From positions 186,001-250,000 of the forward strand of contig NZ_QMEM01000007.1 of assembly GCF_003390915.1 (NCBI RefSeq): a stretch of DNA of 64,000 bases, written 5' to 3'. Below, in pieces: positions 1-64,000 of the stretch. A model generated the notes under the pieces. That model saw nothing but the letters and a program-made list of their open reading frames with translations. It searched no databases and was not told the origin of the DNA. Position numbers and translations under genes: made by a program. How positions within the stretch are numbered: the first letter of the stretch is position 1; the number at the start of each line of letters is the position of its first letter. This DNA comes from Lewinella sp. IMCC34183. Lineage in GTDB: Bacteria > Bacteroidota > Bacteroidia > Chitinophagales > Saprospiraceae.

Positions 1-3
1 TTG

Positions 4-2757
4 ATGAAGCGTTACCTGCTGCCCCTAACCTTCCTGCTGCCGCTATTCCTGGCCGCGCAGGCCATTCCCCATACCGTCGACCTGCTGGATGTACAACCCG
101 AGGGCGAAGACAAGGCTATTCTGGAACTGGCCGCCTTCGCCGGCAAGCTGTACTGGGCGGCCGAGGGCGACATCAACTACTTCTCCGCCGGCACGGTGGA
201 GTCCACCATCAGCTTCCCCGGCGGGGTGGGCATGCGCAACGGCCTTGAGGAGCTCGGCAGTGTTGGCCACCTCCACTACTTCTTTTACCCCCATAACGGT
301 AAGGGCTACTACATCGAGGCGGACACCCGCCTGCCCGCGCCCCGCCTGCTGGAGTTCCCCCTCGCCAACGCGGCCGGCTTTACCTACTCCAATCCGGTCA
401 TGATCGACGGGAAGATCTACCTGCTCCGCGAATCCCGGACCACCGCTCCGGCCCGGCACGTCGTGCAGGTCGTGGAACTGACGCCGGCGGACGAAAGCGG
501 GGCCTTAGTGTACCGCGATACCCTCGCCGCCGTTGACCGGCCCCTGTCGGGTACCGTCGCCGCCCACGACGGCCGCCTGTTCTTCAGCCACTTCCAGGGC
601 GGCGGCTCCGGCCCGGCGGTCTACGACCCGGCCAGCGGAGCGGTCACCGCACTCGGAGCTCTCTCCTCCTCGGGATCCATCGATTACCACAGCACCGGCG
701 ATCACCTGCTGATCCGCTACCTCGCTCCCAATGAGCAGCCGGTCAGCCGCTTTCTTACCGACGCCGGCTACGGACCCGAGCACGGGGCCGCCGTGGAGGC
801 CGCCGATGCAGCGGAACTCAGCGCGGGACTGGTCGCCCGGGGCCACGACGGAGACTTGTACCGCATTGACTACGCCAACGGCGCAGCCACCCACCTGGTC
901 AGCGGCGGCGGTACCGGCGCGGGGCTATTCCAAGTGAACGGCACCGACGTGCTCTACAGCCGGCCCGACGGGGCGGGCAACTGGTGGCTGGGCCGTACGG
1001 ACGGCACCGTGGCCGGCACCCGCGACGTGGCGACCATCCCCGCGGCCGGTGCCCACGGCCCGGAGGAGTTTGCCCGCTTCGGCGGCTACGTGGCCTTCCA
1101 GGCCGCCCACAAGCCGCTGTACCTCTTCGACCTGGTCGGTGAGGCGCTGCAGGAGGTGGGCGCCGACCGCTCGACGTCCGCCGCCGCCCCGGGCCTGGCC
1201 ACCATCGGTGACCGGCTGTACTTCGCGGCCGCCGATGCGAGCGCCGGGCGGGAGATCCACTACGTCACCGTAGACGGGCAGACCACCGTCTCCGGCCTGG
1301 CCTTCCTCGACGCCAACGGCAACGGTGCGCAGGACCCCGGAGAAAAGCCCGCCATCAATATCGCGGTCGACATCACCGGAGGCGAAGACCGCCGTGTCTA
1401 CACCGACGCGCTGGGTGCCTTCCGCTTCGTGGCCGAAGACGGGGCCGACTATACCGTGACCACCGCCCCCGACTGCTACACGCGCTCGACCGCCCCGGCT
1501 ACCTACTCCTTCACCTACCACATGGCCAGTCCGCCGGACCTCCGGTTCGGGTTCCAGCCCACCGGCAACGCGGCCAGCCTGCGCACCCACCTCAATGCCG
1601 GCCGCGTCCGGTGCAATACCGACGCCCCCTACTGGCTGACGGTGCAGAACGACGGCTGCTTGCCGGTCAGGGGTACGGCTACCGTGACCCTGCCCGCCGG
1701 CGTCACCCTGACCGAGGCCAGCCCCGCCACCACCACGCAGTCGGGACAGGAGCTGACCTTCGCCTTCGATACGCTGCAGTCCGGCGAGAGCTTTTACGTC
1801 CTCCTCGACCTGGCCATGCCCGACGAAACCTTCGCCGGTACCGAGATCGCCGTGACGGCCGCAGCTACCGCCCGTACCGCCGACGCCACGCCCGCCTCCG
1901 ACGATACCACCTACGCCACCGAACTGCGCTGCGCCGTGGACCCCAACGACCTCCAGGTGAGCCCCTACCGCGAAGATCCTACCCTGAGCAACTACACCCA
2001 GCTCGACGAAACGCTCCGGTACACCATCCGCTTCCAGAATACCGGCAACGACACCGCCTTCGACGTGCGGCTGGAGGACGACCTCAGCCCCCTGCTGGAC
2101 CTGAACACCTTCACCCCCGTGGCGGCCAGCCACCCCTACACCGTGCGGATGCGCGAGGGCGGCCAACTGGTCTACCGCTTCGATGACATCTTCCTGCCCG
2201 ACAGCAACGTGAACGTGGCCGGCAGCCAGGGCTTCGTGACCTTCGAGATCCGTGCCCACCAGCACCTGGCCGACTTCACCGTCGTGGAGAACACCGCCGG
2301 CATCTACTTCGACTTCAACAAGCCGGTGATCACCAACACCGTACGGTCCACCTTCGTATCGGACCTCGACAAGGACGACGACGGCTACCACTTCTACCTC
2401 GACTGCGACGACCTGAACCCCGCCATCCACCCCGGCGCGAAGGAGCATACCAACAGCGGTACCGACGAAAATTGCGACGGGATCCAGGCCACTACGTCCG
2501 TAGCGGAAGCGCTCGGTGGCACCCTATCGGTATACCCCAATCCCGCCGGCCACTGGCTGCGGGTGGACCACTCCGGCGGCAAGTCGCTGCGGGCCGAGCT
2601 CCGGGACGCCACCGGTCGCCTGCTGCGGGCTACCCGCTTCACGGGGACGCTCACCCTGCCGACGGAGGGCTACCCGGCCGGCGTGTACCAGCTACGGGTG
2701 TCCGATCCGGCTACCGGTGCCGCTACCGTGCGGCGGGTCGTACTCGGACCGCGTTAG
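4..2757 (+). CDS. T9SS type A cargo protein with SdrD-like B domain and MopE-like motif
   Basis: Large secreted protein of about 917 residues. A hydrophobic signal peptide (MKRYLLPLTFLLPLFLAAQA) supports the ATG at position 4 over the TTG just before it. The first 400 residues contain LGRTDGTVAGTRD and similar stretches resembling ELWRSDGT-type beta-propeller repeats. An SdrD-like B domain (GLAFLDANGNGAQDPGE) lies near residues 430-490, a conserved-repeat/DUF11-like domain (DPNDLQVSP to FDFNKPVITN) near 646-780, and an Asp-rich MopE-like motif (DKDDDGY, DCDDLNPAIHPGA, DENCDG) near 787-829, probably calcium binding. The last 80 residues match the T9SS type A sorting domain (LSVYPNPAGHWL to YQLRV). 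It is therefore likely exported and anchored at or released from the cell surface. The substrate is unknown. The gene may begin at the window edge, so upstream signals are not visible. Confidence 0.85.
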   Translation: MKRYLLPLTFLLPLFLAAQAIPHTVDLLDVQPEGEDKAILELAAFAGKLYWAAEGDINYFSAGTVESTISFPGGVGMRNGLEELGSVGHLHYFFYPHNGKGYYIEADTRLPAPRLLEFPLANAAGFTYSNPVMIDGKIYLLRESRTTAPARHVVQVVELTPADESGALVYRDTLAAVDRPLSGTVAAHDGRLFFSHFQGGGSGPAVYDPASGAVTALGALSSSGSIDYHSTGDHLLIRYLAPNEQPVSRFLTDAGYGPEHGAAVEAADAAELSAGLVARGHDGDLYRIDYANGAATHLVSGGGTGAGLFQVNGTDVLYSRPDGAGNWWLGRTDGTVAGTRDVATIPAAGAHGPEEFARFGGYVAFQAAHKPLYLFDLVGEALQEVGADRSTSAAAPGLATIGDRLYFAAADASAGREIHYVTVDGQTTVSGLAFLDANGNGAQDPGEKPAINIAVDITGGEDRRVYTDALGAFRFVAEDGADYTVTTAPDCYTRSTAPATYSFTYHMASPPDLRFGFQPTGNAASLRTHLNAGRVRCNTDAPYWLTVQNDGCLPVRGTATVTLPAGVTLTEASPATTTQSGQELTFAFDTLQSGESFYVLLDLAMPDETFAGTEIAVTAAATARTADATPASDDTTYATELRCAVDPNDLQVSPYREDPTLSNYTQLDETLRYTIRFQNTGNDTAFDVRLEDDLSPLLDLNTFTPVAASHPYTVRMREGGQLVYRFDDIFLPDSNVNVAGSQGFVTFEIRAHQHLADFTVVENTAGIYFDFNKPVITNTVRSTFVSDLDKDDDGYHFYLDCDDLNPAIHPGAKEHTNSGTDENCDGIQATTSVAEALGGTLSVYPNPAGHWLRVDHSGGKSLRAELRDATGRLLRATRFTGTLTLPTEGYPAGVYQLRVSDPATGAATVRRVVLGPR

Positions 2758-2776
2758 CCGGGCGCCGGTTTAGCTC

Positions 2777-4657
2777 CTAGTGCAGCAGGGTAAGGCTGCC
2801 GCTGTACCGCTGCCGTACGCCGTCCAGGAAGACCACCTCGGCCACGTACACGTAGGTACCGGCCGGAACGGCCCGCCCCCCCCGGGTACCGTCCCAGCCG
2901 CTCTCGCTGGCGTTGGCGGCCAGGTCGGTGGCGGTGAAGACCTCGCCGCCCCACCGGTCGTAGATCCGCAGACTGGCGATTCCCTGTACATTGGGTTCGC
3001 TGCCGTACACCAGGAACCGGTCGTTGGTTCCGTCTCCGTTGGGCGAGAAAGCACTGGGTATATAGACCAGCCGATCCGTCAGGACATCGATCCGTACCGA
3101 ATCCGCGGCCGCACAGCCCGCCTCGGAGGTTGCCAAAACTCGGACGGTCGTCGACCGCGGCAGCAACAGGTCGACCGTGGTGCAGGCGGAATCGCAGGCC
3201 ACGCTCCCGGCGGGGAGCCAGTCGTAGCTCGCGACGGGGGCGGAAGCCCGCACGGACAGGGTCGTCGCGTCACCCAACGTGATCACCTGGTCGGGCCCGA
3301 GATCGATCGTGAACGGAAATGGGCTCTGCAGACGCAGGGTATCGGCCTGGGCACAGCCGTAGCGGTCCGTAATCCGGTAAAAGTAGACCCCCTCGCCCAG
3401 CGGGGTGATGGGGGAGCCGATCGCCTGCTCCGCGTTCCCGAAGCGGAAGTCGTAGGGAGCCCGACCGCCGGCCACGCTGTCGAGTACCACGCTCCCGTCG
3501 GTCAAATAGGAGCAACTGGGGTCGCGGACCGTAAAGGCACCCGCCAGTCCGGGATCGGCCACTACCTCCAGCTCCAGGCGGACGATGCTGTCGCAGCCCA
3601 GGGACGACACCAGCGAATCCACGTAGCTGCCGGAGCGGGTATAGTCCGAGTCGCCAATGGTGTAGGTGAGGCCCGCGCAGATGGTATCGATCAGGATGAC
3701 CTCCTTGGGGATCACGTTCACCACTTTGGGGTTGGAGACGATCCGGCACTTGCTGTTGGCCACGTTGCCCGGGCTGTTGGCCAGCAGGTAGCGGTAGGTG
3801 TAGGTGCCGGCCGCCAGGGCGGCATGGACGTAGCTGCGCCCCGTTTCCCCGGGCAGGTCTGCCCAGGTGTTGCCGCCGTCGTCGCTGCGCTGCCACTGTA
3901 CGGCGGGAGTAGGATACTGGTCACCGTTGATGGTAGCGGTCAGGGTTATGGGCGCGCCGTCCTCGCAGATGTTGGCGGCGATCTCCGGCAGGATGAGGGC
4001 CTGGGGGCCGCAGGCGCGAAAGCTGATGTTGTCCAGGGCGATGTCGTTGCCTAGTCCCCCGGGGGCGTTATTCCGCAGCGCCAGCGTGACGGAAGTCTGC
4101 CCGGGTTGGGTGGTGAAAGTGAAGCCGAAAGTCTTCCAGGTCCCGTCTTCGGGAATGAAACCGGTGTTGATGTACTCCGTATTGTCCAGCAGGAAAGATA
4201 CATTAGGCAGCAGCTGGTTGGCGTTGGGCTTGACGACGTTGATGACGTCGGCGGAGAATTGGTAGAGGGTATTTTCACAGAGCCCGTCCACCCGCTGCTC
4301 GTAGAACAGGCCGGGGGCGTAGCTGGCGTTGACCAGCATCATGTAGCCGTTGGGATCGCTGCTGTTGTCGCCGAAGAGCCGCCAAGTGTCGTAGATCGTA
4401 GCCCAGCGCCCGGTATTGTTCGTGATGGTGTAGAAGCCGTCGTTAGGCGGCGGGGTGGTTACGTACTGAAAGCCGGGGGCAATGCGGGGATCGGGGGTGA
4501 GGATATTGGCCGCCCCGCTGCCGAAGTCGCCCTCCGTAAAGATGTTCTCGCCCAGGTTACCGGTACACTGCTGCCCGACGGCGATCGTCCCGGAGAAAAA
4601 CAGTAGGAGCAGACAGCAGAGCGCGCGCAGGCACGGGGTGGCGGGGAGAAAACGCAT
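2777..4657 (-). CDS. T9SS type B (gliding motility-associated C-terminal domain) surface protein
   Basis: Secreted protein of about 626 residues. The ATG at 4657 is chosen because a signal peptide follows (MRFLPATPCLRALCCLLLLF, then FFSGTIAVGQ). The frame is open further upstream, but that extension is basic and low complexity. Residues about 25-210 form a jelly-roll-like module (GFYTITNNTG, WKTFGFTFTTQPGQ, DIALDNISFRACG) of the kind that binds carbohydrate. An Ig-like section (VQWQRSDDGGNTWADLPGE) follows, then an SprB-like segment (FTVRDPSCSYLTDGSVVLD). The end is a textbook gliding-motility C-terminal domain (YIPSAFSPNGDGTNDRF, IYDRWGGEVF, WDGTRGGRAVPAGTYVY). This implies export by T9SS. 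It is convergent with the previous gene, 19 bp away. A TACCTTGG element lies 5 nt before the ATG. Confidence 0.85.
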   Translation of the reverse strand: MRFLPATPCLRALCCLLLLFFSGTIAVGQQCTGNLGENIFTEGDFGSGAANILTPDPRIAPGFQYVTTPPPNDGFYTITNNTGRWATIYDTWRLFGDNSSDPNGYMMLVNASYAPGLFYEQRVDGLCENTLYQFSADVINVVKPNANQLLPNVSFLLDNTEYINTGFIPEDGTWKTFGFTFTTQPGQTSVTLALRNNAPGGLGNDIALDNISFRACGPQALILPEIAANICEDGAPITLTATINGDQYPTPAVQWQRSDDGGNTWADLPGETGRSYVHAALAAGTYTYRYLLANSPGNVANSKCRIVSNPKVVNVIPKEVILIDTICAGLTYTIGDSDYTRSGSYVDSLVSSLGCDSIVRLELEVVADPGLAGAFTVRDPSCSYLTDGSVVLDSVAGGRAPYDFRFGNAEQAIGSPITPLGEGVYFYRITDRYGCAQADTLRLQSPFPFTIDLGPDQVITLGDATTLSVRASAPVASYDWLPAGSVACDSACTTVDLLLPRSTTVRVLATSEAGCAAADSVRIDVLTDRLVYIPSAFSPNGDGTNDRFLVYGSEPNVQGIASLRIYDRWGGEVFTATDLAANASESGWDGTRGGRAVPAGTYVYVAEVVFLDGVRQRYSGSLTLLH

Positions 4658-4662
4658 CCGCA

Positions 4663-4670
4663 CCAAGGTA
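4663..4670 (-). promoter_or_regulatory. -7-like element 5 nt before ATG
   Basis: TACCTTGG on the minus strand, one mismatch from the Bacteroidota -7 consensus TAnnTTTG. It ends 5 nt before the ATG at 4657, so the transcript would start at or next to the start codon. An inverted repeat GGTAACGGTTACC (4667-4679) overlaps it and could be an operator. This is inference from position and motif only. Confidence 0.35.
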
Positions 4671-4814
4671 ACGGTTACCGCCGGCGGGGCCGCGGGTGCG
4701 GTGATTTTTCTTTGTCGCCGGCCGCGCCTCCGCGGGCTGCGGCCCGCCCGCCACGTATTTGGCTTACCTTGGGATGGCATTACGCTGCTTTTTTCACCCT
4801 CTTCCGATCCCTCC

Positions 4815-5405
4815 ATGCGCCTCCTCCCCCCATCCCTCTGTACCGCTCTCCTGCTGCTGTTCACGCTGACGTTCTCCTCCACTGCCTACGCCCAGGCCGA
4901 CCAGGTACGCGCCAGCCCGATGGCCACCACCAGCCAACGGGTGGGCCTCGACACCGACGTAACCATCACCTACAGCCGGCCCGCCGTGAAGGGACGCGAA
5001 GTGTGGGGCGGACTGGTACCCTGGGGCATGGCCGAGGGCAACAAGTACTCCGATAACAAGCCCTTCCCCTGGCGCGCCGGAGCCAACGAAAACACCACCG
5101 TAACCTTCAGCAAGGACGTGACGGTCGCGGGCGAAGCCCTCCCCGCCGGCACCTACGGCCTGCACATGATCCCCGCCCAGGACGACGCCTGGACCCTCAT
5201 CTTCAACAAGGTGAGCAACATCTGGGGCAGTTACCAGTACGACGAGACGCAGGATGCGCTCCGGGTATCGGTCACCCCCGAAGAAGCACCCATGCAGGAA
5301 TGGCTGACCTACGGCTTCGACCCCGTGACCCCCACTTCCACGGAGGCATACCTGCACTGGGAAAAGCTGAAGGTGCCGTTCGAGATCGCCGCCGCCGGCA
5401 ACTAG
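4815..5405 (+). CDS. DUF2911 domain-containing secreted protein
   Basis: Protein of 196 residues. The ATG at 4815 begins a clear signal peptide (MRLLPPSLCTALLLLFTLTF) ending near AYAQ. The mature part carries the DUF2911 signature: TYSRPAVKGREVWGGLVPWG, GANENTTVTFSKDV, LPAGTYGLHMIP and WTLIFNKVSNIWGSYQY. The family is widespread in Bacteroidota, is exported to the periplasm or outside, and has no established function. Length is normal. The stop overlaps the tail of the S1/P1 nuclease gene by 4 nt, tail to tail. An upstream TACCTTGG (4764) could be the promoter. Confidence 0.85.
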   Translation: MRLLPPSLCTALLLLFTLTFSSTAYAQADQVRASPMATTSQRVGLDTDVTITYSRPAVKGREVWGGLVPWGMAEGNKYSDNKPFPWRAGANENTTVTFSKDVTVAGEALPAGTYGLHMIPAQDDAWTLIFNKVSNIWGSYQYDETQDALRVSVTPEEAPMQEWLTYGFDPVTPTSTEAYLHWEKLKVPFEIAAAGN

Positions 5406-6250
5406 CCGAAAATGGCGTTCAGCACCGCCGCGGCCCGGTACCCGGCCGCTCCGAGCCGGTCCTCGACGATCGGCAGGTAGTCGTGCTGGTAGTCGTAGCC
5501 GAAGTCCGGCAGGCCCGACTCCCGGTCGGTGCGGTCGTACAGGGTATTGTAGATCAGTTCGCGCAGGTCCACCGACTCGCGCATCCACTCCTGCGGGGGT
5601 GCGGCGGCCCAGTCGGCCTTCCGGTCGCGGGTGTGCATGCTTACGAAGGCGGCAAACTCGGTGAAGCTCAGGCGCTCCTGCTCGATGATTTGCGTGTCCC
5701 ACACCGAGTGCAGGTTGTAGCGGTCGCCGAAGTAGAGGACCGTGATCCGGTTACCGCCGAGGTCGCGGTTCTTGCCAACGTGCAGGGGCATATGTACGTC
5801 GGCGATGAAGTGAACGAGGAAGGCCAGGGCGGTGGCGTCGAGCGAGCCCGCCAAGGGGTCGGCGCCGTTCTTTTCCATCAGTTCGGTGAGGCGGGTGCGG
5901 GCAGCTTCGTCCCCGCGCAGCACCGACGACATAAAGGCGATGGCCTCCTGTACGTCGAAGATACCCGGATCGGCCGCGGTCTCGTGGACCACGTCGGCTA
6001 CGGTCTGCCCGGGCTGTACGGTCATGTAGTGCCAGGGGCTGGCGAAGTCCCAGCCGGATTCGGCGCGGACGTAGTCGGGCCAAGTGCTCACCTGGGCGAG
6101 GTAGTTATCGCCCAGGGCGGCATCGACCCGCTCACGGGCCGTGGGGTTGAGGTTATCGTAGCAGATCTGGGCCACGATGCGGTGGCCGTTGGCGCCCCAG
6201 GCGAATACGAACTGGGGCAGGAAGAGGAGAAAAGCAGGGATCAAGCGCAT
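5402..6250 (-). CDS. S1/P1 family nuclease
   Basis: Secreted zinc-dependent nuclease of 282 residues, expected to cleave single-stranded RNA or DNA outside the cytoplasm. The ATG at 6250 gives a signal peptide (MRLIPAFLLFLPQFVFA) whose predicted cut leaves Trp18 as the new N-terminus. In this family the N-terminal Trp itself binds zinc. Further zinc ligands are visible in GANGHRIVAQI (His23), in HFIADVHMPLHVGKNRDLGG near residues 147-165, and in NLHSVWD. Length matches the family. The likely role is nutrient or phosphate scavenging from extracellular nucleic acid. A perfect TACCTTTG lies 4 nt before the ATG. Confidence 0.9.
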   Translation of the reverse strand: MRLIPAFLLFLPQFVFAWGANGHRIVAQICYDNLNPTARERVDAALGDNYLAQVSTWPDYVRAESGWDFASPWHYMTVQPGQTVADVVHETAADPGIFDVQEAIAFMSSVLRGDEAARTRLTELMEKNGADPLAGSLDATALAFLVHFIADVHMPLHVGKNRDLGGNRITVLYFGDRYNLHSVWDTQIIEQERLSFTEFAAFVSMHTRDRKADWAAAPPQEWMRESVDLRELIYNTLYDRTDRESGLPDFGYDYQHDYLPIVEDRLGAAGYRAAAVLNAIFG

Positions 6251-6254
6251 GGGG

Positions 6255-6262
6255 CAAAGGTA
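6255..6262 (-). promoter_or_regulatory. Perfect TAnnTTTG -7 element 4 nt before ATG
   Basis: TACCTTTG on the minus strand, an exact match to the Bacteroidota -7 element, ends 4 nt before the nuclease ATG (6250). The expected transcription start falls on or beside the start codon, suggesting a leaderless mRNA. No clear TTG box lies 19 nt upstream. Confidence 0.45.
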
Positions 6263-6383
6263 GCACGGACAGCGTACCCGCGACGTTCCCCCCGCACCTG
6301 CGCGCCGCCGCCCGATTTCCCCGATCGCGCTCACTCGCACCCGCCGTTTGCCTGCCGAGGCCTGCGTTTCTCAACCGTTCACC

Positions 6384-7193
6384 CTATCCGTCTTCGGGTA
6401 GGAGCCGAAGGTTGTGGGAGTCGAAGAATTCGTGGAGACCCACGTAGGCGTCGGATTCTGGATCTATTTTCCACCGGGCAAGGTTGTTCTCGCCGAACAG
6501 GTCCAGCAACGCCAGCCCCTCCGCCATCTGGGGAAGGACGGCCGCCGTGGGTTGAAAGGCCTCAAGCACGATGGCACCTTCCCGGACCAGGAAAGCATGC
6601 AGGTAAACCCGTTGAATGGTTTGCCCCGCGGTTGCCCGCTCCCCGAATGTTTTGGGGTCGTCTATGCGGTAGGTATGGGCGGCGAGAATCAGGCGTACCG
6701 GTTGCCCGTTGAATGTTTGCCGTTCGTTGTCCAGAATGGTGACTTCCCCGGGTAGGTGGGTCACCCCCCGCCAGATACCGTACGTGTCGTGGTGGGTATT
6801 TTGCTTGTAAAAGTAGTCGGTTTCGGCGTTGTAGTCGGTAGCACCGAGCAGGTCGAGAACGTCCTCGAAGGACGGATGCGGCTCGCGTTCCAGCCAGTGC
6901 ATGATGACGACGCCGCGGGCCCGTCCGCCGTTCATGGACCCTCCACTCGTGAAGTGGTGAATAACCTCGTTGACCGGTAGCTGGGAGGGTACCCCGTACG
7001 GCGGTCTGCGGGGGACATCCAGCGCATACGCTCGCGTTTCACTCACCGACTGATCGGTGCGGGGCGGCCGTTCGGAGGTACCGGCGATGGTCGGCAGCCT
7101 GATCTCGGGTACGCGACAACTGGCGCAGCCGGTCGTCAGCAGTACCGCAAGCAAGGAGAAAATGAGGGGGAGGGTGTGCTGGTAAAAGAGCAT
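6384..7193 (-). CDS. Hypothetical lipoprotein
   Basis: Protein of 269 residues. The frame is open far upstream antisense to the patatin gene, but the ATG at 7193 starts a lipoprotein signal (MLFYQHTLPLIFSLLAVLLT, then TGC) with a lipobox cysteine at residue 23, so that start is preferred. The mature part is soluble and moderately acidic, with HHFTSGGSMNGGRARGVV, FYKQNTHHDTYGIWRGV and QRVYLHAFLVREGAIVLEAF. I do not recognise the family. It is transcribed divergently from the patatin gene, with about 130 bp between them that could hold a shared control region. It likely sits in the inner leaflet of the outer membrane or in the periplasm. Confidence 0.7.
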   Translation of the reverse strand: MLFYQHTLPLIFSLLAVLLTTGCASCRVPEIRLPTIAGTSERPPRTDQSVSETRAYALDVPRRPPYGVPSQLPVNEVIHHFTSGGSMNGGRARGVVIMHWLEREPHPSFEDVLDLLGATDYNAETDYFYKQNTHHDTYGIWRGVTHLPGEVTILDNERQTFNGQPVRLILAAHTYRIDDPKTFGERATAGQTIQRVYLHAFLVREGAIVLEAFQPTAAVLPQMAEGLALLDLFGENNLARWKIDPESDAYVGLHEFFDSHNLRLLPEDG

Positions 7194-7325
7194 AGCGGTG
7201 GGTAAGCAAGAGAATTGTGTTATCACACTTAAGGTAGTGGAACTCGTGGCTGATTTGCAAGCCCGTTCCGGCGTTCCCCCCGCTCCCCTTCCGCACCGTA
7301 CCTTGAAGCGGAGAAACGCCTGAAC

Positions 7326-8486
7326 ATGAAAAAAACAGCCCTCGTCCTCTCCGGTGGCGGCTTTAAGGGTGCCTTCCAGGTGGGGGCGCTCGCCTACCTC
7401 CGCGACAACTGGGACCAACTCGGTACCGGCCGGCCGCCCTTGAGCTTCGACATCGTGGCCGGCGTGTCGGTAGGTTCGCTCAACGGACTGCTGGTGGCCC
7501 TCAACCAGTTCGACCAGCTGGAGCAACTCTGGGAAGACGTGGCCACCAACGGCGTGGGGGAGATCTATACCTCCGACTTTATCGACACCACGGCCGCTAC
7601 AGGCGACGCCGATCCCGACCTCAAACTGACGCTGACGTGGGATACGATCCGCGAGCACTTCCCCCGGACGACCCGCAACGTCTTTCTCCGGGTTATCTTC
7701 AACCGGCAGCGGATCCTGCAGGACTTCCGCCAGGAATTTCAGGCCTTCCGGGCCGTGGCTGACAATACCCCCCTGCGTAACAAGCTGCTCCGGCTGGCGA
7801 AGCGCGACGCGATCCGGGATACGGCCTACCTGTGCGGCTTCGTCTCGCTGCGCGACGGACGGTACTACTCCGTGCGCCAGGACCAATTCCGGTCCGACGA
7901 GGATTTCGCCGACGGCGTCCTGGCCTCCACCGCGATGCCCATCGTGTGGAGCCCGGTCAAGGGAGTGGATACCACCAAGGGATCGCCGGAAAGCCTGGTG
8001 GACGGCGGAATCCGCGACGTATCGCCCCTCGGCGACGTGATCGACGAGATCAGCCGGCGAGACGACGCCGACGACTACACCATCGTCGTGATCAACTGCA
8101 GCTCCGGCAAGGTCACCGAGGAGCCTTTCCAGGACAAGAACATCGTACAGATCGCCCTGCGCGCCCTGGTAGACATCGCCATCACGGAGATCTTCAACAA
8201 CGACATCCGCGAGTTTCTGGACAAGAACTTCATCCTTGAGCAGATCCGCCGCCGCCTGCCGAAGGAGGACATCTACGACTACGACCTGGAATCCGACGGG
8301 CCCGGCAATAAACTCAAGTTCTTCAACGCGCTGATCATTCAGCCCGAAGCCAACATTCTCGGCGATACCCTCACCGCCAGCCGCGCCCAGATCGATTACC
8401 GCATCCGGCACGGCCGGGCCCGGGCGGAGATCGCCCTGCGCAGGCACCTGAACAAGACCGGCGGAGACAAGATGACGGTGGTATAA
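7326..8486 (+). CDS. Patatin-like phospholipase
   Basis: Lipid acyl hydrolase of 386 residues. The oxyanion-hole glycines are in LSGGGFKGAFQVGAL (residues 8-22). The nucleophile is in GVSVG (residues 46-50, Ser48). The catalytic Asp is in the DGG of SLVDGGIRDVSPLGDV near residue 225, giving the Ser-Asp dyad of patatins. There is no signal peptide, so it is probably cytoplasmic or at the inner face of the membrane. The C-terminal third is helical (DKNFILEQIRRRLPKEDIYD) with no recognised domain. It may act in phospholipid turnover. A TACCTTGA element lies 19 nt before the ATG. Confidence 0.9.
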   Translation: MKKTALVLSGGGFKGAFQVGALAYLRDNWDQLGTGRPPLSFDIVAGVSVGSLNGLLVALNQFDQLEQLWEDVATNGVGEIYTSDFIDTTAATGDADPDLKLTLTWDTIREHFPRTTRNVFLRVIFNRQRILQDFRQEFQAFRAVADNTPLRNKLLRLAKRDAIRDTAYLCGFVSLRDGRYYSVRQDQFRSDEDFADGVLASTAMPIVWSPVKGVDTTKGSPESLVDGGIRDVSPLGDVIDEISRRDDADDYTIVVINCSSGKVTEEPFQDKNIVQIALRALVDIAITEIFNNDIREFLDKNFILEQIRRRLPKEDIYDYDLESDGPGNKLKFFNALIIQPEANILGDTLTASRAQIDYRIRHGRARAEIALRRHLNKTGGDKMTVV

Positions 8487-8732
8487 CACGCACACCGTTA
8501 CGAAAGGATGCATGGTAAATATTCTATTTTTATATAATATGCTAATATTCAATTAGTTAGCAACATCATAAAGCTTGGCATGGAGAAACTAACTCCCCCA
8601 CAGTCACCGTTTTCTGGGCATTCCCCCGGGATCAACTTCGGCCGCCGGGCTCAGTTGACGGGTTTTTGGTGACGCCCCGGGCATCCGGTAGCTAGTGCTA
8701 CGCGATGCCCCCAGCGCGTCCAAGCTTTTTCT

Positions 8733-10196
8733 ATGCGCTATTATTACCGTTTACTTTTCTTCATCTCCGTCAGCCCTGCCGTGCACGGCCTGACCGCCCA
8801 GACTACGGGCTCCGTGACCAAGACCACGAGCGCCACCTACCGGTACCTGCTCGATCCCGACGCCGACGGGTTCATCACGGAAAGTGGGGCCGCGTTCACC
8901 AGCGGCACTACCGAGATCAGCGAATTCGAGGTCATTCCGGGAAGCGTACGGGGGTGGAGCGAGATGGCGGACGTAGACGAGACGGGCTCGGACGTGACCC
9001 CGAAATGCGGTAACGTGGATCTGGTAGCCGACGACGACGGCGGGGGCTACGGCTACTACAACATCGTCGATCCTACGCCCGGTACCCCTACGAGCGGAGA
9101 CGAGTACCTGCTTCTCCGGTTCCGCATCGGTTCCGACCCCGGGACCGCCAACTACGGCTACAACTTCCTCATCGACAACGACGCCCGGTTCGGCGGCGCG
9201 GACCCCAATACCACCTGCGGCAACCAGGGTTTCGAGCGCGAGATCATCTACTCTACGGGCGGCGGCACGGCGGGCGTAAGCGTGTACGACGTAGACGGCA
9301 CGACGGGCCGCAACAGTACCACCTGTAACCGCTGCCTCACCAAAAACGACGTACAGTACGCGCGGGCCGGCTCGGCGGGTGGCTGCACGACCAGTACCCC
9401 GACCTTCATCACGATACCGGTGCCGCTGGCCCCCCTGGGTATCGCTTCGAATCTGGCCGCCGCCGACTTTTACATCACCATGGCTACCTCCAGCGCCGGC
9501 AACGGCACCACGATCCTCGGGGGCGGCAATACCAAGGACTACGGGGGCATCAACCAGTCCGGCTCCCTATGCAACTGCACGACCGGCTCGGCCTGCGAGA
9601 TCTTCGACTGCCGGACCCAGTGCATCAATGCCCGCTTTACCGGTATCCTGCCCGTCGACCTGACGTACTTCAACGCGGAAGCCACGGCGCGGGACGTGCG
9701 CGTCCGCTGGGCCACGAGCGCTGAGAACAATAACGACTTTTTCGAAGTGGAGCACAGCCGCGACGGGCTCCGGTTCCTGCCCCTTGCCCGCCTGTCTTCC
9801 ACCGGAAACGCCGACACCCCGTCGGAATACGACTACGTACACGCGGACCCGGCCCCGGGCATCCACTACTACCGCCTGCGGCAGGTGGACTACGATGGTA
9901 GCGTCACCCGCAGCGCGGTCGCGGTGGTGGCCTTCGGCGGGACAGCCCCGTTCGACTTCGCCCTGACGCCTACGGTACTCCGGGGCGGCGAGCTGCGGCT
10001 GGAGCGATTCGGTACGAAGTGGTCGTCCCGGGCGCGGGTACTGATCTTCGACGCTATGGGCCGCCGCGTATTCGACCGGGCCGCGCTACCGGGCCGCACC
10101 CTGCGACTGCCGGTGGCGGAGCTGCGGCCCGGCAACTACATCGTGCAACTGCGCGACGGGGTCCACGCCAGGGCGCGGCGGTTCGTGAAGCAGTAG
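8733..10196 (+). CDS. T9SS type A cargo protein, hypothetical
   Basis: Secreted protein of 487 residues with a signal peptide (MRYYYRLLFFISVSPAVHGL, then TAQ). The N-terminal two thirds, about 25-300, are rich in Gly, Thr, Asp and Cys (TTCGNQGFEREIIYSTGGG, CNRCLTKNDVQ, CNCTTGSACEIFDCRTQC), suggesting a disulphide-stabilised beta fold. From residue 305 comes the common Bacteroidota module LPVDLTYFNAEA, VRVRWATSAENNNDFFEVEHS and FLPLARL, followed by a type A sorting domain (VLIFDAMGRRVFD, LRPGNYIVQLRDG). Likely T9SS-exported. Function unknown. The 250 bp upstream are AT-rich relative to the surroundings. Confidence 0.85.
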   Translation: MRYYYRLLFFISVSPAVHGLTAQTTGSVTKTTSATYRYLLDPDADGFITESGAAFTSGTTEISEFEVIPGSVRGWSEMADVDETGSDVTPKCGNVDLVADDDGGGYGYYNIVDPTPGTPTSGDEYLLLRFRIGSDPGTANYGYNFLIDNDARFGGADPNTTCGNQGFEREIIYSTGGGTAGVSVYDVDGTTGRNSTTCNRCLTKNDVQYARAGSAGGCTTSTPTFITIPVPLAPLGIASNLAAADFYITMATSSAGNGTTILGGGNTKDYGGINQSGSLCNCTTGSACEIFDCRTQCINARFTGILPVDLTYFNAEATARDVRVRWATSAENNNDFFEVEHSRDGLRFLPLARLSSTGNADTPSEYDYVHADPAPGIHYYRLRQVDYDGSVTRSAVAVVAFGGTAPFDFALTPTVLRGGELRLERFGTKWSSRARVLIFDAMGRRVFDRAALPGRTLRLPVAELRPGNYIVQLRDGVHARARRFVKQ

Positions 10197-10253
10197 GGAG
10201 CCCACGCTCTCGCGGCGCATCACGGGGGCGCGCGGACGCAGGTGCGGCGAACG

Positions 10254-10607
10254 CTAGGAATAGGCGGCGGCGACGGCACTATAAAAGTCGCCCGGCGGGC
10301 CCCCCGGTGCCGGCTCCACCAGCCAGCCCAGGCGCGTACCCGCGGAATCGTAGAGCCCGAAGCGGTCGAACAGCAGGGAGGACCTCCTTTTCACCCGGAC
10401 TGGCATCCATGCTCGCTTGCCCGCGGGATCACGCTCCTGCAACAGCCGTAGCCGGTGATGGAGGGCTTCTCCCTTTGCGTAGAAATGCAGGTTGGTTCGA
10501 TCCTCGGCGGCGTAGCAGTAGTTCGCCGACCAGGATGCCGTGGCAAACACCCGGGCATCAAATTCGTCGGGCAAGCTTCTGGCCTTGTGACGGATAAACA
10601 GGATCAT
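10254..10607 (-). CDS. Small hypothetical protein
   Basis: Protein of 117 residues from the ATG at 10607, with no signal peptide or membrane segment. It is basic in the middle (MPVRVKRRSSLLFDRFGLYD) and has two aromatic-rich stretches (ATASWSANYCYAAEDRTNLH and GGPPGDFYSAVAAAYS). I do not recognise a family. The reading frame is of good quality and stands alone between two other genes. Codon use looks like the neighbours. It could be a small cytoplasmic protein of unknown role. Confidence 0.5.
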   Translation of the reverse strand: MILFIRHKARSLPDEFDARVFATASWSANYCYAAEDRTNLHFYAKGEALHHRLRLLQERDPAGKRAWMPVRVKRRSSLLFDRFGLYDSAGTRLGWLVEPAPGGPPGDFYSAVAAAYS

Positions 10608-10719
10608 ATTACTTCTTAACTTATCGATTGATGGGTAGTGGCTTCCCCGCAGAAGGGCGGGGGCGAACGCAGAAGGGTAGACGGGACCTGGCCGTAGCCT
10701 CGCTCCGTTCCCGTTCCTG

Positions 10720-10938
10720 CTATCGTTCGCGCTCCGGTTGGCGGTTCCGTCGCTCGCGGTCCTGTTGCTCCTGGCGTTGCCGTTCCGCTTCGGCTATGCG
10801 GTCCCGGGCGGCCTGCTGCGCTTCCTCCCGCCGTCGCTCCGCCTCCCGGTCACGGCGTAGTAGTTCGTCAACGGCCTGGGTACCGGCCGGTGGTACGTAG
10901 CCGGGAGTGGGTTGGTAGGGGCTGTTTGGGTTGTTCAT
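10720..10938 (-). CDS. Small charged helical hypothetical protein
   Basis: Protein of 72 residues if started at the ATG at 10938 (MNNPNSPYQPTPGYVPPAGT). A longer frame reaches 11016. A Pro-rich head is followed by an uninterrupted charged helix of Arg, Glu, Gln and Ala (AVDELLRRDREAERRREEAQ and onward), which would form a long single helix or coiled coil. No family is recognised. The low-complexity composition in GC-rich DNA makes the call uncertain. Confidence 0.4.
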   Translation of the reverse strand: MNNPNSPYQPTPGYVPPAGTQAVDELLRRDREAERRREEAQQAARDRIAEAERQRQEQQDRERRNRQPERER

Positions 10939-11149
10939 ACCCTGTAAATTAAGGCCAAGTACGTTATAACACACGTTTTTGCGCCCCCGTTTTTTGCTTT
11001 CTGGATGTCGGGCCACGAGCCGTCACCTAATGGAAGTGTGACGAAGGGAGAGCGAACACGTCTTAAGCCGGTTGCCAGCACCCCTGCGCTTTTTGCCGCC
11101 TGCACCGCACCCGCGCCCGCGCATGAAACGGGCATCCCTTTTCAACTGC

Positions 11150-11157
11150 TAGATTTG
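11150..11157 (+). promoter_or_regulatory. TAnnTTTG -7 element upstream of GNAT gene
   Basis: TAGATTTG, an exact match to the Bacteroidota -7 consensus, lies 21 nt before the ATG at 11179 on the same strand. No TTG box at 19-nt spacing is evident, so this is only a candidate promoter. Confidence 0.35.
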
Positions 11158-11178
11158 GCAGGTCCAACTCCGCCCTTC

Positions 11179-11730
11179 ATGATCACACCGCCCGTCACCT
11201 ACCGCTCCGCCACCCCCTTCGACGCGCCCCGGATCGCGGAACTGCACGCCAGCAGCTGGCAGGAGAACTACCGCGGGGCGATGTCCGACCACTACCTCGA
11301 TGCGGAAGCCCCGGCCGAGCGGCTGTCGGTGTGGACCGGCCGCTTTTCCGCCGAGGACAAATCCCTGCGGGTATGGCTGGCCGAGGAAGAGGACATCCTG
11401 GCCGGCTTCTGCTGCGTGGTCCTCGGCGAGAGCGAGCGCGACGGTACCCTGCTGGATAACCTCCACGTCCGCGCCGGCTACCGCGGCACCGGTATCGGCC
11501 GCTATCTGCTCAACTGGGCCGCCGAGGAGGTGCTTGCGTACGACCCCGCCGGCAAGCTGTACCTGTGGGTCCTCGAGCAGAATACCTCCGCCATGGACGT
11601 CTACCGCCACCTCGGCGGCACCCCCGGCCGCCGCGAGCTGCGTCACCTCAGCGGCATGGCGCCGGAGGGGGTAGGGGCCATCGCCGTGCACTTTGATCCC
11701 GGAGATCTACAGCGGCGGACCGCCGGATAA
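11179..11730 (+). CDS. GNAT family N-acetyltransferase
   Basis: Enzyme of 183 residues that should transfer an acetyl group from acetyl-CoA to an amine. The start at 11179 (MITPPVTYRSATPFDAPRIA) gives the usual beta1-alpha1 entry of the fold. The acetyl-CoA pyrophosphate loop is visible as VRAGYRGTGIGRYLL (R-x-x-G-x-G type) near residue 97, followed by LYLWVLEQNTSAMDVYRHLG, the typical motif B region. The substrate cannot be inferred. It ends 7 bp from the convergent serine hydrolase gene. A TAGATTTG promoter-like element precedes it. Confidence 0.9.
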   Translation: MITPPVTYRSATPFDAPRIAELHASSWQENYRGAMSDHYLDAEAPAERLSVWTGRFSAEDKSLRVWLAEEEDILAGFCCVVLGESERDGTLLDNLHVRAGYRGTGIGRYLLNWAAEEVLAYDPAGKLYLWVLEQNTSAMDVYRHLGGTPGRRELRHLSGMAPEGVGAIAVHFDPGDLQRRTAG

Positions 11731-11737
11731 TCGGGGC

Positions 11738-13024
11738 CTAATCGTCTACCGCCTGCCCGACCAGGATCCGGAACTTCCAGGCGGTCTGGTCCCGCTGGGT
11801 GCCCTGGGTCTGCTTCAGCAGGATTCCGATCAGCTCCTCCCCGGGGTCGGCGAAGTACTGGGTGTTGAAGTACCCGCCCCAGGTGAAGGTGCCCGCGCTG
11901 CCGCTGCCGCCGCGCCCCTGCCCCGCCGCGTCGATCACGCTGAAGGCCAGGCCGTGGTAGGAGCCGGGGGGCATGATGTCCCCGATCTGATTGGCCATAA
12001 TGGCCTGTACCGTGGTACGGCTCAGGAGCCGGACGCCGTTCAGCTCGCCCCCATTAAGGTATAACTGGAGGAAGGTGGCGTAGTCCCTGGCGGTACTCGA
12101 CAGTCCCGCGCCGCCGGAGAAGAAGCTACGGGCGCCCTTGACGGGGTAGTCGGGATCGTAGAAGGTGACGGGGTAGTTCTCCCAGCCGTCGTCGGTGGGC
12201 CGCTGGATGGACACCAGGCGGTCGTCCTTGCCTTCCGGCAGATAAAACCAGGTATCCTCCATACCGAGGGGCTCGAAAATGTGCCGGCGGAAGTATTCGT
12301 CGAGTGGCATGCCCGACATGACCTCGATGAAGTAGCCCAGCACGTCCAGCCCCTCGCTGTAGGTGAACCGCTGACCGGGATCGTGGTGCAGGGGCAAGGT
12401 GGCGAGCTTCTTTACGCTCTCTTCGATGGTGACGTTTCCGGTGGTAAACAGGTCGGTCACCCCGGCCTCCTCGTACATCCGCTGGAAACGCGGATCACCG
12501 TCGATCTTGCCGTAGCCGAGCCCGGAGGTGTGGGTCAGCAGGTGGCGGATGGTGATGGGCGTCTTCACGGGGCGGGTTTCGAAGGTGCCGTCCGCGTAGA
12601 GCGTATCGAGCACTCCGGTTTCGGCGAACACGGGCAGGTAGTTCGCGATGGGGTCGTCGAGCTGAAAGAGCCCCTGCTCCCACAGCATCATCACGGCGGT
12701 GGAGGTGATGGCCTTGGTCTGGGAGGCGATGCGGAAGATGGCGTCGGGCGTCATTTCGCGCCCGTCGGCGGAGGCTTCGCCGAAAGCCTTCTGGTAGACG
12801 ATCTTTCCGCGCCGGGCCACCAGGGCTACGGCGCCGGGTACCTGATCGTCCGCGATGGCGGCCGTCAGCATCTTATCGATGCGGGCCAGGCGCTCGGCCG
12901 ACATACCCACCGCGGCGGGTTCGGCCTCGGTCAGCGGGGGAGATTGCTGGGCGGAGGGCGTCTGGGCCGACAGGTCCAGGAAGATCAGCAGAATTAGCGA
13001 GGCAAATAGCACGCGGTACGGCAT
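11738..13024 (-). CDS. Serine hydrolase, class C beta-lactamase/esterase-like
   Basis: Exported hydrolase of 428 residues with a signal peptide (MPYRVLFASLILLIFLDLSA). The start at 13024 is preferred because the upstream extension is not signal-like. The catalytic S-x-x-K is in FRIASQTKAITSTAVMMLWE near residue 100. The tyrosine motif is in FTYSEGLDVLGYFIEVMSG. The rest of the fold includes HLLTHTSGLGYG and a C-terminal GTFTWGGYFNT. This architecture is shared by EstB-type esterases, D-aminopeptidases and class C beta-lactamases. An antibiotic substrate is not implied. It follows the TlpA-like gene by 75 bp in the same direction and may be cotranscribed. Confidence 0.88.
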   Translation of the reverse strand: MPYRVLFASLILLIFLDLSAQTPSAQQSPPLTEAEPAAVGMSAERLARIDKMLTAAIADDQVPGAVALVARRGKIVYQKAFGEASADGREMTPDAIFRIASQTKAITSTAVMMLWEQGLFQLDDPIANYLPVFAETGVLDTLYADGTFETRPVKTPITIRHLLTHTSGLGYGKIDGDPRFQRMYEEAGVTDLFTTGNVTIEESVKKLATLPLHHDPGQRFTYSEGLDVLGYFIEVMSGMPLDEYFRRHIFEPLGMEDTWFYLPEGKDDRLVSIQRPTDDGWENYPVTFYDPDYPVKGARSFFSGGAGLSSTARDYATFLQLYLNGGELNGVRLLSRTTVQAIMANQIGDIMPPGSYHGLAFSVIDAAGQGRGGSGSAGTFTWGGYFNTQYFADPGEELIGILLKQTQGTQRDQTAWKFRILVGQAVDD

Positions 13025-13099
13025 GGGTAGCGATTTGGGGGGGAGAGAAGGTACTCCCTTTTGTTTGCTTCCCGGGATACTACCGGACGGCACCCCTAC

Positions 13100-14305
13100 T
13101 CACTCCTTGTAGTAGTCCCGGACGAAGGCTTCCAGCTCCGCCCCCCGGATGTTCCTGGCCAGGATCGTAGGTCCATTCGTATCGATCAGGTAGGAGGTGG
13201 GCAGCCCGTCGATCTTGTAGGTGGAATACACCGGCGAGGCGGTACCCAGGAGGTCGGAGACGTTGGTCCAGTCCAGTCCGTCCTTCTCGATTGCTGCCAC
13301 CCACTTTTCCCGGTCGTCGTCCATGGACACGCCGTAGACCGCGAAGCCCCGATCTTTGTAGGCCGCGTAAAGCGGCTTTACCGTGACCCGGTTTTCGTAG
13401 CGGCACGGCGCGCACCAGGAGGCCCAGAAATCGACCAGGACCAGGTTACCGGGGAGCTGCCGCAGGGCGATTGTATCCCCGTTAGGGTCGGCCAGGCGCA
13501 GGGGCGGTGCCTCGCTGCCGGCCGGAAGGACGAACTTGGTAGCGTGAATGTCCGCGTTCAGTTCCGTGAGGTAGGGGTGGCCGGCGTAGGATTCGGCGAG
13601 TTGCCGGCTCATGCGCTCGTAGACCGGCAGGTTATCCTCCATGCTCATCTCGTAATCGTAGAGGAGGCTGCCGATGACCTTGTCGTAGATACTGCCGGAC
13701 GCCTCCATCGCCGCCAGCAGGACCTCATTGTTTTCCTCCGACACCTCCACCAGTTCCGCGATGGCGGCGCCCTGCAGGGAGTCGACGTCCTTGCCCTCTA
13801 GGAACGCCGGATCGGTAAATTGGGCATTGAGCCGGTCACCAAGGGTGTAGACGGGTTCCCGCAGCTTGCGGATGTCCGCGTAGGTCCAGTTGCCCGGCGC
13901 GCCATCCATCCGGAACGACTTCGTGAATTGATTGGCCTCCCCCGTGATCCGGACGGTCTGTCCGGGCATCAGTTCGAAGAGGGCGTAGTTTTCCTTGCTG
14001 GTCCCGCCGAAGATGATCGGTCCGGTGCTGCCCGCGGGTCGTACGTCGATCCGGTACAGGCACTGCGCGCAGGAAAGCTCCGCGAGTTGGAAGTGAAAGT
14101 TCCCGTAGCCGTCCACCCGGGCCGTATCTACGTGGTAGCGGTTCGTGGAGGAGAACACGTCTGCGTAGTCCGTGATGGCGAGCAGGTAGACCGTGTCCTG
14201 AAAGCCGTCCAGCGTACTGAGGTGGCCCGCGATGGTGGTCGCCTGGGCGCGCAGGCAACCGGTTGCCGCCAGCAGGCTGATCAATAGGGATAATCTGATC
14301 ATCAT
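13100..14305 (-). CDS. TlpA-like thiol-disulphide oxidoreductase with N-terminal DUF4369-like domain
   Basis: Exported thioredoxin-fold protein of about 401 residues. Two adjacent ATGs (14305 and 14302) precede a hydrophobic signal ending at ATGC, which could be a weak lipobox. Residues about 25-130 resemble DUF4369 (TIAGHLSTLDGFQDTVYLL). The middle is helical. The C-terminal third is a TlpA/ResA domain: LVLVDFWASWCAPCRYENRV with the CxxC near residue 298, GVSMDDDREKW, and IDGLPTSYLIDTNG with the cis-Pro. It probably reduces periplasmic disulphides, as in cytochrome c or envelope protein maturation. It lies upstream of the serine hydrolase. Confidence 0.88.
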   Translation of the reverse strand: MMIRLSLLISLLAATGCLRAQATTIAGHLSTLDGFQDTVYLLAITDYADVFSSTNRYHVDTARVDGYGNFHFQLAELSCAQCLYRIDVRPAGSTGPIIFGGTSKENYALFELMPGQTVRITGEANQFTKSFRMDGAPGNWTYADIRKLREPVYTLGDRLNAQFTDPAFLEGKDVDSLQGAAIAELVEVSEENNEVLLAAMEASGSIYDKVIGSLLYDYEMSMEDNLPVYERMSRQLAESYAGHPYLTELNADIHATKFVLPAGSEAPPLRLADPNGDTIALRQLPGNLVLVDFWASWCAPCRYENRVTVKPLYAAYKDRGFAVYGVSMDDDREKWVAAIEKDGLDWTNVSDLLGTASPVYSTYKIDGLPTSYLIDTNGPTILARNIRGAELEAFVRDYYKE

Positions 14306-14705
14306 ACGGTATAGGGTAGCGGCGGGTGGGTGCCGGCCGGGTGTTGGGGTCGGGGAAAACGGAAGTCCGTAGGACAAGGTAGGCGTTGGGGACCACTTGT
14401 ACGGGTCCGATTACGGGTGGGGGCTTGCCTTTTCGTGGTGGCGGATTGTACGGCTGCGGGGAAGAGCTTTCGGTCCGAGCTGGTGCAGGGGTTGTGGTGA
14501 GGGGGCGCGTCGGTTTGGCACCTGGCTCCCGGGGCGGTCCTTGCATACCTGGGCTGTCGGGTTGCAATTCTTCCACCTAGGTTTTGCCGAGGTCTTCCGG
14601 ACTTCAACAGGCGCTTCACCACCACTTATCTCTGCTGAATAAGGCCGTGACCCGCCATCCGCCCGGCGTCAGGCCCCTGTGGCAACAACCTTCAAAGCAC
14701 CACCG
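14306..14705. other. Noncoding stretch
   Basis: About 400 bp between the TlpA-like gene and the DUF486 gene, both on the minus strand. I see only short overlapping frames in GC-rich sequence, with no signal peptide, motif or repeat. No tRNA-like cloverleaf or T-run terminator was recognised. It probably holds the promoter of the TlpA-like gene. Confidence 0.4.
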
Positions 14706-15074
14706 CTACTTTTTGAACATGAAGTAAACGGCCAGCACCAGGAAACTGAAGGATATGATGTGGTTCCACCGGAAGGTCTCCGTCTTGAATACGAGCAGCG
14801 TGAAAGCGGCAAACACCAGCAGGGTGATTACTTCCTGGATCACCTTCAGTTGGATCAGCGTGAAGGGTCCGCCGTTTTCCACGTAGCCAATCCGGTTGGC
14901 GGGTACCTGAAAGAGGTACTCAAACAGTGCGATCCCCCAGCTGATCAGGATGATGGAGACGAGTCCTAACTTGTGAAACCAGCTCCACGAGGCAAACTTC
15001 AGGTGCCCGTACCAGGCAACGATCATGAAGGAGTTGCTCAGTACCAACAGTCCGATGGTCAATAGGGCTTTCAT
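14706..15074 (-). CDS. DUF486 (DMT superfamily-like) membrane protein
   Basis: Inner-membrane protein of 122 residues with four predicted helices. The family signature is clear: FEYLFQVPANRIGY, GGPFTLIQLKVIQEVITLLV and FRWNHIISFSFLVLAVYFMF. DUF486 proteins resemble half-size drug/metabolite transporters and probably act as dimers. Substrate and function are not established. Length is normal for the family. It stands alone between two noncoding stretches. Confidence 0.92.
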   Translation of the reverse strand: MKALLTIGLLVLSNSFMIVAWYGHLKFASWSWFHKLGLVSIILISWGIALFEYLFQVPANRIGYVENGGPFTLIQLKVIQEVITLLVFAAFTLLVFKTETFRWNHIISFSFLVLAVYFMFKK

Positions 15075-15646
15075 GCTTGGGGCGGGGGGGATAATGGTGT
15101 TGGGGTTGGAAGGGGGTTACCGGGCGGGTTCTGGAGGGCCGGCAGATGGTTTGGAAGATGCCGCTACGGATTGCCCGGTTGGCTGGTGGATTGTGGGGAG
15201 CAAGGTAGATGCTTTCTTCGATCCTGTGCTAGCATGGATACCGTTCACGCGGGGTATTTAAAGTTATGCCTTGGCTGACGTTTGCGGGATGCTACCGTTG
15301 TTTATGGCTCTCTCCTTTCAGCTTCAAAGCATAGCCCAGGGTGCTTCATTAATTAACCCTGCGATGTCCTAATGAGAACCGATATCAATGTGGCTGATTA
15401 GCAGGAGCGATACGTTGCCGAACCTAGCTGTCGCTCCGCACTCTAGTGGACTACCCAGGCAGTAGGTCACGGCACGGGCCGCCTCACGGCCGGGCGGGGG
15501 TGCTATGCCCTACAGTTACTTTCCAGCATGATTGGCCGCAATAGCCGCCCAAGACCAATTGAGGCTAAGTCTTCAGTATGGCAAATAATGCCTTGTGTTA
15601 ATGAAGTTGAGGCGATGCTGGGCGAATATTATTCATTTTGGACATA
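15075..15646. other. Noncoding stretch at the edge of an AT-rich island
   Basis: About 570 bp with no credible coding frame. It begins GC-rich (GGGTTACCGGGCGGG) and becomes AT-richer after about 15,240. I looked for tRNA arms, T-run terminators and transposon ends and saw none I could support. It may contain decayed sequence bordering the horizontally acquired segment to the right. Confidence 0.4.
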
Positions 15647-16258
15647 TTATTCTTGAACAAATAGGCTAGCGTTCGTACGAATGAAATTGGCCTGATAATT
15701 TATCAATCCATTTTTCTCATTTAAATCGTAAAACCTTTTGTCAAGGCCGTTTAGCGGATTGTCTTCGTATGATTTACTAAATCCTTCCAGTGTACCGTTT
15801 TGGTGTCTAGTGATAGACTGTATGTTTTTTGCATATAAAATATTGCTTCTTACCATCAATTCTGCAAAAGAATTGGCACCAATGTTAAGAAGTAAATCGG
15901 GAAGAATAGCGGCGTACTGTCCGCTTGGATTAGCATAGAATTGATTAAATCCTCCATTATTGATCTCGCCTTCCCACAACCAGGTGATGTAGATTGCCCT
16001 TTGTCCCTCATTTAGATCCTGCATTATATACTGACTCTGCTTAGTATAATCCTCAGGAAGTTCGTTGAATATTTTGTTGAAAATCAAATACACTAGATCG
16101 AATGGATCTGAATTAGCTATCAATTCAGGACTAAGTACTGTGTCATTTACTTGAAGATTGTAGTCGTCAATTGAGTTTGATATTTCATCAAATGAGATAT
16201 CACTCTTTGCATTTTTAAAGCCCACATTTCGGAGTATTTTGGTCCATATCGCTTTCAT
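15647..16258 (-). CDS. DUF4375 (DMP19-like) family protein
   Basis: Protein of 203 residues from the ATG at 16258. The conserved DUF4375 core is visible in the middle: LNEGQRAIYITWLWEGEINN followed by GGFNQFYANPSGQYAAILPD. The family includes the Neisseria DNA-mimic protein DMP19, and otherwise its role is unknown. The gene is strikingly AT-rich (codons AAT, ATT, TTT, AAA) compared with the GC-rich neighbours, and it lies beside transposase genes, so recent horizontal transfer is likely. It could be a small regulatory or immunity-type protein, but nothing here proves that. Confidence 0.75.
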   Translation of the reverse strand: MKAIWTKILRNVGFKNAKSDISFDEISNSIDDYNLQVNDTVLSPELIANSDPFDLVYLIFNKIFNELPEDYTKQSQYIMQDLNEGQRAIYITWLWEGEINNGGFNQFYANPSGQYAAILPDLLLNIGANSFAELMVRSNILYAKNIQSITRHQNGTLEGFSKSYEDNPLNGLDKRFYDLNEKNGLINYQANFIRTNASLFVQE

Positions 16259-16378
16259 ATCTCTAGAGCATTAAAATAAGACAGTTCATAATTCTATAAT
16301 CTTTTGCTCTTCCAATCTATAAAATAGTATGGATCATTGGTTAGCAAGAGAAAAGGTAAAAGAGTTCCACACTTTCAC

Positions 16379-16774
16379 TTAGGTTATAGATTCTATCAAC
16401 TCTTTACGGTAGATGTCATGAAGAATTTTTAAAGCACATACGCCAATTATAATAATTGACAGTAGCACCCCTGCCCAGTATAAAACAAGTGTACTAGAAT
16501 CGGCTGTATGTTTACCTTTAGTCATGCGCCTAATCAGTAATTGTGTTCCAGGTCCTATGAAATAAAATATATTTGCGAGCAATAAAGTAAAAGCAGTAAA
16601 TCTAAGCACATATCCTATATTATACGCAGTGACACTGAACCCTATTAATAGGTATATTATTAAGAATTCGCTGGCAATAATTAGGTTATATTGTAATCTT
16701 CTGATATTCCACCACTTAATAATATCACCAGTATCGACTGGTTTTACCTGCTTATGATCAAGTATGTCTTTCAT
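16379..16774 (-). CDS. AT-rich small membrane protein
   Basis: Protein of 131 residues with three likely membrane helices (LIIASEFLIIYLLIGFSVTA, LRFTAFTLLLANIFYFIG, LVLYWAGVLLSIIIIGVCAL) and a charged N-terminus (MKDILDHKQVKPVDTGDIIK). I do not recognise a family. Composition matches the DUF4375 gene 120 bp downstream and differs from the rest of the window, so the two likely arrived together. The start codon is 24 bp from the start of the truncated IS630-type frame on the other strand. Confidence 0.6.
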   Translation of the reverse strand: MKDILDHKQVKPVDTGDIIKWWNIRRLQYNLIIASEFLIIYLLIGFSVTAYNIGYVLRFTAFTLLLANIFYFIGPGTQLLIRRMTKGKHTADSSTLVLYWAGVLLSIIIIGVCALKILHDIYRKELIESIT

Positions 16775-16797
16775 AACTATACCGGTAGCGAAGTGAT

Positions 16798-17246
16798 TTG
16801 GGCTTGAAGCCGTATTTTTTGGCCGTGGATTACCAGTTGAGCGAGCAAGACTATCAAAAGCTACGGCAGCTTCAGAAGAATACGAAGCTGAGCCGTCGCC
16901 GTTACCGCAAGGTCACAGTACTGGTTATGTTACACCAGGGGTTTAGCGTCAGTATGGTACAGGCAGCTCTGGGATTGGACGACAATACGGTGCGCCGCTA
17001 CTGGGACGGTTACCAGGACAAGGGCATCGACACCTATCTGGCCGACCACTACGTGCCTTACACGGGTAAGCTGATCGAAGAGCAGGAAGAAGGGCTGGCT
17101 GGGCACCTGGATGAGAACCTCTATCTGGACGTCAAGCCCATCATCGCTTATGTAAAAGAGCGGTACGGCGTGCTGTATTCGGAGTCGGGGATGCGTGATC
17201 TGCTGCACCGCATTGGCTTCACCTATAAGCAAACCAAAGCCGTACC
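16798..17246 (+). pseudogene. IS630-type transposase, N-terminal half, truncated by IS3 insertion
   Basis: Frame from a TTG at 16798 encoding about 149 residues of a helix-turn-helix N-terminal region of an IS630-family transposase: YRKVTVLVMLHQGFSVSMVQ, AALGLDDNTVRRYWDGYQDK, and the linker YSESGMRDLLHRIGFTYKQT. In intact relatives a DDE catalytic domain follows the KAVP segment. Here the frame runs directly into the end of the IS3 element at 17247 and stops 16 nt later inside it, so the catalytic half is absent. I did not find the missing half beyond the far end of the IS3 element. It cannot be active. Confidence 0.8.
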
Positions 17247-17258
17247 TGTACGCTTCCC

Positions 17259-18125
17259 CTAAGCCGCAACCACTCTAAAGTAGAAATTCTCGTTGGCAAT
17301 TTCGTAGGATTCCGGGCTCTGGTAACCCAGGCTCCGGTGGGGTCGATCGTAGTTGTAGGTCAGTGACCACTGCTGGAGCTGGTCGTTGAGCTCATCCAGA
17401 CTAGCGAACCAGCACTGATTCAAGCACTCAACCCGCAGCGTCTTGTTAAGGCGCTCGATCAGCCCGTTCTGGCTTGGCTTGCCGGGTTGGATGTGTTTGA
17501 GTTCGATAGCGTGGTCTGCGGCCCACTGCCGTAATTGATGACTGATGAACTCCGGGCCGTTGTCACACCGTATGTAAGCGGGGCACCCGCGGACTCCCAG
17601 TAATTGATCCAGTACTTCGATCAGCTTACGCGCCGAGATACTGGGATAAGCCTCCGTCCACAGCGCCTTGCGGGAACCTTCGTCCATCACGTTGATGATC
17701 CGCACCGGCTGTTGCTGCGGACCGACCACCCAATCGCTGACAAAATCCATCGCCCAGCCCTCGTTGATCCCGTCGGGAGGCAACAGTTCCCGGTATTCCA
17801 GCCGGATCCGGGCGCGCTTGGGTGGTAAGCGTAGGTGAAGTCCCGATGCGGTCCAGATCCGGTAGACCCGTTTATGATTGATGACGTGGCCCTGATTACG
17901 CAGGTAGTAAAAGATCATCCAGAAGCCCCAGGCCAGGAAGCGTTGGGCGGTACGCTCCAGTAAATCCTGCAACTCCCAGTCCCGCTCTTCGAAGCGAAAG
18001 CCCAGGCGGCGGTGATGGTAGGTCTGGCGGCGAAAGCCCAGGACGCGGCAGTTGCGGCGCACACTTTGCCGACGCTGCTGCCTGATCTGATCGATCATTG
18101 CTTCTTGGCGTCCTGGGCTTGCCAC
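17259..18125 (-). CDS. IS3-family transposase OrfB (DDE integrase domain)
   Basis: Catalytic half of the transposase, 288 residues from a GTG at 18125. It is probably made mainly as a fusion with OrfA by -1 frameshifting. The N-terminal HTH_21-like part (FLAWGFWMIFYYLRNQGHVI, NHKRVYRIW) precedes the rve integrase core. The DDE triad is visible as Asp in WAMDFVSDWV, Asp in AYIRCDNGPEF and Glu in GKPSQNGLIERLNKTLR. The ending YNYDRPHRSLGYQSP is family-typical. The stop codon lies inside the terminal inverted repeat. It would cut and join the ends of the element. Confidence 0.92.
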   Translation of the reverse strand: MASPGRQEAMIDQIRQQRRQSVRRNCRVLGFRRQTYHHRRLGFRFEERDWELQDLLERTAQRFLAWGFWMIFYYLRNQGHVINHKRVYRIWTASGLHLRLPPKRARIRLEYRELLPPDGINEGWAMDFVSDWVVGPQQQPVRIINVMDEGSRKALWTEAYPSISARKLIEVLDQLLGVRGCPAYIRCDNGPEFISHQLRQWAADHAIELKHIQPGKPSQNGLIERLNKTLRVECLNQCWFASLDELNDQLQQWSLTYNYDRPHRSLGYQSPESYEIANENFYFRVVAA

Positions 18126-18391
18126 TTTTTTAGCATGGCATAACCATCTGACAGGATGCCGTGATCAATACTGAGTTCGGCGTACATCTTCTTCAGCCGG
18201 GCGTTCTCCGCCTCCAGCTGCTTGAGCCGGCGCTTCGTCTCATCGGCCTCCTCGGCCTGTTCCTTCTTCCACTTGTAGAAGGTAGCCGCGCTGATCTGAT
18301 GCTGGCGACAGAGATCGGCTACGCTGGTCCCGGCGTCGTGCCGGGCCAAGATCTCAAGCCTCTGGGTGGGGGTAAACTTACTTTTCCGCAT
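18095..18391 (-). CDS. IS3-family OrfA (helix-turn-helix, leucine zipper)
   Basis: DNA-binding protein of 98 residues. The HTH_Tnp_1 region is FTPTQRLEILARHDAGTSVA, DLCRQHQISAATFYKWKKEQ, followed by a leucine-zipper-like helix (TKRRLKQLEAENARLKKMYA). It overlaps orfB by 31 nt, with orfB in the -1 frame. It should recognise the inverted repeats and regulate transposition. Confidence 0.92.
   Translation of the reverse strand: MRKSKFTPTQRLEILARHDAGTSVADLCRQHQISAATFYKWKKEQAEEADETKRRLKQLEAENARLKKMYAELSIDHGILSDGYAMLKKWQAQDAKKQ
18125..18131 (-). promoter_or_regulatory. Programmed -1 frameshift slippery heptamer (A AAA AAG)
   Basis: Near the 3' end of orfA the minus strand reads CTA AAA AAG TGG in the orfA frame. 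The A-AAA-AAG heptamer is the classic -1 slippery sequence used by many IS3 elements and dnaX. Slipping here enters the orfB frame, which is open across this point, and would give an OrfAB fusion. Confidence 0.75.
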
Positions 18392-18470
18392 GGTAAAACC
18401 ACTTTTGACGGGTGAACTAATTTAGGGTTAGTTCTACTTTTGGATGGTTGCTCTTTTGGGGAAGCGTACA

Positions 18471-19032
18471 CGCCATCGTCAAGCCGGCGGTGAGCCTTTT
18501 CGGTGTCGAAGGCAGCTTTTTAAATTGTTCTACTGTTGGTCGAGGTATAAATGTTGGCTGGTAAGCCGGCCTGCGGTGGCGCACCCAATAGGCGCGCAAT
18601 TAATTAACCGATGCGCAGCACCATTCCGCACAAAGTACGCACCATCTCCACGTGCGCCTTTTCCCTATCCGCACCATTGAACGGTTGCAACAATAGGTGG
18701 GTGACGGGTACCCACCGAGTTGACGGGTACACGCACCCCGTCCGTGCGTATGCGCAACTGGACGGCACGCCTGGTACCAAGTCAACGGGTTCGGTCAGCC
18801 CGAAAGGCAACCGAAGGTAAGAACATGAAACCACTACATGCGATGCGCCTCCTACCGCTGACAAGACCTAGCAGCGGATCCGGGAAACCGAATAATTCCC
18901 CTATACTTCAACCAGCAACCAACAACTCGTAACCAGCAACTCGTAACCAGCAACCAACAGCCAGCAACCAACGCCCATTCCCCACCACGATTAACCCCTG
19001 CACCCGCGCACCCGCCCTATACTTACCCGACC
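18471..19032. other. Noncoding stretch between IS3 element and creatininase gene
   Basis: About 560 bp. It contains a hairpin GGTGGGT/ACCCACC at 18696-18716, two copies of TGACGGGTAC (18702 and 18721) and a low-complexity tandem repeat at 18909-18972. No credible gene is seen. Sequence matching the lost half of the IS630 transposase was looked for directly after 18470 and not found. Confidence 0.4.
18909..18972. repeat. Low-complexity tandem repeat of AACCAGC/AACTCGT words
   Basis: About 64 bp built from short variants of the unit (GT)AACCAGC and AACAACTCGT, such as CAACTCGTAACCAGCAACTC. The unit is imperfect and has no spacers. It lies 60 bp before the creatininase start, in a position that could affect its transcription or end upstream transcription. 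A related array of GTAGC/GCTAC words lies at 35,304-35,411. Confidence 0.7.
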
Positions 19033-19803
19033 ATGTCAAACATCCGCCCCTACCTATTAGCCGAAACCAACTGGAAGCACCTGAAGGACGAGACCATCGA
19101 CCTGGCCGTGCTGCCGTGGGGGGCCACCGAGGCCCACAACTACCACCTGCCGTACGGCACCGACAACTTCGAGGCCGACGGCCTGGCCACCGAGGCCGCC
19201 CGCCTGGCTTGGGAGCGGGGCAGCAAGGTGATCGTGCTGCCGGCCATCCCCTTCGGGATCAATACCGGACAGACGGACATTTACCTCGACATCAACCTGA
19301 ACCCCTCCACCCAGCTGGCGATCTTGCGGGACGTGATCCGTACCCTCGACCGGCAGGGCATCAAGAAGCTGCTCGTCTTCAACAGCCACGGGGGCAATAG
19401 CTTCAAGGTGCTGCTGAAGGAACTCGGCCTGGAGTTCCCGGAGATGTTCCTGTGTACCTCCAACTGGTTTCAGTCGGTGGACAAGACGGAGTACTTCGCG
19501 GAGGCCGGCGACCACGCCGATGAGATGGAGACCAGCCTGGTGATGCACCTGCGGCCGGAACTGGTGCTGCCCCTGGGGGAGGCAGGCCCGGGAACCGAAA
19601 AGAAGCACGTGATCAAGGCCTTCGAAGAGGGATGGGTCGCCCACGAGCGGCGGTGGTCGCAGGTGACCGACGACACCGGGATCGGCGATCCACGGCAGGC
19701 GAGCGCGGCGAAGGGGGAGCGGTTTTTCCACGACGTGGCGGGTAAATTCGCCGACCTCTTCGTGGAACTGGCCTCGCTGGACGTAAATACTATGTATCGC
19801 TAG
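19033..19803 (+). CDS. Creatininase family amidohydrolase
   Basis: Metal-dependent amidohydrolase-fold protein of 256 residues. Conserved metal-binding residues are visible: PWGATEAHNYHLPYGTDNF near residues 28-46 (Glu33, His35 and/or His38, Asp44), VFNSHGGNS near 115-123, and GDHADEMETSLV near 158. The family covers creatinine amidohydrolase, MftE-like peptidases and pyrimidine-degradation enzymes, so the substrate is open. No signal peptide, thus cytoplasmic. A weak -7-like TATACTTA lies 7 nt before the ATG. Confidence 0.9.
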   Translation: MSNIRPYLLAETNWKHLKDETIDLAVLPWGATEAHNYHLPYGTDNFEADGLATEAARLAWERGSKVIVLPAIPFGINTGQTDIYLDINLNPSTQLAILRDVIRTLDRQGIKKLLVFNSHGGNSFKVLLKELGLEFPEMFLCTSNWFQSVDKTEYFAEAGDHADEMETSLVMHLRPELVLPLGEAGPGTEKKHVIKAFEEGWVAHERRWSQVTDDTGIGDPRQASAAKGERFFHDVAGKFADLFVELASLDVNTMYR

Positions 19804-19851
19804 CTGGGATTCAGGGTGGTATGGTGCAGGGCGGATATTGATATAGACCAT

Positions 19852-19859
19852 TACATTTG
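19852..19859 (+). promoter_or_regulatory. TAnnTTTG -7 element
   Basis: TACATTTG matches the Bacteroidota -7 consensus exactly and lies 35 nt before the ATG at 19895. It supports transcription of the small membrane-protein gene. The -33 box is not clear. Confidence 0.4.
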
Positions 19860-19894
19860 CGATTCCTGTTGCCTTTGCTTTAGACTACCCTCTC

Positions 19895-20104
19895 ATGACT
19901 ATCAAACGAATCTCTCAGTGCCTGTGCCTTTTGGGCGGCCTCCTCGAGCTACTCTCTGCTTTTCTGGAATTCAGTTCTACCGATAACCTAGTGCTGGGTA
20001 GCTACCTTTCGTGCGTGGCCCTGTTGGCTCTGGTGGCGGGGTTCTCCGGCTTCTTTCTTGACTTCCGCCGCGAATTTTTTGAGCGTCGGTCTGCCCGCTC
20101 GTGA
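19895..20104 (+). CDS. Small two-helix membrane protein
   Basis: Protein of 69 residues with two predicted membrane helices (ISQCLCLLGGLLELLSAFLE and YLSCVALLALVAGFSGFFLD) and a short basic tail (FRREFFERRSARS). No family is recognised. It has a good -7 element upstream and lies before a long repeat-rich noncoding stretch. Short length keeps confidence moderate. Confidence 0.5.
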   Translation: MTIKRISQCLCLLGGLLELLSAFLEFSSTDNLVLGSYLSCVALLALVAGFSGFFLDFRREFFERRSARS

Positions 20105-20146
20105 TGGGTTGGGGGCTTTGGGACTATATCTTTTGGGTTTCGGTGG

Positions 20147-20212
20147 GGTAGGTTTCACACAGATCTACTACTGCGACGCAGAGGCGCTGCGCTTCAGTAC
20201 AGATTTTCGCGG
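20147..20212 (+). repeat. Dispersed intergenic repeat, copy 1
   Basis: Shares GTAGGTTTCAC with copy 4 (20970) and the block GCAGAGGCGCTGCGCTTCAG with copy 3 (20511). It ends in CAGATTTTCGCGG, a word common to the family. Confidence 0.6.
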
Positions 20213-20239
20213 TACTAATGCATATGCGCGCGGCACGAT

Positions 20240-20361
20240 CTTCTGATCCATTTCTATCCAGGGAAAAGAACGAAGAGCGGTGGGACAGTTTTACCGCAGA
20301 TAGCCTGCGGCACACACGGATTCGCTGCGCTCGGTCGCGGATTAACGCAGATTTTCCCGCA
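20240..20361 (+). repeat. Dispersed intergenic repeat, copy 2 (composite)
   Basis: Starts with TCTATCCAGGGAAAAGAACG, then after a spacer AGCCTGCGGCACACACGG, ATTCGCTGCGC, and finally ATTAACGCAGATTTTCCCGC. The same order of blocks occurs at 20909-21050, so the two are diverged duplicates of a unit about 120 bp long. Confidence 0.65.
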
Positions 20362-20510
20362 TGCCGGTAGCATAGTAATAAGATGGCTGTCGCTGCGCAA
20401 TACAGCACAACGCGCGAAAATCTGTGGGAATCCGCGCCTTGAATCCGCGAAAATCTATGTTAACCTTTACGAGCCGCAGGCGAGCAAAAGCCCCCGCGCA
20501 TCTGAAACAA

Positions 20511-20581
20511 AGTTTAACACAGAGCGCCTGCGGCGGCACAGAGGCGCTGCGCTTCAGTATAGATCTTCGCAGATTCCCGCA
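20511..20581 (+). repeat. Dispersed intergenic repeat, copy 3
   Basis: Contains ACAGAGCGCCTGCGGCGGCA, then CAGAGGCGCTGCGCTTCAGT and ATAGATCTTCGCAGATTCCC. It combines the CGCCTGCGGC block of copies 2 and 4 with the CGCTGCGCTTCAG block of copy 1. Confidence 0.6.
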
Positions 20582-20908
20582 GGGCTGATGCAGGATTACG
20601 CAGAGCGGGCCCGACCTACGGTGTGGCCACGGGAACTGTTGTCGTCGACTTACTTGATACTGCGAGTAGTACCAATTGGTACGCGTCAACACAGGCAGAC
20701 AAGGGGTCGGAGCAACCGCCCTTGCGAACGCCCGGGAGCCGGGCCGCGAACCGGCGTGAAGAAACCTACACTGTCTGAGCCGGTATGAATAATGAGGTCC
20801 CCAATGTTCATCAGTCGAGAACGTGTATCATCGGAGGGTATACCGCCAACGCGAGTTTGTAGGTTTTAGCCGGTTCGGGGTTCGGAGCCCGATCAGGCGG
20901 GCGCAGAG

Positions 20909-21050
20909 GCTTGATCTTTTGGTTCTTTTCTATCAAGAGAAAAGAACGAAGGGGACGGGTTTCCGGTGAAGTAGGTTTCACCCAGAGCGCCTGCGGCTGA
21001 CACGTATTCGCTGCGCCCGGACACACCGATCAACGCAGATTTTCCCGCAC
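20909..21050 (+). repeat. Dispersed intergenic repeat, copy 4 (composite, with palindrome)
   Basis: A perfect 10-bp stem GTTCTTTTCT/AGAAAAGAAC with a 6-nt loop (20922-20947) is followed by GTAGGTTTCACCCAGAGCGC, CTGCGGCTGACACG, ATTCGCTGCGC and AACGCAGATTTTCCCGCA. It ends 3 bp before the stop of the GH43 gene. The stem is REP-like rather than a standard terminator, because no T-run follows on either side. Confidence 0.65.
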
Positions 21051-21053
21051 CGC

Positions 21054-22052
21054 CTATTCAGCGGGCGCAACGGACGGATAGGGAAGCAACACCCCATCCG
21101 CTACCGGCACGCCGAACCGGGGGATATTATTCTCCCAGAAGAAGGGCTGCATCTTGACGTAGCGGGCCGACCAGCCGCCGCCGGGCGCGGGCACGGCGTG
21201 GTAGACGATCCAGTTCTGCCCGCCAATACGGGTGAAGGAGCAGTGGCCGGGACTGACTACGCCTTCCGTGCCCTCGAAGACGGGGTCGGGTGCCTTGGTC
21301 CACGCCGCCGCGTCGAGGGGGTCGTCGCCGGTAAGCGTAAGCCGGCCGAGGCAGTAGTAATCGGACCAACTGCCGCTGGCCGAATAAATGATGTGGGTAG
21401 TACCGTCGCGCTGGAGGATTTGCGGCCCCTCGTTGATGGTGGGCAGCTCGGCGGAGGAGCCACGCTTTTCCCACGCCCGGTCGGGACGGGAAATGAGTAC
21501 GCGCTCCGAGGCGATCGCCGTGGGGGAAGACATCTCCGCGATGTAGATATTCTGACTGACGTTGGCGTCGCCCGCCCATCCCGACCAGACAAAGTACCGC
21601 TTGCCGCCGTGCTCCAGGACGGTGCCGTCGATGGCCCACTTGTCAGAGGGGTCGCTGACCTTGCCCGCGTAGCGGAAAGGTCCGGCCAGGGAATCCGCGG
21701 CGGAGACCAACACGTGCATCCGGTGGGTGGCGTTATTGCCGTCGTCGGCGGCTACATAGACGTACCAGCGGTCGTCGATATGGTGCAGCTCGGGCGCCCA
21801 CAGCTCGTGGCTATAGGCGGTACCCTCCGGGGGCGTCCAGAGCCTGGTGGCGGGCGCACCGGCCAACTCGCGCACGTCGGTGGCGGAACGCACCCAGATG
21901 GATCCCCCGCGGGAGTAGCAGTAGTGGTACTGGTCACCGTCCTGGACGATCCAGGGATCGGCCCCCTTTTCCAGCAGGGGGTTGGCGAAGCTGCCGGGCG
22001 GCTGGGCCGGAAGGAGAGAAGCGGCGAATAAGAGTAAGAGCAGAAGCGGCAT
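21054..22052 (-). CDS. Glycoside hydrolase family 43 protein
   Basis: Exported five-bladed propeller glycosidase of 332 residues. The ATG at 22052 gives a signal peptide (MPLLLLLLFAASLLPAQ). The three GH43 acids can be placed: Asp32 in KGADPWIVQDGD (general base), the Asp of KWAIDGTVLEH near residue 140 (pKa modulator) and the Glu of PTINEGPQILQRDG near 206 (general acid). SHELWAPELHHIDDRWYVYV is also typical. Members cleave arabinan, xylan or arabinoxylan side chains. The exact specificity is not visible. It probably acts in the periplasm or outside on plant or algal polysaccharide. No SusC/SusD pair is adjacent. Confidence 0.9.
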   Translation of the reverse strand: MPLLLLLLFAASLLPAQPPGSFANPLLEKGADPWIVQDGDQYHYCYSRGGSIWVRSATDVRELAGAPATRLWTPPEGTAYSHELWAPELHHIDDRWYVYVAADDGNNATHRMHVLVSAADSLAGPFRYAGKVSDPSDKWAIDGTVLEHGGKRYFVWSGWAGDANVSQNIYIAEMSSPTAIASERVLISRPDRAWEKRGSSAELPTINEGPQILQRDGTTHIIYSASGSWSDYYCLGRLTLTGDDPLDAAAWTKAPDPVFEGTEGVVSPGHCSFTRIGGQNWIVYHAVPAPGGGWSARYVKMQPFFWENNIPRFGVPVADGVLLPYPSVAPAE

Positions 22053-22106
22053 TGCGGACAAAGGACGGTGGGAGGGGAAGGTAGGGGTCTCCGGCCGTCC
22101 GTCACC

Positions 22107-22601
22107 CTACCAGCTCAAAAAGTGGTGCTGAATGCCCTCGGCGCGCAGCCAGGTGCCGCGGACGCGGTACAGGTGGAAAACGTAGGGAAACAGTATCAGC
22201 AGCTCGGGGCGGAACCCGGCGGCCGGCGCGGCGGGCAGGATGCCGTTGCCGCTCATTACCAGCAGACAGATCACGATGCCGAACAGGCCGTCCAGCAGGG
22301 CCACGTCCATTCCCCAGGTCTCCTCGTTGTAGAGACCGAAGGCGGCTATCCCCTTCAGAAAGAACAGGCCCAGCACCAGCAGGGCACCCGGATGGTACAG
22401 GGTTTCCTGCCCCCCGACGCCGTAGAGCGACAGCGGTACCGACACCCCGTGGGCATGCAGGAACAAGAGCGCCGGCGCTAGTAGTCCGGCAAAGAGGAAG
22501 CAGTAGGTAAAGGCGCGTACGTAAGCGGGCAACAGGTCCCAGCGGCGGTCGGGTGCGGTCTCCGGCGGGGCCGGATAGCGGGCGGTAGAGAAAAGGGGCA
22601 C
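22107..22601 (-). CDS. Multipass membrane protein of unknown function
   Basis: About 164 residues from a GTG at 22601. The frame is open to 22673 and the true start is uncertain. Four membrane helices are predicted (FTYCFLFAGLLAPALLFLHA, GALLVLGLFFLKGIAAFGLY, VALLDGLFGIVICLLVMSGN, LLILFPYVFHLYRVRG). I do not recognise the family. It is divergent from the methyltransferase gene and ends 55 bp after the start of the GH43 gene on the same strand. Confidence 0.6.
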   Translation of the reverse strand: MPLFSTARYPAPPETAPDRRWDLLPAYVRAFTYCFLFAGLLAPALLFLHAHGVSVPLSLYGVGGQETLYHPGALLVLGLFFLKGIAAFGLYNEETWGMDVALLDGLFGIVICLLVMSGNGILPAAPAAGFRPELLILFPYVFHLYRVRGTWLRAEGIQHHFLSW

Positions 22602-22757
22602 GGGAAAAGAGTTATGGGTGGTGTAATTCTTAGACAGGAGGGTAACGGGCCAACGACAACGAATAACCCGCACCTACCGTTTTTTAACAAAGGTTGTTTC
22701 GGTTTTTCCGCACTATTCGATACATAGTAAACCCGATATATCGACGGGGAATGCCCC

Positions 22758-22765
22758 TATCTTGG
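22758..22765 (+). promoter_or_regulatory. -7-like element 5 nt before ATG
   Basis: TATCTTGG, one mismatch from TAnnTTTG, ends 5 nt before the ATG at 22771. The spacing would give a leaderless transcript. It is one of five similar cases in this window. Confidence 0.35.
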
Positions 22766-22770
22766 GCTCC

Positions 22771-23232
22771 ATGAAGTGGCTCATTCCCCCCGTTCTCTGC
22801 GTCGGTTGCCTGGCGGGCATGGTGGTGCTCGATCGCTGGCTGCCCCTGGCCCGCCCCCTGGCGGTCCTTCGGTGGCTCGGCCTGGCACTACTGGTGGCCG
22901 GGGTACTGCTCATCGTGACGGTAGGCCTGCTGCTGCTCCGCTACCGGACGGAAATTCACACCTTCGGCGAGCCGCGGAGGCTGGTCACGGGAGGCCCGTT
23001 TCGCTTTTCCCGCAATCCGATCTACCTCGGCTTCGTCGTGAGCCTGCTGGGGGCCTGGTGCTACCTGGGCAGCGTGTCGCCCCTGCTCGGCGTGGTCGCC
23101 TTCTTTCTGGCCGCCAATTACTGGTACATACCCTTCGAGGAGGAGCGGCTGCTGGAGGCTTTCGGGGAGGCGTACCGTACGTACCAGCGCCGCGTGGCCC
23201 GCTGGCTGGGCCCGGGAATCAGTCGAAGTTGA
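22771..23232 (+). CDS. Isoprenylcysteine carboxyl methyltransferase-like (ICMT/PEMT family) membrane protein
   Basis: Membrane protein of 153 residues with four predicted helices. The C-terminal half has the ICMT/PEMT signature: LVTGGPFRFSRNPIYLGFVV (the RNPxY SAM-binding segment) and EEERLLEAFGEAYRTYQRRV (the paired Glu and Tyr motif). These enzymes methylate lipids or prenylated substrates using S-adenosylmethionine. The bacterial substrate is unknown. The ATG at 22771 is chosen over a TTG three codons upstream because a -7-like element sits 5 nt before it. Its tail overlaps the convergent M23 gene by 14 nt. Confidence 0.88.
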   Translation: MKWLIPPVLCVGCLAGMVVLDRWLPLARPLAVLRWLGLALLVAGVLLIVTVGLLLLRYRTEIHTFGEPRRLVTGGPFRFSRNPIYLGFVVSLLGAWCYLGSVSPLLGVVAFFLAANYWYIPFEEERLLEAFGEAYRTYQRRVARWLGPGISRS

Positions 23233-24367
23233 CATAGCCCGTCTCGCCCCGCCCGGTGCGGATGCGGTAGAAACGGCCGGTAGCCCCCAGCACGGTGACC
23301 GGCTCGGTATTCTCGAGTTGCCGGATCACCACCTCCCGGCGGCTCTCCGGGCGCACGCGCAGGTAGTGGCGCCCGCGGGCCGGCACGGCATCGGGCACGG
23401 CGGCGGAGGTGATAGGGTACACGGCGGGCGCGGGTGCGGCGTCCGGCCGTAGGAGGTAAGGCCACGGGTCGCGGGCCCCGTTGCGGTAAATACCGAAGTG
23501 TAGATGGGCGGGGGTCGTCCGGGCGTTGCCGGTGTTGCCGACCAGGCCGATGGTGTCGCCCCGGCTGACGTTTTGCCCGTCCCGTACGAGCTGCCGGTCG
23601 AGGTGGGCGTAGTAGTACGAGAGATTGCGCCCCTCGGCGTCCAGCAGCCAGATCGTCTTGCCGCCCAGGCCGCCATCCCTGACGGAGGACACCCGCCCGT
23701 CCGCTACCGCCACCAGCGGCGTGCCCCGCGGCGCGAAGATGTCGTTGCCCTCGTGCCGGCGCCCCCCGGAGCGGGCGTCGCCCCAGAAGGACTGCACGTC
23801 GCCCTGGTCGTGACCGGCCACGGGGAAGGTAAGGATAGGATCGGTACGCAGCTCCACAGTGTAGGTACCTCCGTCGGCGGGGCCGGACTGAAGCAACAAT
23901 AGCAATTCTTCCCCCTGCGGCAACTCGGTTTCGTAGTAGAGCCCCGTTTCCCGCATATCCCACCGCAGGATGGCGTCGTCCGGATCGATACGGCCGGTGT
24001 CCGGTACGGTGAAGAGTTCCCCGAAGACCGGTGCCGGACCACCGTCAACCTGCACCGTCAGTCGCCGGCCGGGCGGCAGCAGGAGACGGTAGGAGAGGGC
24101 GGTCAGTGACGCATCCGGCGCGTAGCGAACGACCTCCCGATAGGGCAGAGAAACGGACAGGCTATCGTCCAGCGCGCTCCGGTAGGCGGCCTCCCAGGAA
24201 GCGCACAGGTCCTCCGCCGCCCGCCCCTCGAAGCGGTTCCGCGCGAAGGTTTCCCGCGGCGTACGAGGCACGACGATGTCCTCCACCCGGTCGACCACGC
24301 CGCGGAACGTCCGCTTACAGGACGCTACGCTAAGCAGGATCAGCAGGGGTAAAAGGTATCGGATCAT
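23219..24367 (-). CDS. M23 family (LytM) metallopeptidase lipoprotein with SH3-like domain
   Basis: Lipoprotein of 382 residues. The start at 24367 gives MIRYLLPLLILLSVASC with the lipobox Cys at 17. Residues about 40-190 form an unrecognised beta-rich region (RLTVQVDGGPAPVFGEL). The LytM zinc site is visible: RRHEGNDIFAPRGTPLVAVA supplies His and Asp, and TPAHLHFGIYRNG supplies the H-x-H. The C-terminus resembles a bacterial SH3 domain (LENTEPVTVLGATGRFYRIR). It probably cuts peptidoglycan cross-links or regulates another hydrolase from the outer-membrane side. The zinc ligands look complete. Confidence 0.9.
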   Translation of the reverse strand: MIRYLLPLLILLSVASCKRTFRGVVDRVEDIVVPRTPRETFARNRFEGRAAEDLCASWEAAYRSALDDSLSVSLPYREVVRYAPDASLTALSYRLLLPPGRRLTVQVDGGPAPVFGELFTVPDTGRIDPDDAILRWDMRETGLYYETELPQGEELLLLLQSGPADGGTYTVELRTDPILTFPVAGHDQGDVQSFWGDARSGGRRHEGNDIFAPRGTPLVAVADGRVSSVRDGGLGGKTIWLLDAEGRNLSYYYAHLDRQLVRDGQNVSRGDTIGLVGNTGNARTTPAHLHFGIYRNGARDPWPYLLRPDAAPAPAVYPITSAAVPDAVPARGRHYLRVRPESRREVVIRQLENTEPVTVLGATGRFYRIRTGRGETGYVNFD

Positions 24368-24431
24368 ACCCCGCAAACAAGCGACCGGCAGCGGGGATGC
24401 TACTTAAGGCTTTTTTAACCGGGGAACACGG

Positions 24432-26771
24432 CTACTTGCCGGGAATACGCAGCACCTGCGTTCCCGCTCCCAGTTCTGCCTCGGTGTCGCCCAGCGTGAA
24501 GCTACCGGTGACGCCCTCGGGTAGGGTAACGGTGTAACTTCTCGCCCCCCCGGCCACGTCGTGCGCGACCACTACCGGTCCGTGGGGCGTCGGCACGGTG
24601 GCCGAGAAAGGAAAGTCCGGCACGTCGGCGGGCCGTACGCTGACCTCCCGGAAGCCCGGTGCCGCGGGACGCACCCCGGCGACCAGCGCCGGCAGGTGGT
24701 AATTGGGACTGCTGCTCCAGGCGTGACAGTCGGAGCGCGTTTCCCCCGGTTGCTCGGGCCAGGTGGTGAAGCCCTGGTCGAGGTAGCCGCGCCACTGGTC
24801 CAGGAAGGCGGGATACAGATCGCCCCGCCCCGCCGCGTACAGTGCCTCGGCCAGGTAGAAGTCGAAGTAGGAGGAGGAGGGCGTGAGCGTGGTATCGCTC
24901 AGCACCCGGTCGAGCACCTGGCCCGTGGGCACGGGCAGTCCGCCGTTCAGGATGCCGATGATGTTGGCGTGCTGGCTGAAGGAGGTACCACCAGGCGTAT
25001 CGGCGAGTAAGCCACGGCCGGGGTCCCAGCATTGGTCGACGATGGTCGCCGTAAGGGTATCGGCCCGCCGCCGGTAGGTGTCGGCTTCCGCCTCACGGCC
25101 GCCGTAGGCAAAGAGCTCCGCCGCCGCGTTGAGCGCCTGTACGTACTGGCCGGTGATCACCGAGCTGCCGCCCTGCTGCGGGGGCTCGCCGCCCTTGCGG
25201 GTGCCGTCGTTCCAGCTGAAACCGCGCGGCGTCCAGTCCACGAAGTTCCAGTAGGGGGTAGAGCCGATCAGTCCGTTGGCCAGCTCCTGCCGGCGGTACC
25301 AGTCGAGCACCGCGGCCACCCCGTCCAGCTGGTCGCGGATAAAGGCCGGCTCGTCCACGTGCATCGCGTAGTCGTACACCATCAGGATCCACATGAGGGA
25401 GTAGGGCGGGATGATCTGCCCGGCGTTGTCGGGGGCGCGGCTGAGGGTGAGCCCCTCCGCGATGCGGCTGTCCTGGAATAGCTGGATGGCCTTGCGCATC
25501 AGCCGCGCGTCGCCGCTGGCGTAGAGACTGATCAACGCCTGGATACGGGTATCGCCGGGGTACTGCAGCTGCTCGTAGTAGGGGCAGTCGACGTAGGTCT
25601 CCTGGGCGCACAGCCGGGCAGTGCGCCAGCCTACCCCGATGATCTCGTCGATGCGGCGTTCCGGCTGGGAAGCGGTAAAGTCGCCGTTCTCCACGAAGGG
25701 GTAGGCCAGCTCGGTCACGTCCAGACCCGTGAGGCGCAGGGGCTCGTCACCGGTTTCGAATTCCACTTGCAGGTAGCGGGCCGTCCGGAACCAGAGGGTG
25801 GTGAAGGTGCGCGGCCGCCCGTCAAGCAGGAACTCATCGTAGGCACCCAGGATGTGCTTGCCGGCGATGCTGTCGCGGTGGCCCTTGCGTCCGTCCGCGT
25901 CGAAGAGGCTTTCGGCGTAAGTGACGCGGATGCGGGCCCCGCTGCCCCCCTCCGTCTGCCAGTCGAAGAAGGCGTTCGTGAGGTGGCCCATGTCGAGCAG
26001 GAAGCTGTCGCGGGTGTTGGCCGGCAGCAGGGTGTCGACGAAGCGGCCCGCGCGGCGGTCGTCCCGGATGACCAGGGGCGGCGGCAGGGGGCGCAGCTCC
26101 ATATCGGGGATCTGCTGCGGCACCAGCGGCCAGAGCATTTCGGTATCGGTACCGCGCGGCAGGGCGCGGGTGATGTAGTTGGCACGTTCGGGGAAGTCGC
26201 TGCTGTCGCGCGGCAACTTACCGGCGTCGATGCGCAGCTGCGGGCCCACCACGAAGTAGGCGCGCAGCCGCTCGCGAGCGTCGGTGATGGGGGCATAAGC
26301 TTCGCTGCAGCGGGCCGACCAGTTGCCGTCGCTGCGGAGTTCCGCGAAGGCTTCCGTGCGCGGCTGGAAGACGAAAGCCGTCCGCAGGCTCTCCTGCCAG
26401 CGGGGCCGGTCGATACCGTAGTTCCAGACGGTAGCCGTGATGCGGTTCTCGCCGTTGGTCAGGTAGGGCGCCAGGTCGTAGGTGGCGTAGCGCCAGTGCA
26501 TTCGGTCGGCGCGGGAGGGACCCATACCTACCAGCTCGCCGTTGACGTATAATCGATAGCGGTTGTCGGCCGAGACCATCACCGGCAGGGAGTCGGGCAG
26601 GGCGGTGACCGTAAAGGTGCGGCTGAAGTCGACTACGGCAAAGGTCGTGGCGGGCGCGCAGGGTGCGGTGATCCAGGCGGCCTCCCAGGGCCTGTCCTGC
26701 CACCCATCCTGGCCGGAGAGGCCGGATCCGGAAGCTAACAGGCAAGCAAGGAGAAGAAGGCGTGGGTGCAT
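24432..26771 (-). CDS. Alpha-L-rhamnosidase-like glycoside hydrolase (GH78 type)
   Basis: Exported glycosidase of 779 residues with signal peptide MHPRLLLLACLLASGSG, which fixes the start at 26771. The N-terminal beta domain binds sugar (VSADNRYRLYVNGELVGMGP, ATYDLAPYLTNGENRI). A beta domain (YLQVEFETGDEPLRLTGLDV) precedes the alpha/alpha barrel, entered at YVDCPYYEQLQYPGDTRIQA near residue 390, equivalent to the CPQRDERLGWTGD region of GH78. The expected second acid lies in the later helical part. The C-terminal domain (DCHAWSSSPNYHLPALVAGV and FSATVPTPHGPVVV) is standard. The YYEQ variant of the DER motif may shift specificity. It may cooperate with the GH43 enzyme nearby. Confidence 0.85.
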   Translation of the reverse strand: MHPRLLLLACLLASGSGLSGQDGWQDRPWEAAWITAPCAPATTFAVVDFSRTFTVTALPDSLPVMVSADNRYRLYVNGELVGMGPSRADRMHWRYATYDLAPYLTNGENRITATVWNYGIDRPRWQESLRTAFVFQPRTEAFAELRSDGNWSARCSEAYAPITDARERLRAYFVVGPQLRIDAGKLPRDSSDFPERANYITRALPRGTDTEMLWPLVPQQIPDMELRPLPPPLVIRDDRRAGRFVDTLLPANTRDSFLLDMGHLTNAFFDWQTEGGSGARIRVTYAESLFDADGRKGHRDSIAGKHILGAYDEFLLDGRPRTFTTLWFRTARYLQVEFETGDEPLRLTGLDVTELAYPFVENGDFTASQPERRIDEIIGVGWRTARLCAQETYVDCPYYEQLQYPGDTRIQALISLYASGDARLMRKAIQLFQDSRIAEGLTLSRAPDNAGQIIPPYSLMWILMVYDYAMHVDEPAFIRDQLDGVAAVLDWYRRQELANGLIGSTPYWNFVDWTPRGFSWNDGTRKGGEPPQQGGSSVITGQYVQALNAAAELFAYGGREAEADTYRRRADTLTATIVDQCWDPGRGLLADTPGGTSFSQHANIIGILNGGLPVPTGQVLDRVLSDTTLTPSSSYFDFYLAEALYAAGRGDLYPAFLDQWRGYLDQGFTTWPEQPGETRSDCHAWSSSPNYHLPALVAGVRPAAPGFREVSVRPADVPDFPFSATVPTPHGPVVVAHDVAGGARSYTVTLPEGVTGSFTLGDTEAELGAGTQVLRIPGK

Positions 26772-26840
26772 GATCGGGCGAATGAGGGACTCCAATATAA
26801 CATTCCCCTCCCACGCCCGTCGGGCCGTAGCGAGGCCCGC

Positions 26841-27275
26841 CTAGAGGTAGCGGAACTTCGTCTCGACGACCTTCTTGCCGGCCTTCAGCTCGAAGGAGAA
26901 GTCGGAAAACACCGGCCGCGACAGCCCGCTGAGGTAGTAATCGGAGAAGCCGAAACCTTCCTTCGGCATGCCCAGCCAGTTGTAGTCCATGTCCCCGTTG
27001 TCGTCCTCGTCGTCGACCAGCGCCAGGCCGTAGGTGCCCGCCGGCAGGCTGATCTCCGAAGTGAGTCGCCCGTTCTTCAGCTTTCCCCGTTTCGGGATGC
27101 GAATGGTCTCCACCGGGTCTCCGGCCTTGAAGCCCCGCTGGTCCCGGAAGACGGACACCAGGACGCTCCCGTCCTCGTTTCTCAGGTTGCTGACCTCGAG
27201 GGTAAAGGTGAGCTCGTCCTGGGCGGAAAGGGGATCGCAGACGAGCAGGAGCAGGAGACCGAGTATGGCTTTCAT
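26841..27275 (-). CDS. DUF2141 domain-containing secreted protein
   Basis: Protein of 144 residues. The ATG at 27275 starts a signal peptide (MKAILGLLLLLVCDPLSAQ). The mature protein carries the DUF2141 pattern: LTFTLEVSNLRNEDGSVLVS, VFRDQRGF, LPAGTYGLALVDDEDDNGDM, DYNWLGMPKEGFGFS. The Asp-rich loop may bind calcium. The family is common in marine bacteria, probably periplasmic or surface-exposed, with no known activity. It lies upstream of the rhamnosidase-like gene on the same strand, 70 bp away. Confidence 0.88.
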   Translation of the reverse strand: MKAILGLLLLLVCDPLSAQDELTFTLEVSNLRNEDGSVLVSVFRDQRGFKAGDPVETIRIPKRGKLKNGRLTSEISLPAGTYGLALVDDEDDNGDMDYNWLGMPKEGFGFSDYYLSGLSRPVFSDFSFELKAGKKVVETKFRYL

Positions 27276-27455
27276 GGGGATACGTTTTCTGATGGCCGGA
27301 AAGTCCTCGAAGGTAGGCCCGGGCGGGACACGGCGTGATCGTATGCCCGACATTCACTCCGTAGCTCGTCGGTAGGGGGCCGGCACCGGTCGAAAGGAGG
27401 TGCACGCCGGCGGGCGGGGGCCGTAGTTGGCTTTCATTACCCAACGACCCACACC

Positions 27456-28421
27456 ATGCAAGCCGCCTGCCGCCACGAATACGGCCCTCCTGATACAATC
27501 GCCCTCGAAACCGTGCCGCGCCCGGTCCCCCAGGACAACGAGCTACTCGTACGCGTGCACTGCACCACCGTGAACCGCACCGACTGCGCCAACCTGACCG
27601 GCCGGCCGCTGGTCATGCACCTCGTGCTGGGCCTCCGCCGCCCGCGACGGGCCCGCATCGGGACCGACTTCGCCGGCGAGGTAGTGGCCACCGGGCCCGG
27701 GGTGAGAAATTACCGGGTGGGCGACCGTGTCTGCGGCTTCCGGGATACCGGTCTGGGCGGGCACGCGGAGTACGTCTGTCTGCCGGAGGACGGCCCGCTG
27801 CTGCCGGTCCCCGAGGGGGTCGACCTTCCCACCGCGGTGGCGGCGCTGGAGGGCGGCCACTACGCCTACACCTTCCTGCGACGCACGGAGCTTCGCCCCG
27901 GAGAGCGCTTACTGATCAACGGAGCTACCCGTGCCATCGGATCGGCCCTGCTGCAATTTGTCGCCCACCGCGGCGCGCACATCACCGCTACCTGCCGGCC
28001 CGAACACCGCGGACGCGTGCTTGCGCTGGGCGCGGATCGGGTCATCGACTATACGCGGGAAGACTTCACACGCGGCGGCGAGACCTACGACCACGTCCTG
28101 GACGCCGTGGGCAAAAGTACCTTCGGGCGGTGCCGCCCCCTACTTTCCGCCCGGGGCACGTACACCTCCTCCGAGCCCGGCCCGTGGTGGCAGAACCCCG
28201 TGCTGGCCCTCCTCACACCGCTGGGCCGGGGGCGACAGGTAGGCTTCCCGGTGCCCTTCAGCTACCGCGAATCCTTTCCCTACCTCCGCAAGTGCCTGGA
28301 GCGCGGTACTTACCGGCCGCTGATCGACCTGACGTTCCCGCTGCGGGAAATTGCCGAGGCGTACCGCTACGTGCTTTCCGGGCAGAAAGTGGGCAGCGTC
28401 ATATTGACGGTCCATTCGTAG
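27456..28421 (+). CDS. Zinc-independent MDR-family oxidoreductase (quinone reductase-like)
   Basis: Cytoplasmic NAD(P)H-dependent oxidoreductase of 321 residues in the medium-chain dehydrogenase/reductase superfamily. The GroES-like part includes ELLVRVHCTTVNRTDCANLT and RIGTDFAGEVVATGPGVRNY. The Rossmann part has LLINGATRAIGSALLQFVAH, in which the usual GAxGxVG reads GATRAIG. The structural zinc cysteine cluster is absent, as in quinone oxidoreductases. The C-terminal PLREIAEAYRYVLSGQKVGS is typical. The substrate is likely an enone or quinone. Confidence 0.85.
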   Translation: MQAACRHEYGPPDTIALETVPRPVPQDNELLVRVHCTTVNRTDCANLTGRPLVMHLVLGLRRPRRARIGTDFAGEVVATGPGVRNYRVGDRVCGFRDTGLGGHAEYVCLPEDGPLLPVPEGVDLPTAVAALEGGHYAYTFLRRTELRPGERLLINGATRAIGSALLQFVAHRGAHITATCRPEHRGRVLALGADRVIDYTREDFTRGGETYDHVLDAVGKSTFGRCRPLLSARGTYTSSEPGPWWQNPVLALLTPLGRGRQVGFPVPFSYRESFPYLRKCLERGTYRPLIDLTFPLREIAEAYRYVLSGQKVGSVILTVHS

Positions 28422-28482
28422 CCCCGGCCGGGCATGGCGCGCAACGGGCCCCGTTGCCGGCGCCGGCACCCTGCCCGCCGCA

Positions 28483-29100
28483 CTACCCTACCCCGGCCAC
28501 CAGCGCCATGGCGTAAAACATCTCCCGCCCGATCTCCCGCAACCGCGCGTCGTAGGCGGCCGCCTGTGCGGCCGTCCCGTCGCTGACCTTCGGGTCGGCG
28601 AAGGGCAGGGCCACCCGCAGCGCGGCACCCGCCACCACCGGGCAGCCGGCATCCGCCGCGTCGCATACGAGCAGGGCGGCGAAGTCGCGGGTGGGATTGG
28701 GCGGCGCGGCGTAGTGCTTGGAGAATACCCGGCAGACCGCGCCCCGCCCCCCCCAGCCGACGCGGTATTCCGGATTCGCCGCCGGGCCCGCCACCGCCTC
28801 CACGGAGAAGCCGAAGCGGCGCAGGGCCTCCGTCGCGGCGGGGTAGAGTGCCGTAGCTTCCGTACCGCCGGAGTAGGTCTCCACGCCCGTCACGCCGTAA
28901 TGGTCGGCCGCCAGGGCCAGCATCAGCTGGGCGAAGTGGGAGCGCCGGGAGTTGTGGGTGCAGATGGCGACGACGCGGGCCGGGTGGCCGGCATCGAGCC
29001 GCCGGCGCACGTAGTCGGCCAGCGCGGACAACCGTGACCGCCGGGGGGCCGGCAGATCGCCCCATGCGTCCGTCAGGGTAGCGAGATCAGATACGGTCAT
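28483..29100 (-). CDS. Low molecular weight phosphatase/arsenate reductase-like protein
   Basis: Protein of 205 residues. The ATG at 29100 is preferred; the frame is open 26 codons further. The P-loop C-x5-R is VAICTHNSRRSHFAQ (Cys47, Arg53), and the general-acid Asp lies in LPFADPKVSDGT near residue 166. The layout, with about 40 residues before the P-loop, matches a Bacteroidota subgroup annotated as protein-tyrosine-phosphatase or ArsC. It may reduce arsenate or dephosphorylate a protein. No arsenite pump or ArsR is adjacent. A -7-like TATCTTGC lies 3 nt before the ATG. Confidence 0.85.
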   Translation of the reverse strand: MTVSDLATLTDAWGDLPAPRRSRLSALADYVRRRLDAGHPARVVAICTHNSRRSHFAQLMLALAADHYGVTGVETYSGGTEATALYPAATEALRRFGFSVEAVAGPAANPEYRVGWGGRGAVCRVFSKHYAAPPNPTRDFAALLVCDAADAGCPVVAGAALRVALPFADPKVSDGTAAQAAAYDARLREIGREMFYAMALVAGVG

Positions 29101-29235
29101 GCCGCAAGATAGGGTACCGGCCGACCGCTCTACGCAAGCATACTGTTGTGCGATTTGATTTAAATCGTATTTTAGCATAGGCTATTCCGCTCACCGGCAG
29201 CGGTGCCGCACTATTGAACGATACACCCACACCAC

Positions 29236-29751
29236 ATGTACGCTTCGCCCCGTGACCCCGTCAACGGTACCCTCGGTCGTGCTGTCTCCATCGGCACGAC
29301 TCCCCAGATTCGCTCCCCCGCCGAAGAAGTAGCGGACGTATTCCACCGCAGCCTTCCGGGGCACGCGCGCCGGCGGGCGGCGGCGGCCCACTTCGCGGCG
29401 GGGCGCCTCCGGGCGGCGGCGGCGAGCCTCGACGCGGAACTCGTGGAAGCCGAAGTCGACGCCTTGCTCGCCCAGTGGGAAATGCTCCGCGACCGCCGCC
29501 CGATACTCCGGATCCGTCTTGCGGTGCGGGCGCGGGACTTCCTGCTGCTGGCCCTGCTGGCCGCCGTCGACGAGACGCTGCCGGACCGGGCCGACCGCGC
29601 CACCGAGTTCTTCGAAGCCTCCCTCCGGGCCAGTCCGGCACCGGGAACGCTCCGGCTCTACGCCAACTTCTGCCGGCGCCACGGCCGTCCCGTCACGGCC
29701 CGTGAGCTGTACGGGCGGGCGGCAACGATCGGCGGGGGCGGCAAGAAATAA
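29236..29751 (+). CDS. Hypothetical protein, Ala/Arg-rich
   Basis: Frame of 171 residues from the ATG at 29236. It is mostly helical and very rich in Ala, Arg, Leu and Glu (RRRAAAAHFAAGRLRAAAAS, LDAELVEAEVDALLAQWEML), with a possible TPR-like ending (TLRLYANFCRRHGRPVTARE, LYGRAAT). No family is recognised. Long frames on the opposite strand over the same DNA make the strand assignment less certain. It is divergent from the phosphatase-like gene, with 135 bp between them. Confidence 0.45.
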   Translation: MYASPRDPVNGTLGRAVSIGTTPQIRSPAEEVADVFHRSLPGHARRRAAAAHFAAGRLRAAAASLDAELVEAEVDALLAQWEMLRDRRPILRIRLAVRARDFLLLALLAAVDETLPDRADRATEFFEASLRASPAPGTLRLYANFCRRHGRPVTARELYGRAATIGGGGKK

Positions 29752-29810
29752 TCCGGCCCCGGAGTACCTTCTTGCGGTCGATCATCGTCCTACTACTACC
29801 GATTCGCCGT

Positions 29811-30812
29811 ATGCCACTAGCTCTGCCCGCTGACGCCCTGGCCCGACGCGCCGTAGCGATCCTGACCACCCTGCCCGTAGCGGGCGCTCTCACGGCCTGG
29901 GGTATCTACGGGCTCGGTAGTTACGGCCTGGCCCTCTTTGCCCTGACGCCCCTGCTCATCGGCTTCCTGGCGGCGGTGGTGAACGGCTACGGGCGGACGG
30001 CGACGCGGGTCGAAGCCACCGTCACGGCCTTCCTGGCCCTGGGCCTCTTTACCGCGGGGCTTGTCCTGTTTGCCGTGGAGGGGCTCATCTGCATAGCCAT
30101 GGCGGCCCCGCTGGCGGTACTCTTCACCTGGCTGGGGGCCGTGGCCGGGCACGCTGCCGCAGATCGCCACCGTGGCGGCTCGCTCCTCACCGTAGGGGTG
30201 CTGCTGGTGGCTATCCCCCTGCTTTCTTCGGCCGAACGGGGCAGTCCGCCCCCCGCGGAGCCCGTGACCACCCGGGTGGTGGTAGCCGCACCGCCGGAGC
30301 GGGTCTGGCGGGAGGTCGTTGCCTTTTCTCCCCTGCCGGAGCCCGACGAGTGGCTGTTCCGGCTGGGCATCGCGTACCCCATCGACGCGACCATCGCCGG
30401 CACGGGCGTGGGGGCCGTGCGCCACTGCAACTTCAATACCGGCAGTTTTGTGGAGCCGGTCACGGTCTGGGATCCGCCGCACCGGCTGGCGTTCGACGTG
30501 CGGCAGCAGCCCGTACCGCTGCGGGAGATCAGCTTCTGGGACGTGGATGCCCCCCACCTGCACGACTTCTTCGTCTCGCGCCGCGGGGAATTTCGCCTCA
30601 CCGCCCGGGAAGACGGTACCACCCTGCTGGAGGGCACTACTTGGTACTACCACGACCTGCGCCCCGCCTTCTACTGGCGGTGGTGGAGCAACGCCATCGT
30701 GCACGCCATCCACGCGCGGGTACTGAACCACGTCCGCTCGGAGGCGGAAAAATCCCCCGCACCCGCGTCCGCGCCCAAACACGGCCCCCGGGATTCCGGT
30801 TTTTCCCAATAA
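29811..30812 (+). CDS. Membrane protein with C-terminal SRPBCC (START-like) domain
   Basis: Protein of 333 residues from the ATG at 29811. Residues about 15-145 contain four membrane helices (VAILTTLPVAGALTAWGIYG, LALFALTPLLIGFLAAVVNG, VTAFLALGLFTAGLVLFAVE, and a pair around AAPLAVLFTWLGAVAGH). The soluble part from residue 155 is an SRPBCC lipid- or ligand-binding fold: VTTRVVVAAPPERVWREVVA, GVGAVRHCNFNTGSFVEPVT, VWDPPHRLAFDV and the C-terminal helix FYWRWWSNAIVHAIHARVLN. The ligand is unknown. It is followed 5 bp later by a small gene in the same direction. Confidence 0.75.
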   Translation: MPLALPADALARRAVAILTTLPVAGALTAWGIYGLGSYGLALFALTPLLIGFLAAVVNGYGRTATRVEATVTAFLALGLFTAGLVLFAVEGLICIAMAAPLAVLFTWLGAVAGHAAADRHRGGSLLTVGVLLVAIPLLSSAERGSPPPAEPVTTRVVVAAPPERVWREVVAFSPLPEPDEWLFRLGIAYPIDATIAGTGVGAVRHCNFNTGSFVEPVTVWDPPHRLAFDVRQQPVPLREISFWDVDAPHLHDFFVSRRGEFRLTAREDGTTLLEGTTWYYHDLRPAFYWRWWSNAIVHAIHARVLNHVRSEAEKSPAPASAPKHGPRDSGFSQ

Positions 30813-30817
30813 AAGCC

Positions 30818-31063
30818 ATGGCCAAGGACCGACCCAGCGTCAAGAACGACGAGCAGTACGAAGCCCTCCGCGACGAGGGAATGAGCAAACATAAAGCTGC
30901 CCGTATCGCCAATACCCCCGACGCGGGCAAGAAGGGCGGAGAAGCCGAGAACTACGAAGACCGCACCAAGGATGAGCTGTACGAGCAGGCCAAAAAGGTA
31001 GGTATCGAAGGCCGCTCCAAGATGAGCAAGGAGGAGCTCATCGAGGCCCTGCGCAACAGCTAG
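30818..31063 (+). CDS. DUF7218-like protein with Rho N-terminal/SAP-like motif
   Basis: Protein of 81 residues from the ATG at 30818. The first half (VKNDEQYEALRDEGMSKHKA, ARIANTPDAGKKGG) and second half (YEDRTKDELYEQAKKVGIEG, RSKMSKEELIEALRNS) are both typical of small proteins containing a Rho-termination-factor N-terminal or SAP-like helix pair, which binds nucleic acid in other contexts. It is highly charged and soluble. It sits between the SRPBCC and pterin dehydratase genes and is probably cotranscribed with the former. Precise role unknown. Confidence 0.82.
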   Translation: MAKDRPSVKNDEQYEALRDEGMSKHKAARIANTPDAGKKGGEAENYEDRTKDELYEQAKKVGIEGRSKMSKEELIEALRNS

Positions 31064-31155
31064 CCGCGGCGCGGACGCAGGTGCCGGGGCCGGCGGGTCG
31101 GCGAACAATTCCGGTTGGCCCCGGTACCAATGACTCAACCCCAACGCCCTGCCCC

Positions 31156-31401
31156 ATGCCCTGGACCGAACGAGACAACGCCCTGCACCACGAATTCAAA
31201 TTTGAAAACTTCCGGCGGGCCTTCGCCTTCATGACCGAGGTGGCCTTCGCCGCGGAGAAGATGGACCACCACCCCGACTGGTCGAACGTATACGACACCG
31301 TGCAGATCAAGCTCAACAGCCACGACGCCGGCAATACGGTGACCGACCGCGACCGCAAGCTCGCGGAGCGAATAGACGGTATCTTCGCGCGCTATGCGTA
31401 A
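31156..31401 (+). CDS. 4a-hydroxytetrahydrobiopterin dehydratase (PCD)
   Basis: Small enzyme of 81 residues that dehydrates 4a-hydroxytetrahydropterin so that the pterin cofactor can be recycled. The family core is complete: FENFRRAFAFMTEVAFAAEK, MDHHPDWSNVYDTVQIKLNS (the HHP active-site motif) and HDAGNTVTDRDRKLAERID. The start at 31156 (MPWTERDNAL) is preferred over an upstream in-frame ATG with a Pro/Gly-rich extension. No phenylalanine hydroxylase gene is nearby. Its tail overlaps the start of the TPR gene by 8 nt, suggesting cotranscription. Confidence 0.9.
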   Translation: MPWTERDNALHHEFKFENFRRAFAFMTEVAFAAEKMDHHPDWSNVYDTVQIKLNSHDAGNTVTDRDRKLAERIDGIFARYA

Positions 31402-32863
31402 CACCCTTCTGTTGCTATTGCTGCACGGGGCCTTCACCCTCTCCGCCGCGGAATATTACTACGCCTTCAATGCGGAAGCGCGGGCGATCTACGCCGACGC
31501 GATGCGCCTGGAGCTGGACCTGGCCGAGGCGGGCATCCGGCAGCTGCGCGGCACCGAGCCGCGCAACCTGGCGGCCGAGCACCTGGAGAGCTACGTGGAC
31601 TTCTTCCGCCTCTACCTCTCCGGCGACGAGCAGCTGGACGGCCCCCTGCTGGAACGCTACGACCGCCGCATCGCCCGCCTGGAGCAGGGGGATACCGGAT
31701 CACCCTACTACCAGTACGCGCTGGCGGAGGTGCGCCTGCACCGCAGCCTCATCGACCTGCGCTTCGAGCGCCACCTGGCCGCCTTCCGCAACCTGAACCG
31801 GGCCTACAAGCACCTGCGCGACAACGTAGAACGCTTCCCGGGCTTTCTGCCTACCTACAAGGACCTCGGGCTGGTGCACGCCGCCGTGGGATCCATACCG
31901 CCGCAGGTGAAGTGGGGCGTGGAGCTGTTCACCTCCCTCACGGGCACCATCGCCCAGGGGCGGCGGGAGCTGCAGCGGGCGCTGCGGGACACCGATAGTC
32001 CCTTCCGGCTGGAAACGCAGGTGCTCTACGCCTTCTTCGAGCAGCACCTAGCCGACGAACCCGAACGCGCCTACCGCTACGTGCGTACCCTGCCCCTGCA
32101 CCCCGAGACCAACAACCTCCACGCCTTCGTGCGGGCCACGCTGGCCATGCGCAACGACAAGAACGAGGAGGCCCTGCAGCTGCTCGAAAAGCAGAACCGG
32201 GGCGGTACCGAGGCCGACTTTCCCTACCTCGACTTTCTGCTCGGGCAGGCCAAACTGCGCAACCTCAATCCCAAGGCCCGCATCCACTTCCAGTCGTTCT
32301 TGCTGCGCTACCCGGGCCGCCACTACCGCGAGGAAGCGCTGCAGAAGATCGCCTGGTCGTACCTCCTGGAGGGCCGGCCGCGGGAGTACCACCGCACGAT
32401 GGCACAAATCGACGGGGGCAGCCGGGCCGGGGGCGACGAGAGCGCGGCCCTCGAAGCGGCCCAGTCCACGGCACCCAACCTGCACCTGCTGCGCGCGCGC
32501 CTGCTGTTCGACGGCGGCTACTTCACGCGGGCGCGGGCGGAACTGGACGGGATGGACGTACGGGCACTGCCCGTCGAGGAGCAGCTGGAGCACCGCTACC
32601 GGACGGGGCGGGTGCTGGACGGGCTCGGTGACGCTACGGGCGCCTTATCGTTCTATGAGCGTACCATAAGTATGGGGCGGGATAATCCGGCCTACTACGC
32701 GTGCAATGCCGCCCTGCAGGCGGGTTTGCTGGAGGAAGACCGCGGCAACCCCGCGGCGGCGGCGCGCTACTTCCGTACGTGCCTGGAGATCGCTCCGGCG
32801 GAATACCGGATCGGGCTGCACATGATGGCCAAGGCGGGCCTGGACCGGGTGGGGAACCCTTAG
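31394..32863 (+). CDS. Exported TPR-repeat protein
   Basis: Protein of 489 residues with a short signal peptide (MRNTLLLLLLHGAFTLSAAE) and helical repeats throughout. TPR-like units are visible in FRNLNRAYKHLRDNVERFPG, ALQLLEKQNRGG, FRLETQVLYAFFEQHLADEP, ALSFYERTISMG and AAARYFRTCLEIAPAEYRIG. No catalytic residues are apparent. It probably acts as a periplasmic scaffold. It starts 8 nt before the end of the PCD gene and ends overlapping the convergent deacetylase gene by 4 nt. Confidence 0.85.
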   Translation: MRNTLLLLLLHGAFTLSAAEYYYAFNAEARAIYADAMRLELDLAEAGIRQLRGTEPRNLAAEHLESYVDFFRLYLSGDEQLDGPLLERYDRRIARLEQGDTGSPYYQYALAEVRLHRSLIDLRFERHLAAFRNLNRAYKHLRDNVERFPGFLPTYKDLGLVHAAVGSIPPQVKWGVELFTSLTGTIAQGRRELQRALRDTDSPFRLETQVLYAFFEQHLADEPERAYRYVRTLPLHPETNNLHAFVRATLAMRNDKNEEALQLLEKQNRGGTEADFPYLDFLLGQAKLRNLNPKARIHFQSFLLRYPGRHYREEALQKIAWSYLLEGRPREYHRTMAQIDGGSRAGGDESAALEAAQSTAPNLHLLRARLLFDGGYFTRARAELDGMDVRALPVEEQLEHRYRTGRVLDGLGDATGALSFYERTISMGRDNPAYYACNAALQAGLLEEDRGNPAAAARYFRTCLEIAPAEYRIGLHMMAKAGLDRVGNP

Positions 32864-33531
32864 GCAGTACGCAGCTGGGCGTCGGCGGCGGACTGCCGGT
32901 CGAGCAGCAGCTCGGGGGTGAGGCTTGCGAAGGAATATCCGAGGGCACTGTAGTGCTCCAGGAGGCGGGGCAGGATGTTGCGCAGGTTCTCCTCGGACTT
33001 CAGGCTGTCGTGGAGCACGACGATGCTGCCGGGGCCGGCGTTGTCCACTACGTTGTCGTAGCAGTCTTCCGGGGTGAGCTCGGGATCGAAATCGCCGCTG
33101 AGCACGTCCCACATTACTATCTCGTAGTGCCGCTGCAGGAACTGCACCTGGCTGGGCTTGAGCCGGCCGTAGGGGGGGCGGAAGAGGGTGGTCTTGAGTT
33201 GGACGGCGCAGTGGCGCACGTCGTGGAAGTAGGGGACGTTATCGGTCTTCCAGCCATCGAGGTGATGGGTGGTGTGGTTCCCGACCACGTGACCGGCGTC
33301 CAGCGTCTGCCGCAGTACCTCGGGGTGGCGGCGCACGTTGTTGCCTACACAGAAAAAGGTGGCCTTAGCATCATATTTGGCAAGCTGCTCCAGTACCCAC
33401 GGGGTTACCTGGGGGATCGGCCCGTCGTCGAAGGTAAGGTAGAGAGTAGGAGAATCGCCGGGCTGATCTACCCGCCAGTGAAAGGTGGGAAAAAGCCGCT
33501 GAATTACCCTTGGTGTCTTGATCAGGTACAT
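32860..33531 (-). CDS. Polysaccharide deacetylase (CE4/NodB domain)
   Basis: Enzyme of 223 residues that removes acetyl groups from N-acetylglucosamine polymers. The NodB motifs are all present: YLTFDDGPIPQ (metal Asp36), VVGNHTTHHLDG (His86 and His90), FRPPYGRLKPSQ, WDVLSGDFD and IVVLHDS. There is no cleavable signal, only a short basic N-terminus (MYLIKTPRVIQRLF), so it may be cytoplasmic or peripheral. Possible roles are peptidoglycan or exopolysaccharide modification. Length fits a single-domain member. Confidence 0.92.
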   Translation of the reverse strand: MYLIKTPRVIQRLFPTFHWRVDQPGDSPTLYLTFDDGPIPQVTPWVLEQLAKYDAKATFFCVGNNVRRHPEVLRQTLDAGHVVGNHTTHHLDGWKTDNVPYFHDVRHCAVQLKTTLFRPPYGRLKPSQVQFLQRHYEIVMWDVLSGDFDPELTPEDCYDNVVDNAGPGSIVVLHDSLKSEENLRNILPRLLEHYSALGYSFASLTPELLLDRQSAADAQLRTA

Positions 33532-33637
33532 GGTAAATAGGAGGATTGGGAGGAATATAACGAAGTAGCGAAAACGAAAGACAAAACCAGGGTATAGGAG
33601 GCCCGGATGACGCGAATGAATTCGGGGGTGAGTGTCC

Positions 33638-33667
33638 TTGCGGCGGGCGTAGGTTTAACTACCTTTG
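33638..33667 (+). promoter_or_regulatory. Bacteroidota-type promoter of gltX
   Basis: TTG at 33638-33640 and TACCTTTG at 33660-33667 are separated by exactly 19 nt, matching the -33/-7 consensus of Bacteroidota sigma factors. Transcription would start near 33,672 and leave a leader of about 105 nt before the gltX ATG at 33780. This is the best full promoter match I found in the window. Confidence 0.65.
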
Positions 33668-33779
33668 CCGGGGAATCATCCGCCTGCCGGGGCGATTTGA
33701 CTTTTAAACGTTTCAGTGGCGTCTTTGGCTGCTTACGTAATAAAATTTTAACCTCAGCGGGTAAAGTAAACACAATGTT

Positions 33780-35309
33780 ATGGCTGACGTACGCGTACGC
33801 TTCGCTCCCTCCCCTACCGGCGCCCTCCACATCGGCGGACTGCGCACGGCCCTCTATAACTACCTGTTTGCCCGGAAGTCCGGGGGCACCTTCGTGCTGC
33901 GCATCGAGGATACGGACCAGAAGCGCTTCGTCCCCGGCGCCGAGGACTACATCCTCGAATCGCTCGAATGGTCGGGCATCCGACCCGACGAGGGCCCCGG
34001 ACTCGGCGGCGACTTCGGCCCCTACCGGCAGAGCGAGCGGCGGGAGATCTACGCCCGCTATACCCAGCACCTGCTCGACGGGGGCCACGCCTATTACGCC
34101 TTCGATACCGAAGAAGAGCTGGACGCCCGCCGCGAGGAAGAAAAAGCGGCCGGCAACCACAGCTTCCGCTACGACGCCGCCACCCGCACCGGCATGCGCA
34201 ACAGCCTGGTGCTGACCCGGGAGGAGACGGACGCGCTGCTCGACGCCGGCACACCTTACGTGGTGCGGCTGCGGGTGGAGCCGGGGCAGATGGTCCACGT
34301 CCAGGACCTCGTCCGCGGCGACGTGGCCTTCCGCAGCGAGGAGGTCGACGACAAGGTGCTCATGAAGGCCGACGGCCTGCCCACCTACCACCTGGCCAAC
34401 GTGGTCGACGATCACCTGATGGAGATCACCCACGTCATCCGCGGGGAGGAATGGCTGCCGAGTACGGCCCTGCACGTGCTGCTGTACCGCGCCTTCGGCT
34501 GGGAGAAATCGATGCCCGCCTTCGCGCACCTGCCGCTGCTGCTGAAGCCCAACGGCAAGGGTAAACTGAGCAAGCGCGACGGGCAGCAGCTCGGCTTCCC
34601 GGTCTTCCCCCTCGACTGGACCTCCGGCGACGAGACGCTCAGCGGCTTTCGCGAGGCCGGCTTCCTGCCCGCCGCCACCGTCAACTTCCTGGCCTTCCTC
34701 GGCTGGAACCCCGGCACCGAGCAGGAGATGTTCACCCTGCGCGAACTCGTGGAGGCGTTCGACCTGGAGCGGATCAACAAATCTGGGGCACAGTACGACT
34801 TCGAGAAGGCCCGCTGGTACAACCAGCAGTACCTGATCGCCGCCGACGACGAGCGGCTCGGCGACCGCGTCGGCCAGGTGTTCGCCGACCACCACCATCC
34901 GATCAGTACCGAACAGGCCACCACCATCGCCGGACTACTGAAGGAGCGCGTGCATACGCTGCCGGAATTTTACGAGCAGGGACTCTACTTCGTCACCCGC
35001 GTGGGCATCACCGACGAGAAGATGGCCCGCAAAAAGTGGAAGCCCGACCAGCGCCCCCGCTTCGAAGCCCTCCGCAAGGAACTCGCCGGCGTCGACCCCT
35101 GGACCGCCCCGCGGATCAAGGAAACCACCGTCGCCTTCATGAAGGCCAACGACCTGGGCTTCGGTCAGGTACTGCCCATCCTGCGCCTGGCCGTCAGCGG
35201 TACCGTCAACGGACCGGACGCCTTCGCCATCCTCGAGGCCGTGGGGCAGGAGGAGACGCTGGCGCGGCTGTCGGAAGGATATAACCTGATGGACCGGCTG
35301 CAATCGTAG
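33780..35309 (+). CDS. gltX: Glutamate--tRNA ligase
   Basis: Class I aminoacyl-tRNA synthetase of 509 residues that charges tRNA-Glu. The HIGH-type signature is FAPSPTGALHIGGLRTALYN (HIGG at 17-20), as common in GltX. The KMSKS-equivalent is KGKLSKRDG (KLSKR at 262-266). The remaining landmarks fit: VLRIEDTDQKRF, LPTYHLANVVDDHLMEITHV and IRGEEWLPSTALHVLLY. The C-terminal anticodon-binding half is complete (VNFLAFLGWNPGTEQEMFTL). Essential cytoplasmic enzyme, single gene with its own promoter. It ends at a large inverted repeat that separates it from the convergent HD gene. Confidence 0.97.
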   Translation: MADVRVRFAPSPTGALHIGGLRTALYNYLFARKSGGTFVLRIEDTDQKRFVPGAEDYILESLEWSGIRPDEGPGLGGDFGPYRQSERREIYARYTQHLLDGGHAYYAFDTEEELDARREEEKAAGNHSFRYDAATRTGMRNSLVLTREETDALLDAGTPYVVRLRVEPGQMVHVQDLVRGDVAFRSEEVDDKVLMKADGLPTYHLANVVDDHLMEITHVIRGEEWLPSTALHVLLYRAFGWEKSMPAFAHLPLLLKPNGKGKLSKRDGQQLGFPVFPLDWTSGDETLSGFREAGFLPAATVNFLAFLGWNPGTEQEMFTLRELVEAFDLERINKSGAQYDFEKARWYNQQYLIAADDERLGDRVGQVFADHHHPISTEQATTIAGLLKERVHTLPEFYEQGLYFVTRVGITDEKMARKKWKPDQRPRFEALRKELAGVDPWTAPRIKETTVAFMKANDLGFGQVLPILRLAVSGTVNGPDAFAILEAVGQEETLARLSEGYNLMDRLQS

Positions 35310-35411
35310 CATGTAGCAATCGTAGCGGGTAGCATGTAGCTGGTAGGGCTGCGTGGCATTAGCCCCGCCCTACACGCCACCCGCTACATGCTACTAGCTA
35401 CTAGCTACCAC
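35304..35411. terminator. Inverted-repeat block between convergent genes (possible bidirectional terminator)
   Basis: A perfect 12-bp stem GTAGCATGTAGC (35329-35340) pairs with GCTACATGCTAC (35383-35394), and a 7-bp stem GTAGGGC/GCCCTAC (35343-35349, 35367-35373) nests inside it. GTAGCATGTAGC also occurs at 35306, and TAGCTAC words tile the right side. The block includes the stop codons of both gltX and the HD gene. No T-run follows, so termination is only an inference. It could instead be an inserted repeat. Confidence 0.5.
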
Positions 35412-36630
35412 CCCCCACCTCTTTCGGGTAGCACAGGAAGAACTTCGTATACGACCGCGGCGCGATCCCGAAGTCGCTGATGCTCGACATGGGGACCACC
35501 CCCTGCTGCTTGGTGGCCACCATGATCTCTTCCTTGGTAAGGGTGTAGGCGCTGTTGGTTTCCTGTCCCTGGATCACCAGGTGCCCGGCGGCGTGGGCGG
35601 GAAAGGCGTCGCTCTCCCGGATGGTGCGCCGGATTGTCTCTACGTAGTCGGGATCGAAGGGGTCGTTGCTGAATTCCAGGCGGAACAGGCGGCGGTTGAC
35701 GAGGCCGTAGCTGAGGTAGGAGAGCAGCGGATCCGGGTGGCGCTGCCACGTCTTGACCGCGGCGCTCACGTCGGTATCGTCGAGAGCGGCGAAGCAATCC
35801 AGCAGCTCGTTGCGGCGGGCGCGGAAGTCGGCGGCGCCCACCGCGTGGTTGAGGAAGTACTCCAGGGCGGGCGGGGCCCAGGGGGGCTGTCCGCGCTCGG
35901 CCAGTTCGCGGGCGCGGCGCAGGGTCAGGCGCAGCATCTGCTCGGCCGCCACTACCGTCTTGTGGAGGTAGACCTGCCAGTACATGATGCGCCGGCTGGT
36001 CAGGAAACGCTCGACGCTGTAGATGCCCTTCTGCTCGACGACGAGGCGGTCGTCGACCACGTTGAGCATCTTGATGATGCGGTCGTAGCCGATCACGCCC
36101 TCCGCCACCCCGGTGAAGTAGCTGTCGCGGTTGAGGTAGTCGAGGCGGTCCATGTCCAGTTGCCCGCTCACCAGCTGGTGGAGATAGTGCTTGGGGTAGC
36201 GGCCGATGAACACCTCGATCGCGAGCGAAAGCTTGCCCCGGAATTCGTCGTTGAGCCGCTCCATGAAGAGCAGGCTCAGGTCCTCGTGGGTGACCCCGAT
36301 CAGCGTATGCTCCAGCGTATGCGAGAAGGGGCCGTGGCCGATATCGTGCAGCAAAATAGCGATCATGACCGCCTCGGCCTCCTCCGGCGCGATGTCGACC
36401 CCCTTGGCGCGCAGGCTCGTCACGGCCTGCTGCATGAGGTGAAGGGCACCGAGGGCGTGGTGGAAGCGGGTGTGCAGGGCCCCGGGATAGACGTAGTGCG
36501 TCAGGCTGACCTGCTTGATGTTGCGCAGGCGCTGGAAGAAGGGATGCTCCACCAGGTCGAACAGGATACCGTAGGGAATGCTGACGAAGCCGTATACGGG
36601 GTCGTTGAGAATCTTGGTCTTTTTCTCCAT
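35401..36630 (-). CDS. HD-domain phosphohydrolase (dGTPase/SAMHD1-like)
   Basis: Cytoplasmic protein of 409 residues. The HD metal site is visible as H in HTRFHHALGALHLM, HD in ILLHDIGHGPFSHTLEH, and D in QLDMDRLDYLNRDSY, in the arrangement of the dNTP triphosphohydrolase/SAMHD1 branch. The N-terminal DPVYGFVSIPYGILFDLVEH and FFQRLRNIKQVSLTHYVYPG are characteristic. Such enzymes hydrolyse dNTPs or related nucleotides. The exact substrate is not known. The C-terminal third (TKFFLCYPKEVGGGS) lacks a known domain. The final codons fall inside the inverted-repeat block at 35.3-35.4 kb. Confidence 0.92.
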   Translation of the reverse strand: MEKKTKILNDPVYGFVSIPYGILFDLVEHPFFQRLRNIKQVSLTHYVYPGALHTRFHHALGALHLMQQAVTSLRAKGVDIAPEEAEAVMIAILLHDIGHGPFSHTLEHTLIGVTHEDLSLLFMERLNDEFRGKLSLAIEVFIGRYPKHYLHQLVSGQLDMDRLDYLNRDSYFTGVAEGVIGYDRIIKMLNVVDDRLVVEQKGIYSVERFLTSRRIMYWQVYLHKTVVAAEQMLRLTLRRARELAERGQPPWAPPALEYFLNHAVGAADFRARRNELLDCFAALDDTDVSAAVKTWQRHPDPLLSYLSYGLVNRRLFRLEFSNDPFDPDYVETIRRTIRESDAFPAHAAGHLVIQGQETNSAYTLTKEEIMVATKQQGVVPMSSISDFGIAPRSYTKFFLCYPKEVGGGS

Positions 36631-36735
36631 CGTGGTATACGGGGGAAGGCCGAATCCGGTTTTTTGTTCGGTGAACGCAGGTGCCAGGCGGTAACCTTCT
36701 GGATGTGTTCGCGTTAGACGAGAAATCCCCGCCCC

Positions 36736-39117
36736 ATGTCCCGAGCGCTGCTCATCGCCGGTTTTCTGCTTCCCCTGGCCCTCTTCGGTCAGCAGGAGCG
36801 CCTCCCCCTGACCGGGGTGCTGCTCCAGGACGCTACCGGCGAACCGCTCGGCTTTGCCACGGCGGTGGCCTACGGCGCGACCGACAGCACCATAGTCGCC
36901 AACGCCACCACCGCCGATGACGGCTCCTTCACCCTCAACATGCCCCCGGGGGCCTACTACCTGGTCGTACAGTTTCTCGGCTACGACAACCTCACCGTTC
37001 CCGACGTGAACGTAGCGGCGGGCGGCGGCCCGGTCGACCTGGGTACCCTGCGCATGGGCCAGAGCGGGGTGGCCCTGGAGACCGTGGAGGTGACCACCGA
37101 GCGCAGCCAGCTGGTCATGAAGCTCGACAAGCGCGTCTTCAACGTCGGCAAGGACCTCACCGGCGCCGGCAACACGGCCGCCGACATCCTCAACAACGTG
37201 CCCTCCGTCAACGTCGACCCCGAGGGTAATATCAGCCTGCGCGGCAGCAACGGGGTGCGTATCCTGGTCGACGGCAAGCCCTCGGCCATGCTCAACTCCG
37301 GCGACCTCGACGCGATGCGCCGCATGCAGGGCGATATCATCGAAAGCGTGGAGGTGATCACCAACCCCTCGGCCCGCTACGAGGCGGAGGGGGAGGCCGG
37401 TATCATCAACATCATCCTGAAGAAGGACAAGCAGCGGGGCATCAATGGCTCCTTCGGGGCCACCGTGGGCTACCCCGAGAACTTCGGTGCCAGCTACAGC
37501 CTCAACTACCGCCGCAACCGCTTCAACTTATTTTCCAATTTCGGGCTCAGCTACCAGCGCTCGCCCGGCGGCGGCAGCAGCGAGCAGCGCTTCTTTAACC
37601 CCGACGGCAGCCTGCGCGCCCGCTACGACAGCGAAACCGACCAGAACCGCGGCGGCATCGGCGGCAACTTCCAGCTCGGGACCGACTGGTTCATCAACGA
37701 CCGCAACCAGCTCACCGGCTCCCTGCTCTACCGCCGCTCCAGCGACAACAATACGGCCCTCGTCACCTACCGCGACTACGCCGCCGACGGCGAACGGCTG
37801 GCCACCACCGTGCGGGATACCGAGGAGGAATCGGGCAACGAGAACCTCGAAGCCTCCCTGGCCTACAAGCGGACCTTCGCCGACAACGAGGAGCATGTCT
37901 GGACGGTCGACGCCCAGTACATCCTCGACGACGACCTCGAACTCTCCGACATCACCCAGCGCAGCACCGACCGGTCCGACCCCCTGCTGCAACGGGCCAG
38001 CAATACCGAATACGAAACCAACCTGCTGCTGCAGACCGACTACGTCCACCCCTTCCGCGACAGCCTCAAGCTGGAGGGCGGACTGCGCTCCACCTTCCGC
38101 ACCGTGCGCAACGCCTTCAGCGTGGAGGAGCAGGGATTGGGCGGGGAATTCGCCGTCCTGCCCGCCTTCGACGACGAACTGAACTACACCGAGAACATCG
38201 GGGCGGCCTACCTGATCGGCAGCGGCGAGTGGGGAGCCATCGGAGTACAGCTGGGCCTGCGCGGGGAGCTCTCCGACGTGCGCGCCGCCCTGCTGAAGTC
38301 GGGCGTGAATAACGAACAGTACTACTTCAACCTCTTTCCCAGTGCCTCGGTCAGCTACCAGGTCAGCGAGGTGGACCAGCTCCAGCTGAGCTACAGCCGC
38401 CGCCTCAGCCGGCCCTACTTCCGCCTGCTGCTGCCTTTCTCCAACTTCAACAACCCGCGCAACAACTCTGTGGGCAACCCGACCCTGCGCCCCGAGTATA
38501 CCGACTCCTACGAGGCCGGGCTGCTCCGCTACCTGAGCCGCGGCTCGGTGCTGGCCAGCCTCTACTACCGCTACACCACCGGCGTGATCCAGCGGCTCAT
38601 CCTGCCGTCCGACGACGGTACCACCATCCAGTACCCCGTCAACCTCGGTACCCGCAATGCCTACGGCGTGGAGCTCAACGTGAACTACGAACTGCTGGAC
38701 TGGTGGCGGCTCACCACCGACCTCAACGTCTACACCGCCAAGCTGTCGGGCAGCTACGAAGGCACCGACTACAGCGCCGACATCACCAGCTGGAACGGGC
38801 GGCTCAACAACGTCGTGGACGTGACCGATCGGCTGCAGGCCCAGATCACCTTCGACTACAACGCCCCCCAGAATACGACCCAGGGCCGGGAACTCGCCAC
38901 CTACGCCCTCGACGTGGGGGCCAGTCACGACGTGCTCGACGGCAAGGGAACCCTGACGCTGAGCGGTCGCGACCTCTTCAATACCCGCGTACAACGCACC
39001 ATCGTCGATCAGGCGAACTACCGCTCGACCTCCGACTTCCAGTGGCGACAGGCCCGGCAGGTGGTCCTCAGCTTTGTGTACCGGCTGAACCAGGCGACCC
39101 CAAAAGCCGTACGGTAA
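36736..39117 (+). CDS. Outer membrane beta-barrel / TonB-dependent receptor family protein
   Basis: Outer-membrane protein of 793 residues with signal peptide MSRALLIAGFLLPLALFGQ. Residues about 25-100 are a carboxypeptidase-regulatory-like beta-sandwich (LTGVLLQDATGEPLGFATAV). A plug-like domain follows (AADILNNVPSVNVDPEGNIS, LRGSNGVRILVDGKPSAMLN, VEVITNPSARYEAEGEAGII). The remainder is a large barrel (OMP_b-brl_3 type) ending in aromatic beta strands. No SusD partner, TonB box or N-terminal sigma-regulatory domain is evident, so this is probably the SusC-independent barrel subgroup. Ligand unknown. Confidence 0.88.
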   Translation: MSRALLIAGFLLPLALFGQQERLPLTGVLLQDATGEPLGFATAVAYGATDSTIVANATTADDGSFTLNMPPGAYYLVVQFLGYDNLTVPDVNVAAGGGPVDLGTLRMGQSGVALETVEVTTERSQLVMKLDKRVFNVGKDLTGAGNTAADILNNVPSVNVDPEGNISLRGSNGVRILVDGKPSAMLNSGDLDAMRRMQGDIIESVEVITNPSARYEAEGEAGIINIILKKDKQRGINGSFGATVGYPENFGASYSLNYRRNRFNLFSNFGLSYQRSPGGGSSEQRFFNPDGSLRARYDSETDQNRGGIGGNFQLGTDWFINDRNQLTGSLLYRRSSDNNTALVTYRDYAADGERLATTVRDTEEESGNENLEASLAYKRTFADNEEHVWTVDAQYILDDDLELSDITQRSTDRSDPLLQRASNTEYETNLLLQTDYVHPFRDSLKLEGGLRSTFRTVRNAFSVEEQGLGGEFAVLPAFDDELNYTENIGAAYLIGSGEWGAIGVQLGLRGELSDVRAALLKSGVNNEQYYFNLFPSASVSYQVSEVDQLQLSYSRRLSRPYFRLLLPFSNFNNPRNNSVGNPTLRPEYTDSYEAGLLRYLSRGSVLASLYYRYTTGVIQRLILPSDDGTTIQYPVNLGTRNAYGVELNVNYELLDWWRLTTDLNVYTAKLSGSYEGTDYSADITSWNGRLNNVVDVTDRLQAQITFDYNAPQNTTQGRELATYALDVGASHDVLDGKGTLTLSGRDLFNTRVQRTIVDQANYRSTSDFQWRQARQVVLSFVYRLNQATPKAVR

Positions 39118-39248
39118 TCGCGTGTGGATACCCGCCACTACACCTATCGGGCCCGTCGGTTGTTACAGCTCTCTGCACCCGCGCGGCGCGACCGGTGGCA
39201 ATCTGCCCGGAATGCCGACCTTTACGGGCGCTTAACCCCAAGCACAAG

Positions 39249-40589
39249 ATGAATATAGTAATTGCCGGTGCCGGCGACGTAGGCTTTCACCTGGCCGAAC
39301 TGCTGGTCACCGAGAACCAGAATATCGTCCTGATCGACAACGACCAGGACGTGCTGGACTACGCCGGTTCCCACCTGGACGTGCTGACGGTGCGGGGGGA
39401 CGCTACCAGCCTCGCCACCCTAGCCAGCGCCCGCGCGGGCAGCGCCGACCTGGTGCTGGCCGTGACCACGAGCGAACAGACCAACATGATGACGGCTATC
39501 CTGGCCAAGAAGATGGGCGCCGGCCGCGTGATCGCCCGCGTCGATAACGAGGAGTACCTGGAAAGCGAAAACCAGCAGACCGTCTGCTCCCTCGGCATCG
39601 ACCAGCTCATCAGCCCCCGGCAGCTGGCCGCCCTCGAGATCGAGCGGCTGGTCAAGAAGTGCTCCTTCACCGATATCTACGAGTTCGAGGACGGAAAGCT
39701 TTCCCTGGTCGGCATCACCCTCGACAGCAACTCGCCCCTGGTCGGCGCCAAACTCAGCGAGATCGAAGGCCTCAGCGAGCGCGACCAGCTGCAGCTCATC
39801 GCCATCCTGCGCGGGCACCAGACGCTGATTCCCCGCGGGCAGACCGAGCTGAAGCGCAACGACCACATCTACTTCATCACGCGCCCCGAGCACACGAGCA
39901 AGGTGGAGAAATTCGTGGGCAAGCAGCCCGTCAAGGTGACCAACGCCATGATCATGGGCGGCACGGACCTGGCCATCGCCACCGCCCGCCGCCTGCAGAA
40001 GCACTACCAGGTCACGATCGTCGAGAACGACAAGGAACGCTGCAAGCTCATCACCGAGATACTCGACAACGTGCTGGTCATCAAGGGAGACTACACCAAC
40101 TTCGACCTCCTGGAGGAGGAAGGGCTCTCGCGCATGGACGCCTTCATGGCCCTGACCGAAAACAGCGAGACCAACATCATCGCCTGCCTCACCGCCCACA
40201 ACCACGGCGTGTACAAGACCATCGCGCAGGTGGAGAACAAGGAGTACGTCCACATCAGCCAGAATATCGGCGTGGACACCCTCATCAACAAGAAACTGCT
40301 CGCCGCCAACGACATCTTCCGCTACGTGCGCAAGGGCAACGTGGAGGCGATCACGAGCCTGCAGGGCGTGGACGCCGAAGTGATCGAATTCGTGATCCGG
40401 AAGAGCAACCAGCTCACGCGCAAGCCCCTGCGCGACCTACACTTCCCGGACACCGCCCTCATCGGCGGCATCATCCGCGGGGAGGAGACGATCATCCCCA
40501 ACGGCTCGTCGCAGTTGCAGCTCGACGACCGCGTGATCGTCTTCGCCAAGCCGCAGGCCATCCGGCGGCTCGAAGAACTATTCCGCTAG
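39249..40589 (+). CDS. trkA: Trk system potassium transporter regulatory subunit TrkA
   Basis: Cytoplasmic NAD-binding gating subunit of the Trk potassium uptake system, 446 residues. Two tandem RCK units are present. The first begins MNIVIAGAGDVGFHLAELLV with the GxGxxG dinucleotide loop and continues with VLIDNDQDVLDYAGSHLDVL. The second begins NAMIMGGTDLAIATARRLQK, where the glycine motif is degenerate. Each is followed by an RCK_C part (VGITLDSNSPLVGAKLSEIE, IGGIIRGEETIIPNGSSQLQ). The ATG at 39249 is required for the first Rossmann strand; a longer in-frame extension overlaps the previous gene. It forms an operon with trkH, 3 bp downstream. Confidence 0.95.
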   Translation: MNIVIAGAGDVGFHLAELLVTENQNIVLIDNDQDVLDYAGSHLDVLTVRGDATSLATLASARAGSADLVLAVTTSEQTNMMTAILAKKMGAGRVIARVDNEEYLESENQQTVCSLGIDQLISPRQLAALEIERLVKKCSFTDIYEFEDGKLSLVGITLDSNSPLVGAKLSEIEGLSERDQLQLIAILRGHQTLIPRGQTELKRNDHIYFITRPEHTSKVEKFVGKQPVKVTNAMIMGGTDLAIATARRLQKHYQVTIVENDKERCKLITEILDNVLVIKGDYTNFDLLEEEGLSRMDAFMALTENSETNIIACLTAHNHGVYKTIAQVENKEYVHISQNIGVDTLINKKLLAANDIFRYVRKGNVEAITSLQGVDAEVIEFVIRKSNQLTRKPLRDLHFPDTALIGGIIRGEETIIPNGSSQLQLDDRVIVFAKPQAIRRLEELFR

Positions 40590-40592
40590 CCC

Positions 40593-42074
40593 ATGACGCG
40601 TACCCTGATCAATTTCCGGCCCATCCTGCGCGTCATCAGCGTCCTGCTGCTCATCATCGGCGTGCTCATGTGGACCGGCATCCCCTTCAGCCTCTACTAC
40701 GACGAATCGCCCCTGCCGCTGGCCTACGCCGGCCTGACTACCGTGGTGGTGGCCGCCCTGTTCTGGTTCGTGCCGCGGGCCCGCACGCCGGACATGCCCG
40801 ACCGCACGGACCTTACGATCCGTAAGCGGGAGGGGTACCTGATCGTCGCCCTCAGCTGGACGGCCATGGTGACCTTCGGCATGCTGCCCTACCTCTACAG
40901 CGGCATGCTGCCGAGCGTGCCGGACGCCCTCTTCGAGACGGTGTCCGGCATGACCACCACCGGGGCTTCTACCCTCACCGACATCGAGGTGCAGCCGCGC
41001 GGCCTCCTGTACTGGCGCAGCCTCACCCAGTGGATCGGGGGTATGGGCATCATCGTACTGACGGTGGCCATCTTCCCCCTGCTGGGCATCGGCGGCATCG
41101 AGCTCTTCGCGGCCGAGGCACCGGGGCCCACCTCCGACAAGCTTCATCCCCGCATCAGCGAGACGGCCAAGCGGCTCTGGCTGATCTACGTGGGCCTCAC
41201 GGTGCTCCTGGGCGTGCTGCTGGTCGTCTTCGGCCTGACCCCCTACGAGGCGATCAACCACGCCATGACGACCATGGCCACCGGGGGCTTCAGCACGCGC
41301 AACGCGAGCGCGGCGGCGTTCTCGCCGGCCATCCAGTACCTGCTCGTGATCTTCATGTTCCTGGCGGGCGTGAACTATACCGTGCTCTACCTGAGCCTCA
41401 AGCGGCGGTGGTCGGAGGTGTGGCTGAGCGACGAGTTGAAGGCTTACGTCGGCCTGATCATAGCGGTAAGCCTGTTTCTCACCGGGCGCGTCTGGTACCT
41501 GACCGGCCTGCCGCTGGAGGAGAGTTTCCGTGACAGCGTCTTCCAGACTGTGAGTTTAGTCACGACCACGGGCTTCGTGACGGCCGACTACACCAGCTGG
41601 GCGCCCAGCCTCACCATGCTCTGTTTCGTCCTGCTCTTCCTGGGGGCCTGCGCCGGCTCCACCTCGGGGGGCATCAAGATCATCCGCAACCTGGTCTTCC
41701 TCAAGAACAGCTACCTGGAGTTCGGTCGCATCGTGCACCCCCAGGCCATTATCCCGCTGCGGCTCAACGGGCAGATCGTACCGGGGCGCATCATTACCCA
41801 CATCTTCAATTTCCTGCTGCTCTACCTCATCCTGTTCGTGTTCGGCTCCTTCGTGCTGAGCGTGCTGGGGCTCGATTTCCTGACCGCCATCGGGGCCATG
41901 GCCACCAGCCTGGGCAACGTGGGGCCGGGCATCGGCGGCGTGGGACCGGTGGATAACTTCGCCTGGCTGTCCGACCCCGTCAAGCTGTTCCTGAGCTTCA
42001 TGATGATCGTAGGGCGCCTGGAGCTGTTCACGGTACTGGTACTGTTCACGCCCTACTTCTGGCGGTTGAACTAG
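40593..42074 (+). CDS. trkH: Trk system potassium uptake protein TrkH
   Basis: Inner-membrane potassium channel/transporter subunit of 493 residues with ten or more helices. The four selectivity-filter loops of the SKT superfamily are visible: SGMTTTGASTL, MATGGFSTRNAS, LVTTTGFVTADY and TSLGNVGPGIGG. The gating-loop residues GSTSGGIKIIRNLV are also present. It works with TrkA, encoded 3 bp upstream, to import potassium for osmotic and turgor control. Complete in length. Confidence 0.95.
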   Translation: MTRTLINFRPILRVISVLLLIIGVLMWTGIPFSLYYDESPLPLAYAGLTTVVVAALFWFVPRARTPDMPDRTDLTIRKREGYLIVALSWTAMVTFGMLPYLYSGMLPSVPDALFETVSGMTTTGASTLTDIEVQPRGLLYWRSLTQWIGGMGIIVLTVAIFPLLGIGGIELFAAEAPGPTSDKLHPRISETAKRLWLIYVGLTVLLGVLLVVFGLTPYEAINHAMTTMATGGFSTRNASAAAFSPAIQYLLVIFMFLAGVNYTVLYLSLKRRWSEVWLSDELKAYVGLIIAVSLFLTGRVWYLTGLPLEESFRDSVFQTVSLVTTTGFVTADYTSWAPSLTMLCFVLLFLGACAGSTSGGIKIIRNLVFLKNSYLEFGRIVHPQAIIPLRLNGQIVPGRIITHIFNFLLLYLILFVFGSFVLSVLGLDFLTAIGAMATSLGNVGPGIGGVGPVDNFAWLSDPVKLFLSFMMIVGRLELFTVLVLFTPYFWRLN

Positions 42075-42189
42075 CGGGAGTCGGGACCAGGTCCGGGGGA
42101 TGCCCGCAGGCCCCCTGTGCTTCGGAGCGAACCGACTTTTTCGCGTTACATTCGTCTGCGGCGCGGCGCGCGGGTGCAAGGCATAGCGG

Positions 42190-42759
42190 ATGAACGACAC
42201 AGAGCTGGTTTTCACTGAATTCGACGCGTCGCGGATGGTACACTTCGCGCCGGTCCGCAACCCCCTGCTCGAGGTACGGTTGTTCGGTTTCCTGCGCGGC
42301 GATGCCTACGTCAACCCCTTTCACGACCTGCTTTACGCCCTGTCCCGCTCCTCGCGGCCGGAAAAGACCGCCGAGCAGGAACCTGGACTCCGGCGGGTGC
42401 AATTCGCCGATACCGGACTGTCGGTAAGCTTCCCCAACGCAACGGAGCGAACCTACCCGTACGCGTCGCTGCAGACCCTGATCCTCAGCTACGCGCCCAC
42501 CTTCACCGGTGAGCCCGCCCAATTTGGTTTCCAGTACGGAACCTACCTCATGCAGCTGACCTTCACCGCCGGCGACGAATCATTCGGGCTTCCACTCAAG
42601 ACAAGCCGCGTGCGCTTCGTGGAATTGCTCGATTTTCTTTACGCACGCCGCGTGAAGTTTCGGGAATTCACCCATGACATGCGCTCCTTCCGGATGGACG
42701 TCAACCTTTCCTACCGCCAGGTACAGGAGTTCAAGGCGAAGTACGACGTAGAATGGTAG
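42190..42759 (+). CDS. Unrecognised protein, first of a tandem paralogue pair
   Basis: Soluble protein of 189 residues without signal peptide. It shares two strongly conserved blocks with the next gene: NPLLEVRLFGFLRGDAYVNP and FHDLLYALSRSS near residues 24-55, and VELLDFLYARRVKFREFTHD plus YRQVQEFKAKYDVEW at the C-terminus. The middle (beta-strand-rich LMQLTFTAGDESFGLPLKTS) is divergent. I do not recognise the family and see no catalytic triad or DNA-binding motif. Charged C-terminal helices flank a beta core, which might be a PH-like or ligand-binding fold (guess). It follows trkH by 115 bp. Confidence 0.75.
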   Translation: MNDTELVFTEFDASRMVHFAPVRNPLLEVRLFGFLRGDAYVNPFHDLLYALSRSSRPEKTAEQEPGLRRVQFADTGLSVSFPNATERTYPYASLQTLILSYAPTFTGEPAQFGFQYGTYLMQLTFTAGDESFGLPLKTSRVRFVELLDFLYARRVKFREFTHDMRSFRMDVNLSYRQVQEFKAKYDVEW

Positions 42760-42816
42760 TGATCGGACGCCTGGAAAACAGGGCGGCACCGCACGGCGAA
42801 AGCAGTATTTTCGGGT

Positions 42817-43395
42817 ATGGCAAGACCTGCGGCGACCGTGCATACTTTCAGGCTGATCGATCGGTCGTGCATCCGGTACGACCTGCCTGAGCGTTCCCCC
42901 CTCTTGGAGGTCCGCCTGCTGGGCTTCCTGCGGGGCGACGCCTACGTCAATCCGCTGCACGATCTGCTGTACGCCCTGTCGCGCACCTCACTTCCCCACG
43001 TGCCCGGATACCGCGGGGGCCGTATCGGTACCGTAACCTTCGATGCCCGGGGTATCACTGTTCAGGAGGGCAAGGAGCCGGCTCCGCTTTTCGCCTACGA
43101 CACCCTGGTCCAGCTGCACCTCGACTACCAGACGCTCCCCGGCCCCGGGTCCCCGTATGCCCGCAACCGCGTCAACCCCTACTACCTCCACCTGTACCTC
43201 TCCGAACCGGAGCGGGTGCTGGAATTTGACGTGGCCGCCTCCCGGAAAAGTGTCACCCGACTACTGCAATTTCTGTACGACCACCGGGTGCGCTTCCGGG
43301 AATTTCGTGACGGGCTGCGGTCGTACCTGCTCGAAACCGACATCCGCTACCAGCAGGTACAGGAGCTCAAGGCCCGCTACGGCCTGGACTGGTAA
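42817..43395 (+). CDS. Unrecognised protein, second of a tandem paralogue pair
   Basis: Soluble protein of 192 residues, paralogous to the gene 57 bp upstream. The shared N-terminal block reads SPLLEVRLLGFLRGDAYVNP and LHDLLYALSRTS. The C-terminal block reads LQFLYDHRVRFREFRDG and YQQVQELKARYGLDW. The central region is replaced by a different beta-rich sequence (NPYYLHLYLSEPERVLEFDV). Conservation at both ends with a variable centre suggests a common fold and diverged specificity after duplication. Function unknown. Confidence 0.75.
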   Translation: MARPAATVHTFRLIDRSCIRYDLPERSPLLEVRLLGFLRGDAYVNPLHDLLYALSRTSLPHVPGYRGGRIGTVTFDARGITVQEGKEPAPLFAYDTLVQLHLDYQTLPGPGSPYARNRVNPYYLHLYLSEPERVLEFDVAASRKSVTRLLQFLYDHRVRFREFRDGLRSYLLETDIRYQQVQELKARYGLDW

Positions 43396-43401
43396 CGGGG
43401 C

Positions 43402-43845
43402 TCAGTTGCTCACCAGCCAGGCCCGGCGCAGCATGCGGCAGGAGCGCTCGCTGACCGCATCGTCAACCGCCAGCTGCATCCGGTCGATGGCCGTGGTCAT
43501 GGCGGCGTTGAGCAGCATGGTATCACCGCAGGCACACTGCCACTCCCGGTCGCTGCGGGCGGAGTAGTACGCCAGGGAGAAGCCGGTGGCGGTATCGCGG
43601 TCGCAGTGGGCGGCGGCCCGGGCCAGGGCGCGCAGGTCGAAGGTGCGCGGCGGGTAGTCGAGGTGGTGGAGAGGAAACTGCCGGTGGCGCAGGGAGCCGC
43701 TGCCGTCGCCGTGGATGCTGAGCCGCCAGCCGTCGTTGCCCCGCAGCTCGGCGGCATCCAGGGGGTACGGGTAGGGCTGTACGGCGGGGGGTCCGCACGC
43801 GGCGAAGAGCAGGAACAGGCCGTAGAGCGCGCGGACGTAGGGCAT
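43402..43845 (-). CDS. Small hypothetical lipoprotein
   Basis: Protein of 147 residues starting at 43845 with a lipoprotein signal (MPYVRALYGLFLLFAAC), lipobox Cys at 17. The mature domain contains LHHLDYPPRTFDLRALARAA and a Cys-rich stretch (DREWQCACGDTMLLNA) with a further Cys near the end. No family is recognised. It is likely tethered to the periplasmic side of a membrane. It lies between the paralogue pair and the M16 peptidase gene, divergent from the latter with 38 bp between starts. Confidence 0.7.
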   Translation of the reverse strand: MPYVRALYGLFLLFAACGPPAVQPYPYPLDAAELRGNDGWRLSIHGDGSGSLRHRQFPLHHLDYPPRTFDLRALARAAAHCDRDTATGFSLAYYSARSDREWQCACGDTMLLNAAMTTAIDRMQLAVDDAVSERSCRMLRRAWLVSN

Positions 43846-43883
43846 GGCAACTATCCTGATGCGGCGCGGTTTCTTTTTGGCGT

Positions 43884-45134
43884 ATGATCGACTTTGAAAG
43901 TTACACCCTCGGCAACGGCCTCACCGTCCTGCTGCACCACGACCCCCAGCGTACGGTAGCCACCGTTAACGTCCTCTACAAGGTCGGCAGCCGCAACGAT
44001 CCGCCCCACCGTACCGGCTTCGCTCACCTCTTCGAGCACCTCATGTTTGCCGGCTCCGAGAACGTACCCAACTTCGACGACGCCCTCCAGCTGGCCGGCG
44101 GGGAGAACAACGCCGTCACCAGCAGCGACTACACCCTCTACTACGATACCCTGCCCGCGGAGAACCTCGAGACCGCCCTCTGGCTGGAAAGCGACCGCAT
44201 GCGCAAGCTGCGCTTCAGCGAGCGCAGCCTGGCGAACGAGAAGCGGGTCGTGATCGAGGAGTTCCGCGAGACCTGCCTGGAGCAACCCTACGGCGACCTC
44301 TACCACCACCTCAACGGCCTCATCTACCGCGAGCACCCCTACCGCTGGCCGGTGATCGGACAGGACATCAGCCACATCCGCGGCGCCAAGCTGGACGAGG
44401 TGAAGGACTTCTACTATCGCTACTACCGTCCCGACAATGCGATCCTCTGTATCGCCGGCCGCTTCGACCCGGCGACCATCCGCGACAGTATCGCGCACTG
44501 GTTCGGCAGCATCCCTCCTTCGGATACTACCCTCCCACGGCCGGCCATCGCGCCCGAGCCGCCGCAGGAGGCCGCCCGCCACCTCCGCGTGACCGGCGAG
44601 GTGCCCAGTCCGGTGATCTACCTCCATTACCGCACCGTGGACCGGCTGCACCCGGATTTTCCGGCTACCGACATTCTGAGCTTTCTGCTCGGGGGCGGCC
44701 GTTCTTCCCTGCTGTACCGTCGGCTGGTGCGCGACACCGAGCTCTTTGCCGAGGTCGGCGCCGGCATCAACGACAACCTGGAGGCCGGCGGGATTCTCGT
44801 CGAGGCCCGGCCGAGCGAAGACGTAGACTACGCCACCGCACGCAGTGCCCTCCACGCCGCCATCGCGGAGATGGTGGAGCGGGGCATCTCCCAGGAGGAG
44901 CTGGATAAGGTGGTCAACCGCCTGGAACAACGCAACCACTACCGCGAGGCCAACATCGGCAGCCGCGCCAACGAGCTGGTCCTCTTTGCCCTGCTCGGTC
45001 AGCCCGACCTGATCAATACGGAACTGGAGCGCTACCTCAGCCTGACGGTGGAGGATCTCAACCGGGTGGCACGCCGCTACCTGCGGCCCGCCCTCAGCGT
45101 AGAACTGGAATACCTCAGCGACGCAGCAGAATAG
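43884..45134 (+). CDS. M16 family (insulinase-like) zinc peptidase
   Basis: Zinc metallopeptidase of 416 residues. The inverted zinc motif HxxEH is present as GFAHLFEHLMFAGSENVPNF (His48, Glu51, His52), and the third ligand lies in LANEKRVVIEEFRETCLEQP near residue 124. The N-terminal half is the catalytic M16 domain and the C-terminal half the partner domain (M16_C, YLHYRTVDRLHPDFPATDIL). No signal peptide is seen. This is a single-unit, PqqL/processing-peptidase-like form; inactive second subunits are often encoded next door, but none is here. Its tail overlaps the next convergent gene by 20 nt. Confidence 0.92.
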   Translation: MIDFESYTLGNGLTVLLHHDPQRTVATVNVLYKVGSRNDPPHRTGFAHLFEHLMFAGSENVPNFDDALQLAGGENNAVTSSDYTLYYDTLPAENLETALWLESDRMRKLRFSERSLANEKRVVIEEFRETCLEQPYGDLYHHLNGLIYREHPYRWPVIGQDISHIRGAKLDEVKDFYYRYYRPDNAILCIAGRFDPATIRDSIAHWFGSIPPSDTTLPRPAIAPEPPQEAARHLRVTGEVPSPVIYLHYRTVDRLHPDFPATDILSFLLGGGRSSLLYRRLVRDTELFAEVGAGINDNLEAGGILVEARPSEDVDYATARSALHAAIAEMVERGISQEELDKVVNRLEQRNHYREANIGSRANELVLFALLGQPDLINTELERYLSLTVEDLNRVARRYLRPALSVELEYLSDAAE

Positions 45135-47781
45135 TCGTGCCGGTCTCCTGGACCGTTTCGCCGTCGTACAATCGGTACGTGACCGCCCACAGGTACGCGC
45201 CGCTGTTGGCGATTCGCCCCTGCTTGTACCCGTCCCAGCCGCGCCGTGCACTGTTGGGTGGAAAGTCATTCTCCGAATACACCAACTCGCCCCAGCGCGT
45301 AAAAATTTGGAAGGTCACGATCTCGGATACCAGGTCAGGGTTGGCGTAGATCGACATGTTGTCGTTGGCCCCGTCGCCGTCGGGGCTGAAGGCATTGGGT
45401 ACGAAGAGGGGGGAACTGCCGTCTACGGCGATCATGGTACCGACGCTGTCCACACACCCGAAAATATCCCGGATCTCGAGCGTCAGGTTCTCGGTGTAGG
45501 GGGCCGTGACCGTAGGGTCGGGGCAGGTGGCGCAGTCGAACAATTCCTCGGGCGACCAGCGGTAACTGGCGATCTGCTGGGGCGGCAGGAAGTAGAGCGG
45601 GGATACCTTTACGCTGCCGCCCACTTTCTGGTTGTAGAAATTGTTAAGGCGCACCCACTGCCGGTTGGCGGCGGGGAAGTAAAACTGGGGCTGCTGCTGT
45701 TCACAGCCCGCGGCGTCGCGGGTGGTGAGCGAGTAGGTATCGCCGTCGCGGAGCGTCGACCAGATATCCTCCAGGAAGTTCTCCCCGTCCACGCTGTAGG
45801 TATACGGGGCCTGTCCGCCGGCCGCGGTGAGGCGCAGCGGCTGCTGCCGCAGGTCTTTACAGGAATAGGTGACGGGGCGCAGCGCCGGGGGATCGAACAG
45901 CTCCATCCGCGTGGAGTCCTGACAGCCGATGGCATCCGTCACCGTGATCAAGTAGGATCCGGCGGGCAGGTCGTCGGTTCCCGGCCCGTCGAGTAACCGG
46001 TCGTCGATCTGGTATTGGTAGGGCCCCCGCGTCGGCAGGTGGTCGATCGAGAGGCTCCCGTCGGAAAAGCCGTTACAGCCGGGGTCGGTAAAATCCACGG
46101 TCACCGCCGGCTTGTAGAGGTTCAGCTCGGTCAGTTGATTGACCTCGGAGGCACAGGCCCGGTCGCGCACGTTGATCACCTGGTAGGTGCCGCTACGGGA
46201 GTCGCTCCACGTGGCTGAGCTATCGCTGAGCTCCACGACTTCCCGGGGTCCGCCGTTGACCCGGTAGGTGAGGGTGAACGGCCCGACGCCGGTAAGCTCG
46301 GTCGGGATGGCCAGGGTCTCGCCCCAGCAGGCGACCAGGTCCGCCGCGGGGAGCCGGAGGGTGGGCGGGGCGCTGGCCTGGGTGGCGGCCGTACGCGCCA
46401 GCGTGGCACCGCAGGCATCGGTAACCTGCAGGCCGATCGTGTCCGGCAAGGCTCCCCGAAACTCCGGCCGCGCCTCCGTGCTGCCAAAACTCCAGCGGTA
46501 ACTGTAGGGCGGTACGCCACCGGTGACGTCGGCCGTGAGTACCGTGCCCTCGGCGGGGCAGTACAGGAAGGGATCGCCGAGGCCGAGCGAGAGGGTATCG
46601 ACCTCCCGGATGATGACTTCCACGCTATCGGTGAAGCAGGCACAGGGTACGTCCAGCAGGATCCAGGCGCGCTCGTCGCCCTCGCTGAGGGTATCCACGA
46701 AAGCGCGGATCGGCACTTCCGCGAAGGCGGCGCCGGCGGGAATGGTTACCGATCCCGTCCCGGCCGAGAAGTCGAGGCTGTCGGAAGCCTCCGAGTCGGC
46801 CGCTACGCGGTAGGTGATCACCTGATCGCGCTCCGGGTCGCTGTCAGGGCCGCGGACGACCCGCATCACGGCGGGGGAGCAGCCTTCGTAGGCAATGATG
46901 GGCGCATCGCCGCCCTCCTCGCTTTCTAGGCTGACGCTTGATCCCAGGTCAAAGCTGCCGGCCTCCAGGAATACCGCGGAATCCAGGTCGGAATCTTTTA
47001 CATCGGCCACCAGCAGGCGGATGTGATAGGTCGCGCAGGGTTCTACCTGGAGGGTAGCGGTAAGGATGACGGTCTGCCCGTCGTATTCGATACTCTCGAA
47101 GCGCGGGCCTTCCTCGGTGCCGCCCCCGCAGTTGGCTTCCTGCCGGGTCTGGGGCGATTCGTTGTCGAGGTAGAATTCGCGGTTGCGGCGGTAATTGACG
47201 TCGTTGATCGTCACGGGCTTGCCGGTACCGGGTACCAGGGCCACGTTGACCGCGCCGTTGCTGTAGGGGCCGTTGAAGCCCGGTCCGCTGATGAAGAAAC
47301 CGAAGATGTCGTTAAAGGCGGCCCCCACGAATTCGCAGTACTCCTCGGAGGCGAACACGTAGCGGAAGGTGATCTGTGATTCCAGCGGGACGAAGTCAAA
47401 CTCGATACCACTGCGGTCGAAAATACGGCCGCCCACCACAAGATCGAGGTCGGGGTCGGGCGTAGGGCCCGAAAGCTTGGACCCGGTGTTCGTGGCCCGG
47501 TTCGGGCCGGAGGCGTCCTTCACCTTTCCGGTAGACAGCAGGATCCCCCGCTGAAAACCCACGGCCTCCTCCGCTCCGCTGAAGTACCCGATGCCGTCGG
47601 GGTTGTCACCGATCTGCCGCACGTTGAAGATCGTCTCGCAACGGTCGTTGGCAAAGACCTCCCGCACCAGCCGTTCGGCCGAGTAGTCGGGGTCTACCTC
47701 GATAGGGGACACGGGGGCCTGGGCGCGCACGCCTGCCAAAGCTCCAGCTACCAACAGTAAAAGCAAAATTCTAAGCACCAT
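45115..47781 (-). CDS. Choice-of-anchor L domain, T9SS type B secreted protein
   Basis: Exported protein of 888 residues with signal peptide MVLRILLLLLVAGALAGVRA. Residues about 25-270 form the choice-of-anchor L domain (VREVFANDRCETIFNVRQIG, GIEFDFVPLESQITFRYVFA, SEEYCEFVGAAFNDIFGFFI). Next come a Calx-beta-like segment (RVAADSEASDSLDFSAGTGS, VTIPAGAAFAEV), SprB-like and Ig-like repeats (VTDAIGCQDSTRMELFDPPA), and a gliding-motility-type C-terminal domain (FVPNAFSPDGDGANDNMSIY, RWGELVYSENDFPPN, GWDGYKQGRIANSGAYLW). Surface display by T9SS is expected. Adhesion or substrate binding is plausible but unproven. Confidence 0.88.
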   Translation of the reverse strand: MVLRILLLLLVAGALAGVRAQAPVSPIEVDPDYSAERLVREVFANDRCETIFNVRQIGDNPDGIGYFSGAEEAVGFQRGILLSTGKVKDASGPNRATNTGSKLSGPTPDPDLDLVVGGRIFDRSGIEFDFVPLESQITFRYVFASEEYCEFVGAAFNDIFGFFISGPGFNGPYSNGAVNVALVPGTGKPVTINDVNYRRNREFYLDNESPQTRQEANCGGGTEEGPRFESIEYDGQTVILTATLQVEPCATYHIRLLVADVKDSDLDSAVFLEAGSFDLGSSVSLESEEGGDAPIIAYEGCSPAVMRVVRGPDSDPERDQVITYRVAADSEASDSLDFSAGTGSVTIPAGAAFAEVPIRAFVDTLSEGDERAWILLDVPCACFTDSVEVIIREVDTLSLGLGDPFLYCPAEGTVLTADVTGGVPPYSYRWSFGSTEARPEFRGALPDTIGLQVTDACGATLARTAATQASAPPTLRLPAADLVACWGETLAIPTELTGVGPFTLTYRVNGGPREVVELSDSSATWSDSRSGTYQVINVRDRACASEVNQLTELNLYKPAVTVDFTDPGCNGFSDGSLSIDHLPTRGPYQYQIDDRLLDGPGTDDLPAGSYLITVTDAIGCQDSTRMELFDPPALRPVTYSCKDLRQQPLRLTAAGGQAPYTYSVDGENFLEDIWSTLRDGDTYSLTTRDAAGCEQQQPQFYFPAANRQWVRLNNFYNQKVGGSVKVSPLYFLPPQQIASYRWSPEELFDCATCPDPTVTAPYTENLTLEIRDIFGCVDSVGTMIAVDGSSPLFVPNAFSPDGDGANDNMSIYANPDLVSEIVTFQIFTRWGELVYSENDFPPNSARRGWDGYKQGRIANSGAYLWAVTYRLYDGETVQETGTTILLRR

Positions 47782-48001
47782 TTGGTTAGGGTCAAGTCGG
47801 TCAACCTAGTCAATGGGCTTCAGGCGTATCGGGTATGTAAGTCCGTAAGGCACGGGCGAAGTTCGCCCCGCAAAGATTTATATTTGTCCGGTGGCCGGCC
47901 CCGGGAAGGAAACTTTTTCTACCCCCCCCGTATTGTCCGTTAGTAACCGCGGATGCGCCCGGCGTCGGTCCGCCATCCGCTACCCCCGCCCCGCCCCGGC
48001 T

Positions 48002-48307
48002 ATGTTCGTACTGCTCGTCACCATCGTCATCGTTCTCTTTCTCGCGATGCTGTTCGTCAACCTGTACTTCCGGGCTAAGGTACTGCGGGCCTACCGCGAC
48101 CTGGTACGTACCGACGTTGATTTTTCCGCCGCCCAGATCCTCAGCGAACGGCGCATGGAGGAAGAAGTCGTTTCCGCCTATCCCCTGCACGCCGCCGCCA
48201 TCCGGGCCTTCGGCAATAACCTGCGGCGCAGCATCCGGATGGCTACCGTGCTCCTGGTACTGATCACGCTGTTCGGGGGAATTTTGATGTGGTACCGGAA
48301 CGGGTGA
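48002..48307 (+). CDS. Small membrane protein with two helices
   Basis: Protein of 101 residues from the ATG at 48002, with membrane helices at each end (LLVTIVIVLFLAMLFVNLYF and RMATVLLVLITLFGGILMWY) and a cytoplasmic helical segment between (VLRAYRDLVRTDVDFSAAQI, LSERRMEEEVVSAYPLHAAA). No family is recognised. A TATATTTG -7-like element occurs 115 nt upstream at 47879. It is followed by an inverted-repeat block that separates it from the response-regulator operon. Confidence 0.65.
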   Translation: MFVLLVTIVIVLFLAMLFVNLYFRAKVLRAYRDLVRTDVDFSAAQILSERRMEEEVVSAYPLHAAAIRAFGNNLRRSIRMATVLLVLITLFGGILMWYRNG

Positions 48308-48323
48308 TGAACTTGCGTAATTG

Positions 48324-48467
48324 TTTTTTTACCACAGATCGCCTGCGGCGTCACGGATCGCTGCGCGGGTTCACAGATTAGCACGGATTCACTGCGTTAC
48401 TGATCCCCGGTTTCCGCAGCCCAGCTGCAAAATCCGTGACCAAAATCCGTGAATCCGTGGTGAAAAA
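48324..48467. repeat. Inverted-repeat block, related to the dispersed repeat family (copy 5)
   Basis: The left arm (TTTTTTTACCACAGAT, from 48324) is nearly complementary to the right arm (ATCCGTGGTGAAAAA, ending 48467), so the whole block could fold as one long hairpin. The left side contains ATCGCCTGCGGCGTCACGG and ATCGCTGCGC, the same words as the repeats at 20.1-21.05 kb. CACGGATT/AATCCGTG words recur on both sides. It lies exactly between two convergent genes and may help end transcription. Confidence 0.6.
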
Positions 48468-48473
48468 CCCCAC

Positions 48474-49181
48474 CTACTCCCCCACCGTAAGCGTGAAGCC
48501 CACCCCGTGAATGTTCTCGATCCTGATCCGGGGGTCCTGCCGCAGGTACTTGCGCAGGCGGCTGACGAACACGTCCAAGCTACGGCCCAGAAAGTAGTCG
48601 TTCTCCCCCCAGATCTGCTCCAGGATGTCGCCCCGTTCGAGCACCTTTTCGCGGTTGCGGCTGAGGAGCTGCAACAGTTCGGCCTCCCGGCGCGTCAGGC
48701 GGCGGCTCTCCCCGCTCTCCAGGTGGGTGAGCTGGAGTTGGGCGGCCTCGAAGCGGTAGCCCGCCAGCCGGTCCGGGTCGAAGGAGGGACCGGCGGGCCG
48801 GATGCGGTTGCGGCGCAGGAACACCTCGATCTTCAGGATCAGCTCCTCGATGCTGAAGGGCTTGGTGATATAGTCGTCGCCCCCCAGCCGCAGGCCCTGC
48901 AGGCGGTCCTCCTTGAGGCTCTTGGCGGTGAGGAAGAGGATGGGCACATCGCGGTTGACCTCCCGGATGCGCCGGGCCAGGGTGAAGCCGTCGACGCCGG
49001 GTAGCATCACGTCCAGCAGACACAGGTCGTAGTTCAGCTCCCCCCGCTCCACGCACTCGGCGGCCCGCTGTCCGCTGCTCAGGTGGTCGACCCGGTACCC
49101 GTGTTGCTCGAGATTGTCCCGGGTGACGAAGCCCAGGCTTTCGTCGTCTTCCACGTAAAGGAGGCTAGCCTTGCTGATCAT
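48474..49181 (-). CDS. OmpR/PhoB-family response regulator
   Basis: DNA-binding two-component regulator of 235 residues. The receiver has the acidic pair in LLYVEDDESLG, the phosphoacceptor Asp57 in DLCLLDVMLPGVDGF, Thr in PILFLTAKSLKEDRL and Lys in DDYITKPFSIEEL. The C-terminal winged helix is typical (RRLTRREAELLQLLSRNREK, LGRSLDVFVSRLRKYLRQDP, IENIHGVGFTLTVGE). It overlaps the kinase gene by 4 nt (ATGA), so the two are translationally coupled. The target genes are not visible. Confidence 0.96.
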   Translation of the reverse strand: MISKASLLYVEDDESLGFVTRDNLEQHGYRVDHLSSGQRAAECVERGELNYDLCLLDVMLPGVDGFTLARRIREVNRDVPILFLTAKSLKEDRLQGLRLGGDDYITKPFSIEELILKIEVFLRRNRIRPAGPSFDPDRLAGYRFEAAQLQLTHLESGESRRLTRREAELLQLLSRNREKVLERGDILEQIWGENDYFLGRSLDVFVSRLRKYLRQDPRIRIENIHGVGFTLTVGE

Positions 49182-50479
49182 ACCGGGGCGGTTACGGGTG
49201 AGGGGTGCAGCGGCAGGCGCAGGTGCAGGGTCGTACCCCGGCCGGGGCGGCTCTCTACCCGCAGGTCCCAGCTGTGGGCGCGGCAGATCTGGTGCACGTA
49301 GTACAGCCCCAGCCCGAAGCCCTTGACGTCGTGCACGTCGCCCGTAGGCACCCGGTAGAACTTCTCGAACAGGCGGGCCTGGTGCTCCGGCGCGATGCCG
49401 GGCCCATCGTCGCTGACGGCCAGGTGGAGGGTCTCCCGCGCCACGCGCCCGATGACCGCGATGCGGGGGGCGGGGCCGCCGTACTTGATGGCGTTGTCGA
49501 GCAGGTTGTAGAGAATGTTGGTCAGGTGCAGAGGATCGGCAAAGAGGGGCAGGGGCCGTCCCGGAAGTTGCCAGGTCAGGTGACCGTTTTGCTCCTCGGT
49601 ACGGGCGCGGATACTGCTGAGCAGCGGGGGCAGCAGCTCCTGAAGGTCGGTTCGCTCCCGTTGGATGCGGAAGTCGCCCTGCTCTATACTGGCGATCTGC
49701 AGGACTTTCTCCACCTGCCCGTTCAGGCGCTCGTACTGCTCGTGGATCAGGCGGGCGTAGCGCGACAGGCGGGCGTCGCCGGCGACGCGGGAGTCCCGGG
49801 CGAATACGTTGGCCGCGATGCGGATGGTCGACAGCGGCGTCTTGAACTCGTGCGTCATGTTGTCGATGAACTCCTTCTGCATCGTGGCCAGCCGCCGCTG
49901 CCGCAGGATAACGACGAGGGAGTAAGCGAAGAAGGCAACCGTGAGCAGCAGGATGACCGTCAGGAATACCACCAGCTGCATTTTCTGCCAGATGTATCCG
50001 ATGCGGGTGGGGAACTTGACGCCGAAGTAGTACAGCAGGTTCTCGTCGGGGGGCAGGTAGCTGCCGGCGGCCGGCCCGTCGTTGGCCAGCTGCTCGGTGT
50101 CGGCATGACAGTAACCCCCGTAGGCCATCTCGTTGGTTGAGCAGTCGAAAATGGCGTACTCGAAGTCGATGTTGAGGCGCAGCCGCTGCAGTTCCTGCTG
50201 CATGAGGTATTCCAGGCGCTGGGCGTCGATCTCGCTCTCGGTGTTGACGATGAAGTAGTTGCTGCTGCGCTGCCGCACGATATCGCGCTTCGGCAGGTCG
50301 GCCTTGTTCTCGGCGGCCAGCTGCCGCGCCACGCCGTAGAGGGCCAGCTGGGCCTTCTGGCTGAACTCGGTGTCGTTGAGATTCCAGGTAGTGGCCACCC
50401 AGTAGCTCTGCATGCCGACGATGCCAAGGATGGCCACGGTGCCGAGAAAAATGACCCTCCTTATGCTCTGTTCGTGCAT
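49178..50479 (-). CDS. Sensor histidine kinase
   Basis: Membrane kinase of 433 residues. It has a first membrane helix (VIFLGTVAILGIVGMQSYWV), a periplasmic region of about 130 residues, and a second helix (LVVFLTVILLLTVAFFAYSL). The HisKA H-box is FIDNMTHEFKTPLSTIRIAA with the His near residue 208. The ATPase domain shows ILYNLLDNAIKYGG (N box), LAVSDDGPGIAPEHQ (G1) and GFGLGLYYVHQICRAH (G2). The ATG at 50479 is preferred over a TTG five codons upstream. It partners the response regulator downstream. The stimulus is unknown. Confidence 0.95.
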   Translation of the reverse strand: MHEQSIRRVIFLGTVAILGIVGMQSYWVATTWNLNDTEFSQKAQLALYGVARQLAAENKADLPKRDIVRQRSSNYFIVNTESEIDAQRLEYLMQQELQRLRLNIDFEYAIFDCSTNEMAYGGYCHADTEQLANDGPAAGSYLPPDENLLYYFGVKFPTRIGYIWQKMQLVVFLTVILLLTVAFFAYSLVVILRQRRLATMQKEFIDNMTHEFKTPLSTIRIAANVFARDSRVAGDARLSRYARLIHEQYERLNGQVEKVLQIASIEQGDFRIQRERTDLQELLPPLLSSIRARTEEQNGHLTWQLPGRPLPLFADPLHLTNILYNLLDNAIKYGGPAPRIAVIGRVARETLHLAVSDDGPGIAPEHQARLFEKFYRVPTGDVHDVKGFGLGLYYVHQICRAHSWDLRVESRPGRGTTLHLRLPLHPSPVTAPV

Positions 50480-50525
50480 ATGTTCTGGTAACAACGCCGG
50501 GAGCCGGTCGGTCGTACGTGGCGCC

Positions 50526-51512
50526 CTACCGCGGCGGAAAGGCCGACCAGCCGTAGCGCGACAGGTCGATCCCCGCCGGTTCGCCGTCGAAGAGGACGAA
50601 GCGGTAGCGGGCTACGAAAGTCTCCCCCGGCGGAAGGGAAAAGCCTTCCTCCACCACCGGGGTCACTGAAAGGTAGGGCATATCCGGGTGTACGCGCACG
50701 AACTCCGGCGCGCGGAAGTTTTCGGGGTGCGGGAACACCGCCAGGCCGGCCGTGCCCTCGCTGCGGATCCCGGACGTTTCACCGTACATGGCTACCCACT
50801 CCGGCCGGGTGTGGTTGGCGGCCGCGCGGAAGTCGCCGGCACTGGTGAGAAACTTGGCCGGGGCCCGGAAGCGCAGGCTGTCCACCTGGTTCCAGTCGGC
50901 GCTGCCGCGGACGCCGAGGCCGCCGTAGTCGTACCGGTTGAGGTAGAGCGTATCCCCGGTCACGTTGGTCTGGGCGGTGCGCAGGTCCCAGACGTAGGGT
51001 TCCGCCGTATCGTAAACCCGTACGCGCCAGTCCTCGCTGAGTATCGGACCGTACTGGAGGCTCACCTGTTCCAGCCGCACCCGGAAGCCCGCCACCCCCG
51101 CCGAATCGTAGATTTCCAGCAGCTCGGCGTGGCGCGCGGTGCCGGTCTCGTGGTGCTGGTTCCAGAAATCAAGGTGCTCGCCCCGGAAGGTGGCGCTGGT
51201 CCAGGCCGTAAAGATGCCGTGGTGGTGGGTATGGCCGGCCGGGAAGGCGTCGGTGAGCAGGTGGCCCTCCGGGCTGTACACCGAATCGATGTAGCCGCTG
51301 CGGCGGTAGTAGCCGGGCAGGGTATCGGACGGCAGCCGCTCCTCCATCGCGTACTCCAGTACGGGGCGGCCGCTAACGGTAATGCGCACCGCCGCCCCGT
51401 CGGTCTCGACGGCGGGGCCCCGGTCCCCCGACGGGGGCACATCCCCGGAGCCCGGCGCGCAGCCCCCCAGAAGTATCATCGCCGCCACTGCCAACCCAAG
51501 CCCTGCTTTCAT
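50526..51512 (-). CDS. DUF6807 (PmoA-like) lipoprotein
   Basis: Lipoprotein of 328 residues; signal MKAGLGLAVAAMILLGGC with lipobox Cys at 18. The family signature is present: HLLTDAFPAGHTHHHGIFTA followed by HLDFWNQHHETG, together with YDYGGLGVRGSADWNQ and the closing VARYRFVLFDGEPAGIDLSR. DUF6807 members are predicted beta-sandwich proteins found near carbohydrate genes in planctomycetes and Bacteroidota. Activity unknown. The histidine cluster suggests a metal or sugar site (inference). It is divergent from the rhodanese gene, with 38 bp between starts. Confidence 0.85.
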   Translation of the reverse strand: MKAGLGLAVAAMILLGGCAPGSGDVPPSGDRGPAVETDGAAVRITVSGRPVLEYAMEERLPSDTLPGYYRRSGYIDSVYSPEGHLLTDAFPAGHTHHHGIFTAWTSATFRGEHLDFWNQHHETGTARHAELLEIYDSAGVAGFRVRLEQVSLQYGPILSEDWRVRVYDTAEPYVWDLRTAQTNVTGDTLYLNRYDYGGLGVRGSADWNQVDSLRFRAPAKFLTSAGDFRAAANHTRPEWVAMYGETSGIRSEGTAGLAVFPHPENFRAPEFVRVHPDMPYLSVTPVVEEGFSLPPGETFVARYRFVLFDGEPAGIDLSRYGWSAFPPR

Positions 51513-51550
51513 CCGTTATCTTTACAATCGTCCACCAAAATACGCTGGCC

Positions 51551-51904
51551 ATGCAAGACGCTCCCTCTTCCTGTCCGATTCCCCGCTGGCAATTGCTCAA
51601 GCAGGAGCTGACCAACGTGGGCCCGGAGGAATTCGACCGCCTGCGCGCCGCCGCCGCGCCCGGCACGGTCCTCGACGTCCGCAACGAGCAGGAGTTCGCG
51701 GATTATCACCTCCCCGAGGCCCGCAACCTCAACTACCTCGGCGAAGGCTTCCTGGAAGAGATCGAGGCGCTCGATCCCCAACGAACCTACCTGGTCTACT
51801 GCCGCAGTGGCCGCCGCAGCGTACGCGCCTGTACCCTGATGAAGAACGCCGGACTAAAGAACCTTGTCCACCTCGACGGTGGCATCAACGCCTACGACCG
51901 ATGA
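51551..51904 (+). CDS. Cytoplasmic rhodanese-like protein
   Basis: Single-domain rhodanese of 117 residues. The active-site loop is TYLVYCRSGRRSVRACTLMK with Cys84, which would carry a persulphide. VLDVRNEQEFADYHLPEARN is the conserved CDC25-like N-terminal motif. No signal peptide, hence cytoplasmic. The stop overlaps the ATG of the next rhodanese gene (ATGA), so the pair is coupled. Possible roles are sulphur transfer or thiosulphate and cyanide detoxification. Confidence 0.9.
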   Translation: MQDAPSSCPIPRWQLLKQELTNVGPEEFDRLRAAAAPGTVLDVRNEQEFADYHLPEARNLNYLGEGFLEEIEALDPQRTYLVYCRSGRRSVRACTLMKNAGLKNLVHLDGGINAYDR

Positions 51905-52323
51905 AGTACTGCTTTACCGCCCTCCTCTTTCTGAGCCTGCTGGCCTGCGGATCCGAACCCGACGCGGCCGGCCTTTCCGGACCCGGCCCCGCACCCGCGC
52001 CCGCCGCCGATGAACTGTCCACGCCCTACCAAAACCTCACCCCGGAGGAGTTCGCCGCGAAGATGCAGGACGAGGACGTGGTCGTCCTCGACGTGCGCAC
52101 TCCCGCTGAAGTGGCCGCGGGAAAGATTGAAGGCGCCGTGGAGCTGGACTTCCGCGACCCCGCCTTCGCTACGAAGGTGAAGGCCCTCGATCCGGACGCT
52201 ACCTACCTGGTATACTGTGCCGTCGGCGGCCGCAGCAGCCAGGCCTGCGCGCAGATGCAGGAGGCCGGTTTCGACCGGGTATATAACCTGGACGGAGGAT
52301 ATACGGCCTGGAAGGAACAATAG
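51901..52323 (+). CDS. Rhodanese-like lipoprotein
   Basis: Exported rhodanese of 140 residues. A lipoprotein signal (MKYCFTALLFLSLLAC, lipobox Cys at 16) precedes a Pro/Ala linker and a rhodanese domain (VVVLDVRTPAEVAAGKIEGA) with active-site loop TYLVYCAVGGRSSQACAQM (Cys106). It is the membrane-tethered counterpart of the overlapping cytoplasmic rhodanese, pairing sulphur transfer inside and outside the membrane. The start at 51901 is fixed by the signal and the ATGA overlap. Confidence 0.9.
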   Translation: MKYCFTALLFLSLLACGSEPDAAGLSGPGPAPAPAADELSTPYQNLTPEEFAAKMQDEDVVVLDVRTPAEVAAGKIEGAVELDFRDPAFATKVKALDPDATYLVYCAVGGRSSQACAQMQEAGFDRVYNLDGGYTAWKEQ

Positions 52324-52368
52324 GCGGAACAAAGCCGGCCACCGCGCGATAAGCTAATAAAAGAATAT

Positions 52369-52890
52369 ATGGAAGACTGGCTTACCGCGCCCTGGGACGT
52401 ACTGCTGAAAACGGCCGTCACCGTACTCGCGGTCTTTACGATTATCGTGATTTACGTCCGCATCGCCGGTCTGCGGACCTTTGCTAAAATGTCGAGCTTC
52501 GATTTTGCGTCCACCATCGCCATCGGCTCCATCCTGGCGAGCGTGGTGATGGGCACGGAGACCTCCATACTGAAGGCCGCGGTGGCGCTGGCGACCATTC
52601 TCGTCTTCCAGCAACTCTATACCGGCCTGAAACTGAAGAGCGACGCCTTCGAGGACTTCGCCGAGAACAATCCGATCCTGCTGATGGACGGCTCGGAGAT
52701 CCTCTACGAGAATCTGAAGCGTACCAACGTAAGCAAGTCCGACCTGATCGCCAAGCTGCGGGAGGCCAACGTCATCCGCATGAGCCAGGTCATGGCCGTC
52801 GTGTTGGAAACCACGGGAGACATTTCCGTGCTCCACCAGGAGGGGACCGAGGCGATCGACGATGTCCTGCTGGAGGACGTGGAGCGCTAG
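52369..52890 (+). CDS. DUF421 (YetF-like) membrane protein
   Basis: Protein of 173 residues with three N-terminal membrane helices (AVTVLAVFTIIVIYVRIAGL, FDFASTIAIGSILASVVMGT, ILKAAVALATILVFQQLYTG) and a cytoplasmic DUF421 domain (NPILLMDGSEILYENLKRTN, VSKSDLIAKLREANVIRMSQ, VMAVVLETTGDISVLHQ). The conserved FAKMSSFDFA stretch and all the main landmarks are present. Members are linked to spore and cell-envelope phenotypes in Bacillus, and their biochemical role is not settled. Length is typical of the short Bacteroidota form. Confidence 0.9.
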   Translation: MEDWLTAPWDVLLKTAVTVLAVFTIIVIYVRIAGLRTFAKMSSFDFASTIAIGSILASVVMGTETSILKAAVALATILVFQQLYTGLKLKSDAFEDFAENNPILLMDGSEILYENLKRTNVSKSDLIAKLREANVIRMSQVMAVVLETTGDISVLHQEGTEAIDDVLLEDVER

Positions 52891-52894
52891 TTGC

Positions 52895-52902
52895 TACCTT
52901 TG
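52895..52902 (+). promoter_or_regulatory. Perfect TAnnTTTG -7 element 5 nt before ATG
   Basis: TACCTTTG lies immediately after the DUF421 stop and ends 5 nt before the ATG at 52908. Its position suggests a leaderless transcript for the GNAT-like gene. No good -33 TTG is seen at 19-nt spacing. Confidence 0.45.
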
Positions 52903-52907
52903 CGCCC

Positions 52908-54113
52908 ATGGCGGAGTACCGGATAGCAGCAAACGACAACTGGCAGGAGTGGCACGCGGTGCTCGATACCGTATACGCCGGCAATCCCCAGTACGTTTAT
53001 CCGCTACGCAGCGACATCGAGGGCATCCTGAGCGAGAAGAACGGCGCCTACACCGGCGATAACCTGCGCCGGTGGGTGGTCACGGACGGTACACGACCGG
53101 TAGGTCGCGTTGCCGCTTTCGTGGACGAGGAGCGTAACCGTCAACTGGACCTGCCCGCGGGCGGCATCGGTTTCTTCGAGTCGATCCCGGACGGGGCCGT
53201 GGCCGACCTGTTGTTTGCCGCCGCAGAGGACTGGCTCCGTGAGCGGGGCATGCAGGCGGTGGACGGGCCGATCAACTTCGGGGAGCGCGACAAATTCTGG
53301 GGCCTGCTGGTGCGCGGCTGGTACCGGCCGATCTACCAGGAGACGTATAATCCGCCTTACTACCAGGCGTTCTTCGAGAACCGGGGCTACGTGCCCCACG
53401 AGCAGTGCCTCACCATGCGGGGCGTGGTGGCCGAATTTCCCGGCGAGCGGCTGGGCAAGCTGGCCGCGCGGGTACGCGAGCGCTACGGCCTCTACACCGA
53501 GCAGATCCAGGCAAACGACCTGCGCCGCGGGGCCGACGACTTTGCCGAGGCGTACAATGCCGCCTTCAACCACTGGCCCTACTTCAAGCCACTGACCGGC
53601 GACGACATCTACCCCACCTTCCAGCAGATGAAGCCGATCATGGACTCCCACCTGACGTGCATCGCCTACAATAAGGAAGGCCGGCCGATCGGCCTGGCGG
53701 GGCTGATCCCCGACATCAATTGCTTTCTGGGCGGCGTCAACGGGAAACTGAACTGGCTGGGGCTGCCCAAATTCCTCTACCGGCTCAAGTTTCAGAAGCA
53801 ACCACGCAATTGCAAGGGCATCGCCTTTGGCATCGCGCAGGATTACCAGCGGCAGGGCGTGTACCCGCTGATGGTCGACGCCATGTTCCAGAGCGGCGAC
53901 CGCCATACGAGCCGTACCTACCGCTACGTGGACATGGCGACGATCCGCGGCCACAACAAACTGATGGTCGACACCTGCCGGCAAATGAACACCGATATCC
54001 ACAGGGTACACGTCGCCTATCGCCGTGCCCTCACCCCGGAGGCACGCTGGGAACCCTTCGACATGCTGGAGGTAAGCGGCGTGGATCCGGGAGAATACGG
54101 TGCAAAACCCTGA
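52908..54113 (+). CDS. GNAT-like acyltransferase-fold protein
   Basis: Cytoplasmic protein of 401 residues related to a Bacteroidota/cyanobacterial group with the acyl-CoA N-acyltransferase fold. The first half has VVTDGTRPVGRVAAFVDEER, GGIGFFESIPDGAVADLLFA and a central MQAVDGPINFGERDKFWGLL. The second half repeats the theme (GIAFGIAQDYQRQGVYPLMV, an acetyl-CoA-loop-like stretch). It therefore looks like a double GNAT. Substrate unknown. Annotation in relatives is usually just N-acetyltransferase or hypothetical. Confidence 0.8.
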   Translation: MAEYRIAANDNWQEWHAVLDTVYAGNPQYVYPLRSDIEGILSEKNGAYTGDNLRRWVVTDGTRPVGRVAAFVDEERNRQLDLPAGGIGFFESIPDGAVADLLFAAAEDWLRERGMQAVDGPINFGERDKFWGLLVRGWYRPIYQETYNPPYYQAFFENRGYVPHEQCLTMRGVVAEFPGERLGKLAARVRERYGLYTEQIQANDLRRGADDFAEAYNAAFNHWPYFKPLTGDDIYPTFQQMKPIMDSHLTCIAYNKEGRPIGLAGLIPDINCFLGGVNGKLNWLGLPKFLYRLKFQKQPRNCKGIAFGIAQDYQRQGVYPLMVDAMFQSGDRHTSRTYRYVDMATIRGHNKLMVDTCRQMNTDIHRVHVAYRRALTPEARWEPFDMLEVSGVDPGEYGAKP

Positions 54114-54263
54114 GGGAACGGTAGGTAGCGGCCGGCCGGACTACCGGGCACGCGGATGACCGCGAAAAAGAAACATTTTCTACTGTGAATAATCAACAGG
54201 GTTATCCACAGGGTAAAAAACTTCTGCACATCCTTTTCCACAACAATTTGTTTATAAAAGGAA

Positions 54264-54271
54264 TACCTTTG
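54264..54271 (+). promoter_or_regulatory. Perfect TAnnTTTG -7 element upstream of dnaB
   Basis: TACCTTTG ends 7 nt before the dnaB ATG at 54279. An upstream TTTG (54247-54250) is at 13-nt spacing, shorter than the usual 19. Flanking sequence is AT-rich, including a TGTGGATAA-like run near 54,200 that resembles a DnaA box. The transcript would be nearly leaderless. Confidence 0.45.
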
Positions 54272-54278
54272 AGATACG

Positions 54279-57149
54279 ATGGCGAAGGACAAGCAATACG
54301 ACCGCAGGAGTAATGGAAACGGCAGCGCGGGGCTGGCGTACAGCAACCGCAACCGGCTGGAAGAAGCCAACCTGCCCGCCTACAGCAAGCTGCCGCCGCA
54401 GGCGCCGGACCTGGAGGAGGCCATTCTCTCCGCGATCCTGATCGAGCGGGAGGCGATGACCAAGGTGCTGGACATCATTTCCCCGGAATCCTTCTACAAG
54501 CCCGCCCACCAGGCGATCTACCGCAGCATGCGCCGCCTCTTCGAGCGCAGCCAGCCGATCGACCTGCTCATGGTGATGGAGGACCTCCGCAAGCACGAGG
54601 AACTGGAAGTCGTGGGTGGCCCCGCCTACCTGGCCCAGCTGACGAGCAAAGTGACCAGTTCGGCCAACATCGAGTACCACGCGCGGATCGTGACGGAGAA
54701 GTTTATCCAGCGCGAGCTCATCCGCACCAGTTCGGAGATCATCAAGGACGCCTACGAGGACGGTACCGACGTACTCGACCTGCTGGACAAGGCCGGCAAC
54801 TTCGTCTTCGAGATCACGGAGCGCAATATGGGCAAGCAGGTGGCCGACATGGGCATGCTGGCCAACCAGTTGCTGGATCAGCTGACGATGCTGCGGGAGA
54901 AGGAAGACGGCATGACCGGCATCCCCACCGGCTTTACGGAGCTCGACCGGCTTACCTCCGGCCTGCAGCCCTCCGACCTCATCATCGTGGCCGCCCGCCC
55001 GGCCATGGGCAAGACGAGTTTCGTGCTTTCCATGGCCCGCAACGCCGCCGCCGAGTACGGCCACGGCGTAGCGCTGTTCAGCCTGGAGATGAGCGCCGCC
55101 CAGCTGGCGGGCCGCATCTTCAGCCAGGACGCGGAAGTCAACGGTCAGAAGATGCGTAACGGCAAGTTCACCGACGACGAGTGGACGCGCCTGGTCAACG
55201 CCATGAACCACATCGGCGAGGCGCCGATCTACATCGACGATACGCCGGGCATCAACGTCTTCGAGCTGCGCGCCAAATGCCGCCGCCTGAAGCTCGAAAA
55301 GGGCATCAGCCTGGTCATCATCGACTACCTGCAGCTGATGTCGGGCGCCGGCGAGGCCAACAAGGGCGGCAACCGCGAACAGGAAGTATCGGCGATCAGC
55401 CGGGGCCTCAAGGGGCTCGCCAAGGAACTGGAAGTACCGGTGATCGCCCTGTCGCAGCTGAGCCGGGCCGTAGAAACGCGCGGGGGAGATAAACGCCCGC
55501 AGCTCAGTGACTTGCGCGAATCTGGCTGTCTGACGGGCGATACGCTGGTGTCACTGGCCGAGGATGGCCGCCGGGTTCCCATTCGGGAACTGGTACACAA
55601 GTATCCCCGGGGTGGATTCCAGGTCTGGGCCACCGACGATACGTATAATCTGGTGCCAAGGATGGTGAGTGCCGCTTTTTCCACGGGAACGAAGCAGACC
55701 TACCGACTGACCACGCGCCTGGGCCGTACGATTCGGGCCACCTCCAACCACAAATTCTATACCGTCGACGGCTGGAAACGGCTCGACGCTCTTCGCACCG
55801 GGGAGCTGCTGGCAACCCCCCGCCGGATCCCCGAATCCGAGCACTGCGGTACCCGGATGTCCGATAGCCAGCTGGCCCTGCTCGGTCACCTGATCGGCGA
55901 CGGCTGCACGCTCCCGAACCACGCTATTCAGTACACCACCCGCGAGCTAGACCTCGCGGAGCGGGTAGCTGAATTGGCTACGGAGTCGTTCGGTGCGGAG
56001 ATCGCCCTGCGCATTAAGCGGGAAGGATCGCAAAAGACCGGGTCCAGCTGGTTCCAGGTGTACCTGAGTTCCACGCGGAAGCATACGCACGGCGTGCGCA
56101 GTGCCATCGCCGAATGGCTCGAAGCACTGGGCTGCTGGGGTCTGCGGTCCCAGGAGAAGTTCGTGCCGGATGAAGTGTTCCGTGCCGATACCCGGCAGGT
56201 AGGGCTCTTTCTGCGTCACTTATGGTCTACGGACGGATGCGTGCGCCTTACGGGCGGTAAAAGTCCCTATCCTGCCGTCTATTATGCTTCGAGTAGCCAG
56301 CGGCTGGCCAGGGACGTTCAGCACCTGTTGCTGATGCTGGATATCCGGTCCCGACTCACCCGGGTACCACAAACCGGAAAGGGAAGGGACCAGTACCACG
56401 TGACGGTAACGGGGAAGTCCGATATTCTCGGTTTCTGCGATCTAGTAGGCTCCGTGGGGGCTTACAAGCAGACTGCGCAGGTCGAGATCGAAACGTACCT
56501 CGGTGAACGAACGGAAAATACCAACCGCGACGTGGTGCCGAAAGAGGCGTGGCACACGTTGGTAAAGCCGGCGATCGCTCACCTCGGCATGACCACCCGG
56601 GCCATGCAGGCAGCGCTGGAGGTGAGTTACTGCGGCACCGCCCTGTATAATTCCAACCTCAGCCGCGAGCGTGCGCTCAACGTAGCCGGGGTAGTGGATT
56701 GTCCCGACCTGGCGGAACTCGCCCGGAGTGACATTTACTGGGACCGGATCGAGTCGATCGAGCTCGCGGAGGTAGAAGAGGTTTACGACCTGACCGTCCC
56801 CGGACTTCATAATTTCGTTGCCGACGACCTGGTGGTCCACAACTCGATCGAGCAGGACGCAGATATGGTCATGTTCCTCTACCGGCCGGAGTACTACAAG
56901 ATCACGGAGGACGAGCAGGGCAACAGCCTCGCCGGCATCGCCGAGATCATCGTGGGCAAGAACCGCCACGGCGAGGCCCGCGACATCCGCCTGCGCTTCG
57001 ACAGCGACTTTGCCCGCTTCAGTGACCTGGACGACCCCGACTTCGACCTGCTGCCCTCCAACGCCATCACCGGCGGCCAACCCCAGCAGCCCTACGGCGG
57101 GGGTACCCTGCCCAGTAAGATGAATACCGACGACGACATTCCGTTCTAG
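54279..57149 (+). CDS. dnaB: Replicative DNA helicase DnaB, interrupted by an intein
   Basis: The precursor has 956 residues. Without the 439-residue intein it is 517, the normal size. The N-terminal domain (LPPQAPDLEEAILSAILIER) and RecA-like helicase core are intact: ARPAMGKTSFVLSMARNAAA (Walker A near 237-246), ISLVIIDYLQLMSGAG (Walker B) and VPVIALSQLSRAVETR. The extein resumes SIEQDADMVMFLYRPEYYKI and ends IRLRFDSDFARF plus a disordered tail. DnaB unwinds the replication fork, so the gene must be functional and the intein must splice. It stands alone between the GNAT-like gene and a hairpin-rich spacer. Confidence 0.96.
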   Translation: MAKDKQYDRRSNGNGSAGLAYSNRNRLEEANLPAYSKLPPQAPDLEEAILSAILIEREAMTKVLDIISPESFYKPAHQAIYRSMRRLFERSQPIDLLMVMEDLRKHEELEVVGGPAYLAQLTSKVTSSANIEYHARIVTEKFIQRELIRTSSEIIKDAYEDGTDVLDLLDKAGNFVFEITERNMGKQVADMGMLANQLLDQLTMLREKEDGMTGIPTGFTELDRLTSGLQPSDLIIVAARPAMGKTSFVLSMARNAAAEYGHGVALFSLEMSAAQLAGRIFSQDAEVNGQKMRNGKFTDDEWTRLVNAMNHIGEAPIYIDDTPGINVFELRAKCRRLKLEKGISLVIIDYLQLMSGAGEANKGGNREQEVSAISRGLKGLAKELEVPVIALSQLSRAVETRGGDKRPQLSDLRESGCLTGDTLVSLAEDGRRVPIRELVHKYPRGGFQVWATDDTYNLVPRMVSAAFSTGTKQTYRLTTRLGRTIRATSNHKFYTVDGWKRLDALRTGELLATPRRIPESEHCGTRMSDSQLALLGHLIGDGCTLPNHAIQYTTRELDLAERVAELATESFGAEIALRIKREGSQKTGSSWFQVYLSSTRKHTHGVRSAIAEWLEALGCWGLRSQEKFVPDEVFRADTRQVGLFLRHLWSTDGCVRLTGGKSPYPAVYYASSSQRLARDVQHLLLMLDIRSRLTRVPQTGKGRDQYHVTVTGKSDILGFCDLVGSVGAYKQTAQVEIETYLGERTENTNRDVVPKEAWHTLVKPAIAHLGMTTRAMQAALEVSYCGTALYNSNLSRERALNVAGVVDCPDLAELARSDIYWDRIESIELAEVEEVYDLTVPGLHNFVADDLVVHNSIEQDADMVMFLYRPEYYKITEDEQGNSLAGIAEIIVGKNRHGEARDIRLRFDSDFARFSDLDDPDFDLLPSNAITGGQPQQPYGGGTLPSKMNTDDDIPF
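55527..56843 (+). other. DnaB intein with LAGLIDADG homing endonuclease
   Basis: Codons 417-855 of dnaB form an in-frame intein of 439 residues at DLRESG/SIEQDAD, the same site as the Synechocystis DnaB intein. Splicing blocks are visible: N-terminal CLTGDTLVSLAEDGRRVPIR (block A, Cys1), RTIRATSNHKFYTVDGWKRL (block B with T-x-x-H), and the C-terminal VYDLTVPGLHNFVADDLVVH followed by Asn (blocks F/G). The +1 extein residue is Ser. The centre holds two dodecapeptide motifs, LLGHLIGDGC and LRHLWSTDGC, so the endonuclease looks complete. Intein boundaries are seen directly; splicing itself is inferred. Confidence 0.92.
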
Positions 57150-57165
57150 GTCCATACGGTAAAAG

Positions 57166-57206
57166 GCTGCCTCCGGCAGCGGAAGTATAAGGCTGCCTCC
57201 GGCAGC
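57166..57206. terminator. Tandem GCTGCC-TCC-GGCAGC hairpins after dnaB
   Basis: Two identical 15-nt hairpins (57166-57180 and 57192-57206) with a 6-bp stem and TCC loop, separated by 11 nt, start 17 nt after the dnaB stop. No T-run follows, so they are not classic intrinsic terminators. They may end transcription or protect the mRNA end. Confidence 0.5.
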
Positions 57207-57317
57207 GCAGTCCGACGCGCAAGTACCGCGGGAGTGCCGGCGGTCATTCGATCAGGGAGACTTCTGGATGGATATAGTGACCGAACCCTATCTTTCCGAA
57301 GCACCATCCCGTGATCC

Positions 57318-58427
57318 ATGGATCTCTACTACGAATTCGTCGACTACCTGGCGACCCTGCCCACCCCGTACCTCCTGATTTTCGCGATCCTCGGGCTGCT
57401 GCTCTTTACGCTCGGGCTGTTGCTGGGCTGGCTGATCCAGCGAGCCAAAACGGGACGCTACCGCAAGCGGGCCAATCAGCTCGACCGGGAGAAGGAAGAC
57501 CTGCGCCAGCAACTCGCTACGGCCGACGAGGAACAGAAAAAGCTGGCCCGTGAACTCGTTAACCTGACCACCGAAAAGGACGACAGCCTCGTCCAGCAGC
57601 GCGAGGTGCGCAAGAACCTGGAGTCCATCACTACCGACCTGCGGCGGCTGCAGGCCGGCAATGAGCAACTCAACGCAACCAACCAGAGCTACGCCACCAC
57701 GATCGAGGACCTCAACGACCAGATCATCGGGCTCAAGACCCGCAACGAGCAACTGCTGCACGGGGGCACGAACGACGCTTCGCTCACCAGCAATCCGGAA
57801 GCGAACCCCGGCACGGCCGCCCTGGAACAGCGCCTCCGGGCCCTCGAAGCGCGGATGGAGCGACTCCACCCGGACACGCCCGAACCCACGCCCAGCCTGA
57901 ACCGGGCCCGCCACGAAGTGCGCATCGGTGAAAGCTTCGACGAGGTGAAAGCCGAGCAGCGCGACGACCTCACGCGCATACACACCATCGGCCCCTTCAA
58001 CCAGCGCAAACTCTACACCGCGGGCATCTATACCTACGAGCAGATCGCGGGCTGGTCGGACGGGGACCTGGAGGACTACGCCGCCCGTATCGGTTACGTC
58101 GCCGAACTGATGCGCGAGGAAGACTGGATCGGACAGGCCCGCCGGCTTACGGAGATGTCCCCCGACGAGCGTAGCGCGGAAAAAGCCCAAAAGCCGGGGC
58201 TGCAGGTAATCGAGGGCATCACCCCGGAAATCGAGGTCACCCTGCGGGAGGCCGGGGTCCGCGACCTGCCCACGCTCGCTTCTACCCCCGTCGAGGAGCT
58301 GGAGGCCATGCTTTCCCAGGCGGGAGACCACCTTGCCCTCCACGACCCGGGCAACTGGCCACAACAGGCCGCCCTGGCCGCCGCCGGCGACTGGAAAGAG
58401 CTGGCCCGCGTACAGCAGGCGCGGTAG
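57318..58427 (+). CDS. Membrane-anchored coiled-coil protein with helix-hairpin-helix-like C-terminus
   Basis: Protein of 369 residues. One N-terminal membrane helix (YLLIFAILGLLLFTLGLLLG) is followed by a long coiled coil of about 95 residues (RKRANQLDREKEDLRQQLAT, TDLRRLQAGNEQLNATNQSY). The C-terminal 170 residues carry two helix-hairpin-helix/H3TH-like units (DDLTRIHTIGPFNQRKLYTA, GIYTYEQIAGWSD and LQVIEGITPEIEVTLREAGV, RDLPTLASTPVEEL). Such units bind DNA or protein. Their pairing with a membrane anchor could link DNA or ribosomes to the envelope, but this is a guess. It follows dnaB after a hairpin spacer. Confidence 0.78.
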   Translation: MDLYYEFVDYLATLPTPYLLIFAILGLLLFTLGLLLGWLIQRAKTGRYRKRANQLDREKEDLRQQLATADEEQKKLARELVNLTTEKDDSLVQQREVRKNLESITTDLRRLQAGNEQLNATNQSYATTIEDLNDQIIGLKTRNEQLLHGGTNDASLTSNPEANPGTAALEQRLRALEARMERLHPDTPEPTPSLNRARHEVRIGESFDEVKAEQRDDLTRIHTIGPFNQRKLYTAGIYTYEQIAGWSDGDLEDYAARIGYVAELMREEDWIGQARRLTEMSPDERSAEKAQKPGLQVIEGITPEIEVTLREAGVRDLPTLASTPVEELEAMLSQAGDHLALHDPGNWPQQAALAAAGDWKELARVQQAR

Positions 58428-58434
58428 GCTGGCG

Positions 58435-61400
58435 CTAGCGCACTACGGAGATATCGCCCCGGTACAGCAGACTGACGTTATCGAGGAAGACCACTTCCAC
58501 TACGTAGACGTATACGCCCGTGCCCACCGACTTGCCATCCGGCGTCATGCCGTCCCACAGCAACGTGCCGTCGAGGCAGTTGGCCGGAATCTCGCTGTCC
58601 TCGTAGACCAGGCCACCCCAGCGGTTGTAAATCTGGACGCTGGACACCCCGATCACTCCCTGGCAGGCGTAGACCCGGAAGTCGTCGTTGCGCCCGTCGC
58701 GGTTGGGGCTGAAGGCATTCGGGATGTAGACGTTGCGGTTGGCGTCTACTTCCACGAAAATGTTCTCCTCCGCCTCACAGCCGTTCGGATTGGTGACCGT
58801 CAGCGTGTAGTTCTCGCTTCCCCGGGGGAAGACATAGGGATTGCGGATGCTGTCCGAGGAAAGGAAATTATCCGGCGTCCACAGGTAGGTGTAGTTGTCC
58901 GGAGGGGTGACGATGGGGTCAAGCTGCTGAAGGCTGTCGCCGAGGTCGACGATCAGGCGGTCGTCCAGGTCGATCTGAATTTCCTCGGGCTGATTCACGG
59001 TGACCGTCTGGTCGGTACGGCAGCCCGCCGCGTCGAATACGCTAACCACGACCTCGCCGGCGAAGGTGCTGCCGGGCTGGTCCACGGGCAGCAGGAAGCC
59101 ATCGTTATTGAGCGTGTAGCTGTAGTCACTCAGTGACGTACCCTGCCCGCCGAAAACCGTATCGAGGGTCACCGGTGTCATCTGGCCGAAGCACAGCGGT
59201 TCCGGAATGGGATCCACGCTGAAGGTGATCGGCTGGGGATCTACAATGGTGTACTGCAGGCTGTCCTGGCAGCCCCGGTTGTCGGTGACCGTCACGGAAT
59301 AGGTATCGGGATTCAGGTTGACGGCCACGTTATCGTCGCGGTCGTCTACGTTCTGCGACCAGCTGTAGGGACTGTCGGCCAGGGGGTTGTTGTTGGTGCT
59401 GCTGACGAAGACCGCCAGTACGCCGTTGGAGTCTCCGGCACAGGTGACCGACGGGGTCGTGAGGGCCTCGTTGATCGACAGTACCAGCTCGTCGGGTTCC
59501 AGGACCTCCGCTTGCAGGGTATCGGCAACACAGCCCCGGCTGTCGGTGACCACCAGGGGATAGCTGCCGGCGTCGAGGCTGTCGAGGGAGGGGCCGGTTT
59601 CGGTGCGGCCGATCCACTCGAAGGTGTACCCGGGGGTAGCGCCGGTCACGTCGACGGACAGGCTGCCGTCGGCGGCGTCGAAGCAGCTGACGTCCACGGT
59701 AGTGGGGGTAATAACGAAGTCCTCGGGGCTGGCGATCGTATCGGTAAAGACCTGCGGGCAGAGTCCGTCGGTGACCGTCACGCTGAAGGCGCCCCGGGTA
59801 AGGTTATCTACCGTGGAGCTGGCCTGTTGCAGGATGGTATCACCGCTCGACCAGTAAAAGTCAAAGAGGCCGGTCGAGTCGTTGCTGAACCTGGCCGAGA
59901 AGGTGGCCGCCCCGTCGGCGGTGGTAGAATCCGGGCAGCTTACGCCCTGCAGGTTGGTGAACGAGCCGGTAATGCCGACGGGCTCCTCCAGCACGAAGGT
60001 GGTATCGAAGGGAGGCTGGCAGTTGTTGGCGTCGGTGATGGTTACGCTGTAGGTGCCGGCGGTGAGGTTGGTCAGCGTCGGGGAGCTGCTGCTGCCGTTG
60101 TCCGCGGACCAGTCGTAGCGGTACGGCCCGGTGCCGCCGCTGGGGTAGACGGTGATGCTGCCGTTGGCGTCGCCGAGACAGACCGGCGGTACCAGGGCCA
60201 CGCTATCGAGGGCGACCAGTCCGGGACTGGCCACCTCCCCGATGGCCTGGGAAACGCATTCGTTGGACAGGGTGGCCTCAAAGAGGTAGAAGCCGACGCT
60301 GAGGTCCGCCGTCGTGCGCAGGCCGATGTCCACCTGCTCCCCGATGGTGCCGTCGTTGTTCAGGCGGTACCAGGCGGTATTGGTGACGGTTTCACCCTGC
60401 GGCGGGGTGACTTCGGCGACCAGCTGCCCGTCCTGGCTGTCGGTACAGGAGACGAAGTCGGTAGCGATGGGCGCGATGGCGGCGCGGGGCGGGGAAGAGA
60501 TCCGGAAGGTGGTGGAGTCAATACAGCCGTTGGCGTCGGTGACGATGACCACGTAGTTGGTGTCGGGCTGCAGGTCGCCGATGAAGTTGGTGTCGACCAC
60601 CAGGCTGTCGAAGGTCATCAGCGTATCGATGGGGTCGGGCAGACTGTCGTTCTTGAAGCGGTAGGTGTAGGGAGCGGTGCCGCCGGTGACATCAACCGCG
60701 GCGGTGCCGAACTCGTCGGGGCAGCCGAAGTCGGTGACGTTGACCGTATCGATCTCCAGCAGAGCGGGCTCGACCACGGTAACGATCCGCGAGATCTCAC
60801 ATCCATCGGAATCCTGGTCGCGAAGGCTCACGCGGTAGGTCCCGGGGCCGAGGTTGTCGAACACCACGGGGGTACGGCCCTGGTCGGGAACCGTACGGTA
60901 GGGGAATACCTGGTTGCCGTCATTGTCCAGCAGGGCCGCTTCGAAGGGATAGTCCGGCGTGGCTCCGGTATTGTCGAAGCTGCCGGTCACACTGATGCTG
61001 CCGTCGCCGTCACCGAAGCAGCTGATGTCGGTGACGTCGGAGTTGACGATCAGCGTTTTCACGGCGGCGATGGTGAAGTTGGTCGAGTCCTGGCAACCGT
61101 TCACGTCGGTGACGGTCACCGAATAGGCGTTAGGTAGGAGGTCGGTGCGGGCGATTCTGCTGCCGTTGGTGGTCACGCCGTCGGACCAGCCGATCGCGTA
61201 CTCCCCGTTTGCATCCTGGGTTCCGCCACTGATGGGAATATTCACCGTACCGTCGCTGACGCCGCTACAGGTCGCCGCGTCGCTGTTGAGGGAGCTGTTG
61301 TTGATGAGCAGCCGGTTGGGGGCCCGGAAGTTTTCGGAGTCGGTGGTCGCGCATCCCGTTGCCGTATTCGTGGCCGTCACGGCGTAGGTACCGGGCGACA

Positions 61401-62850
61401 GGTCCGTGATTGTCTGGGTCGTCTCCCCGTTGCTCCACAGGAAGGTGTAACCCGTGGCCGCAATGGGATTATTGCCGTCGAAGATGACGGCCTCCAGGGT
61501 ACCACCCTGGGCGTCGTCGAAGCAGTCGAAGCCGTCGGCTACCTCGATGCCCACGGAAACATTGCCCGCTTCAATTTCTATGTTACTCGTGGCGGTGGCA
61601 CCATTCGCGTCCGTGACGGTGACGGTGTACTGTCCGCCGGGCAGTTCGTTGAAGTCCAGGGGCTCGCCGTCGGCCACGGTGCTACCGTTATCGGTGATTG
61701 GCGGCGTGGCGGGGTTGGTGCGGGTGATGGTGAATACGTAGGTGGGCGTGCCGCCGGTGGCCGCTACGGTAAGTTCGCCGTCCTGCTCACCCGCGCAGCT
61801 GATCGGGGTGGGGGTCACGTCTAGCGTTACGTTACTGACGGGTGCGCAGGCGGTGACGGCATGGGTAACGGTAGTGTTGCCCGCGCAGCTTACCGCGTCT
61901 TCGACGTTGATGGTGTAGTCGCCGGGACCGGGGACCGTATAGGAAACCACGTCTCCGTGACGGGCCGGCCCGGAGGTGACGGTGCCAAGCTGCCCGGTGG
62001 TCGAGCGGATAGTAATGGCGTAATCCGCTGTGTTGCGCAGTTCACTGACTCCGCCCATGACGGTAAAGCTGCCGCTGCAGTCGGAGCCACTCTGGCTGGG
62101 GTTGTCTACGCGAATGGGATTGAGGTAGGCAACGGCAAAGGTTTGGTTTACTCCTACCAGTGTACAGCCTTCGTTTCCGTTGAAGCCGGACTCGTCCCGG
62201 AACGTTCCCTCCGTCAAATCCAGAGAGTCGATCGTTACGGGCGCCACGTAAAGCACCACCGGCCCACCAAAAATTTCCGCCGCGGAAGGGGTATCCTGGT
62301 TGTCGACAATCAGGTCGTAGTTCGGGGTTGCCCCGAAGTAATTGGCGGGGGGAAAAATGTTGAGTGTACCGTCAAGGTTGGGGTACAGGGGATTGTTTGG
62401 GTCAGCGTGGCAGGGATCCTGATTGACATCGGCGACGGTCGTACCCGTCACCGTGGGCGGGCAATCGTATACGGCATAGGCAATACCCGGTCGGGTATCA
62501 GGGTTAGGATCACCGGAGAGGTCCTCGGACCCGTTCAAAAAATCGACCGTAAAGGCATCGTTGCGGCAGAGAAAGATGGTGTCCGGGCGGGCGGCAAACG
62601 CTACGGTGGACCCCGCGACGGGCCGGCCGAAGCTGTTGCTTTCCATGTTTAAGTCCTTGAAGCCGGTAATGGTGCCGACGTCGCTGGTACAGACGGCCTT
62701 GGGGCCGAGAGTATTGACCTTCGAAGTAGACGCCTGCATGGGCAAGACACGCCCGATCTGCGCCTGCAAACCACCGGTTCCACACAACAAAAGCAGTAGA
62801 AAAGCAAGTGCGCGGAATACGGGGCGAGGCAACATAGTTGTGTAGTTCAT
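58435..62850 (-). CDS. Giant SprB-like repeat adhesin, T9SS type B
   Basis: Secreted protein of about 1,471 residues. The start at 62850 (MNYTTMLPRPVFRALAFLLL) is likely; an alternative ATG at 62835 also gives a signal peptide. Repeated SprB-like units of about 70-100 residues fill residues 250-1,370 (IDVTGG/VDVTGATPGYTFEWIG, GTYSVTITDANNCQPPFDTT, VSCFDAADGSLSVDVTGATP), each with the C(F/A)G...DG and TDxxGC pattern. It ends with a gliding-motility C-terminal domain (YIPNAFSPNRDGRNDDFRVY, IYNRWGGLVYEDSEIPANC). SprB is the moving adhesin of Flavobacterium gliding, so a surface-adhesion role is a reasonable inference. It is the longest gene in the window. Confidence 0.9.
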   Translation of the reverse strand: MNYTTMLPRPVFRALAFLLLLLCGTGGLQAQIGRVLPMQASTSKVNTLGPKAVCTSDVGTITGFKDLNMESNSFGRPVAGSTVAFAARPDTIFLCRNDAFTVDFLNGSEDLSGDPNPDTRPGIAYAVYDCPPTVTGTTVADVNQDPCHADPNNPLYPNLDGTLNIFPPANYFGATPNYDLIVDNQDTPSAAEIFGGPVVLYVAPVTIDSLDLTEGTFRDESGFNGNEGCTLVGVNQTFAVAYLNPIRVDNPSQSGSDCSGSFTVMGGVSELRNTADYAITIRSTTGQLGTVTSGPARHGDVVSYTVPGPGDYTINVEDAVSCAGNTTVTHAVTACAPVSNVTLDVTPTPISCAGEQDGELTVAATGGTPTYVFTITRTNPATPPITDNGSTVADGEPLDFNELPGGQYTVTVTDANGATATSNIEIEAGNVSVGIEVADGFDCFDDAQGGTLEAVIFDGNNPIAATGYTFLWSNGETTQTITDLSPGTYAVTATNTATGCATTDSENFRAPNRLLINNSSLNSDAATCSGVSDGTVNIPISGGTQDANGEYAIGWSDGVTTNGSRIARTDLLPNAYSVTVTDVNGCQDSTNFTIAAVKTLIVNSDVTDISCFGDGDGSISVTGSFDNTGATPDYPFEAALLDNDGNQVFPYRTVPDQGRTPVVFDNLGPGTYRVSLRDQDSDGCEISRIVTVVEPALLEIDTVNVTDFGCPDEFGTAAVDVTGGTAPYTYRFKNDSLPDPIDTLMTFDSLVVDTNFIGDLQPDTNYVVIVTDANGCIDSTTFRISSPPRAAIAPIATDFVSCTDSQDGQLVAEVTPPQGETVTNTAWYRLNNDGTIGEQVDIGLRTTADLSVGFYLFEATLSNECVSQAIGEVASPGLVALDSVALVPPVCLGDANGSITVYPSGGTGPYRYDWSADNGSSSSPTLTNLTAGTYSVTITDANNCQPPFDTTFVLEEPVGITGSFTNLQGVSCPDSTTADGAATFSARFSNDSTGLFDFYWSSGDTILQQASSTVDNLTRGAFSVTVTDGLCPQVFTDTIASPEDFVITPTTVDVSCFDAADGSLSVDVTGATPGYTFEWIGRTETGPSLDSLDAGSYPLVVTDSRGCVADTLQAEVLEPDELVLSINEALTTPSVTCAGDSNGVLAVFVSSTNNNPLADSPYSWSQNVDDRDDNVAVNLNPDTYSVTVTDNRGCQDSLQYTIVDPQPITFSVDPIPEPLCFGQMTPVTLDTVFGGQGTSLSDYSYTLNNDGFLLPVDQPGSTFAGEVVVSVFDAAGCRTDQTVTVNQPEEIQIDLDDRLIVDLGDSLQQLDPIVTPPDNYTYLWTPDNFLSSDSIRNPYVFPRGSENYTLTVTNPNGCEAEENIFVEVDANRNVYIPNAFSPNRDGRNDDFRVYACQGVIGVSSVQIYNRWGGLVYEDSEIPANCLDGTLLWDGMTPDGKSVGTGVYVYVVEVVFLDNVSLLYRGDISVVR

Positions 62851-62964
62851 AAGCACGAAAAGCGAGCCCCCACCGGATGCAACTGGCGGGGACGGCCACT
62901 GGCGAACGTCGCTTCCGGTACTTTCATTGCACCCGCGACCCCGGCAGACGGCAAATGTCGGATA

Positions 62965-63717
62965 CTAGAACATTATGCCCAGCATGATGGTGAGGGAGTT
63001 GACGCGGCCCTTGCTATTATCTTCCGCGGGACCGCGGCCCTGCCGCAGGAGCTGGGTGTCGCCGTCGCTGGTCAGGTCGAAGATGCCCGACTGGAAGGCC
63101 AGGCCACCGATGAGCGACGAACTGGTAGAGATGGCGTACTCGATGCCGCCGCCCAGGCCCCACGAAAGGTTGAGGGCGTTGACCTCGGAGCTGATCTTGA
63201 AGTTCTCGTCGGAGTCGATGAAGCTGGCGTTGCGGATGCTGCCGCGGCTGCCGCTCAGGATGCCCAGCGTGAAGGCCGGCTGTACAAAGTAGCGGATGTA
63301 GCCGAACTCCCGCGTGCGCAGGGTGAGGCCCAGGGGGATCTCCACGAACTGGAGGTTGTAGTCGAAGGTCTTGCCGCTCAGCTGGGCGGGGGTGGGCCGG
63401 GTGGTGAGGGTTTCGGCCAGGGACTCGCCCCAGATGTCGACCTCGGTAAACTGCTCGTCGTAGCGCAGGGCGCCGCCGGAATTGAAATGCACGTTCAGTC
63501 CGGTGTGGATGCTGTAGTTATCCTGGAAGTAGTACTCGGCGATGAGGCCCAGCTTCAGGCCCAGGTTGGTACCGTCGCTTTCGATCAGGTTGTTGTCGGT
63601 CCCCATCCAGCTGAAGGAGGGGCTCAGCTGGAGGCCGAACTGGATGGGGTTGTACTGCGCGGTGGCGGTCAGGGAGGTGAGCAGGCAGGCGACTAGGAGG
63701 GGGAGGGTAGGCTTCAT
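62965..63717 (-). CDS. PorT-family-like outer membrane beta-barrel protein
   Basis: Outer-membrane protein of 250 residues; the ATG at 63717 starts a signal peptide (MKPTLPLLVACLLTSLTATA). Strands and Gly/aromatic pairs across the length indicate an eight-stranded-type barrel (YNPIQFGLQLSPSFSWMGTD, GLKLGLIAEYYFQDNYSIHT, VEIPLGLTLRTREFGYIRYF, GLGGGIEYAISTSSSLIGGL, VNSLTIMLGIMF). It belongs to the broad PorT/OMP_b-brl_2 group. Some members serve T9SS, others are of unknown role. Its divergent neighbour is a gldB start, which makes a secretion or gliding link plausible but unproven. Confidence 0.82.
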   Translation of the reverse strand: MKPTLPLLVACLLTSLTATAQYNPIQFGLQLSPSFSWMGTDNNLIESDGTNLGLKLGLIAEYYFQDNYSIHTGLNVHFNSGGALRYDEQFTEVDIWGESLAETLTTRPTPAQLSGKTFDYNLQFVEIPLGLTLRTREFGYIRYFVQPAFTLGILSGSRGSIRNASFIDSDENFKISSEVNALNLSWGLGGGIEYAISTSSSLIGGLAFQSGIFDLTSDGDTQLLRQGRGPAEDNSKGRVNSLTIMLGIMF

Positions 63718-63781
63718 TCGGTAATAATTGGGTTTGACGGTCGTTGTCAAACGAGCCGGTCCGGCCGGTGTTTAGCCCGCA

Positions 63782-64000
63782 ATGAAAGTTAGCAGACACA
63801 TACTCCTCCCCCTACTGCCCTTCGCCTTCGTCCTGGTCGCGTGTTCCGATACGCCGCCGCCCCCCGACGTGAGCGACATCCCGGTGGAGCTGACGGTGCT
63901 GCGCTTCGACCGCGCCCTCGCCGCGGTGGACACGGCCGACCTCGCCGGGGAGCTGGCGGAGCTCGACGACCGCTTCGGCAGCTTCACCGACGCCTTCTTT
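63782..64000 (+). CDS. gldB: Gliding motility lipoprotein GldB, N-terminal part (continues beyond window)
   Basis: First 73 codons of a gene cut by the window edge. A lipoprotein signal (MKVSRHILLPLLPFAFVLVA, then Cys21) is followed by PDVSDIPVELTVLRFDRALA, the conserved opening of GldB (dVS-I-V-x-hxRFD). GldB is a lipoprotein needed for gliding motility and T9SS function in Flavobacterium. The frame is open to position 64000. It is divergent from the barrel protein with a 64-bp gap. Confidence 0.8.
   Translation, partial: MKVSRHILLPLLPFAFVLVACSDTPPPPDVSDIPVELTVLRFDRALAAVDTADLAGELAELDDRFGSFTDAFF

Follow-up and report, generated by a model that had tools for sequence, protein, structure and literature searches.

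We analyzed a 64,000-nt stretch of the genome of Lewinella sp. IMCC34183 (contig NZ_QMEM01000007.1, positions 186,001 to 250,000), which we will call the window. A cluster of repeats lies between a creatininase-family gene (19033–19803, + strand) and a GH43-family gene (21054–22061, – strand). As the original prediction stated, these repeats are placed between genes; two small open reading frames (ORFs) inside the repeat stretch have no Pfam match at E ≤ 0.01. Five copies of a repeat had been described, at 20147, 20240, 20511, 20909, and 48324, and we checked that the repeated words are present at those positions. However, the claim that all five copies have the same words in the same order was overstated. 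CCTGCGGC is found in copies 2, 3, and 4 and in the copy at 48324 but not in copy 1, and AACGCAGATTTTCCCGC is found in copies 2 and 4 only (the copy at 48324 lacks it). Copies 1 and 3 are 83% identical over 59 nt, and copies 2 and 4 align in three blocks (44 nt at 82% identity, 57 nt at 75%, and 22 nt at 95%).

Comparing this stretch to itself showed a flanking repeat, which we will call the A repeat. Copy 1 (20152–20215) matches copy 3 (20512–20620), which lies upstream of the core element described below, and copy 2 (20278–20366) matches copy 4 (20964–21050), which directly follows the core. All four are on the + strand. The antisense words that had been reported at 20411–20460 were also found by self-comparison, as inverted matches, and they form a piece of the A repeat on the – strand. 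The fifth copy is a lone A-type repeat (48329–48470, + strand) with reverse-complement words in its right half, and the covariance model R1 (see below) finds no core there. In the A repeats (20152–21050 and 48329–48470), CACAGAT and ACGGAT words are interspersed with small palindromes (GCCTGCGGC, CGCTGCGCT). Periodic words that are similar to these (ACGCAGAGACGC, TTAGATTTTAGAC) adjoin elements in other genomes (loci L115 and L104). To the left of the creatininase-family gene, two overlapping ORFs on the – strand (17259–18391), with the Pfam domains HTH_Tnp_1 and rve_3, are presumably an IS3-type element.

Between copies 3 and 4 of the A repeat lies a hairpin element that the original prediction overlooked (20715–20960, + strand). 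This is the part of the window with the highest similarity to the rest of the genome (19 other long matches at 77–83% identity). It is a full copy, with a core and a 3' module; R1 places the core at 20715–20904 with a score of 201.9 bits, as measured by a model that was built from this genome's copies, including this one. All of the parts that follow are on the + strand. The left strand of the closing stem P1 (GCC, 20718–20720) pairs with 20908–20910, and this pairing covaries in the alignment A3 (see below). The internal-loop motif consists of a left half (ACTGTNTGAGC, 20770–20780), which also served as a search pattern, and a right half (GCGAGTTT, 20851–20858); both are conserved in A3. Between the two halves is an apical domain of variable sequence, which is 70 nt here (20781–20850). 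The 3' module (20910–20947) starts with CTTGAT (20910–20915), followed by a hairpin (20922–20931 with 20938–20947) whose loop, ATCAAG (20932–20937), is complementary to CTTGAT, so this is a candidate pseudoknot. The GAAAAGAACGAA start that copies 2 and 4 were said to have in common is indeed shared, and it is the 3' end of this element. The other instance is a remnant of a second element with the 3' module only (20232–20275, + strand), which is 82% identical to 20908–20951. The predicted fold of the window copy has an energy of –109.7 kcal/mol, versus a mean of –83.9 for shuffled sequences (z = –5.2; none of 200 shuffles was as low).

The repeats are dispersed in this 5.1 Mb genome. The region 20240–20366 matches 30 places at E ≤ 0.01 (including itself), which is beyond chance; its best other copies have E values of 2e-15 and 4e-15, with 72–75% identity. 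A DNA search with 20700–20960 found 27 places. We ran R1 on the window and on chosen regions of the genome. At 13 places, always on the motif strand, it matched 18 full-length copies and three that are truncated by the end of a contig (166, 151, and 35 nt). If the truncated ones are counted, at least two cores are present at seven of these places, with starts 484–506 bp apart. Hence, the proposed unit of about 70–120 bp is the flanking part alone: the tandem unit is 484–506 bp, and contains an element of about 245 nt, of which the core is 190 nt and the remainder includes the 3' module. In an alignment of 19 copies from this genome (one of them cut), the core is 190–191 nt, its arms are complementary, and its middle is variable. 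R1 was built from 18 copies; alignment A1 excludes the cut copy C3_109.2k.

Matches to the A repeat come in series (such as 1239607, 1240113, and 1240617 on contig C34, or 8199, 8679, and 9168 on contig C5), so the repeat unit is longer than the shared words. Similarly, self-comparison of 16 fetched regions found direct repeats, with 67–98% identity, in most of them. Single cores are flanked on both sides by A-related sequence in the window, at L042 (145 bp, 87%), and at L039 (79%); at L041, a partial second core takes the place of the A-related flanks. We also found a derivative that has both arms but no tip (L034, 2311–2357, 47 nt). Arrays reach the contig ends on C3, C5, C25, and C30, so the copy number in this genome is a lower bound. 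We saw no outer inverted repeats around the arrays in this genome. Because the arrays read A-(core-A)n, it is plausible that they grew by recombination between A repeats.

Within the family (Saprospiraceae), R1 matched 10 of 298 genomes including IMCC34183 (9 of 297 others), from 7 of 112 genera; in a sample of the phylum, it matched this genome only (1 of 296). These runs used strict filters, eight scored candidates per genome, and a model derived from this genome's copies. Most matches in relatives cover the full model at 50–70 bits, and a few score 30–41 bits. At the level of the genus, presence is patchy, with R1 matches in two of five relatives. By DNA similarity, the 3' module alone is widespread (28 of 298 family genomes at E ≤ 1e-5, including this one). 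We found no match in phages and two matching plasmid records, both with the 3' module alone (20908–20951 of the window); these are from Ilyobacter and Parabacteroides. As the 3' module is found by itself in 27 of 297 other family genomes and on plasmids, perhaps it also occurs independently of the core. By eye, the aligned relatives share CG-CCTT, GCGTTAA(A/G)AA, ACTGTNTGAGC, GCGAGTTT, TTTAG, and the 3' module. In L107 (97–308) and L131 (1693–1750), GC-rich palindromes of about 20–24 bp appear to have inserted in the arms, and sister copies lack them.

The alignment A3, made with MAFFT, has 30 sequences: 20 of the 25 R1 matches from relatives (L107, L110, L111, L129, and L131 were left out), four loci that were found with a sequence pattern (see below), and six copies from IMCC34183. 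L149 is visibly misaligned, and we did not score the lower stem because its register shifts. At 17 pairs, 93.9% of cells are paired, versus 71.2% after shuffling; 110 cells have changed on both sides, versus 30.4; and the covariation score is 0.590, versus 0.173. None of 500 shuffles reached any of these values. Two weaker measures were the number of pairs with a double change (12 versus 9.7, reached in 8 of 500 shuffles) and the number of further pair types (30 versus 26.1, reached in 17 of 500). If the partners are slid by 1–3 columns, then the score falls to 0.063–0.112. The 17 pairs were drawn after viewing A3, and 20 of its 30 members were gathered with the structure model R1, so the pairing in A3 is partly selected for; this does not apply to P1 or to the set found with the tip pattern. 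Furthermore, related copies are not independent, and shuffling does not remove kinship. P1 (columns 26–28 with 263–265) is outside the pairs of R1, yet it covaries: it is 97.8% paired, and its middle pair (27:264) is CG in 11 sequences, GC in 10, AU in 7, UA in 1, and something else in 1. Thus, the fold is kept by compensatory changes while its letters diverge.

The tip motif is laid out as ACTGTNTGA-GC ... GC-GAGTTT, which leaves UGA-GC/GC-GA. We take this to be a tandem G-A arrangement as in kink-turns (kink-turn-like by its letters). In the 3' module, the loop of the hairpin and the upstream segment pair as CTTGAT/ATCAAG, CTTGAC/GTCAAG, GCAG/CTGC, or ATGG/CCAT. A script found complementarity of at least 4 bp, and hence the candidate pseudoknot, in 70 of 114 hairpins and not in the other 44; with swapped loops, the mean was 28.7 and the maximum was 41 (300 shuffles). 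These counts support a 3' pseudoknot. In most members that we viewed, the 5' strand of the 3' hairpin is T-rich, its 3' strand is A-rich, and the linker is T-rich, so a U.A-U triple helix may form here.

To look beyond the reach of R1, we scanned the named genome collection with a pattern for the tip (ACTGTNTGAGCN{62,92}GCGAGTTT). Outside of this genome's copies, it gave at least 131 matches in at least 115 stretches; these are lower bounds and are biased by the order of the scan. The matches were chosen by the loop motif and not by the pairing of stems, yet an outer stem of 5 bp or more is present in 90 of the 131 matches listed, versus 13.3 with swapped partners. The other 41 were excluded from the stem-positive set, and many of them are probably due to chance. 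The 79 stem-positive loci listed are from Bacteroidota (55), Thermodesulfobacteriota (16), Bacillota (6), and Pseudomonadota (1), with one unplaced; the matches fall mainly in Bacteroidota, Desulfobacterales, and Lutispora. The other 36 loci listed include Actinomycetota and other phyla, and those are likely chance. Two loci from a Thermoanaerobaculia MAG (Acidobacteriota; L138 and L159) have hairpins in tandem, at distances of 438 and 166 bp, which share the tip motif and have a wider loop; they fail our simple stem test and yet, by eye, look like true members.

In all 90 stem-positive matches listed, the apical domain is 62–76 nt, where the pattern allowed 62–92 nt (62 nt is thus the pattern's own lower limit); in 9 of the 41 stem-negative matches listed, it is above 76 nt. 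The apical domain of the matches listed is rich in A (39%) and has weak structure (mean z of –0.37, with 12 of 88 below –2). Most of the listed elements are intergenic (70 of 90, versus 67 of 450 random windows). For the fold tests, we removed duplicate cores, which left 88 of the 90 stem-positive matches and 129 of all 131, and we then dropped those with flanks that were too short, which left 85 and 125. In viral contigs, the tip motif with loops of 2–122 nt gave 92 matches. An outer stem of 5 bp or more is present in 11 of these, versus 5.5 with swapped flanks, so most viral matches are due to chance. Those that convince us have either a short tip (L251, L253, L257, and L258) or a 41-nt tip (L287). 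A short-tip pattern found just four matches in 3 of 296 genomes of the phylum; a reversed control found one.

Among 125 unselected unique matches listed, 97 have a motif strand that is predicted to fold more stably than the complement; if one match is used per locus, this holds for 89 of 111. Considered separately, both the core without the 3' module (88 of 125 matches listed) and the 3' part (90 of 125) have this preference, whereas the apical domain does not (53 of 125). The motif strand was also more stable in 18 of 18 copies from IMCC34183 and in 23 of 25 relatives, versus 40 of 85 control stretches. For consensus folds, RNAalifold gave –45.4 kcal/mol for the motif strand and –31.6 for the complement with this genome's alignment, and –47.1 versus –31.3 with A3. 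This suggests that a folded single strand is selected. Single-stranded DNA could show the same preference, so it does not by itself imply RNA, and a hairpin of single-stranded DNA is the alternative to an RNA form. Counts of G-U and A-C cells in the outer stems (23 and 19 with a symmetric filter) give no evidence for an RNA form. Given the 3' pseudoknot and a fold that is rich in motifs, we lean towards an RNA copy of the motif strand as the selected form.

Copies from Lutispora, from Desulfobotulus, and from a Saprospiraceae MAG set are homologous as far as their inverted repeats and no further. These ends were identified by eye, and their sequence differs by group; yet another pair of inverted-repeat ends was seen by eye in genome G160. 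Hairpin repeats are very dense in Lutispora saccharofermentans (G588; L135 and L392–L427), whose 4.3 Mb genome has 107 + 105 = 212 matches to the two ends, while a reversed control pattern has 3 + 6 = 9. Among the matches listed, there are 32 pairs: four of 43–58 bp, one of 75 bp, six of 124–125 bp, two of 134–135 bp, seven of 169–171 bp, nine of 233–241 bp, and one each of 253, 281, and 316 bp. In these 32 listed pairs, the two ends of a copy differ by an average of 1.09 bases, versus 2.22 if they are re-paired (0 of 2,000 re-pairings were as low); the ends are identical in 7 pairs and not identical in 25. We read 12 distinct pairs in full. The 58-bp form is nothing more than the base of the hairpin, and the 125-bp forms have no tip motif. 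A short tip (GAGCCGAAGCGAG) is present in the 169-bp form, and the 234–235-bp forms add the apical domain; longer ones carry inserts. L397 and L420 are at different loci and are both of the 125-bp class, and they have an identical tip junction. That such copies share a junction implies that the shortened forms spread too. Because forms without the tip are found at more than one locus, spread in Lutispora does not require the conserved tip.

In the Lutispora flanks that we viewed, there was no consistent target duplication, and several of the hairpin repeats are flanked by TTAA-like sequence. Two widely spaced pairs of ends enclose genes, and by eye we recognized a transposase in neither. Inverted pairs of elements are found in Neolewinella aurantiaca (with units of about 750 bp) and in G193, and in SURF_3, two loci have opposite matches, of which one at each fails the stem test. 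We saw no empty site in relatives of IMCC34183: around the creatininase gene, there is no synteny in G006, and by DNA BLAST of that region against G193, G276, and G116, the gene itself matches and nothing else does. The gene beside the array on C34 was found in one of five relatives, at 32% identity.

We found no mobilizing enzyme by searching for Y1_Tnp or reverse transcriptase genes or by clustering neighboring ORFs. The clustering covered the neighborhoods of the stem-positive pattern loci in genomes other than IMCC34183 (415 ORFs). Two of the clusters, which we named by eye as ABC-ATPase (5 loci) and PAS/sensor-like (4 loci), were rejected as associated proteins because they are too general to count; the remaining clusters are ORFs that overlap the repeats themselves. 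We also considered that the apical domain might be a guide, which is possible but not supported: the longest exact match of a domain in its own flanks averaged 10.7, slightly more than the 9.5 of swapped domains, in the sense direction, and 10.0 versus 9.4 in the antisense direction (not all related copies were masked). We rejected an intrinsic terminator as well (2 terminator-like sites, versus 1.3 in shuffles). No sigma-70-like promoter was found, using a model that does not cover the promoters of Bacteroidota.

With modest confidence, we propose that these repeats are a family of non-autonomous hairpin elements, that a folded single strand of the element, probably RNA, is under selection, and that the elements are spread in trans via their ends. 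As part of the same proposal, and with similar confidence, the window holds one member of this dispersed family. The unit would be a long hairpin with imperfect pairing, a fixed internal-loop motif close to the tip, and an A-rich apical domain in a narrow range of lengths, followed by a short closing stem and then by a 3' hairpin that pairs through its loop with the bases immediately upstream. The selected form would be this folded single strand, most likely as an RNA copy, and an enzyme acting in trans would recognize the outer ends and spread the element. In IMCC34183, recombination between the direct A repeats might then expand A-core-A into tandem arrays. More tentatively, the family could be an unrecorded class of selfish, mobile structured RNAs that crosses phyla, with a kink-turn-like tip, an exposed A-rich apical domain in a narrow range of lengths, and a 3' pseudoknot in which a U.A-U triple helix may form; an enzyme would recognize this fold, which could shed its tip to give shorter mobile hairpins; we think this broader version is possible but doubtful.

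An ordinary MITE is an unlikely explanation. A DDE transposase would then have the double-stranded inverted repeats as its substrate, with the inner hairpin as an old passenger. This would account for the abrupt ends, with inverted repeats of about 16–20 bp, and for copies that keep little besides their ends (4 of the 32 Lutispora pairs listed, at 43–58 bp, one of which was viewed in full). But the ends vary in sequence between genomes and stay complementary, and they are more alike within one copy than between copies (although gene conversion could have the same effect). Also against a MITE, the inner stems covary, several phyla have the tip motif in common, and the motif strand folds better than its complement. 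The Lutispora flanks had no consistent target duplication and, by eye, the two wide pairs of ends no recognizable transposase, which may speak against a MITE as well. Somewhat less probable is a REP/BIME-like or TIRYT-like system, in which a Y1 (HUH) tyrosine transposase recognizes the hairpin in single-stranded DNA. The better folding of one strand fits this idea, as do the BIME-like inverted pairs and arrays in N. aurantiaca and G193. Furthermore, all 11 genomes that we searched have Y1_Tnp genes, and Y1 genes flanked by terminal inverted repeats are described (PMC3733652). The original prediction had suggested a search for RAYT-type transposases, and we rejected the link on location: when Y1_Tnp loci were compared to the elements by BLAST, with up to 1.5 kb of flanking sequence, 46 of 47 had no match. 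The exception is a match of 27 nt in Lutispora, and we estimate that the density of ends there predicts about as much. (L431 has a lone ACTGTTTGAGC word.) In IMCC34183, a RAYT-like Y1 gene (C34:1244319–1244600, L349) has REP-like palindromes (CGGGCCGGAGGCCCTCAACCCG...) on both sides. It is 3.7 kb from an array, and by eye the palindromes around it are a different family. G006 has Y1 genes but no R1 match among its eight scored candidates, and neither a GTAG nor a CGTC tag was seen.

It is also improbable, and more so than either transposase-based explanation, that the element is a functional small RNA gene which was multiplied by ordinary duplication and is not itself mobile. A covarying fold with a 3' pseudoknot, the narrow range of apical lengths, and the tandem arrays would all be expected, whereas inverted-repeat ends at unrelated loci, 212 end matches in one genome, the patchy presence within the genus (two of five relatives), and the lack of a convincing recurrent neighbor gene would not. 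Integron-type attC sites (a CALIN) with an oversized stem seem very improbable. Those too are imperfect hairpins in arrays with conserved ends and a variable middle. The outer boxes of attC sites read RYYYAAC...GTTRRRY, but the outer ends in Lutispora read GTT...AAC, and the ends in IMCC34183 differ as well; moreover, the units within an array are near-identical, and those that we viewed carry no long ORF. We give equally little credence to a bacterial SINE, whose RNA would be copied back by a reverse transcriptase in trans. The structured 3' end and the multi-copy spread suit a SINE, but we rejected the reverse-transcriptase route because the genome of IMCC34183 (98% complete) has no RVT_1 match. 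RVT_1 is also absent from G264, which has the element, and present in G006, G116, and G276, which do not. The SINE reading is also disfavored by the ends, which are inverted repeats, and by the shortened forms, which lose the tip and not the 5' end.

If our proposal of a non-autonomous hairpin family is correct, then one structural family explains high-copy intergenic repeats in bacteria as unrelated as Saprospirales, Desulfobacterales, and Lutispora, and a covarying structure with a pseudoknot is absent from Rfam 15. The family would be a definite starting point in the search for whatever spreads an element that is folded and has no protein of its own, and it would add one more to the bacterial repeats in which selection may act on the structure of the transcript. 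The element resembles the structured RNAs of Rfam 15 in its covarying fold, conserved loops, and pseudoknot. No Rfam 15 family matched 16 loci and the window at gathering scores, and at E ≤ 1, searches with 19 loci and with 6 loci each had one unrelated weak match. Our searches of open-access papers turned up no description of this hairpin family.

The candidate 3' pseudoknot can be compared to triple-helix pseudoknots, such as that of telomerase RNA. Both have an H-type topology in which the first loop is rich in U and the second stem in U and A, but the linker lengths of the 3' module may not allow the possible triple helix. The SAM-V riboswitch (PMC6061858) is another such pseudoknot for comparison.

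Among mobile elements, the REP, attC, and reverse transcriptase-mobilized classes do not fit by their defining features, and the MITE class fits in part: noncoding elements with terminal inverted repeats are found, by eye, in Lutispora, in Desulfobotulus, in the Saprospiraceae MAG set, and in G160. The original prediction of a mobile or REP-like noncoding repeat holds in that this is a dispersed, noncoding, intergenic family; membership in REP does not. Like REPs and BIMEs, these are intergenic palindromes that form inverted pairs and arrays in some genomes. But REP palindromes are 20–40 bp with a GTAG or CGTC tag at one end (PMC3733652), while the hairpin element is 190–245 nt, no association with a Y1 gene was found, and inspection of the aligned element ends found neither tag. 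In its way of working, the nearest known system seems to be ERIC (PMC2229807): ERIC is a 127-bp enterobacterial element, and ERIC, IRU, and RU-1 are multi-copy, non-autonomous, and intergenic repeats that can be transcribed and fold as RNA. Unlike ERIC, the hairpin family has a 3' pseudoknot and a tip motif that several phyla share; its apical domain varies little in length, its copies fall into nested length classes, and its inverted ends have different sequences in different genomes.
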